From positions 1-32,834 of the forward strand of contig JACIWU010000035.1 of NCBI GenBank assembly GCA_014360805.1: a DNA stretch of 32,834 bases, read 5' to 3'. The position numbers and the translations under genes are program-made. Numbering within the stretch: position 1 is the stretch's first letter; each line of letters begins with the position of its first letter. The stretch comes from Chloroflexota bacterium. GTDB lineage: Bacteria > Chloroflexota > Anaerolineae > DTLA01. Positions 1-32,834 of the stretch are shown here, piece after piece. The notes under the pieces were generated by a model, which was given only the letters and a program-made list of their open reading frames with translations, was not told where the DNA came from and did not search any database.

Positions 1-90
1 CCCCCGCGCTGAAGGTGCGAAGCCCCGTTGGGGCTGGGGTAGCCCGCAGGGCTTTGTCCATTTAGCCCGACGGCTTTAGCCTCGGGCGAA
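1..90. repeat. REP-like hairpin repeat, copy 1
   Basis: This 90-base block is identical to 595-684 and recurs with changes at 717-805. It contains three hairpins: AGCCCC-GTT-GGGGCT (about 21-35), AGCCC-GCA-GGGCT (about 41-53), and GCCCGA/TCGGGC enclosing GGC-TTTA-GCC (65-87). It directly precedes the ribosome binding site of the RAYT transposase gene. The left end is cut by the window edge, so the full unit may be longer. Confidence 0.8.
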
Positions 91-110
91 ACAATACAGG
101 AGGCAGCGGT

Positions 111-545
111 ATGCCCTATTGGCAGCTGTTCTATCACTTTGTATGGGGGACAAAGAACGGCGAGCCCCTCATCAGCCTGGAGTGGGAGGCTTCGGTGCAT
201 AACGTCATTGCAGGTAAGGCGCAGGCACTGGGCGGCATTCTGCATGCGGTAGGGGGCATGCCGGATCACGTTCATTTGGTGGTTTCGGTGCCCCCGAAGA
301 TCGCGCTTGCCGATTTCGTAGGACAGATCAAGGGCAGTAGTTCACACTTCGTCAATCACAGCCTAGACATACAGGGACAGTTTGCATGGCAGGCCGAGTA
401 CGGTGTCGTATCGTTTTCCGGGAAGTCCCTAGCGAGTGTTGTAGGGTACGTCAAACGCCAGCGCCAGCATCACACTGAGGGCACCTGCATCCCCGGACTA
501 GAACGTCTTGCCGATGACCTATCCCCACAACGCACGCGCGGATAG
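111..545 (+). CDS. REP-associated tyrosine transposase (IS200/IS605 Y1 family)
   Basis: This 144-residue single-domain protein matches the Y1 HUH transposase fold. The HUH metal-binding pair is in PDHVHLVV (His53, His55). A WQAEYG-type segment lies near residues 93-98. The probable nucleophile is Tyr113, in the helix GYVKRQRQHH. Such enzymes cleave and join single-stranded DNA at hairpin ends. A good AGGAGG (98-103) lies 7 bases before the ATG. Hairpin repeats flank it on both sides (1-90, 595-684, 717-805), which is the arrangement of a RAYT with its REP/BIME partners rather than a mobile IS200 with tnpB. The frame is intact and all catalytic residues are present, so it may be active. Its base composition is somewhat lower in GC than its neighbours. 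An ordinary IS200-type transposase is the alternative. Confidence 0.88.
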   Translation: MPYWQLFYHFVWGTKNGEPLISLEWEASVHNVIAGKAQALGGILHAVGGMPDHVHLVVSVPPKIALADFVGQIKGSSSHFVNHSLDIQGQFAWQAEYGVVSFSGKSLASVVGYVKRQRQHHTEGTCIPGLERLADDLSPQRTRG

Positions 546-594
546 AGGTGTGGGCTGGTCGGCCCACGCATGGCAGCGCACGCGCGGGGCTGAA

Positions 595-684
595 CCCCCG
601 CGCTGAAGGTGCGAAGCCCCGTTGGGGCTGGGGTAGCCCGCAGGGCTTTGTCCATTTAGCCCGACGGCTTTAGCCTCGGGCGAA
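595..684. repeat. REP-like hairpin repeat, copy 2
   Basis: This copy is identical over 90 bases to 1-90 and sits just downstream of the RAYT gene. It is preceded by a further hairpin arm pair (GCGCGGGG and CCCCGCGC around 581-602), which also precedes copy 3. The perfect identity of copies 1 and 2 suggests recent duplication or gene conversion. Confidence 0.85.
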
Positions 685-716
685 GGCGCGTGTGCGGGGT
701 GGCGCGCGGGGCTAAA

Positions 717-805
717 CCCCCGCGCTGAGGGTGCGAAGCCCCGTTGGGGCTGGGTGGCGCGCGGGGCTTTGTCCATTTAGCCCGACGGCTTTAGCCTCGG
801 GCGAA
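717..805. repeat. REP-like hairpin repeat, copy 3 (diverged)
   Basis: This copy aligns with copies 1 and 2 over its whole length. It differs near the start and in the central segment, where GGCGCGCGGGGCT replaces the AGCCCGCAGGGCT hairpin. The TTTAGCC-containing terminal hairpin is conserved. It lies between copy 2 and the acyl-CoA dehydrogenase gene. Confidence 0.8.
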
Positions 806-861
806 GGCGCGGGGCGACGCACGCGTCACCCCGCTACAAACATTGTGCAAGGAGGCAACCC

Positions 862-2001
862 ATGTTTGACTGGATGCTCACCGCAGAGCAGAAACGGCTC
901 CAGGAGGAGGTGCGCGAGTTCGTGCGCAGCGTCCCACGCCAACTCATCCTGGACATGGACGCCGACAAGGTGCGTTACCCCCGCGAGTACATCCGCTGGG
1001 CCGCCGAGCGCAACCTGCTGGGCCTGCGTTTCCCCGCGGAGTACGGTGGGCGCGGCCTGCGCTGGGAGGATGAGATCATCGCCCTGGAGGAGGTGGGCGT
1101 GTTGGGCACGTCGCTGGCGTGCCTGTACTCCCTACCCAGCATCGTGGGCGAGGCCATTGCCGCCTTCGGCACGCCCGCGCAGAAGGAGAAGTACTTGCGC
1201 CCGACGCTGGAGGGCCGCCTGACCTGCGCCGAGGCGCTGACCGAACCGCGCGGCGGCTCCGACTTCTTCGGCAGCACGTGCCAGGCGCGCCGCGAGGGCG
1301 ACGTGTACATCCTCAACGGGCAGAAGCGGTTTGTCGTGGGCGCCGAGGGGGCCGACTACTTCTTCGTGTACGCCCGCACGCGCCCCGAAGGCCCCGGCCG
1401 CATCTACTTCCGCGATGCCCGCGTCCCCGCCGAGAACTTGGTGGGCGAGGAGAATTGCGCCGCCGAAATCTTCTGGCGCATGATGATCCCCGAGCGGATG
1501 ACCTCGGCGGCGGGGGCCATCGGCATGGGCCGCGCCGCACTGGAAGTCGCCGCCCGCTACTCGGACCTGCGCACCGCCTTCGGCCAGAAGATTCGCCGCT
1601 TCCAGGCCGTCTCGTTCAAGGTGGCCGACGCCCTCACCCAACTGGACGCCGCCCGCGGATTGGTGTACGCCGCGGCCCGCGCCATTGACACGGGCCAGTC
1701 CCACGGCCTGATTCGCCGCATGGTGTCCGAGGCCAAGAAGTGCGCCACGGAGACGGCGTGGCTTGCCGTGAATCACGCTATGCAGATTATGGGCGGCATC
1801 GGGTACACCAACGTGTACCCGATTGAGCGGATGCTGCGCGACGTGCGCCTGGTGATGATTTGGACGGGCACCAACGAGATCATGGATTTGCTCATCCAGC
1901 ACGAGTACTACAAGCAACTGCTGACGGAGGGGCCTGCGGGCCGCGACTTGGAGATGGACGCGCCCGAGGCCGACCGCACCGACGAGAAGGTGTACGAGTA
2001 G
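862..2001 (+). CDS. Acyl-CoA dehydrogenase family protein with shortened middle domain
   Basis: This 379-residue flavoprotein-type dehydrogenase would oxidise an acyl-CoA thioester at C2-C3 in the cytoplasm and pass electrons to ETF. The N-terminal helical domain includes PAEYGG (58-63) and [10 protein letters not shown] (125-134, the FAD/substrate loop). The C-terminal domain has RTAFGQ, the QIMGGIGYT segment and GTNEI. Two things are odd. Between residues 173 and 181 the usual middle beta-domain loop of roughly 35-45 residues is missing ([18 protein letters not shown]). The catalytic glutamate of the common YEGT motif is Thr335 (WTGT). A 25-residue acidic C-terminal tail follows. AAGGAGG at 849-855 supports the ATG. 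The substrate is unknown. The enzyme may be divergent or catalytically altered. Confidence 0.9.
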
Positions 2002-2033
2002 GGACGTCTGGAACACGAAAGTCGCGGAAGAAA

Positions 2034-2142
2034 CGCGAAAGGCACGAAAGGTCTGCTGGAGTGCGTCTTGTCGTAACTGAGGGGCAGGGGCGGGGCAAGA
2101 ACGCGCCGATTCCACCCAGTGCATCCTTTCGTGTTTTTCGCG
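2034..2142. repeat. Intergenic inverted repeat
   Basis: The gap 2002-2234 holds no gene. CGCGAAAGGCACGAAAGG at 2034-2051 is nearly the reverse complement (16 of 18 bases) of 2125-2142. The arms could form a long hairpin after the acyl-CoA dehydrogenase stop codon. No T-run makes it a clear terminator. Confidence 0.55.
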
Positions 2143-2234
2143 CCCTTTCGCGTCCTTCGTGATTCGAATGCCCGCCTTGACATCCCTATCGCCTTTGCTA
2201 TCATGCGCCCAAACTCATCCCTAGGGGAGCGTTC

Positions 2235-3353
2235 ATGCACATCCGCCAGATTGACACCAACAACCGCCGCGACGTCCAACGGTTCCTCCGATTCCCGTTT
2301 GACCTGTACCGCGGGTGTCCTCAGTGGGTGCCGCCCTTCGCGTCCGACGCCAGAGCCGTGTTCAACCGCAAGAAGCACCCGTTCTACACGCATTCCGACG
2401 CAAACTTCTTCGTCGCCGAGCGGGACGGACGCATCGTTGGACGTATCGCGGTGTTGGACCACCGCCTGTACAACGAGCACCATGGCCGCCGCACCGCCTT
2501 CTTCTACCTGTTTGAGTGCGAGGACGACGCCGAGGCCGCGCAAGGGCTTTTCGCTGCTGCGTGCGACTGGGCGCGGGCGCGCGGCCTGAACGAGATGAAG
2601 GGGCCACACGGCTTCCTGCGCTCCGACGGGCACGGCGTGCTGGTAGAGGGGTTTGAGCACCGGCCGGCCCTGGGCATCGCCTATAACTATCCCTACTACG
2701 ACGCGCTCATCACCGGCGCGGGCTTCGTGGGATACGATGACTTCCTATCGGGCTACCTGGGCCGGGGGTACGAACTGCCGCCCCGCTTCTTTGAAATCGC
2801 CGACAAGGTCCGGGAGCGGCGCGGATTCCGCATCCAGGAGTTCCGCTCCAAGCGCGAGATGCGGCGCTGGATTCCGATAGCCGCGCAGGTCCTAGAGCGA
2901 GCCTTCGCAGATACCGCCGAGTTCTGCCCATTCACGCCCGAAGAGTTTAAGCGGATGGTGGACCAACTCATCCTGGTGGCCGAGCCGCGGCTCATCAAAC
3001 TCGTCATGAAGGGCGATGAGCCGGTCGGATTTCTGTTTGCCTTCTCGGACATTTCCGCTGCGCTGCAGAAGACGGGCGGGCATCTATGGCCCTTCGGCTG
3101 GATTCGCATCCTGCGCGAGTTCCGCCGCACCGACTGGGTAAACATCAACGGCCTGGGACTCCTGCCCGAGTACCAGGGCATGGGCGCCAACGCGGTGCTC
3201 TATGCCGAATTGGCGAAGACGCTGATGGGCTCGCAGTATAACCATGGCGACATCGTGCAGGTGAGCGAGGCGAATCTCAAGAGCATGGGCGACATGGAAG
3301 CCATCGGCGTGAGGTGGTACAAGCGGCATCGGGTGTATCGGAAGGATTTGTAG
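2235..3353 (+). CDS. GNAT-superfamily N-acetyltransferase-like protein
   Basis: This 372-residue cytoplasmic protein has a C-terminal acetyl-CoA-binding signature, LLPEYQGMGANAVLY (about 312-326), typical of GNAT motif A (Q-x-x-G-x-G/A). The N-terminal half contains a second divergent GNAT-like unit (FFVAERDGRIVGRIAVLDH). The protein resembles large bacterial two-lobed GNAT proteins often annotated as YghO-like or simply hypothetical. Such proteins usually start with a segment like its DLYRGCPQWVPPF. GGGGAG at 2223-2228 supports the ATG. The substrate cannot be told from sequence or neighbours. It stands alone between repeats and an MFS gene. Confidence 0.75.
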   Translation: MHIRQIDTNNRRDVQRFLRFPFDLYRGCPQWVPPFASDARAVFNRKKHPFYTHSDANFFVAERDGRIVGRIAVLDHRLYNEHHGRRTAFFYLFECEDDAEAAQGLFAAACDWARARGLNEMKGPHGFLRSDGHGVLVEGFEHRPALGIAYNYPYYDALITGAGFVGYDDFLSGYLGRGYELPPRFFEIADKVRERRGFRIQEFRSKREMRRWIPIAAQVLERAFADTAEFCPFTPEEFKRMVDQLILVAEPRLIKLVMKGDEPVGFLFAFSDISAALQKTGGHLWPFGWIRILREFRRTDWVNINGLGLLPEYQGMGANAVLYAELAKTLMGSQYNHGDIVQVSEANLKSMGDMEAIGVRWYKRHRVYRKDL

Positions 3354-3668
3354 GGCCGATTGGCGCACCCGATCACAGGGGATATTCGTGAATTGCGCCC
3401 GTTGGGAGGGATTGGTGGTCGCGGGCGAACGCAGGGGGCGCCCCCACGCGAATGTGTGCTCCCTGAGCCTCATGTCTCCCCCTGGATAGCGTTGCCGCAG
3501 CCTCCCGAGCAGGCCATAACCGACATGCCGCAGATGCCACTCCGCGCTATTACAGGCGGGGCAGTCCCGCGCCCAGGCAGAGCGCCTTTGGGGTTGGCCC
3601 CTCGCACGACGGGCGCGACAGCCTTTGGGGCGGAGTACGGTGGCGTGGCGAAGCGAGTAGAGTCCGTG

Positions 3669-3697
3669 TTGACCCTACCCCGAAGGCGTGCTAAACT
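3669..3697 (+). promoter_or_regulatory. Sigma-70-type promoter of the MFS gene
   Basis: TTGACC (3669-3674) and TAAACT (3692-3697) are separated by 17 bases and lie 64 bases before the chosen GTG start. The rest of the gap 3354-3760 holds no supported gene. A short perfect palindrome, GGGGGCGCCCCC, is at 3434-3445. Confidence 0.6.
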
Positions 3698-3760
3698 AGA
3701 AACTTGCCGGCACACGGTTGTCGCCGCGCCTGTCGGACATTTGCTCTGAGGAGGCTCATC

Positions 3761-5017
3761 GTGGTCAGCATCAACACCGACAAGGAAGCCGCAGCGTCTC
3801 CTGCGAGAACCGGCTTGAGCCGCAACGTCGTCTGGCTGGCACTCGTCTCGTTCTTCACCGACATCTCCAGCGAGATGACTCTCACCACGCTGCCGCTGTT
3901 CCTCACGGACGTGCTCGGGGTGCGCACGGCCATCGTGGGTTTGATAGAGGGTCTGGCCGAGACGACCGCCAGCCTGATGAAGATCTTCTCCGGCTATATT
4001 TCGGACCGCCTGGGGAAGCGAAAGTGGCTGACCTTCGCAGGGTACGGGCTTTCGGCCGTGTCCAAGCCGTTCCTGTACTTTGCGGCCTCGTGGGAGGCTG
4101 TGCTGGGGATTCGCTTCCTGGACCGACTGGGGAAGGGGATTCGCACAGCGCCCCGCGATGCGCTGATCGCCGATTCGGCCGACGCGAACAACCGCGGCGC
4201 GTCCTTCGGACTTCATCGGGCGGGGGACACGGCGGGGGCCTTTGTGGGCCTGGCGCTGGCCGCTGGCATCATCTACGCCAGCCAGAAGTTCGGCCTGGCC
4301 ATGACGCGCGAGACGTACCAAACGCTCGTGCTCGTGGGCATTATCCCCGCCTTCGTCGCGCTGTTGATCCTGGGGCTATTTGTCAAGGAAGCGGTGGTTG
4401 GCGGGAAGAAGCCCGAAGGGGTGCGCTTGAGCCTGCGGGGGTTCTCGCCGCGGTTCAAAGCCTTCCTCGTCATCGTGGTCCTGTTCACACTCGGCAATTC
4501 CAGCGACGCTTTTCTGCTGCTGCGGGCGCGGAATGTGGGGCTGTCGGTCTTCCAGATTTCGCTGATGCTGGTGGCGTTCAACCTCATCTATGCGGCGATC
4601 TCCGCGCCGGCGGGGTCGCTTTCGGACCGCGTCGGGCGGCGTCGGCTGATTGTGGCGGGCTGGCTGGTGTACGGGCTTATCTACTTGGGGTTTGGGCTGG
4701 CGCGCGCGGGGTGGCACGTCTGGGCACTGTACGCCGCCTATGGTATCTACTACGGCGCGGTGGAGGGGACGGCCAAGGCGCTGGTGGCCGACATCGTCTC
4801 GCCCGAAAAGCGCGGCACCGCGTATGGCGTGTACAACGCGGCGGTGGGGCTTTCGGCCTTCCCCGCGAGTTTCATCGCGGGCATCTTGTGGCAGGGAGTG
4901 GGGCCGTGGCAAGGATTTGGCGCGGCGGCGCCGTTCTACTTCGGGGCGGCGCTGGCCCTCATGGCGGTGGCGTTGCTGGTGCTGTGGCTGCCCAGAACCC
5001 GCGCCACCGAAGCGTAG
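3761..5017 (+). CDS. Major facilitator superfamily transporter
   Basis: This inner-membrane protein of about 418 residues has the 12-helix MFS layout. Motif A appears in both halves, as SDRLGKRKW after helix 2 and SDRVGRRRL after helix 8. The N-terminal signature SFFTDISSEM and the DRLGKGIRTAPRD segment are characteristic of a bacterial drug-efflux-like MFS group. The substrate is not predictable. I chose GTG at 3761 because TGAGGAGG ends 6 bases upstream. An upstream in-frame ATG at 3704 has no such site and lies very close to the promoter. RNase J follows after 24 bases and may be cotranscribed. Confidence 0.87.
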   Translation: MVSINTDKEAAASPARTGLSRNVVWLALVSFFTDISSEMTLTTLPLFLTDVLGVRTAIVGLIEGLAETTASLMKIFSGYISDRLGKRKWLTFAGYGLSAVSKPFLYFAASWEAVLGIRFLDRLGKGIRTAPRDALIADSADANNRGASFGLHRAGDTAGAFVGLALAAGIIYASQKFGLAMTRETYQTLVLVGIIPAFVALLILGLFVKEAVVGGKKPEGVRLSLRGFSPRFKAFLVIVVLFTLGNSSDAFLLLRARNVGLSVFQISLMLVAFNLIYAAISAPAGSLSDRVGRRRLIVAGWLVYGLIYLGFGLARAGWHVWALYAAYGIYYGAVEGTAKALVADIVSPEKRGTAYGVYNAAVGLSAFPASFIAGILWQGVGPWQGFGAAAPFYFGAALALMAVALLVLWLPRTRATEA

Positions 5018-5041
5018 ATACATAATTCGGAAGCGAGGTAC

Positions 5042-6703
5042 GTGCACGTGAGCAAGCCAAAGTTGCGAGTGATCCCGCTCGGGGGACTTGGCGAAATCGG
5101 GAAGAACATGCTCGCCATTGAGTATGGCTCCGACATCCTCATCGTGGATGCCGGCGTCATGTTCCCCGAAAACGACATGTGGGGGGTAGACCTGGTCATC
5201 CCCGACTTCGGGTACCTGCTGGACAAGACGGAGCGGGTACGCGCCATTGTGCTGACCCACGGGCATGAAGACCACATCGGCGCGCTGCCTTACGTCCTGC
5301 GCCAGATACCGGTACCGGTGTACGGCACGCGGTTGACCATCGGCCTGGCCAAGGTCAAGTTGCGGGAGGAGGGGATGGCCGATGCCGCGCCGCTCCACGA
5401 GGTTGGGTTGCGGCAGCCGTTTCGCATCGGGACGTTTGAGGTGGAATGCTTCCGCGTGAACCACAGCATTCCCGACGGCGTTGGCCTGGCCATTCGCACG
5501 CCGCTGGGGGTGCTGGTGCATTCGGGCGATTTCAAGTTTGACTACACGCCCATTGAGGGCAAGGGCGCGGATTTGGCGCGACTGGCGCAGTTGGGCGGCG
5601 AGGGGGTCCTGCTGCTCATGGCCGACAGCACCAATGCCGAACGGCCTGGGTTTACCCCCTCCGAGCGGACCGTGGAGCAGGCCTTTGACCAGGTCTTCTC
5701 GCGCGCCAAAGGGCGCATCATCGTGGCCACTTTCGCCTCGCTCATCCCGCGGGTGCAGCAGTTGGTGAACTGCGCGCAACGCTACGGCAGGCGGATCGCG
5801 TTTGCTGGGCGTAGCATGGTGGACAACGTCAAGATCGCCCAGGAGTTGGGCTATCTGACGATTCCGGACGGACTGGTGGTGGATCTGGGCGCCATCAAGA
5901 ACATGAAGCCGGATCAAATCGTGATCGTGGCGACGGGCAGCCAGGGCGAGCCGACCTCGGCGCTGGCTCGCATGGCGGCGGGAACCCACAAACAGGTGCA
6001 GATTGTCCCCGGCGACACGGTCATCCTGTCGTCGCACGTGATTCCCGGCAACGAGGAGATGGTGGGCCGCACGATCAATCGCCTGTTCCAGCGCGGCGCC
6101 GAGGTGGTGTACGAGGCCGTGGCCCAGGTGCATGTGTCGGGACACGCGAGCCAGGAGGAGCAGAAACTCATCTTGAGCCTGACCAAGCCGAAGTACTTCC
6201 TGCCGATTCACGGCGAGTTGCGGCACCTGCACCACCACGCCCGCACGGCGATTGAACTGGGCATGCCGCCGGAAAACGTGTTCGTCGTGGAGAACGGGTA
6301 CGTCATAGAGATAGACGAGAAAGGGGCGCGCGTCGCCGAGCGGGTGCCGGGCGGCTGGGTGTTCGTGGATGGGGCGGGCGTAGGTGATATTGGCCCTGCT
6401 GTGCTGCGCGACCGCGAGACGTTGAGCCGCGATGGATTTGTGGTGGCGGTGGCGTTGGTGCGGCGAGGCGGCTGGGCGCTCCAGCGTCCCGTGGAGTTGG
6501 TTACGCGCGGCGTCGTGTACCTGCCGGAGGCGCAGGAACTCTTGCAACGGGCTGCGGCCGCCGCCAGCGAGGCCGTAACGGCGGGGAGCCCGCCCAAGGA
6601 CGAGGTGGACGTGCGCGAGCGGGTGCGCCGCGCCCTGGTGCGCTTCTTCCACGACGAGGTGGGCCGAAGCCCCATGATTGAAGCGGTCGTTGTCGCCGTG
6701 TAG
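5042..6703 (+). CDS. rnj: Ribonuclease J
   Basis: This is a 553-residue metallo-beta-lactamase/beta-CASP ribonuclease that degrades and matures RNA by endonuclease and 5'-3' exonuclease action in the cytoplasm. The N-terminus has the family signature IPLGGLGEIGKN (11-22). The zinc motif HGHEDH lies at residues 73-78, and SGDFKFD and MADSTNAERPG follow. The beta-CASP part includes GSQGEP and the HVSGHAS motif. The C-terminal domain after about residue 450 is of normal size. GTG at 5042 is the longest start. GTG at 5048 fits the GAGG at 5035-5038 better, so the true start is one of these two. Confidence 0.95.
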   Translation: MHVSKPKLRVIPLGGLGEIGKNMLAIEYGSDILIVDAGVMFPENDMWGVDLVIPDFGYLLDKTERVRAIVLTHGHEDHIGALPYVLRQIPVPVYGTRLTIGLAKVKLREEGMADAAPLHEVGLRQPFRIGTFEVECFRVNHSIPDGVGLAIRTPLGVLVHSGDFKFDYTPIEGKGADLARLAQLGGEGVLLLMADSTNAERPGFTPSERTVEQAFDQVFSRAKGRIIVATFASLIPRVQQLVNCAQRYGRRIAFAGRSMVDNVKIAQELGYLTIPDGLVVDLGAIKNMKPDQIVIVATGSQGEPTSALARMAAGTHKQVQIVPGDTVILSSHVIPGNEEMVGRTINRLFQRGAEVVYEAVAQVHVSGHASQEEQKLILSLTKPKYFLPIHGELRHLHHHARTAIELGMPPENVFVVENGYVIEIDEKGARVAERVPGGWVFVDGAGVGDIGPAVLRDRETLSRDGFVVAVALVRRGGWALQRPVELVTRGVVYLPEAQELLQRAAAAASEAVTAGSPPKDEVDVRERVRRALVRFFHDEVGRSPMIEAVVVAV

Positions 6704-6738
6704 GCGCTGCCGATTCACGCTGTGCGTGAGGTCGCCGG

Positions 6739-8208
6739 ATGAGACGCAACCTGGAATTGCTGGACGAGGAAATCGTACAGCGCATCCTGGACGAGGCGAT
6801 GGATCTCATCGCAACGACGGGCGTGCGGGTGCTGGCGCGGGAGGCGTTGGACCTGCTGGCGTCATCCGGCGCGCGGGTGGACGGCGACGTGGCGCGGATT
6901 CCGGCGCCGCTGGCGCAGCGGGCGCTGGCATCGGCCCCGCGCGAGTTCTCGCTCTACGACCGCAGGGGCCGCGCGACAGTCCGCTACGCCGGCGATGCCG
7001 TGCACTTTGACCCCGGCTCCTGCGGCGTGCATATCCTAGACCCCGAAACCGGCGAGCACCGGTCGTCGGTGGCAAGCGACCTGGTGCGCATCGTACAGGT
7101 GGCCGAGATGCTGCCGGAGTACGCCGCGCAGTCCACGGCGGTTATCTGCGATGACGTGCCAAAGGACATCGGCGACCTGTACCGTCTGTTTCTGGTGCTG
7201 CTTTATTCCGAGAAGCCTATCGTAACCGGCGGGTTCACGGCCAGGGGCACGCGCACGATGATCGCCATGCTTGCGGCGGAGAGCGGTGGGCCTGAAGCCT
7301 TGCGCGCGCGCCCTCGCGCCGTCTTTGACATGTGCCCATCCCCGCCGCTGCGCTGGACCGAGTTCGCCGCGCAGAACCTCATAGACCTGGCGCGGGCGTG
7401 GGTGCCGGCGCAATTGGTCTCCATGCCGTTGGCCGGGGCGACGGCCCCCGTAACGCTCCTGGGTTCCCTTGTCCAGCACGCGGCGGAGACGATCAGCGGG
7501 ATTGTGATCCACCAACTGGCGCAGCCCGGCGCGCCAGTGGTCTGGGGCGGCGCGCCCGCCATCTTTGACATGCGCGCCGCGACGACGCCCATGGGCGCGG
7601 TGGAAACCGCCATGCTGGACATCGGCTACGCGCAGGTGGGCAAGCACCTGGGCCTGCCGACCCATGCGTACATGGGGGCGAGCGATGCCAAGATCGTGGA
7701 CGCGCAAGCGGGCCTGGAGTCGGGCGTTACGGCGGTTTTGGGCGCGCTGGCCGGCATCAACATGATCAGCGGCGCGGGGATGCTGGATTTTCTCGCCTGC
7801 TTCAGCGTGGAGAAACTTGTCGTGGACGCCGAGGCCATTCGCATGGCCTTGCGGCTGCTGGACGGCATCCAGGTTCGTACCGACCGCCTGGCGACGGACG
7901 CCTTCGCCCGCATGGGCCTGGGGTGCGACTTCCTGATGCTGCCCGAGACGCGGCGCTTGTTCCGGCTGGAGCAGGTGCTGCCATCGCCGGTGATAGACCG
8001 CGGCTCCCTGGGCGCCTGGCAGGCGGCGGGTTCGCCCGGCACGCTTGCCCGTGCGCGGGAGCGGGTCCGCACGCTGCTTGCGGCGTATTCCCGGCCCAGC
8101 CTGGCGCCCGACGTGGAGCGGGAACTGTATGCCATCGTGCGGTCGGAGGCGCGCCGCGTCGGCCTGGAGCATCTGCCGGGCACCGAATCCCTCGGTGCGC
8201 GCGGCTAA
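6739..8208 (+). CDS. Trimethylamine methyltransferase (MttB) family protein, non-pyrrolysine
   Basis: This 489-residue protein is of the MttB/COG5598 superfamily, whose members move a methyl group from a quaternary or tertiary amine to a corrinoid protein. Family features include the N-terminal helical region (RILDEAMDLIATTGV) and the TIM-barrel core with the FDPGSCGVH, VTGGFTARG and WGGAPAIFDMR segments. No in-frame UAG interrupts the gene, so it belongs to the pyrrolysine-free branch, where glycine betaine, carnitine and proline-betaine demethylases have been found. The zinc alcohol dehydrogenase gene follows after 15 bases and an IclR regulator comes next, suggesting a substrate-induced catabolic unit. 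No corrinoid protein or reactivase gene is in the window. The substrate is unknown. Confidence 0.85.
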   Translation: MRRNLELLDEEIVQRILDEAMDLIATTGVRVLAREALDLLASSGARVDGDVARIPAPLAQRALASAPREFSLYDRRGRATVRYAGDAVHFDPGSCGVHILDPETGEHRSSVASDLVRIVQVAEMLPEYAAQSTAVICDDVPKDIGDLYRLFLVLLYSEKPIVTGGFTARGTRTMIAMLAAESGGPEALRARPRAVFDMCPSPPLRWTEFAAQNLIDLARAWVPAQLVSMPLAGATAPVTLLGSLVQHAAETISGIVIHQLAQPGAPVVWGGAPAIFDMRAATTPMGAVETAMLDIGYAQVGKHLGLPTHAYMGASDAKIVDAQAGLESGVTAVLGALAGINMISGAGMLDFLACFSVEKLVVDAEAIRMALRLLDGIQVRTDRLATDAFARMGLGCDFLMLPETRRLFRLEQVLPSPVIDRGSLGAWQAAGSPGTLARARERVRTLLAAYSRPSLAPDVERELYAIVRSEARRVGLEHLPGTESLGARG

Positions 8209-8223
8209 TCCCATTCCGGAGCG

Positions 8224-9255
8224 ATGCGTATGCGCGTAGCCATGTATTACAACAATCAGGATGTGCGCCTGGAGGAGATGCCCACCCCGCGCATCGGCCC
8301 GGGCGAACTCCTGGTGAAAGTGATCGCCAGCGGCATCTGCGGCAGCGACGTGATGGAGTGGTACCGCATCAAGAAGGCTCCCCGCGTGCTGGGGCACGAG
8401 ATTACCGGCGTCATCGCCGAGGTGGGCGAGGGGGTCTCGCGGTACAAGGTGGGCGACCGCGTGTTTGTGTCGCATCACGTCCCGTGCAACACGTGCCGCT
8501 ACTGTCTCAACGGCCAGCACACCGTCTGCGACACGCTGCACACGACGAACTACGACCCGGGCGGGTTCGCCGAGTATCTGCGCGTGCCGCCCATCAATGT
8601 AGACCGAGGCGTGTGGGTCCTGCCGGACGATGTGTCGTTTGAGGAAGGGGTCTTCATTGAACCTCTGGGGTGCGTGGTGCGGGCGCAGCGCGTGGCGAAC
8701 GTCCGCCCTGGGCAGACGGTGCTCGTGCTGGGCAGCGGGATGTCGGGGCTGCTGCACGTCGCCCTGGCGCGGGCATCGGGCGCGGGGCGCGTGATCGCCA
8801 CCGATGTGCACGAGTACCGACTTCAGGCGGCCCGGCGCTTCGGCGCCGACGTGGCGCTCCATGCGGCTGAGGATGTTCCCGCGCGCGTCCGCGAGGTGAA
8901 CGACGGCCGATTGGCCGATGTGGTGTTCGTGTGCGCAGGGGCCATGTCGGCCTTCCGCCAGTCGCTGCAATCGGTGGGGCGCGGGGGAACCATCCAGTTC
9001 TTCGCGCCGACGCCACCGGGCGCGGAATTGCCCATTCCGGTCAACGATTTCTGGCGCAATAGCATCACGGTGATGACTTCATACGGGGCTGCGCCGCAGG
9101 ACCTGACCGTCGCGCTGGATTTGATTCGCGCGCGCCGTATCCCGGTGGCCGATATGATCACCCACCGGTTGAGCCTTGCGGAGACCGGCCTCGGCTTCCG
9201 AATCGTGGCCGAGGCGACGGAGTCCATCAAGGTGATCGTGGAGCCGCAGCGGTAG
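8224..9255 (+). CDS. Zinc-dependent alcohol dehydrogenase (medium-chain family)
   Basis: This 343-residue cytosolic NAD(P)-dependent dehydrogenase has a GroES-like N-terminal domain and a Rossmann domain. Catalytic zinc ligands are in GICGSD (about residues 38-43) and GHE (about 58-60). The structural zinc site is the four-cysteine CNTCRYCLNGQHTVC segment (about 83-97). The nucleotide loop is VLGSGMSG, close to the usual GxGxxG. The protein resembles sorbitol/threonine-dehydrogenase-type enzymes, but no specific substrate can be assigned. It lies 15 bases after the MttB-like gene, so the two are probably cotranscribed. ATG at 8230 is an equally possible start, two codons further in. Confidence 0.9.
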   Translation: MRMRVAMYYNNQDVRLEEMPTPRIGPGELLVKVIASGICGSDVMEWYRIKKAPRVLGHEITGVIAEVGEGVSRYKVGDRVFVSHHVPCNTCRYCLNGQHTVCDTLHTTNYDPGGFAEYLRVPPINVDRGVWVLPDDVSFEEGVFIEPLGCVVRAQRVANVRPGQTVLVLGSGMSGLLHVALARASGAGRVIATDVHEYRLQAARRFGADVALHAAEDVPARVREVNDGRLADVVFVCAGAMSAFRQSLQSVGRGGTIQFFAPTPPGAELPIPVNDFWRNSITVMTSYGAAPQDLTVALDLIRARRIPVADMITHRLSLAETGLGFRIVAEATESIKVIVEPQR

Positions 9256-9267
9256 CGCGGGCTGTGG

Positions 9268-10038
9268 CTACCCCTGCCATCCCAGGCGCGTGGAGATGGC
9301 CCGCGCGGCGGCGACGATGCTCTCGGCGATCTCGGACACGCGTTCCGGCGTCATGCGGCTGGTGGGGCCTGGCATGCTGATGACGGCGATCACCTTGCCC
9401 TCTCGGTTGCGGATCGGCGCGGCCACGGCGCGGATGCCGATTTCAAACTCCTGGTCGTCGTAGCCGTAGCCGCGCGCGCGGACCTCGGCCAGTTGCGCCC
9501 ACACTTGTTCGGCCGAGGTGATGGTCCAGTCGGTGTATCGGGTGAGCGGCTCTTTGAGGATGCTGCGCGCTTCGGCCTCGGGCATGAAGGCGAGGAAGGT
9601 CTTGCCGCTGGCGGTGCAGTGGGCCGGGAGCCGCATGCCCACCCGCGCCGCGATGGTCAGGGTGTGCTTGCCCTGGATCACCTCCACGTAGAAGACCTCG
9701 CCTCGGTCAAACACGCTCAGGTCGCAGGTCTCCTCAAATCGGTCCACGAGCGCCTTCATGTGGGGGATGGCCTCGCGCCGGAAGTCCAGGGTGCGGATGG
9801 CGGCCATGCCCAACTCGGCCAGGCGCAGGCCCAGCCGATAGCGCTCGCCGTCGGTCGCCCGCTCCAGGAAGCCCCCGTTCATCAGCGACACGATGATGCG
9901 ATGCGTGGTGGCCTTGTGGAGGCCGACAAGTTGGGCGATCTCGGAGACGCCGCGCTCGGGATGCTCGTCGTCAAAGCAATCCAGAATCTGCATGGCGCGC
10001 TCCATGACGCGCACCCGGTAGATGTTGGGGTTTTTCAT
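9268..10038 (-). CDS. IclR-family transcriptional regulator
   Basis: This 256-residue DNA-binding regulator has an N-terminal winged helix-turn-helix (about residues 10-75, with VSEIAQLVGLHKATTHRII as the recognition region). A C-terminal GAF-like effector domain contains the family segment LPAHCTASGKTFLAF and ends with AAPIRNREGKVIAVISM. IclR proteins commonly control aromatic, sugar or C1 catabolic genes in response to a small ligand. It is convergent with the MttB-like/alcohol dehydrogenase pair and separated from it by 12 bases, which makes that pair a candidate target. GGAG precedes the ATG, and a strong promoter lies 45 bases upstream. Confidence 0.93.
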   Translation of the reverse strand: MKNPNIYRVRVMERAMQILDCFDDEHPERGVSEIAQLVGLHKATTHRIIVSLMNGGFLERATDGERYRLGLRLAELGMAAIRTLDFRREAIPHMKALVDRFEETCDLSVFDRGEVFYVEVIQGKHTLTIAARVGMRLPAHCTASGKTFLAFMPEAEARSILKEPLTRYTDWTITSAEQVWAQLAEVRARGYGYDDQEFEIGIRAVAAPIRNREGKVIAVISMPGPTSRMTPERVSEIAESIVAAARAISTRLGWQG

Positions 10039-10082
10039 CCGTGCTCCTTGCGCTGTGGGATTGCGACCGCGCCGCAGTGGGG

Positions 10083-10111
10083 ATTATATCACGATTGGGC
10101 GGGAGATTCAA
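10083..10111 (-). promoter_or_regulatory. Sigma-70-type promoter of the IclR gene
   Basis: Read on the minus strand, TTGAAT (10106-10111) and a perfect TATAAT (10083-10088) are separated by 17 bases. The start codon lies 44 bases downstream. Confidence 0.75.
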
Positions 10112-10189
10112 TCTTGGGGTGGCCGCGTGGGGAACCTGCCCGGTCTTCGCGCCGTCGCGGCCTCTCGACCTCACCTAACCCCTCCCACA

Positions 10190-10231
10190 CCCTCCCCTTC
10201 CCTCTCCGCGCGCGGAGAGGGAAGGGGAGGG
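10190..10231. repeat. Perfect 42-bp palindrome
   Basis: The 21-base arm 10190-10210 is exactly the reverse complement of 10211-10231, with GCGCGC at the centre and no loop. Looser arms extend it outward (CCTCACC at 10169-10175 and GGGTGAGG at 10245-10252). It lies in the gene-free stretch 10112-10582 between the IclR promoter and the DUF4926-like gene. Confidence 0.9.
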
Positions 10232-10266
10232 CCAGGGTGGAGATGGGTGAGGTAGACCTCGCCTCC

Positions 10267-10450
10267 GGCGGCTATGGGAAGCCGCCCTACGGGTTGGGGC
10301 GTGGTGCCACCAGCCCATTGCGAGCGTAGGGCAGGTTTCCATACCTGCCCGTGTATCCGGCGGCTATGGGAAGCCGCCCTACGTGTTTTGGCGTTGTGCC
10401 ACCAGTCCATTGCGAGCGTAGGGCAGGTTTCCATACCTGCCCGTGTGTCC
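10267..10450. repeat. Two tandem 92-bp double-hairpin repeats
   Basis: Units begin at 10267 and 10359, each opening with GGCGGCT-ATGGGA-AGCCGCC. A linker and then GGGCAGGT-TTCCAT-ACCTGCCC follow. The two units differ by only a few bases. A third, more diverged unit is at 10838, and a fragment with the second hairpin alone is at 14836-14858. Confidence 0.88.
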
Positions 10451-10506
10451 GGTCGTCGCGCCGTCGCGTTTCGGGTCTGGGGGGCAGGAAGGCGCGGCGG
10501 CGTGCG

Positions 10507-10545
10507 CTCGGCGGTGGGCGGGGGCGTCTCCTCTATGCGGTCGGC
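10507..10545 (-). pseudogene. Duplicated 39-bp fragment of the CoA-transferase subunit B 3' end
   Basis: These 39 bases are identical to 11060-11098 inside the CoA-transferase subunit B gene. On the minus strand they still encode ADRIEETPPPTAE. The flanking bases do not match. This is a short relic of a duplication on the far side of the DUF4926-like gene. Confidence 0.75.
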
Positions 10546-10582
10546 TCCCGCTGCTTGTTCAGGAACTACCGCGCGTGGCTAT

Positions 10583-10813
10583 CTACGTTGACACGAAAGC
10601 GCGCACGTGAAGGATTTCTTCATGGCGCATTGGGCGAATGTCCGGTTCAGCCAGTGTTACCACTGCGATGGTCTTGCCTTCGCCCGTAACAAACTCCACC
10701 TCAAAGGTTTTGCCATCTTCATAGCAGTGAACAACGGCGCCAACGTCGCCACGCCTGAGACCATATGCCTCTAGATCTTTGGCAAGGACAACCGTATCAA
10801 GTTCCCGAATCAT
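10583..10813 (-). CDS. DUF4926-like small protein
   Basis: This 76-residue soluble protein has the pattern ELDTVVL (4-10), YGLRRGDVGAVV (17-28), EVEFV and a TLAEPDIRP ending, which I recognise as the DUF4926 family. Its function is not established. Family members are often small cargo genes next to other DUF genes. Here it stands alone between hairpin repeats and a duplicated CoA-transferase fragment, suggesting that it arrived by transfer. GGAAGGG lies 5 bases before the ATG. The partner gene usually expected beside such genes is not seen. Confidence 0.68.
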   Translation of the reverse strand: MIRELDTVVLAKDLEAYGLRRGDVGAVVHCYEDGKTFEVEFVTGEGKTIAVVTLAEPDIRPMRHEEILHVRAFVST

Positions 10814-10837
10814 TGGAACCCTTCCTTTCCCTGCCTA

Positions 10838-10925
10838 GGCGGCTATGGGAAGCCGCCCTACGTGTTGGGGCATTGTGCCAGCATCCCAATGCGAGCGTAG
10901 GGGCAGGTTCCCATGCCTGCCCCTG
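10838..10925. repeat. Double-hairpin repeat, third copy
   Basis: This is a diverged copy of the 10267 and 10359 units. It has the same GGCGGCT/AGCCGCC first hairpin and a second hairpin lengthened to GGGGCAGGT/GCCTGCCCC. It separates the DUF4926-like gene from the CoA-transferase genes. The remaining bases 10926-11008 show no gene. Confidence 0.8.
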
Positions 10926-11008
10926 TGTTGCCTCCGCAGCCCAGACGCCGCCCTGGCGTCCGCTGCGGGATGCCCGTCGGCGCGGGGGGGGGCGCCCGCG
11001 GCCTCGCG

Positions 11009-11773
11009 TCAGATGTACAAATGGTGCGGGTCTATCTCCTCGCGCAGGAGGCGCAACTCCTCGGCGGTGGGCGGGGGCGTCTCCTCTATGCGGTCGGCCA
11101 GCAGGAGTTCAAACCCCGTGTTCTGGATGACCTGCTCCACGGTTACGCCCGGATGCACCGCCAGGAGTTTCATCCGCTTGGTGGCGTCGTCAAACCCCAT
11201 GAGCGCCAGGCTGGACACGACGCGGTAGGGGCCGGTTCCGGGCGGCAGGCCGGCTGCCTCGCGGGCGCCCGGGCCGGTGAGGTAGCCCGGGGTGGTGATG
11301 AAGTCCACCTTGGGGACGAAGCGCCGGGCGTCGTGCTGCATGATGGCGATGGTGCGCCAGCAGTGGGAACCCACATCGTTGGCGCCACCGCTGCCGGGCA
11401 GGCGGGCCTTGGGGCGGGCGTGGTCGCCGATGACGGTGGAGTTCAGGTTGCCGTAGGGGTCAATCTGCGCGCCGCCCAGGAACCCGTACTCTATGAACCC
11501 GCGCTGGGCGGTCTCCATGGTGTCGCAGATGCCGGTGGCCGACAGGGCGCGGTGGAAGGTGCGCTCCTCGCCCACGGCCAGAGGCAACTCTTCCAGGATT
11601 GCGCCGGTGCCGCCGAACTCAAAGACGGTTACCAGGTTGGGCGCGTGGAGTTTCTGCGCCAGCGCCGCCGCCAGCATCGGGATGCCTGTGCCGATGAAGG
11701 CGGTGGTGCCGTCCTCCATGAGGCGCGCCGCCACGCAAATGAGAAGTTCGCGGGGGTTGTACTCGGTGCTCAT
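11009..11773 (-). CDS. CoA-transferase subunit B (glutaconate CoA-transferase-like)
   Basis: This 254-residue beta subunit of a family I CoA-transferase moves CoA between carboxylic acids in the cytoplasm. The N-terminus has the family segment GTGIPMLAAALAQ (about 28-40). FEFGG (about 51-55) marks the position where the catalytic glutamate occurs in GctB-type enzymes. A glycine-rich loop, PGSGGANDV, follows. It overlaps the subunit A gene by four bases (ATGA), so the two are translationally coupled. The acid substrate is unknown. IpdB-like ring-opening hydrolases of the same fold are an alternative. Confidence 0.85.
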   Translation of the reverse strand: MSTEYNPRELLICVAARLMEDGTTAFIGTGIPMLAAALAQKLHAPNLVTVFEFGGTGAILEELPLAVGEERTFHRALSATGICDTMETAQRGFIEYGFLGGAQIDPYGNLNSTVIGDHARPKARLPGSGGANDVGSHCWRTIAIMQHDARRFVPKVDFITTPGYLTGPGAREAAGLPPGTGPYRVVSSLALMGFDDATKRMKLLAVHPGVTVEQVIQNTGFELLLADRIEETPPPTAEELRLLREEIDPHHLYI

Positions 11774-12747
11774 GGTTGCCCTCCCTTGCGGTATCGCAGG
11801 CCCTCCAGGCGGTCGCGCCCGACCAGGTCCATGTACTCCTCGTGGTTCTTGGGGCCGTACACGTACTTCTGGAGGTAGGTCTGGGCGGTGTCAGGCTGCT
11901 CCATCTCCTTGACCCACTCGCGGATGAGTTCCTCGTCGCGGCGATAGACATAACACATCTCGCCCGGGTGCGAGCCGAAGGGCGCATGGACGACGGCATC
12001 CACCAGGTAGTAGGGAATGACCGTTCGGTCGGGGCGCTTGCGGATTTCCTCGGTGGGGATGATTTCCTCGGCGCTGACGATGAGGCGCTTGCAGGCGCGG
12101 GCCATTTCTATGGCAAACCCCGCGATGCCGTCAATCTGGCAGTTGCCGTAGCGGTCGGCGCGGTGCACGTGGATGAACCCCACGTCCAGGATAAGGGCAG
12201 GGAGGAGGGCGACCTTCTCGCCGGTGAAGGGACACTCCACCACCTTCGCCGCGCTGTACTTCAGCGTGTCGGTGCCGAGCATGGAGCGAACGGGGATGAA
12301 GGGCACGCCCATAGCGGCGGCCTTGAACCGCCAGGTGATGCCGCCGTTGGACCATTCCACGACGTGCTGCACCCGACCGCTCTCCACTTCGCGGCGCAGG
12401 TTGGCCGAGATGCCGTACACCTCGTTGCCGATGTAGGTGATGTCTAACGCGCGGACCCGGCCCGTCGCGAGGAGCAGGTCCAGTTCCATGACGCCCTGGC
12501 AGGCGACGCGGAGGTCTTTGTACCCCTGGCGGATGAGTTCGCGGACGAGGGACATGGGGCAGCGGACGGTGCCGTAGAGTTCGGTGCCGATGTACGCGCC
12601 GTCAAACATGAAGCGAGAGATGGCCTCCTGCTCCGACATTAGTTTGTCCACCAGGGCCTTGTTCTTGTGCAGGCGGTTCCACTCTCGGAAGGCGTTCATG
12701 TCGGGCGGCTGGATGAGTGGGCCGATGCCAGATTCCACTACATGCAT
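11770..12747 (-). CDS. CoA-transferase subunit A (glutaconate CoA-transferase-like)
   Basis: This 325-residue alpha subunit partners with the next gene. It is of GctA/IpdA type, recognisable from MSLVRELIRQGYKDLRVACQG (in parts), the SNGGITWRFKAAAMGVPFIP region, RSMLGTD, and HVHRADRYGNCQIDG, where the AD..GN motif is typical of CoA-transferase alpha chains. AAAGGAGG lies 6 bases before the ATG. The pair may activate or deactivate acids for the acyl-CoA dehydrogenase type of chemistry, but no direct link is visible. A promoter was not identified in the gap 12748-12970. Confidence 0.87.
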   Translation of the reverse strand: MHVVESGIGPLIQPPDMNAFREWNRLHKNKALVDKLMSEQEAISRFMFDGAYIGTELYGTVRCPMSLVRELIRQGYKDLRVACQGVMELDLLLATGRVRALDITYIGNEVYGISANLRREVESGRVQHVVEWSNGGITWRFKAAAMGVPFIPVRSMLGTDTLKYSAAKVVECPFTGEKVALLPALILDVGFIHVHRADRYGNCQIDGIAGFAIEMARACKRLIVSAEEIIPTEEIRKRPDRTVIPYYLVDAVVHAPFGSHPGEMCYVYRRDEELIREWVKEMEQPDTAQTYLQKYVYGPKNHEEYMDLVGRDRLEGLRYRKGGQP

Positions 12748-12970
12748 GGTTCGCCTCCTTTGCTAGTTGCCAGTCCGTTCTGGCAGTGCCGTTCATGCCG
12801 AGCAGAATGACCTGGTTCTTGGCGGAAACGCGGTACGATATGGGGGCTTGCCGCGCCATCGCTCTGCCGCGAGAAGCGCGTCGGGGCCGCGGAGGCCGGC
12901 CTTGTGTCGCTGCCTGCTCCGCGCCTCAGCAGACTTGCCGTTGCGATGCGGGCCGGTGCGGCAAATGCCC

Positions 12971-13732
12971 CTAGAGATGCTGCGCGAACCACCGGGTGGA
13001 TGCGGTGATCACCTCCTTTTCCCAGGCGATGGATGAAAACGTGTGGTCGGCGCCCTCTACCATTTTCAGCGCTTTGGGGCCGGTCAATGCCTGCAGGTAC
13101 TTGTGCGCGTCATCGGGCGGGACCGATGCGTCTGCGGTGCCTTGGACGACGAGGGTGGGGCCTGCGAATCGGCGGAGTTCGTCCAGCGGGCGGATGGCCA
13201 TCATCTGGCGGATGAATTCGTGGCCGACGACAAGCCCGCCGATGTCGTAGCCGGACGGGTGAGCCGCGGGCGGGCGCGATGCGTTGGCCGCGCCTTTGGT
13301 GAGGACCTCGGCCAGGTTGGCGGGCGCGGCCCAGAGGACAAGGGCGCGCACGCGGGGGTCGCGCCCCGCCAGACAGGCGGCTACCAGACCGCCCAGGCTG
13401 AGCCCCAGAACACCCAGACGCGCCTGGTCTATCTCGGGTTGGGCGCTCAACCAGTCCAGTGCGGCTGCGGCGTCGGAGATTTCGCCCTCAATGGTCATGT
13501 CGGCGAAGTCGCCCTCGCTCTCTCCAGAGCCGCGGAAGTCAAACCGAAGCGCCGCAATGCCGTGTTGGGCGAGATGTCGGGCCTGTTTGGTGAAGATGAA
13601 GTGGGACTCGCTGCGGTGGCCGGTGAAGCCGTGGAGCAGGACGACGGCGGGGCAGGGGGTTGGGCCTTCGGGAAGGTGCAGCATGCCGTAGAGGTTCTGC
13701 CCCTGGTTTTGGAAGACCACGAGTTTTTCCAT
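12971..13732 (-). CDS. Alpha/beta hydrolase (serine esterase/aminopeptidase-like)
   Basis: This 253-residue cytosolic hydrolase has a complete catalytic triad: the nucleophile serine in GLSLGG, the acid in GTADASVPPDD and the histidine in GADHTF. The oxyanion region is LLHGFTGHRSES. The N-terminal beta-strand opening and the RFDFRGSGES segment are typical of the family of alpha/beta hydrolases also called 2-hydroxymuconate-hydrolase-like or cinnamoyl esterases. I chose ATG at 13732 because GAGGG lies 7 bases upstream. The frame stays open further upstream but without homology-like sequence. The substrate is not predictable. Confidence 0.88.
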   Translation of the reverse strand: MEKLVVFQNQGQNLYGMLHLPEGPTPCPAVVLLHGFTGHRSESHFIFTKQARHLAQHGIAALRFDFRGSGESEGDFADMTIEGEISDAAAALDWLSAQPEIDQARLGVLGLSLGGLVAACLAGRDPRVRALVLWAAPANLAEVLTKGAANASRPPAAHPSGYDIGGLVVGHEFIRQMMAIRPLDELRRFAGPTLVVQGTADASVPPDDAHKYLQALTGPKALKMVEGADHTFSSIAWEKEVITASTRWFAQHL

Positions 13733-13802
13733 CTGCGGCCCTCGCTGTTGAGATGTTTGGCCCTCGGTCAAGGGCGCGCCGGCGCGTAGGGTTGGCCTAT
13801 GG

Positions 13803-14744
13803 TCAGGGTTGTGCTGACTCGGGCGGCGCGGCAGATCGCGCCTGATACAGCATGATCTCCGCCTTTTCCAAGAGTTGCTCCGCAGAATCGGCCTGCTCAG
13901 GGAAGTGAGCGAGGCCGATATACAGAACGCGCGTGGGCGCGGCGACGTCCGAAGCCGCCTGGTAGTCGGCCTGCGCCTTCTGCGCAAGCGCGGTCGCTTC
14001 GTCCGGCGCGGCCATGGGCAGAATCGCGGCAACTTCGCTCACGCTGTATCTCCCCAGGATGATGTCCTCGTTGCCCTGCTGGCAGAGGACCGCCGCAAGC
14101 GAGCGGGCTTGTTTGTCCAGGGCGGCCAGTCGGCCTTCCTGTGGGATTCTCTCAGCCTCCACGCTGGCGAGGAGAAGGGCCAGCGGGTAGTTGTGGCGGG
14201 CGGCTCGCGCGCACTCGCGTTGGAGCGCCTCAATCATGTATTGGCGGTTGTAGAGGTCCGTGCCTGGGTCGCGGGTCGCCAGGTAGTAGGCGTCGTCGGA
14301 CGCGCCCTGTTCGGCGAAGTCCATGTAGCGGACGCGAAACACGGTGTCGCCGACGCGGAGCAGGTCGCCGTCGCTGAGTTCCGCGCGCTCAATCTGCTCG
14401 TCATTGACGAAGGTGCCATTGCTGCTCTCCAGGTCCACCACCACGGCCGTGCGTTCGGTCAGCAGGATTTTGCAGTGCTGGCGGGAGACTCTGCTATCCC
14501 ACAGGCGCAGGCCCGCGCCCATCTGCCGCCCCAGGATGGTCTCGGGTTCGCGGATGATGAAGGCGCGGGACAGGCCTCCTCCGACTAGGGGGATGAGCCA
14601 GAGCGCGCGGACCGGATTCACCCGAGGCATGTCGGGGTGGGAAATCATCACGGTTTGTTCCAGGGGAGGCGCGGCGAGCTTGCCGGGATGCCGCACGGCG
14701 GGCGTATCCACCTTCTTGCGGGGATCGTACCCTATCAAGGCCAT
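13803..14744 (-). CDS. FHA domain protein with degenerate GGDEF domain
   Basis: This 313-residue cytosolic signalling protein has an FHA domain at about 60-140, with ILGRQ, DSRVSRQHCKI and SSNGTFVNDEQI. FHA domains bind phosphothreonine peptides. A GGDEF-like domain follows (about 155-305), opening with the usual DPGTDLYNRQYM but carrying GRYSVSEVA where the GGDEF signature should be. It therefore probably does not make cyclic di-GMP. It may act as a binding or scaffold module. No kinase gene is adjacent. The weak ATG context leaves the start slightly uncertain. Confidence 0.83.
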   Translation of the reverse strand: MALIGYDPRKKVDTPAVRHPGKLAAPPLEQTVMISHPDMPRVNPVRALWLIPLVGGGLSRAFIIREPETILGRQMGAGLRLWDSRVSRQHCKILLTERTAVVVDLESSNGTFVNDEQIERAELSDGDLLRVGDTVFRVRYMDFAEQGASDDAYYLATRDPGTDLYNRQYMIEALQRECARAARHNYPLALLLASVEAERIPQEGRLAALDKQARSLAAVLCQQGNEDIILGRYSVSEVAAILPMAAPDEATALAQKAQADYQAASDVAAPTRVLYIGLAHFPEQADSAEQLLEKAEIMLYQARSAAPPESAQP

Positions 14745-14835
14745 ATCCGCCTGCTCCTTGTCGCAGAATCCAATGGATTATAGCATGTTCCGCGCAGAGT
14801 GCAAAGCGCAAACGGGTGATGCGGTCCGAACATAG

Positions 14836-15060
14836 TAGGGCAGGTTTCCATACCTGCCGCGGGGTTGTAACCGCGAATAACACGAATCTACGCGAATGGA
14901 GAACGTGCGGCGCACCTCCGAGGTGCGTCGCACGTTGGGAGTTGCACCTTGGGAGTTGTAACCGCGAATAACACGAATCCGCGCGAATGGTGAACAGACC
15001 CCAAGGGTCTCGGAGTTGTAACCGCGAATAACGCGAATCTACGCAAAGGATTGCCTCGGC
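14836..15060. repeat. Cluster of dispersed repeats in the intergenic region
   Basis: The gene-free stretch 14745-15168 holds a fragment of the double-hairpin repeat (14836-14858). It also holds three copies of an element beginning AACCGCGAATAAC (14869, 14960, 15020), the same core as the tandem array at 28454. Between the copies lies an inverted repeat (14902-14936, arms AACGTGCG..CGCACGTT, one mismatch). A short AGACC/GGTCT hairpin is around 14996-15010. Confidence 0.85.
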
Positions 15061-15113
15061 GCTTCGCCCCGCGCCCAATGCAACCCCGCGCGGGAGACGA
15101 GGTTGGGCGCTTG

Positions 15114-15142
15114 TTGACGGCATCTGCCATTCCGAATACCAT
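15114..15142 (+). promoter_or_regulatory. Sigma-70-type promoter before the ATL-lar genes
   Basis: TTGACG (15114-15119) and TACCAT (15137-15142) have a 17-base spacer and lie 26 bases before the ATG of the alkyltransferase-like gene. The -10 is only a moderate match. Confidence 0.5.
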
Positions 15143-15168
15143 AGGCGCAGGATCTCGGAGGCGGATAC

Positions 15169-15576
15169 ATGGGACTGGGAACCCTGCCGTTTGAGGAGAT
15201 GTATACCCGGGTGTACGAGGTGGTCGCCCTGATTCCGGCGGGGCGCGTCGCTACCTACGGCCAGATCGCGCGGATTGTTGGGCCGCCGTGCACGGCGAGA
15301 ATGGCCGGCTGGGCGCTTCGGGCGATGCCCGCGGGCCTGGAGATCCCGTGGCATCGCGTCATCAACGCTCGCGGTGAGATTAGCACGGAGTTCCGTGAGC
15401 AGGAGGCTGCGCTGCAACGGCGGCTGCTGGAGGCGGAGGGGGTGGAGTTTGACGCGCGGGGCCGCACCGACTTGCGCCGCTTCCAGTGGGCCGGGCCGGA
15501 TCGGGCCTGGCTGGTTGCCCACGGATACCCCGTGAGCGACGAGGGCGAGGAGCCGCGACAGTTGGAGTTGTTGTAG
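15169..15576 (+). CDS. Alkyltransferase-like protein (ATL), catalytically dead MGMT homologue
   Basis: This 135-residue DNA-binding protein has the MGMT C-terminal fold: VYEVVALIPAGRVATYGQIA at about 15-34, the ARMAGWALR helix, and then IPWHRVI. The active-site PCHR of O6-alkylguanine methyltransferases is PWHR here (Trp61 in place of Cys). This defines ATL proteins, which flip alkylated guanine out and hand the lesion to nucleotide excision repair rather than repairing it. GGAGG precedes the ATG. The larE gene follows closely and may be cotranscribed, though no functional link is known. Confidence 0.92.
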   Translation: MGLGTLPFEEMYTRVYEVVALIPAGRVATYGQIARIVGPPCTARMAGWALRAMPAGLEIPWHRVINARGEISTEFREQEAALQRRLLEAEGVEFDARGRTDLRRFQWAGPDRAWLVAHGYPVSDEGEEPRQLELL

Positions 15577-15621
15577 CGTGCGCGCGCAACGGTGCGGCAA
15601 ATACGATTCCAAGGAGTTCCG

Positions 15622-16485
15622 GTGGAAGCGCACAGACTTGACATAGAGAAACCCCTTGCGGAAAAGGTGGAGCGCCTGCGAGGGCTGCTCGGGGATATGG
15701 TGTCCGTTCTGGTGGCCTTTTCGGGCGGGACCGACAGCACCTACCTGCTGGCCGAGAGCCTCGCGGTCCTCGGCGCGGAGAATGTCCTCGCCGTTACCGC
15801 CGACGCGCCCATACACCCCCGGCGGGAGATGCGCGAAGCCGAGGCGCTGGCCGCGCGGTTGGGCAGTCGGCACCTGTGGATTTCTCTGCCGGTGATGTCC
15901 GACGATGCGTTTGTCGCCAACCCGCCTGACCGGTGCTACGTGTGCAAGCGCGGGTTGTTGACCAGGTTGCGGGACCTAGCCCGCGAGCGGGGGCTGGCTT
16001 TTGTTGTCCACGGGGCGAATGCCGACGACGCGGCGGATTACCGCCCAGGCCAGCGGGCAGCGGAGGAGGTGGGCGCTCGCGCACCGCTGGCCGAGGCGGG
16101 CCTGACGAAGGCCGAGATTCGGGCGCTGTCGCGGGCGCTGGGACTGCCCACATGGGACAAGCCACCGCAGGCTTGCCTGGCCACTCGCATCCCCTACGGC
16201 ACTCGGATTCGCGAGGATGACCTGGCACGCGTGGAGCGCGCCGAGGAGTTCCTGCGGGCCGAGTTCGGGCTACGACAAGTGCGGGTGCGCCATTGGGGGC
16301 CGCTGGCAAAGGTGGAATGCGAACCCGCCGACTGGGCGCTGCTGATGACCGACTCGGCCAGGGAGCGGATTCTGCGCGCGTTTCGGGAGGTGGGCTACGT
16401 GTACGTGGCGCTGGATTTGGCCGGCTATCGGACGGGCAGCATGAACGAGACGTTGGGACCGCAGGAGGAGAACCCTCTTGGATGA
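15622..16485 (+). CDS. larE: LarE, sulfur transferase for nickel-pincer cofactor synthesis
   Basis: This 287-residue PP-loop ATPase activates pyridinium-biscarboxylate mononucleotide and inserts sulfur to make its thiocarboxylates. The PP-loop SGGTDS is at residues 34-39. The sulfur-donor cysteine is Cys185 in QACLATRIPYG, the equivalent of L. plantarum Cys176. A further CYVC pair is at 105-108. GTG at 15622 is chosen because AAGGAG at 15611-15616 stands 5 bases upstream. GTG at 15592 is the longer in-frame option. It overlaps larB by 8 bases and opens a larE-larB-larC operon. Confidence 0.92.
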   Translation: MEAHRLDIEKPLAEKVERLRGLLGDMVSVLVAFSGGTDSTYLLAESLAVLGAENVLAVTADAPIHPRREMREAEALAARLGSRHLWISLPVMSDDAFVANPPDRCYVCKRGLLTRLRDLARERGLAFVVHGANADDAADYRPGQRAAEEVGARAPLAEAGLTKAEIRALSRALGLPTWDKPPQACLATRIPYGTRIREDDLARVERAEEFLRAEFGLRQVRVRHWGPLAKVECEPADWALLMTDSARERILRAFREVGYVYVALDLAGYRTGSMNETLGPQEENPLG

Positions 16486-17212
16486 ACTTGAGTTTGCGAA
16501 TCCGGATTTGTTTCGCGACGACCGGAAAGGCGCGCCCGAAGTCATATTCGCGGGGACGAAGACGGTGGAGCAATGTCTTGCCATCGCCCAGAAGTTCTTG
16601 CAAGTGCGGGGGCGGGCCATTTTGAGCCGCGTCCCGCCAGACCTGGAGGCGCGATTGCGCGCGGAGTTTCCGACGTCGCCTGACCCCGAGCATCCGCAAC
16701 GGCCGTGGCTGGAATGGGACGGCGAGGCGCGCGCGGCAGTGTTGAGGCGGGTGGGCGGCGAGGTGCGGCCTTCGGGCGGGCGCGTGGGCATCATCACGGC
16801 GGGGACGTCGGACATTCCGGTGGCGGCGGAAGCGGCGCTGATCTGCCGCGAGATGGGGTGCGAGGTGTTCAAGGCCCACGATGTGGGCGTGGCAGGCTTG
16901 CATCGCCTGTTTGAGCCGCTTCGGGCGCTGCTTCGCGATGCTCGGGTGGACGTGATCGTCGTGGCGGCGGGTATGGATGGCGCGCTGCCGTCCGTGGTGG
17001 CGGGGTTGGTGGATGTGCCGGTCATCGGGCTGCCCACGTCGGTGGGGTACGGGTTCGGCGGGGGCGGCATCGGCGCGCTGACCTCTATGTTGCAGACGTG
17101 CGCGCCTGGGCTGGCCGTGGTGAACATAGACAATGGCGTGGGCGCGGGAATCGTGGCGGGCTTGATCGCGAATCGGGTTGCCGCCGCGCGGCGCGAGGGG
17201 GACGGAAAATGA
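16478..17212 (+). CDS. larB: LarB, NaAD carboxylase/hydrolase for nickel-pincer cofactor
   Basis: This 244-residue PurE-like enzyme carboxylates nicotinic acid adenine dinucleotide and cleaves its phosphoanhydride, the first step of nickel-pincer nucleotide synthesis. The C-terminal AIR-carboxylase-like domain shows GIITAGTSDIPVA (about 102-114), AAGMDGALPSVVAGL, and GLPTSVGYG with a glycine-rich loop. Length is normal for the family. The start is a TTG with GGAGGAG upstream, inside the 3' end of larE. The stop overlaps the larC start (ATGA). Confidence 0.92.
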   Translation: MDELEFANPDLFRDDRKGAPEVIFAGTKTVEQCLAIAQKFLQVRGRAILSRVPPDLEARLRAEFPTSPDPEHPQRPWLEWDGEARAAVLRRVGGEVRPSGGRVGIITAGTSDIPVAAEAALICREMGCEVFKAHDVGVAGLHRLFEPLRALLRDARVDVIVVAAGMDGALPSVVAGLVDVPVIGLPTSVGYGFGGGGIGALTSMLQTCAPGLAVVNIDNGVGAGIVAGLIANRVAAARREGDGK

Positions 17213-18375
17213 GTCGGGCGGTGTACTTGGATTGCTTCGCCGGCGCAAGTGGCGACATGCTCCTGGGGGCGCTTCTCCATGCGGGCGTTCCGCTGGAGGG
17301 CGTTCTGACCGCGTTGCGCGCTTTGCCGGTGGGCGACTTCACGGTTGAGGCGCGCGAAGTCGTGCGGGATGGGATTGCGGGCATTCGGTTGGAGGTCCAC
17401 GTGGACGTGGAGCGGCAACCCCATCGCCATCTGTCGGACATTGAGGCGCTGCTTCGCGGTGCGGGCGACGCGCTGCCCGCTCGCGCGCGAGAGCGGGCGC
17501 TGGCGGTTTTCCGCCGGCTGGCGCGCGCCGAGGCGCGGGTTCACGGCGCGACGCCCGAAGAGGTGCATTTCCACGAGGTCGGCGCCGTGGACAGCATCGT
17601 GGACATCGTGGGGTTTGCGGTGGCCCTGGAACTGGCCGGCGTGGAGGAGGTGTACGCCTCGCCGCTGCCGTTGGGGCGGGGTTTTGTCCGCGCGGCGCAC
17701 GGGGTCTTGCCGCTGCCCGCGCCGGCCACGCTGGAGATTCTGGCCGAGTCGGGCGCGCCCACGTATCCCGTGGAGGTGGAGGGCGAAACCGTTACGCCGA
17801 CAGGCGCGGCGATTCTGAGTGAGGTCGCGCAGTTCCGGCAGCCTGAGCTGCGGATCAGTCGGGTGGGCTACGGATTTGGCAAGCACGAGGGCTTCCCGTG
17901 GCCGAACGCGGTCCGCGCGTGGGTAGGCGAGACGCGGGCCAGCGAACACGAGCGGGTTGTGCTCCTGGAGTGCAATCTGGACAACGCCACGGGCGAGGCT
18001 TTGGGGCACGCGATGGAGCGGCTGTTCGCCGCGGGCGCGCTGGACGTGTGGTTCACGCCGATTCAGATGAAGAAGAATCGCCCTGGCGTGGTCCTTTCCG
18101 TCATCGCGGCTCCGAGCGATGCCGAGGCGTTGGCCGCGGTCGTGCTGCGCGAGACGCCGACGCTGGGCCTGCGCTGGCTGGAGGCGGAACGCCGCACCGC
18201 CGAGCGGCGCACGGAGACGGTGCCGACGCCCTGGGGCGAGGTGCGCGTGAAGGTGAAAATGCTGGACGGCGGAGTCGCGCTGCGGCGGCCCGAGTACGAG
18301 GACTGCGCGCGCATCGCCCGCGAGCACGGGATTCCGCTGGAGGACGTGGTGCGCGCTGCCCTGGCGGCGACGTGA
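17209..18375 (+). CDS. larC: LarC, CTP-dependent nickel insertase for nickel-pincer cofactor
   Basis: This 388-residue enzyme inserts nickel into the pincer nucleotide by CTP-dependent cyclometallation. The N-terminus YLDCFAGASGDMLLGALLHAG is diagnostic. HFHEVGAVDSIVDIVG lies near the middle and ECNLDNATGE in the second half. In Lactobacillus, larC is split and made whole by programmed frameshifting. Here it is a single uninterrupted frame. The ATG overlaps the larB stop (ATGA), giving tight coupling. No larA (the cofactor-using racemase) is in the window, so the client enzyme must be encoded elsewhere. Confidence 0.94.
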   Translation: MSRAVYLDCFAGASGDMLLGALLHAGVPLEGVLTALRALPVGDFTVEAREVVRDGIAGIRLEVHVDVERQPHRHLSDIEALLRGAGDALPARARERALAVFRRLARAEARVHGATPEEVHFHEVGAVDSIVDIVGFAVALELAGVEEVYASPLPLGRGFVRAAHGVLPLPAPATLEILAESGAPTYPVEVEGETVTPTGAAILSEVAQFRQPELRISRVGYGFGKHEGFPWPNAVRAWVGETRASEHERVVLLECNLDNATGEALGHAMERLFAAGALDVWFTPIQMKKNRPGVVLSVIAAPSDAEALAAVVLRETPTLGLRWLEAERRTAERRTETVPTPWGEVRVKVKMLDGGVALRRPEYEDCARIAREHGIPLEDVVRAALAAT

Positions 18376-18396
18376 GGCTCGCGCAGCACATCCCTT

Positions 18397-19746
18397 CTAC
18401 AGCCGCAGTATCGCCCTCGCGATGGTGAAGTAGATGAATAGGCCGGTCGCGTCCACCAGGGTGCTCATGACGGGGCCGGATACGACGGTGGGGTCAATGC
18501 GCAGTTTGTGGGCGATGATCGGCAGCAGCGCCCCCAGACTGTTGGCCCACAACACGATGGCCCAGATGCTCACGGCCACGGCGATGGCCACCCAGACGGT
18601 GGTTCCCCAGGTCAGGGCGCGGATGAACGCGACCACGGCCATCATGGCTCCCAGCACCAGGCCCACCCTGGACTCGTGCCAGTAAACCCGCAGGATGTCC
18701 TTCGTGTCCACATCGCCGATGGCCAGGGCGCGGATGATGGTGCTGGTTGTCTGCGAGCCGGAGTTGCCGCCTGTGCCGATGAGCAGCGGGACGAAGAAGG
18801 CCAGCGAGACGACCTGGCTGAGCGTGGACTCAAAATGGCGGAGCACCGAGCCGGTGAACGTCTCGGTGATGAAGAGCAGCAACAGCCACCCCAGGCGCTT
18901 GCGCGCGACCCAACTGACCGCCGTGGAAAGATACGGTTTGTCCAGCGGCTCGGCGCCACCGAATCGCTGGATGTCCTCGGTGGCTTCCTCTTCCAGGATG
19001 TCGGCGACCTCATCGTAGGTGATGATGCCGAGCAGGTGGTTCTCGCGATCCACGACGGGCAGGCCCAGGAGGTCGTAGCGCGTCATGAGCCGCGCGGCTT
19101 CTTCCTGGTCTGCGTCGGCGCGGATGGAAATCACGTCGCGGTTCATGATGTCGCGGATGAGGGTCTGCGGGTCGGCAACGATGAGTTCGCGAAGGCTCAC
19201 CACGCCGACCAGGTGGTTCTCATCGTCCACCACGAATAGATAGTAGGCCATTGTGGTGTCGGGGGCGAGTTTGCGAACGTGCTGGATGGCCTCATCGGCC
19301 GTCATGCGCTGGTTCAGGGCAACTTGCACCGGCGACATGAGACCGCCGGCAGTGTCGTCTTCGTGGGCGAGCAATGGAATGACCTCGTGCGCGTCTTCCA
19401 TCTCCCTCAACACTGCAGCGGTGGTGGCATCGGGAAGGTCGCCCAGGAGGTCCGCCGCTTCGTCCGGCTCCATTTCGTCCACGATGTCGGCCAGGGTGTC
19501 TACCGGCAACTTCTGCGCCAGTTCGGCCGCGTCTTCGTCCTCCAGTTCCTCCAGGATGTCTGCCGAATCCTCCGTATCCATCTGGGGCAGCAGCGCTTCC
19601 TGGAGTTCGGGCGACAGTTCCTCAAACACGTCGGCCTGGTCGGGCGCGTTGAGCGATTCCAGGACGCGGATCGCGGCCTGGATGTCGTTGGCTTCCAGGA
19701 GCGCGCGCACGGTGCGGAGCGCGGCATCTACACGGCTCTCTTCCAT
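18397..19746 (-). CDS. mgtE: Magnesium transporter MgtE
   Basis: This 449-residue magnesium channel/transporter has the standard layout: an acidic N domain of helical repeats (about 20-130, with LPDATTAAVLREM), two CBS domains (about 135-260), a connecting helix, and five membrane segments from about 280. The pore region contains the family motif LIGTGGNSGSQTT. The many Asp/Glu residues in the N and CBS domains are the cytosolic magnesium-sensing sites known for the family. ATG at 19746 is supported by AAAGGAGGTGAG just upstream. It converges on larC with a 21-base gap. Confidence 0.96.
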   Translation of the reverse strand: MEESRVDAALRTVRALLEANDIQAAIRVLESLNAPDQADVFEELSPELQEALLPQMDTEDSADILEELEDEDAAELAQKLPVDTLADIVDEMEPDEAADLLGDLPDATTAAVLREMEDAHEVIPLLAHEDDTAGGLMSPVQVALNQRMTADEAIQHVRKLAPDTTMAYYLFVVDDENHLVGVVSLRELIVADPQTLIRDIMNRDVISIRADADQEEAARLMTRYDLLGLPVVDRENHLLGIITYDEVADILEEEATEDIQRFGGAEPLDKPYLSTAVSWVARKRLGWLLLLFITETFTGSVLRHFESTLSQVVSLAFFVPLLIGTGGNSGSQTTSTIIRALAIGDVDTKDILRVYWHESRVGLVLGAMMAVVAFIRALTWGTTVWVAIAVAVSIWAIVLWANSLGALLPIIAHKLRIDPTVVSGPVMSTLVDATGLFIYFTIARAILRL

Positions 19747-19853
19747 TGGCTCACCTCCTTTCTGGGTTGGAAACGAAAACAAAAGCCGAAACACCTGGCC
19801 CCAGGGGGTGCTGGGCTATCGGTTGGATAGACGCCAAGCGTATCGGCTCGGTA

Positions 19854-19882
19854 ATGCTACCGCGAAATTGGCGGCTTGTCAA
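19854..19882 (-). promoter_or_regulatory. Sigma-70-type promoter of mgtE
   Basis: On the minus strand, a perfect TTGACA (19877-19882) and TAGCAT (19854-19859) are separated by 17 bases. The leader to the ATG is about 100 bases. I looked for an M-box-like fold in it and saw none. Confidence 0.6.
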
Positions 19883-19934
19883 AAAGACCCGTGGAGCCAT
19901 CAGGTGCGATGGCCCCGGCCTGTCTTCGTGGTCC

Positions 19935-20174
19935 CTATCGGCCTGCGCCGCGTCTTTTGGCGACGCCCTTCTGCCTGACCGAGCGTATCTGGCGGATGAA
20001 GGAGAAGGCGGCGCGGGCGATGGCCAGGCCCTCCACAAGCCCCACGCCCGCCAGAAGCGAGGGGCTGTCTTCCTCCCCTGGCTCCTTGGGCGGGGCGAGG
20101 AGGTAGGCCACCGTGGCGCCCAGGACGCCGCCGACGAGCGTGCCGATGAAGATGACCCGTTCCCGTTTAGACAT
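19935..20174 (-). CDS. Small YtxH-like membrane protein
   Basis: This 79-residue protein has one N-terminal membrane segment rich in glycine and alanine (VIFIGTLVGGVLGATVAYLL, about 7-26). LAPPKEPGEED follows, resembling the YtxH/gas-vesicle-like small protein group, and then a basic C-terminus. The function is unknown. AAAGGAGG supports the ATG. It overlaps the upstream membrane-protein gene by 8 bases, so the two are probably made together. Confidence 0.7.
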   Translation of the reverse strand: MSKRERVIFIGTLVGGVLGATVAYLLAPPKEPGEEDSPSLLAGVGLVEGLAIARAAFSFIRQIRSVRQKGVAKRRGAGR

Positions 20175-20466
20175 GGGAGTTCCTCCTTTCGGAGCGGCCC
20201 AGTGCGCGCAAGGCTGCGCGGACGCGCGCGCCTGTGGCCTCGCCCCAGACAAATGGGCTGATGGCCGCGCCGCCCGCCTGGCGGACCGCGCGTTCGGCCT
20301 GGTTGACATAAACTCGCGCAGGGCGTGTTACGCGCGGAATGTTGGCCTTGAGCCAGAGTACCCCGCGTACGCCGAAGTAGCAGGCGGCCCCGGCGACCAA
20401 CACGCCGAAGAACGCCTCCACCGCCAACAGCACGACGGCTACGTCGCGCCACGTGCCCAGGTTCAT
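20167..20466 (-). CDS. Small single-span membrane protein, unknown function
   Basis: This 99-residue protein has one long hydrophobic segment (about 8-36, VAVVLLAVEAFFGVLVAGAACYF) followed by a basic, cytosolic-looking tail. I do not recognise the family. It resembles the uncharacterised small membrane proteins that accompany YtxH-like genes. GAGGAGGG precedes the ATG, and the 3' end overlaps the YtxH-like gene. Confidence 0.65.
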   Translation of the reverse strand: MNLGTWRDVAVVLLAVEAFFGVLVAGAACYFGVRGVLWLKANIPRVTRPARVYVNQAERAVRQAGGAAISPFVWGEATGARVRAALRALGRSERRNSHV

Positions 20467-20518
20467 ATTGCCCTCCTCGTCCTTGCCGCTCCCATTGCAG
20501 GGGCGGGCGCTCCCGCTT

Positions 20519-20803
20519 CTACAGAATCTCTATCTGGTAGTCCAGGAGTTCCACATCCCAGTGTCTGCGCTCCACCATCCGAACCACTGCGGTCAGCAGG
20601 CCGTGGGCATGGTCGGCGGCGGTGCTGACGGTTACGATGCCCAGGGTGGCCAGTTGCCACGAGTCCTGGGTGTCCACCTCGGCGACGGCCACGTTGAAGT
20701 CCTTTCGGATATGCGCCACGATGGACTGCACGGTTTGCCGCTTCCCCTTGAGCGAGCCGTTGGACGGCAATCTCAATTGCAGGCGACACGTTGCGACAAT
20801 CAC
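20519..20803 (-). CDS. DUF503 family protein (YlxP-like)
   Basis: This 94-residue cytosolic protein starts with the beta-strand VATCRLQLRLP. SLKGKRQTVQSIVAHIRKDFNVAVAEVD follows (family motif SLKxKR). This is the DUF503/YlxP pattern, often found near ribosome-assembly genes. Its function is unproven. I chose the GTG at 20803 because its GTGA overlaps the stop of the upstream octanoyltransferase gene, which indicates coupling. Confidence 0.85.
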   Translation of the reverse strand: MIVATCRLQLRLPSNGSLKGKRQTVQSIVAHIRKDFNVAVAEVDTQDSWQLATLGIVTVSTAADHAHGLLTAVVRMVERRHWDVELLDYQIEIL

Positions 20804-21654
20804 GACACCATTCCTACCGGCAGGCGGTTGGCTTCTCGCGGCGCGGTGGGCCACGCGATGTTGGCGTACTTCTCGCCTTGCAAGTGGCGGGCGAGTTCTA
20901 ACTCGGCTGGAGACAGCGAGCCTTCCGCCAGGCGCACGTTGAGCGCGCGCGAGATGCCCTGGCACAGGGCGTGTGCCGCCTCCGCGAACGGCGCGCGCCG
21001 CGAGAGCGCCTGCTCCAGCGTGATGGCCGCCGTCCGCAGCCGTTGGCGCAGGGCCTGGCGTTCCGAGTCGGGGAGGGCGAGCAAATCCACGATGGCCGAC
21101 AGGTCGCCGTGGAGGGGCAGCGAGCCGTGCTGGAGCAAGGCTTTGGATGTGCGGAACTGCGCGCTGCCCAGGAGTTTCCGGCCCCCGACGGTGATCTCGT
21201 ATCCGGCGAGCGTCTCAAAGCAGGCGGGCGCGGGATCGGCGGTTTTGTGGGGCCTGGCGCGGCCTACGGCCGCTCCCAGGATTCGTAGCCCCTCGGCCAG
21301 CCCTTCGCTCAGCCGCCTGTAGGATGCCACGATGTCGCCCGCCGCGCGCGGGTCGTCCAGCGGGAGGATGATGCTGTACGTCAGTTCGTCGCGGTGCAGG
21401 ATGGCCCGGCCTCCTGTGGGGCGGCGGACGCACGTGATGCCCTGCGCCTCGCAGGCCGCAAAGTCCACTTCCGCCGCTGACTGGCTGCGCCCCAACGAAA
21501 GGCAGGGCGGATTCCACTGGTAGAAGCGTAGCGTGGGCAGGCTATCGCCGCGGGCGACGCCGGTCAGGATGGCTTCGTCCACGGCCATGTTCCATGCGCC
21601 GTCGGCGCCGGCATCTATCAGCAACCGCCAGGTTGTGGGTGAGTACCGGTCCAT
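20800..21654 (-). CDS. Octanoyl-[acyl carrier protein]:protein octanoyltransferase, LipM-like
   Basis: This 284-residue protein of the biotin/lipoate protein ligase fold would transfer octanoyl groups to lipoyl domains such as GcvH. It shows RRPTGGRAILH (substrate loop), then ACFETLAGYEITVGGRKLLGSAQ and LQHGSLPL. The cysteine in the CF..YE motif is the acyl-carrying nucleophile of LipM, and the lysine of GGRK is also conserved. The cysteine favours LipM over a lipoate ligase LplA. ATG at 21654 gives the usual N-terminus (TWRLLIDAGADGAWNMAVDEA). The gene lies 14 bases after the MetF-MetV gene. Glycine cleavage and folate C1 metabolism would make a sensible partnership. Confidence 0.82.
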   Translation of the reverse strand: MDRYSPTTWRLLIDAGADGAWNMAVDEAILTGVARGDSLPTLRFYQWNPPCLSLGRSQSAAEVDFAACEAQGITCVRRPTGGRAILHRDELTYSIILPLDDPRAAGDIVASYRRLSEGLAEGLRILGAAVGRARPHKTADPAPACFETLAGYEITVGGRKLLGSAQFRTSKALLQHGSLPLHGDLSAIVDLLALPDSERQALRQRLRTAAITLEQALSRRAPFAEAAHALCQGISRALNVRLAEGSLSPAELELARHLQGEKYANIAWPTAPREANRLPVGMVS

Positions 21655-21668
21655 TTTGCTCTGCTGAC

Positions 21669-23246
21669 CTACTTCTGCTCCTTTTGTGTCTTGCCAGCGG
21701 GTGGCACGATGCCCAGGCGCTTGGCCGTGTGGTCGCGGCCCATGTAGAAATTGAGCCATGATGCAGTCCACAGCAGGTCGTAGTTGACCGGCGGAACGTG
21801 GTAAGCGCCGAGTTTATCTTCCTCGCCGTAGTGCTTCAGCCGGCCGTATGCGCGAACGAAGATGCACTGCTTCTTCCCCGGATAGACCTCGCACCAGCCC
21901 TCAAAACTGCCACCGCACGGGCCGTTGCGCTGTCCTTTGGGACACTGGCTTGTGGGGCACAGGTAGGCGACATCGGGCAATCCACAATCCCCGCAGTGCA
22001 GGCAGTCGTTGGTAATGGATTTGGCGAAATGCTCAAGGCTGGTGAAAGCCGGCTCCAGGCGCGAACCGTCCAGTGCCTTCGCCAGGCCCTGCATGGGTTT
22101 GAAAAGCACTCCGTGCGGTTCAAACATCGTCTTGTGCAGGAGCCGAAATCCCCGATAGGAGAGGGGCGTGCCCGGGCGATGCAGCGACCGATTTACGGGC
22201 GTTTCGGTGTTGAGGCCCGTTTTCTCGTCCTTCTCAAAATAGTACCAGCCGTTCGGCTGGGGGAAGTCAAACTCGTGGATGTAGTCCAGCCAGTTCGGCG
22301 CCAGTTCCTCTCCTCGCGCGATGATGAATTCCACATCCTCGTAGGAGAGGCCATGCCCGCCAATATGCACACCCGCGAAACCCATCCCCTTCATGAACGC
22401 GTACATCTTCGCGGCGCGTTCCAGACGCCTCTCTTTGGCCTTGGTCTTGTCGGCGGCTTCCTCGTCCAGGATGGCGAGCAACCTGTCGGTAACTACACAC
22501 CCGGGGACGCCGTTCTGGTTCATGAGTCGCCCTACCGGCCTGGACAGGACATAGACATTCCCGATTACGGGGATGTGCTCAAATCCCAGGTGCTTGACCA
22601 TGAGCAAGGCTTCGTGGAACTTGCGCGCGTCGTAGCCGAGTTGGGTTGCAATGAACTGGGCGCCCGCCTGGAGTTTCTTCTTGAGTTTGTAATACTGACC
22701 CATCTGCTCGCTTTCCAGGGCCTTGAATGGGCTGACCACTGCGCCGGCAAAGAAGTGCGAGGGCGCAAGGGTTGTTACACCGCGAGGCCCTTGCACCTCC
22801 AGCCCTTTGTTCATCTCGCCGATGAGTTCCAGAAGTTGCACGGGATCCAGATCAAATACCGGCTTTGCACGCCCACGATAGCCCGAATATGTGTAGTCAC
22901 CGGTCATCACAAGCAGATTTCGGACTCCGGCCCGCTCCAGGCCGTGGAGCAAGGCTTCCAGTTCGTTGCGGTTCTTATCCTTGCAGGTGAAGTGGACAAG
23001 GGGTTCTATCCCGAGGCGGTTGACTTCGGCGCCGAGGAACTCCGCGGAAATGGCGGGGTTGCCGCCAGGGTTGTCGGTCAGGGTGAGGGCATGAACTTTG
23101 CCTCCCTTGGCGGCCTTCTCGGCTCCTCGGAGGACTTCTTCCTGATCCTTCTCGTAAGCCCCCCGGCCCGGGACAAGTTCCCAGGTTACGCTGAAAACAT
23201 CCTTGCGGACAAGGGACTCGTGGAACCTGCTGAGGTACTCGGCCAT
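21669..23246 (-). CDS. Fused methylenetetrahydrofolate reductase and MetV-type C-terminal domain
   Basis: This 525-residue cytoplasmic protein joins a MetF-like flavin TIM barrel (about 1-300, with VTWELVPGRG, TDNPGGNP and LLVMTGDYTYSG) to a C-terminal methylene-THF reductase domain (PF12225 type). That domain carries eight cysteines between 415 and 461 (CLHCGDC, LCPTSQC, GPCGGSFEGWC, C461). In acetogens the second part is the separate MetV subunit. AAGGAGG before ATG 23246 fixes the start. The enzyme would interconvert methylene- and methyl-THF and so feed or drain methyl groups. The MttB-like gene elsewhere in the window fits C1 metabolism. Confidence 0.88.
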   Translation of the reverse strand: MAEYLSRFHESLVRKDVFSVTWELVPGRGAYEKDQEEVLRGAEKAAKGGKVHALTLTDNPGGNPAISAEFLGAEVNRLGIEPLVHFTCKDKNRNELEALLHGLERAGVRNLLVMTGDYTYSGYRGRAKPVFDLDPVQLLELIGEMNKGLEVQGPRGVTTLAPSHFFAGAVVSPFKALESEQMGQYYKLKKKLQAGAQFIATQLGYDARKFHEALLMVKHLGFEHIPVIGNVYVLSRPVGRLMNQNGVPGCVVTDRLLAILDEEAADKTKAKERRLERAAKMYAFMKGMGFAGVHIGGHGLSYEDVEFIIARGEELAPNWLDYIHEFDFPQPNGWYYFEKDEKTGLNTETPVNRSLHRPGTPLSYRGFRLLHKTMFEPHGVLFKPMQGLAKALDGSRLEPAFTSLEHFAKSITNDCLHCGDCGLPDVAYLCPTSQCPKGQRNGPCGGSFEGWCEVYPGKKQCIFVRAYGRLKHYGEEDKLGAYHVPPVNYDLLWTASWLNFYMGRDHTAKRLGIVPPAGKTQKEQK

Positions 23247-23333
23247 CGTGTTTCCTCCTTGAAATAGATTGGCTAGAGTCCAAAGGCGCGTAGGTGTCTG
23301 CACTCAGGGTGGGCGCAACCGTGTCGCCTCGCC

Positions 23334-23342
23334 ATTATAGCA
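23334..23342 (-). promoter_or_regulatory. Extended -10 promoter for the MetF-MetV gene
   Basis: On the minus strand the sequence TGC-TATAAT gives a perfect -10 with the TGn extension. No good -35 is visible at 16-18 bases. The leader is about 80 bases. Confidence 0.5.
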
Positions 23343-23369
23343 CACAAGGGCGCGAAGCGCGAAAACCAT

Positions 23370-23398
23370 TTGACACTTGGGCGCAGGCAGCGGATAAT
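23370..23398 (+). promoter_or_regulatory. Sigma-70-type promoter of the patatin gene
   Basis: A perfect TTGACA (23370-23375) and GATAAT (23393-23398) are separated by 17 bases and lie 32 bases before the ATG. It is back to back with the promoter of the divergent MetF-MetV gene. Confidence 0.75.
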
Positions 23399-23430
23399 GG
23401 CACAACACTTCGCGGCAGCGGAGGTTGCGC

Positions 23431-24357
23431 ATGATCGCGTTTGTGCTGAGCGGCGGGGGGAACCGCGGGGCGCTGGAGGTGGGGGCGCTGCAGGCGCTGT
23501 TCGGCCACGGCATCCAGCCCGATATGCTGGTGGGCACGTCGGCGGGGGCCATGAATGCGGCGTTCATCGCTGCCGATCCCAGCCCGGTGGGCGCGCTGAC
23601 GCTGGGTGGGCTGTGGAAGTCGCTGCGCCGCTCCGACGTGTTCCCTGGCAATCCTGTAACGATGGCGTGGCGCGTACTCACGAAGCAGGACGGCTTGATG
23701 TCCAGCGCCCGCCTGCGCGACCTGGTCATTCGGAACCTGCCGCCTGGGGTTATGCGGTTCGCCGACCTGCGCGTGCGGCTGTACACGACGGCCGCCGACC
23801 TCAACACCGCCACGCTCTACCTGTTCGGCGACGACCTTTCGGCGCTGATCGTGGACGCGGTCATGGCCAGCGCCTCGCTGCCCGTTACGTTTCCGCCTTA
23901 CATGTACCATGGCGCACAACTGGTGGATGGCGGCATCGTCGCCAACGTGCCCATAGAGATCGCAATGGCCAAGGGCGCGACCGAAATCTACGCGATAGAC
24001 CTGGGGTATTCGGGCGAGACGGTGCCCGAGGTGCACGGCCTTGTTGACATAATCCAGCGCATGCTGACCACACTCATCTACCAGCAGTTGCTGGACGACC
24101 TGGAAGAGGCGGCGGGGAATCCTGCCGTGGCGCTGCACCACATCCGCATCCCCGCGTTTCACGGCATCTCCATGTGGGATTTCGGCCACGCGGAAGAGAT
24201 GATCCGCGCCGGCAAGGAGATCACCGAGGCGTATCTGGCGAACCCCCAGCCGCTTACCGTCGCCCTGGCGGAATATGCGACCTCGGTGCGGGAATCGGCG
24301 CGGGCGTTGCCTGGCGCGACGGTCTATCGCCCGCGCCGCCCGAGACGGCGGATTTGA
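23431..24357 (+). CDS. Patatin-like phospholipase (bacterial NTE/RssA-like)
   Basis: This 308-residue acyl hydrolase has the Ser-Asp dyad of patatins. The oxyanion loop is SGGGNRG (7-13). The nucleophile Ser37 is in GTSAG, and Asp166 is in VDGGIVANVP. It would cleave acyl esters of phospholipids. No signal peptide is visible. GGAGG 7 bases upstream favours ATG 23431 over the TTG six bases earlier. The stop codon lies within the -35 box of the next promoter. Confidence 0.92.
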   Translation: MIAFVLSGGGNRGALEVGALQALFGHGIQPDMLVGTSAGAMNAAFIAADPSPVGALTLGGLWKSLRRSDVFPGNPVTMAWRVLTKQDGLMSSARLRDLVIRNLPPGVMRFADLRVRLYTTAADLNTATLYLFGDDLSALIVDAVMASASLPVTFPPYMYHGAQLVDGGIVANVPIEIAMAKGATEIYAIDLGYSGETVPEVHGLVDIIQRMLTTLIYQQLLDDLEEAAGNPAVALHHIRIPAFHGISMWDFGHAEEMIRAGKEITEAYLANPQPLTVALAEYATSVRESARALPGATVYRPRRPRRRI

Positions 24358-24382
24358 CATCCGCGCCGGTCGCGGGTATACT
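24354..24382 (+). promoter_or_regulatory. Strong sigma-70 promoter of the selenoprotein operon
   Basis: TTGACA (24354-24359), a 17-base spacer and TATACT (24377-24382) form a near-consensus promoter. It overlaps the patatin stop codon. The predicted start of transcription is about 24389, inside the palindrome described next. Confidence 0.8.
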
Positions 24383-24412
24383 CCATATACCCTATGAGGG
24401 TATGTGGAGTAT
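24378..24412. promoter_or_regulatory. Palindromic operator, CsoR/CstR-like
   Basis: The arms 24378-24392 and 24398-24412 are inverted copies with one mismatch around a TATGA centre. The core ATACCC-TATGA-GGGTAT resembles operators of the CsoR/CstR family of copper and persulfide sensors (family knowledge). It covers the -10 box, the predicted start site and the start codon region. A bound repressor would therefore block transcription. Because transcription probably begins inside it, the full hairpin is not in the mRNA, which favours a DNA operator over an RNA element. No csoR gene is in the window. Confidence 0.65.
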
Positions 24413-24836
24413 GGCCAGAATCGCTCGAGTTGTGAAGGAGAACATAGGGCTTGTCATCCTGGCGGTCATCCTTGCCGCCTCGTATGCCTATCTGCGCACT
24501 CCCGCCGATACGGTGGCCACGGAACAGGAGTTCGCGGCGCTTTTCTCCGCGGGCAAGCCCGTGCTGGTGGAGTTGTATTCCAATACCTGAAGCGCGTGCT
24601 TGCTGTCCAAGCCCGCCGTTGACGGGTTTGAGCGTTCGCACGAGGGGCAAGTTGCCGTGGTGCGGCTGAGCGTGCGCTCGGCGCTGGGCAATGCCCTGGC
24701 GTACCAGTTCCAGGTGCGCGCGGTGCCCACGTTCTTGCTGTTCGCGCCACACGGCGAACTGGTGGCGAAGCACGTGGGAGTCGCGACCGCTGGCCGCCTG
24801 ACGAGCCTGTTGGACGAAGGGATGGAGGAGCGTTAG
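24411..24836 (+). CDS. Selenocysteine-containing membrane-anchored thioredoxin (UxxC)
   Basis: The gene reads through an in-frame UGA at 24588-24590 to give 141 residues. A membrane anchor lies at about 11-28 (NIGLVILAVILAASYAYL). A thioredoxin domain facing the outside follows: GKPVLVELYSNT, then Sec60-Ser-Ala-Cys63 where thioredoxins have CxxC, then KPAVDGFE, and the cis-proline motif RAVPTFLLF. Homology on both sides of the UGA is in the same frame and uninterrupted, so this is not a broken gene. A SECIS-like hairpin starts 17 bases after the UGA. ATG 24411 has GAGGG 10 bases upstream. ATG 24402 is an alternative. As annotated by ordinary rules it would be split at the UGA. It is the first gene of a four-gene unit. 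Confidence 0.85.
24608..24630 (+). promoter_or_regulatory. Candidate bacterial SECIS element 1
   Basis: CAAGCCCG (24608-24615) pairs with CGGGUUUG (24623-24630) to give an 8-bp stem including one G-U pair. The 7-base loop CCGUUGA starts 26 bases after the UGA. An inner C-G pair would leave a GUU tip. Bacterial SECIS elements lie in the coding region with the loop about 16-37 bases after UGA and G/U in the loop. A competing smaller hairpin (GCUUG/CAAGC, 24598-24612) also exists. Confidence 0.65.
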
Positions 24837-24839
24837 TCT

Positions 24840-25049
24840 ATGCCAATCTACGAGTATCGTTGCCCACACTGTGGCAAGGAGTTTGAGAAACTGGTTCCCA
24901 TGAACACGGACCCGCGAAGTGTGGAGTGCCCCCATTGCGGGCAGAAGGGCGTGGAGAAAAAGGTGTCGCTGTTCGGCATGGGGGGCAATGCCCTAGGCGG
25001 GTTTGCCGTCTCGCAGGGGTCCTCCTGCGGCACAGGCGGCAGCACTTGA
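24840..25049 (+). CDS. FmdB-family zinc ribbon protein
   Basis: This 69-residue protein opens with PIYEYRCPHCGKEFE, and a second CPHCGQKG is at about 31-38. It is the small regulatory FmdB/zinc-ribbon family, whose role is not settled. Family members are thought to bind zinc through the two CxxC pairs. The C-terminus is Gly/Ser-rich with one more cysteine (SSCGTGG). The start follows the thioredoxin stop by 3 bases, so the two are cotranscribed and probably coupled. Its place among three UGA-containing genes suggests a role with them, which is inference. Confidence 0.9.
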   Translation: MPIYEYRCPHCGKEFEKLVPMNTDPRSVECPHCGQKGVEKKVSLFGMGGNALGGFAVSQGSSCGTGGST

Positions 25050-25061
25050 GGCATCTAGCCG

Positions 25062-25080
25062 ACGGGCCGTGGGCCTGTCT
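25062..25080 (+). other. Intercistronic hairpin
   Basis: GACGGGCC (25062-25069) pairs with GGCCUGUC (25073-25080) around a GUG loop, with one G-U pair. Only two T residues follow, so it is a weak terminator at best. It may reduce read-through into, or stabilise, the second half of the operon. Confidence 0.45.
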
Positions 25081-25108
25081 TTGAAACGAACTTCAGAAAG
25101 GATGCGCC

Positions 25109-25462
25109 ATGCAGACAAACGAAACAGAGCAGGTAGTGGTATCGGTTTTCGGCAACGACCTGATGGAGAGTTGCTTCAGCGGAGGCTGAGGACCTCACTG
25201 GTCTTCGGAGGAGACCACGAAGATCGTCGCCGATTATTTACGGGAAGACTTCGGCGACAGGGTGAAGGTGGAGTACTACGAACTGTCGGATCCGGAAATG
25301 CGGGCGAAGTATGCCGACGTGGTGAAGGCCGTTGAGGAGCACGGGCTGGCATATCCGCTCACGGCCATCAACGGTGTCTTCCGGTTCGCGGGTGGGGTGA
25401 GTTACTACGCCATCCTGCGGGCGGTGCAGGAGGCGCTGGGCATTCCGGCGGGTGAATCATGA
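25109..25462 (+). CDS. Selenocysteine-containing YuzD-like (DUF1462) thioredoxin-fold protein
   Basis: The frame runs from ATG 25109 (AAAGGA at 25097-25102, 6-base spacer) through an in-frame UGA at 25187-25189 to a stop at 25460, giving 117 residues. The N-terminal strand VVVSVFG, Cys22 and Sec27 (CFSGGU) come first. A helix with SSEET and the strand KVEYYELSD follow, then the YPLTAINGVFRFAGG motif with its cis-proline. This matches the layout of YuzD-like thioredoxin-fold proteins. Sec27 lies at the second cysteine of their CxxC, four residues before SSxET. Without read-through the product would be a 26-residue peptide. A SECIS-like hairpin follows at the right distance. The partner thiol may be Cys22, in a C-x4-U arrangement. 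The function is presumably thiol or sulfur redox. Confidence 0.8.
25199..25217 (+). promoter_or_regulatory. Candidate bacterial SECIS element 2
   Basis: UGGUCU (25199-25204) pairs perfectly with AGACCA (25212-25217). Inner U-G and C-G pairs extend the stem to 8 bp with a GGA tip at 25207-25209. The loop begins 16-18 bases after the UGA. Confidence 0.68.
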
Positions 25463-25623
25463 GTCTTGGGGATTTGGCGTTGCTGGGGCTATTCGCCCTG
25501 TTCGCGGTGCTGTGGCTTTGGATTGGCCCCAAGGCGGGCGTGGGCGGCTGAGCGGTGCAGAGGCCGGCCGTGCCGTCGGCATGCGACGAACATGAAGATA
25601 CGGATGAGCACCAGGATTCCTAG
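25459..25623 (+). CDS. Putative small membrane selenoprotein (Gly-Gly-Sec)
   Basis: The ATG overlaps the preceding stop (ATGA). The first 30 codons encode one membrane span (LALLGLFALFAVLWLWIG, about 6-23) and then PKAGVGG. An in-frame UGA lies at 25549-25551. Reading it as Sec31 gives a 54-residue protein with a hydrophilic tail containing Cys42 and many Asp/Glu/His. The frame closes with UAG at 25621, just before the operon terminator. A SECIS-like hairpin with G as the second loop base lies 17 bases after the UGA. I do not recognise the family. If the UGA is a true stop, the product is a 30-residue membrane peptide. The case rests on the hairpin, the two neighbouring UGA genes and the fit to the terminator. 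Confidence 0.5.
25557..25584 (+). promoter_or_regulatory. Candidate bacterial SECIS element 3
   Basis: GCCGGC (25563-25568) pairs with GUCGGC (25575-25580) around the loop CGUGCC. An outer GCA/UGC helix (25557-25559 with 25582-25584) is separated by a small internal loop. The loop starts 18 bases after the UGA. High GC makes chance hairpins more likely here. Confidence 0.55.
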
Positions 25624-25651
25624 ACACGGCGCAGTGTCGCCGCGGAGTGAG

Positions 25652-25678
25652 AAGGCCCGCACCCCAGCGGGCCTTTTT
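25652..25678 (+). terminator. Intrinsic terminator of the selenoprotein operon
   Basis: AAGGCCCGC (25652-25660) pairs with GCGGGCCTT (25667-25675) around a six-base loop and runs into TTTTT. It lies 28 bases after the UAG that ends the extended third UGA gene. Confidence 0.9.
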
Positions 25679-25725
25679 CGTTGCCGGTTTTCGCACATGT
25701 TGCGTTATGTTCGCTGATAGAAAAG

Positions 25726-25753
25726 TTGACAAATCCAGTTGATAGGCTATAAT
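25726..25753 (+). promoter_or_regulatory. Consensus sigma-70 promoter of the MerR gene
   Basis: A perfect TTGACA (25726-25731) and a perfect TATAAT (25748-25753) are separated by 16 bases. The in-frame ATG at 25752 lies inside the -10 box and so cannot be the start, which favours ATG 25803. Confidence 0.88.
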
Positions 25754-25802
25754 GGTTGTAAAGTGTGGTGCCACCATGTCCGCTCGGCGAGGTGAGAAGA
25801 AA

Positions 25803-26231
25803 ATGCGCAGCGAATCCACCCCTCTGTACACCATTGGTACGGCCGCCGACCTCTTGCAGGTCCATCCGCGCACCCTGCGGCTCTACGAGCAGTTCGGCCT
25901 GATCCGCCCCGCCCGCAAGAACAATCGGCGCCTGTATTCGGACAATGACCTGAAGTGGGTCCAGTGCATCCGCTATCTCATCCACAAGAAGGGCCTCAAT
26001 CAGGAAGGGCTTCGCCGCCTGCTGGGGCTGATTCCGTGCTGGGAGTTGAAGGGGTGCTCGGATGCGGACCGCGCCGCCTGCACCGCCTACGAAGACCGCT
26101 CCACGCCCTGCTGGGAGATCGCCAGTAGCACGTGCGCGAAGGCCGGCAAGTGCTACGAGTGCGAGACGTACCTGGCGGCGCGGCACAGGCTCCTCAACCC
26201 GAACGAGTTGGCGGAGATTGACGCCGTATAG
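25803..26231 (+). CDS. MerR-family regulator with cysteine-rich C-terminus
   Basis: This 142-residue DNA-binding protein has a MerR winged helix at about 8-75 (YTIGTAADLLQVHPRTLRLYEQFGLIRP, then NNRRLYSDNDL). The C-terminal third has seven cysteines at 79, 85, 93, 103, 111, 117 and 120 (PCWELKGC, PCWE, CAKAGKCYEC), a pattern suited to an iron-sulfur cluster, zinc or a thiol redox switch. AGGTGAG ends 6 bases before ATG 25803. It follows the selenoprotein operon but has its own strong promoter. The 16-base spacer is not the long spacer of classic MerR-activated promoters. It could regulate itself or the neighbouring operon. The ligand is unknown. Confidence 0.88.
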   Translation: MRSESTPLYTIGTAADLLQVHPRTLRLYEQFGLIRPARKNNRRLYSDNDLKWVQCIRYLIHKKGLNQEGLRRLLGLIPCWELKGCSDADRAACTAYEDRSTPCWEIASSTCAKAGKCYECETYLAARHRLLNPNELAEIDAV

Positions 26232-26284
26232 CAGTGGGTGCGGCACAACTTCGCACGGCCGGGGACCTCTGAAAGAATAGTCAT

Positions 26285-27265
26285 GTGAAACAACACACGG
26301 ACGCGCCGGTTGATTGGTTGTTGCAGGGTCCTCCTTGGGTACAGTATAGAACCCGCGTGGACCTGCTGAATCAACCCGAGAATGACCCACAGGTGAGTGC
26401 AGCCCGTCGGACTATGGTCGCGCATCCGCTTGTTCAGTCTTTGCTGACCGAACTGGCCGAGTGGCCGGGTGCCCCGCTGAAACGTCATAATGATGCCAGC
26501 CACCTGCTGCACAAACTGGCCTTTGTTGCTGATCTTGGGTTCAGGGCCGATGACCCCGGTATTGCGCAGGTCGTCAATCGGATTTTCAGCCACCAATCGC
26601 AGGATGGCCCCTTTCAAGTGCTGATGAACATCCCGACTCACTTTGGCGGCACAGGCAAAGACCAGTGGCTCTGGATGCTCTGCGATGCCCCGATCGTGCT
26701 GTATGCCTTGGTGAAATTCGGCCTGGGTGAGGCCCCCCGGGTCCAAGCAGCGATACAGACATTGGTGGACCTGGTGCGCGATAATGGGTGGCCCTGTGCA
26801 GCGGCACCTGAGTTGGGTAAGTTTCGCGGGCCTGGCCCCAAGAATGCCCCGTGTCCCTATGCGAATCTGGTGATGCTGAAAGCCTTGGCCGTAGCGCCGG
26901 ACTGGCGGGAGAGCGCAGCCTGCCACACTGGCGCAGAGACATTATTGCAACTCTGGGAAGACCGCACGTTACGCAAACCGTATTTGTTTGCAATGGGCAC
27001 GGACTTCGGCAAACTCAAGGCCCCCTTGATCTGGTATGATGTTCTACATGTGCTAGACGTACTATCGCACTTTCCATGGTTGCAGCACGATGAACGTCTC
27101 CGAGAGATCGCGCACCATGTGAAGGCCAAAGCCGATGAGCAGGGCCGTTTCACCGCGGAGTCCGTATGGACAGCATGGAGAGCGTGGGAGTTTGGACAGA
27201 AGCGTACCCCCTCGTGGTGGTTGACCTTGTTGGCGCACCGCGCGCTGACACGCATGGCTATGTAG
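26285..27265 (+). CDS. Hypothetical protein, alpha/alpha-toroid (prenyltransferase/squalene-oxidase repeat) type
   Basis: This 326-residue soluble protein is rich in Trp, His and helix-forming repeats (SHQSQDGPFQV, DNGWPCAAAPE, DEQGRFTAESVW). Each D-x-x-G-x-(W/F) turn is typical of the terpenoid-cyclase/prenyltransferase toroid fold. No catalytic DxDD of a cyclase is visible, so the function is open. The GTG start has only a weak upstream site. Base composition is clearly lower in GC and codon choice less biased than in the flanking genes, suggesting acquisition by transfer. The 81 bases after it show no gene. Confidence 0.7.
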   Translation: MKQHTDAPVDWLLQGPPWVQYRTRVDLLNQPENDPQVSAARRTMVAHPLVQSLLTELAEWPGAPLKRHNDASHLLHKLAFVADLGFRADDPGIAQVVNRIFSHQSQDGPFQVLMNIPTHFGGTGKDQWLWMLCDAPIVLYALVKFGLGEAPRVQAAIQTLVDLVRDNGWPCAAAPELGKFRGPGPKNAPCPYANLVMLKALAVAPDWRESAACHTGAETLLQLWEDRTLRKPYLFAMGTDFGKLKAPLIWYDVLHVLDVLSHFPWLQHDERLREIAHHVKAKADEQGRFTAESVWTAWRAWEFGQKRTPSWWLTLLAHRALTRMAM

Positions 27266-27346
27266 TCAACACAGCGGCGCGCCCAACCCCGCATATGGCC
27301 AACGCGTTTCGGGCACGGCTGATGCATTCTGGGGGCACAGGGTAGC

Positions 27347-28465
27347 ATGCGGGTTGTTTTGCTGGAGCCGTATTTCACCGGTTCGCACCGCGCATGGGCC
27401 GAGGGGTATCAGGCGGCCAGCCGCGAGCATGCGATTGAGATTTGGCCCATGGAAGGCCGCTTCTGGAAGTGGCGGATGCACGGGGCCGCGCTTGAACTGG
27501 CCAGCCGATGCCAGGGCATGGAGCAGGATCCGGACTTGCTCCTGGTTACGGACATGGTGAATCTGCCCTACTTTCTCGGCCTGACCCGCCCGCGCTTCGC
27601 CGACACGCCCATCGCCGCGTACTTCCACGAGACCCAGTTGTCGTATCCCCTGGCGCCGGCAGCCAGCCACGATTTGACCTACGGGTTCATGAACTTCATG
27701 ACGGGGCTGTGCGCCGACTGGGTTTTCTTCAACTCGGCGTTTCACCGCGAGCAGTTCTTTGACGAACTCCCCAGGCTGCTGAAGCATTTTCCCGATTACA
27801 ACCACCTGGAGACGGTTCCGCAACTTCGGGCCAAATCCAGCGTCCTGCCCGTTGGGTGCGATCTGCGGCGGCTGGACGCCGCTCGGGAGAGCGCGCCGCC
27901 CCGCACCCGCCCGCCGCTGGTGTTGTGGAATCAGCGATGGGAATACGACAAGCAGCCTGAAGTCTTCTTCCGGGCGCTTGCCATCCTCGCCGAGGAAGGC
28001 GTGCCCTTCCGCCTGGCCCTGGCCGGTGAGAACTTCCGCCAGAAGCCGCAGGAGTTCCTGCAGGCGAAAGAGGCCTTTGCCGGCCGCCTTGTCCACTACG
28101 GCCACGCGGACGCGGACGAGTACGCGCGGCTCCTCTGGCAGGCGGATGTGGTGGTCAGCACAGCCATCCACGAGTTCTTCGGCATCGCCATCGTGGAGAG
28201 CATCTACTGTGGGGCGTGGCCGCTGTTGCCCAAGCGGCTTGTGTACCCGGAGTTGATTCCCCCGTCCCTGCACGAGACGCATCTGTACGAGGACTTTGAG
28301 GACTTGGTGCGGCGGTTGCGCCAGATTCTGCTGAACCCCACGCCGCCCGCGCCGGCCTTGCGCGAGGCCATGCGGCGATACGATTGGGCGTGCATGGCCC
28401 CGGAATATGACCGCGCGCTGACCGCCGTGCACGAGGCGCGGGCTTCCGATCGTAACCGCGAATAA
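27347..28465 (+). CDS. QTMAN/GTDC1-like glycosyltransferase (DUF3524 + GT4)
   Basis: This 372-residue cytosolic protein has an N-terminal DUF3524 domain (LLEPYFTGSHRAWAEGY, then PIAAYFHETQLSYP, YGFMNFM and FFNSAFHREQFF). A GT-B C-terminal half follows with WNQRWEYDKQPEVFF, ADVVVSTAIHEFFGIAIVE and GAWPLLPKRLVYPE. This order and these motifs match the tRNA-queuosine alpha-mannosyltransferase family (human GTDC1/QTMAN), which places mannose on queuosine in tRNA-Asp. The EFFGIA..E segment is the nucleotide-sugar binding motif. A queuosine role in this organism is inferred from the family. The last codons and stop lie inside the first unit of the tandem repeat. Confidence 0.88.
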   Translation: MRVVLLEPYFTGSHRAWAEGYQAASREHAIEIWPMEGRFWKWRMHGAALELASRCQGMEQDPDLLLVTDMVNLPYFLGLTRPRFADTPIAAYFHETQLSYPLAPAASHDLTYGFMNFMTGLCADWVFFNSAFHREQFFDELPRLLKHFPDYNHLETVPQLRAKSSVLPVGCDLRRLDAARESAPPRTRPPLVLWNQRWEYDKQPEVFFRALAILAEEGVPFRLALAGENFRQKPQEFLQAKEAFAGRLVHYGHADADEYARLLWQADVVVSTAIHEFFGIAIVESIYCGAWPLLPKRLVYPELIPPSLHETHLYEDFEDLVRRLRQILLNPTPPAPALREAMRRYDWACMAPEYDRALTAVHEARASDRNRE

Positions 28466-28740
28466 CACGAATCCACGCGAATGGGGAATAGAGCAACCGC
28501 GAATAACACGAATCCACGCGAATGGGGAATAGAGCAACCGCGAATAGCGCGAATCCACGCGAATGGGGAATAGAGCAACCGCGAATAACACGAATCCACG
28601 CGAATGGGGAATAGACCAACCGCGAATAGCGCGAATCCACGCGAATGGGGAATAGACCAACCGCGAATAACACGAATCCACGCGAATGGGAAATAGACCA
28701 ACCGCGAATAACACGAATCCACGCGAATGGGAAATAGACC
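28454..28740. repeat. Seven-copy 41-bp tandem repeat
   Basis: Units start at 28454, 28495, 28536, 28577, 28618, 28659 and 28700, each beginning AACCGCGAATA. They differ by a few bases (ACAC or GCGC after AATA; GAGC or GACC at the end; GGGG or GGGA). Units abut with no spacer, so this is not CRISPR. The same core occurs singly at 14869, 14960 and 15020. The first unit provides the stop codon of the glycosyltransferase gene. Confidence 0.95.
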
Positions 28741-28764
28741 GGCAAGCCGCCCCCCGCGCGGGAT

Positions 28765-28775
<11 letters not shown>
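28739..28775 (-). terminator. Candidate stem-loop at the gyrA 3' end
   Basis: CCGGCAAG (28739-28746) and CTTGCCGG (28768-28775) form an 8-bp stem spanning the gyrA stop codon. An inner CCCGCGCGGG palindrome lies between them. On the minus strand only a weak T-rich stretch follows, so it may be an end-protecting hairpin rather than a full terminator. Confidence 0.5.
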
Positions 28776-31680
<2,905 letters not shown>

Positions 31681-31736
31681 GCTTATGCCCTCCTGCGGAT
31701 GGGGCGGGTGCGGCCCTGGGGGTCGGTCTGTCGCGG

Positions 31737-32834
31737 CTACAGGCGCATTACGGTGCCGCAATACTCGCACTTCACGCTCTGCATGCCCTTGACGATGGGC
31801 ACGGTCAAGGTGGCCCCGCAGCCGCTGCACTTGATGACTCTCGGCTCGGCGGGCGTGGCAGGTTGCTCCTGGGCCGGGCCTGCGACGCGGTCCTTGTCGG
31901 CGTCGCCGGTGATGATGCGGGTGATGACGCCAACCCACTCTTCGGGGTCGCCACGCAGGCTGATGAGGGCCTGGGCGTGGGGCGCGGGCGGGGACGTGAA
32001 ACTGACCTTGACGACCTGCTTCTTGAACAGCCCGCCCACGCGCTCCACGGCGACCTTCTCCACAGCGCCGATGGGGGTCTCAAACAGGAGTTCGCGCACG
32101 AGTTTCTTCTCGGTGAAGACGAGGAGTTTGCGTTTGGTAACGACTTCCTCCTTGCGTTCAAACAGCAGGCGGTGGTCGGTGATGAACAGCAGGCCCTTGA
32201 CCTCGTCGTCCTTGCCGCGGAGCCACTCGGCCTGAGACATGGCGACAGGCGCCTCGCCGGGCAGAAGGCGGAACGTGGCGACGTCCAGTTCGTCCAGCAT
32301 CTCCTCGGCGTCGGCGATGATCTTGTCGGCCTTGCGGATGCCCTGCGAGGCCGAGGTCAGCATGCTTTGGAGCGAGGAGGAAGCGGCCTGGATTTCGCTC
32401 TTGAAGTTGCTCAACTGGGCGGCGGCGGTGTCCACCCGCTCGGATGCCAGCGCGACCGGCAGGGCCATGTACTGGCGGCCCGCCAGGACCTGCTCCTGGA
32501 TGCGCGCCATGGACACGGCCAGCCGCTGGTATTCGCGCTCTATGGCTGCCGCCATCTGGGGCTTGAACAGATTCCAGTCTTGGGCAAGCCTGTCCAGTTC
32601 CTGCTCCAGCGTCGCGTGGAACTGGAACCCCCGCGCCCGAATGCGCCGCAGCCTGTCGGGCAGCGCGGCGAGCAGCGCGGAGATGCGCTCCACCTCGCTG
32701 CGCACGCTGGCCATGCGGGCGTCGTCGTGGAGGTCGGCGAGTTCGCGCTCTAGGCCGGCTTGCTTGCGCGCAAGGGCCTGCCGGGCTTCGGCTTCGCCGG
32801 TTCCCGCGGAGGCCGAAGCGGACAAACCGGCGCC
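31737..32834 (-). CDS. Coiled-coil protein with C-terminal zinc ribbon (5' end beyond window)
   Basis: At least 362 residues are visible. The N-terminal 190 are mostly helical coiled coil ([21 protein letters not shown] and onward). A beta-rich middle part follows (about 215-300, [17 protein letters not shown]) that looks like a PH/GRAM-type lipid or protein binding fold. The last 35 residues form a zinc ribbon ([10 protein letters not shown] and [11 protein letters not shown]). I do not recognise a named family. It lies 56 bases upstream of gyrA in the same direction and may share its transcript. The frame is open to the window edge, and the first in-window start (TTG at 32825) has no visible site, so the true start is probably outside. 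Confidence 0.7.

Follow-up and report, generated by a model that had tools for sequence, protein, structure and literature searches.

The window (the whole 32,834-nucleotide stretch that we analysed, from an uncultured, Anaerolineae-like member of the Chloroflexota) contains a small operon of four forward-strand genes, and each of the four (4/4) carries a Sec-UGA. Reading-frame analysis placed the in-frame UGAs at 24588 in a thioredoxin, 25047 in an FmdB-family protein, 25187 in a YuzD-like protein and 25549 in a small membrane protein. The operon is preceded by a sigma70-type promoter on the same strand, TTGACA-17-TATACT (24354-24382, an 11/12 match), which reads TTGACA-18-TATAAT in both sister genomes. 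A palindrome that resembles CsoR-family operators, ATACCC-TATGA-GGGTAT (24387-24403), overlaps the region of the transcription start. At its end lies an intrinsic terminator-like hairpin with a T run on the forward strand, AAGGCCCGC-ACCCCA-GCGGGCCTT-TTT (about 25652-25678). The automatic scan rule gave no match at this position, probably as two T are taken up into the stem; the stem-loop-T-run form is nevertheless visible and kept in two sister genomes. The near-consensus promoter, the palindromic operator (ATACCC-N5-GGGTAT) and the terminator described in the first-pass annotation of this DNA were thereby confirmed.

The first gene (24411-24836, with an alternative in-frame ATG at 24402) encodes a membrane-anchored thioredoxin selenoprotein (Pfam Thioredoxin, E=1.6e-10) with Sec60 in the motif U-S-A-C. 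Its UGA (24588-24590) is followed by a SECIS-like hairpin of 8 bp with the loop CCGTTGA (24608-24630, hairpin search). The U position was identical across seven distinct motif variants, and the frame was kept after the UGA (codon positions 13/7/24). Sec-thioredoxins (PF00085, UxxC) are a known kind of selenoprotein, from which this one differs in being membrane-anchored and paired with a Sec-FmdB.

The second gene (24840-25058) had been taken for a normal zinc ribbon ending at a UGA, which left three Sec genes in the operon. We found four, since the UGA at 25047-25049 is a Sec codon followed in frame by GGC ATC TAG, so that the protein ends in GGST-U-GI (C63...U70-G-I) two codons later, at the true stop TAG (25056-25058). 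The SECIS-like hairpin found by the search (25061-25079, 8 bp, loop GTG) lies past this stop. The protein matched TIGR02605 (E=1.5e-17, 63.4 bits against a cut-off of 31.3) and PF09723 (63.8 against 34.4), and has a CxxC...CxxC ribbon. An FmdB-family selenoprotein from the GOS metagenome belongs to the same zinc-ribbon family (TIGR02605) and has Sec within CxxU/UxxU; in contrast, the operon protein keeps every ribbon Cys and carries Sec in its C-terminal tail. The pattern U-G-[IFV]-then-stop was shared by all FmdB genes of the YuzD-U neighbourhoods, and a tail UGA of the U-G-[ILVF] type was present in 30/30 of the best FmdB homologues examined, all of the same class and 29 of them with hairpins. 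Because C-terminal Sec-UGAs resemble ordinary stops, many FmdB genes of this class are probably mis-annotated, lacking a few final residues that could be the most important ones.

The third gene (25109-25462) encodes a YuzD/DUF1462-like thioredoxin-fold selenoprotein with C22-x4-U27-G-P. Its Sec UGA (25187-25189) precedes an 8-bp SECIS-like hairpin with the loop GGA (25199-25217, hairpin search), and the frame is again kept (4/5/28). The protein scored 20.2 against PF07315 (DUF1462/YuzD; gathering cut-off 25). Some YuzD-like members fall below this cut-off, and a homologue from Coriobacteriia passed it with 30.6. The best PDB sequence match (1xg8, SA0798-type, E=8e-07) and the best Foldseek match were the same YuzD/DUF1462 structure, in support of a thioredoxin fold for the YuzD-like protein; resemblance to ArsD was also seen. 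In contrast to YuzD/DUF1462, the operon form has Sec at the conserved Cys site, a site that was U or C in 48/48 homologues. In 10 Thermoleophilia-type loci the gene lies directly downstream of one for a ThiI/MnmA-like PP-loop sulfurtransferase.

The last gene (25459-25623) encodes a small single-TM protein with a Gly-rich tail and Sec31 (GVGG-U-AV; UGA at 25549-25551). Its SECIS-like hairpin is CGTGCC-GTC-GGCATG (25569-25583), in which a U-A pair was replaced in a sister genome by the compensatory C-G. The Gly-rich-U layout was the same in five lineages. Little frame bias remained after the UGA (7/5/10), so the tail may be nearly free of constraint. Single TM, Gly-rich segment and Sec near the C-terminus are the features of SELENOK/SELENOS (PMC8744743), and the operon protein has all of them. 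In contrast to the eukaryotic proteins, proteins of this kind are bacterial, mostly ∼30-35 aa long, and use a bacterial SECIS; the sequences are short and low-complexity, and the likeness is likely to be convergent.

The host genome holds the complete Sec decoding machinery. Profile searches recovered selA, selB and selD above curated cut-offs, selD itself with an in-frame TGA, and a tRNA-Sec with the anticodon UCA was found. Elsewhere, selA gave no match in one genome (G029) and fragments only in another (G401), both of them drafts; many Cys-type genomes also carry selA, which therefore separates Sec-type from Cys-type genomes poorly. The UGA was kept in homologues of each of the four genes, which continue past it, and codon-position bias persisted beyond it in the thioredoxin and YuzD-like genes. 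The in-frame UGAs first noticed in the thioredoxin (UxxC), YuzD-like (GUGP) and membrane-protein genes are therefore real and conserved. Replacement of the UGA by Cys was seen directly for the YuzD-like family only; homologues of the other three showed conserved U. The two findings that the first-pass annotation named as refutations, a genome without selB and tRNA-Sec or homologues ending at the UGAs, are both contradicted.

SECIS hairpins followed 32 of the 33 tested sites, compared with 13.7% of 1577 ordinary TGA-ended frames, which is more than expected by chance; the hairpin rule failed at one YuzD-like site. No hairpin followed the two genuine TGA stops, one next to the operon (patatin) and one within it (YuzD-like). 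The elements after the three UGAs named in the first-pass annotation were recovered, and those of all four genes fit the published bSECIS model in distance and loop G (a hairpin 16-37 nt after the UGA, with G in the first loop positions; PMC13188914). The FmdB and membrane-protein hairpins, mostly located past the following stop, covary: in 13/13, stem pairs 2-6 were all present, and each position showed 3-4 pair types. Because the MAFFT alignment left loops unanchored, a script counted the pairs after the sequences had been anchored on their loops. As hairpins were chosen by stem search, pairing arises partly by construction; the variety of pair types, the consistent loops and the comparison with background do not depend on that choice. 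Folding energy relative to synonymous shuffles was modest (mean z -1.3; 26% at p<=0.05) and not significant for the thioredoxin hairpins. We therefore dropped energy alone as proof of SECIS and used hairpin position, background rate and covariation. At the sequence level these data demonstrate that each of the four genes has its UGA read as Sec via SelB and SECIS hairpins, and recoding is near certain.

The operator palindrome occurred in three exact copies in the host genome (reversed control, 0), one of them preceding the thioredoxin reductase (TrxR) gene. Promoter architecture and operator are common to the operon and to a small ferredoxin-like gene plus TrxR. Across 44 Sec loci the operator was present at 20, compared with 0.012 expected; 17/44 had no match even when one mismatch was allowed. 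It recurred ahead of Sec-Trx, Sec-FmdB, Sec-YuzD and TrxR genes in other lineages. Judged by these occurrences, the palindrome is the mark of a multi-operon regulon that includes TrxR. Similar C/G tracts over the promoter are found in CsoR/CstR operators, but we know of no described CsoR/CstR regulon with selenoproteins plus TrxR.

The best regulator candidate for this operator is CstR-like. Encoded in the host genome (C126), it matched PF02583 (CsoR-family) above the cut-off, has two Cys, and aligns Tyr where CsoR has its metal-ligand His, being without this His as in CstR; a separate CsoR in the genome retains it. A one-mismatch operator lies at the start of the C126 gene. CsoR-family genes adjoin Sec loci in several lineages: in locus L139 one is divergent from TrxR-Trx(U)-YuzD(U)-FmdB(U), with the operator between, and in three genomes one lies behind FmdB-U. 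The repressor-operator pairing is predicted, and family resemblance suggests persulfide as the signal. The operator thus places the operon proteins and TrxR in a single regulon with a CsoR/CstR-type regulator, so that function can be tested directly.

Within Chloroflexota the commonest identified neighbours were TrxR, Trx and PDO. Sec loci had TrxR, a PDO-type glutaredoxin with UxxC and Sec-Trx adjacent; AhpF-N/PDO-like Grx selenoproteins are a known kind. These conserved neighbours and the common operator support the earlier suggestion of a thiol-redox function. A P-type ATPase lies near locus L037.

We slightly favour a CsoR/CstR-controlled, TrxR-fed operon whose four selenoproteins reduce disulfides or persulfides on both membrane faces, probably as a selenol relay responding to reactive sulfur. 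A CsoR/CstR-type repressor would hold the operon down until its Cys became oxidised or persulfidated. Electrons from NADPH would then pass through thioredoxin reductase to four proteins that carry them on selenols. Two of these would be the YuzD-like protein (CxxxxU), cytosolic and of thioredoxin fold, and the FmdB zinc ribbon, which has a flexible C...U tail. The others would be the membrane miniprotein, its Gly-rich Sec tail predicted to face the cytoplasm (positive-inside), and the anchored Sec-thioredoxin, with its domain probably outside. Jointly they would reduce disulfides or persulfides at both faces; substrate and topology are what we infer for these proteins. It is possible, if tentative, that a selenoprotein regulon repressed by a CstR-like sensor of persulfide is widespread in Chloroflexota, in which the flexible Sec tails of FmdB and the SELENOK/S-like miniprotein clear or relay reactive sulfur with TrxR. 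Much of it would be unannotated because a Sec-UGA so near the C-terminus is called as a stop.

We regard it as rather unlikely that these selenoproteins serve sulfur/selenium transfer or metal-thiol chemistry (a persulfide relay, Cu/As buffering) instead of general disulfide reduction. The ArsD resemblance, the position of the YuzD-like gene just downstream of the sulfurtransferase gene in Thermoleophilia-type loci, the P-type ATPase near L037 and the operator type would suit such a role, as copper or sulfur genes are often under CsoR-family operators. However, the predominance of TrxR, Trx and PDO among Chloroflexota neighbours speaks against it, as does a candidate repressor without the CsoR His in a genome with a separate His-bearing CsoR. 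Ordinary disulfide or peroxide defence, in which Sec simply accelerates a standard thioredoxin system and there is no dedicated substrate, we consider improbable. It would leave unexplained the CsoR-type operator and the placing of Sec on flexible C-terminal tails, in one case of a zinc ribbon and in the other of a membrane miniprotein. In its favour, the partners (Sec-Trx, TrxR and Grx-like) are the usual ones (table in PMC13188914).

Few codons follow the FmdB and membrane-protein UGAs, and energies alone are weak for several hairpins, which might suggest that only the thioredoxin and YuzD-like UGAs encode Sec and the other two are stops beside chance hairpins. The uniform FmdB tails with their hairpins, covariation mostly past the following stop and the Gly-rich-U layout in five lineages make this very improbable. 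A UGA in frame could also stem from a pseudogene, from a sequencing error or from a UGA reassigned to some other amino acid, and one relative (L025) also carries a frameshift; these readings we rule out with hardly any reservation, since two sister genomes share the same UGAs, as do dozens of distant homologues, since third-position bias is seen, and since UGA is a normal stop without a hairpin at the end of the YuzD-like gene (25460).

The Tso (three-selenoprotein) and SAO operons of Haft and co-workers are likewise compact, with several selenoprotein genes and redox-type motifs. As far as a review describes them (PMC13188914), the Tso families (TsoA, LULAxC; TsoB, rhodanese/DsbD-like; TsoC, NEPxGxxU) and the ABC/organometallic SAO set differ from the families here. 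None of the four proteins matched the NCBIfam Tso/Sao models, ruling out membership. The gene set had been thought to have no described counterpart; its parts recur across Chloroflexota, and hence it is not unique. Three of its Sec placements are absent from the 2026 catalogue of 119 prokaryotic selenoprotein (sub)families: the YuzD/DUF1462-like family, FmdB with C-terminal Sec and the tiny Gly-rich-tailed membrane protein. Operon and operator together suggest a selenium-based redox or sulfur-stress system that has been overlooked.

Adjoining the operon on the forward strand is a gene for a Cys-rich MerR-family regulator (25752-26231) with its own consensus promoter (25726-25753). It is possibly associated with the operon, as a 57% identical MerR-family gene follows Sec-FmdB in another genome (G409).

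A promoter (TTGACA-17-TATACT, starting at 24354, 11/12 match) and the palindrome ATACCC-TATGA-GGGTAT lie ahead of four codirectional genes, with a terminator-like hairpin behind them (near 25652-25678). The first-pass annotation had assigned in-frame UGAs to three of the genes. These UGAs are real, since reading them as selenocysteine (Sec, U) yields a membrane-anchored thioredoxin (Trx) with the motif U-S-A-C (UGA at 24588), a YuzD-like protein with C-x4-U-G-P (25187) and a small single-transmembrane protein with GVGG-U (25549). The FmdB zinc ribbon, previously taken as ordinary, is a fourth case, its apparent stop at 25047 being followed directly by in-frame GGC ATC TAG. The unit is a multi-selenoprotein operon, a kind already known. 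All four Sec-machinery genes for which a search had been proposed are present in the source genome (completeness 96%): SelB (342.9 bits versus a cut-off of 242), SelA (577 versus 268), SelD (372.7 versus 125, with one in-frame TGA inside) and tRNA-Sec (anticodon UCA, 69.9 bits).

Substitutions between sister genomes after the UGA fell at codon positions 1/2/3 as 13/7/24 for Trx and 4/5/28 for the YuzD-like gene, indicating that both stretches are translated. The tail of the membrane protein displayed little bias (7/5/10). The hairpins noted earlier at bacterial-SECIS distance were borne out: 32 of the 33 tested sites had, 15-30 nt beyond the UGA, a stem of 6 bp or more with G where the loop begins, compared with 13.7% of 1577 ordinary TGA-ended frames. 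Folding energies by themselves were less decisive evidence. The FmdB and membrane-protein elements lie for the most part 3′ of the actual termination codon. In all 13 sequences their stem pairs 2 to 6 formed, with 3-4 pair types each and a G[U/G]N loop, in agreement with the published bSECIS model (PMC13188914).

The YuzD-like protein was present in 15/400 phylum and 39/396 class genomes. A scan with an exact DNA pattern that had the UGA as part of it located the gene in Chloroflexota and Actinomycetota (Coriobacteriia, Thermoleophilia), on 64 contigs in all, a copy count rather than a conservation test because the UGA was required. Cys replacement, another check proposed in the first-pass annotation, was evident in a 48-row alignment, where every row carried U or Cys in the U column (Cys forms CLISGCG, FCRACTP and CAEPCGV). 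One genome (G081, L035/L039) has a second paralogue in which the Sec motif takes a Cys-rich form, SCGUGSSCGPSCGSDC. In another (G136, L025 222-542) the gene keeps the UGA and SECIS sequence with a 1-base deletion immediately 3′ of the UGA, reflecting either recent decay or an assembly error.

FmdB genes adjoining Sec YuzD-like genes all end U-G-[IFV], with a stop a few codons on. Among 249 class genomes, all 30 best FmdB homologues had a tail-position in-frame UGA, 29 of them with the hairpin; after the U most continued with G or S and then a hydrophobic residue. The zinc-ribbon Cys are intact, and tail Cys63 and U70 were invariant in eight sequences. Sec at the FmdB tail seems to be widespread across the class as a whole (L152-L181), far beyond the operon under study, and annotation would take these UGAs for stops. 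Five lineages have the membrane miniprotein with its Gly-rich tail and U, as in RGPKGGGNT-U-GL* and RKGGGGT-U-GR.

Sec-FmdB has only a UxxU motif in the table of 119 prokaryotic selenoprotein (sub)families given by a 2026 review (PMC13188914). DUF1462 and a miniprotein of this kind are absent from that table, on which the comparison rests. NCBIfam (June 2026) held no specific model for the YuzD-like Sec protein, C-terminal-Sec FmdB or the miniprotein. The miniprotein resembles eukaryotic SELENOK/SELENOS in layout (PMC8744743), most likely by convergence.

ATACCC-N5-GGGTAT occurs exactly three times in the source genome (reversed control, 0): before the Sec operon; ahead of a ferredoxin-like gene and thioredoxin reductase (TrxR; C12, L182 1501-2800); and ahead of a small coiled-coil-like gene (C24, L183 1501-1791). 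A consensus promoter accompanies it at both of the latter sites, and the two sister genomes retain the coiled-coil-like gene together with its operator (L197, L215). The operator was found in 20/44 Sec loci (expected 0.012). Of 12 genomes searched, 11 carried it, at 1-4 copies each, and it overlaps consensus promoters before Sec-Trx, Sec-FmdB, Sec-YuzD, TrxR and ferredoxin-PDO (glutaredoxin-like) genes. Operators of the CsoR family are pseudo-palindromes with C/G tracts (PMC10318464). At L139 a CsoR-family gene diverges from a TrxR-Trx(U)-YuzD(U)-FmdB(U) operon with the operator between them, and in three genomes such a gene lies behind Sec-FmdB. The source genome has two, one retaining the CsoR His. 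The other (C126) has Tyr at this position, and its own start carries an operator with one mismatch, as expected for a putative CstR-like persulfide sensor. Its best PDB match is 7mq1, deposited as CsoR, which we take to be pneumococcal CstR.

The YuzD-like protein is predicted to adopt a thioredoxin fold (pLDDT 89.7; nearest 1xg8, ArsD and thioredoxins). TrxR would feed electrons to the Sec carriers, which may reduce disulfides or, in view of the CsoR/CstR type of the regulator, persulfides. The positive-inside rule would place the thioredoxin domain of the membrane-anchored Trx on the outer side and the Sec tail of the miniprotein on the cytoplasmic side.

Recurrent partners of Chloroflexota Sec loci are Sec-Trx immediately 5′ of Sec-FmdB, TrxR and a glutaredoxin of the PDO/AhpF-N type; in L036-L038 this glutaredoxin is a selenoprotein as well, with UxxC. 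In ten Thermoleophilia-type loci (L049, L062, L068, L072, L079, L086, L093, L095, L105 and L108) the Sec YuzD-like gene lies directly 3′ of a gene for a PP-loop sulfurtransferase resembling ThiI/MnmA, a hint of sulfur transfer. A 326-aa protein encoded at 26285-27262 of the window had no match in Pfam or NCBIfam. Adjoining the operon, a Cys-rich MerR-family gene (25726-26231) has a perfect 12/12 promoter, and a gene 57% identical to it comes after Sec-FmdB in G409 (L216). The Sec YuzD-like gene of 33 Actinomycetota loci (for example L061 and L081) has a multiheme c-type cytochrome gene no more than ∼4.5 kb away, encoded on the other strand.
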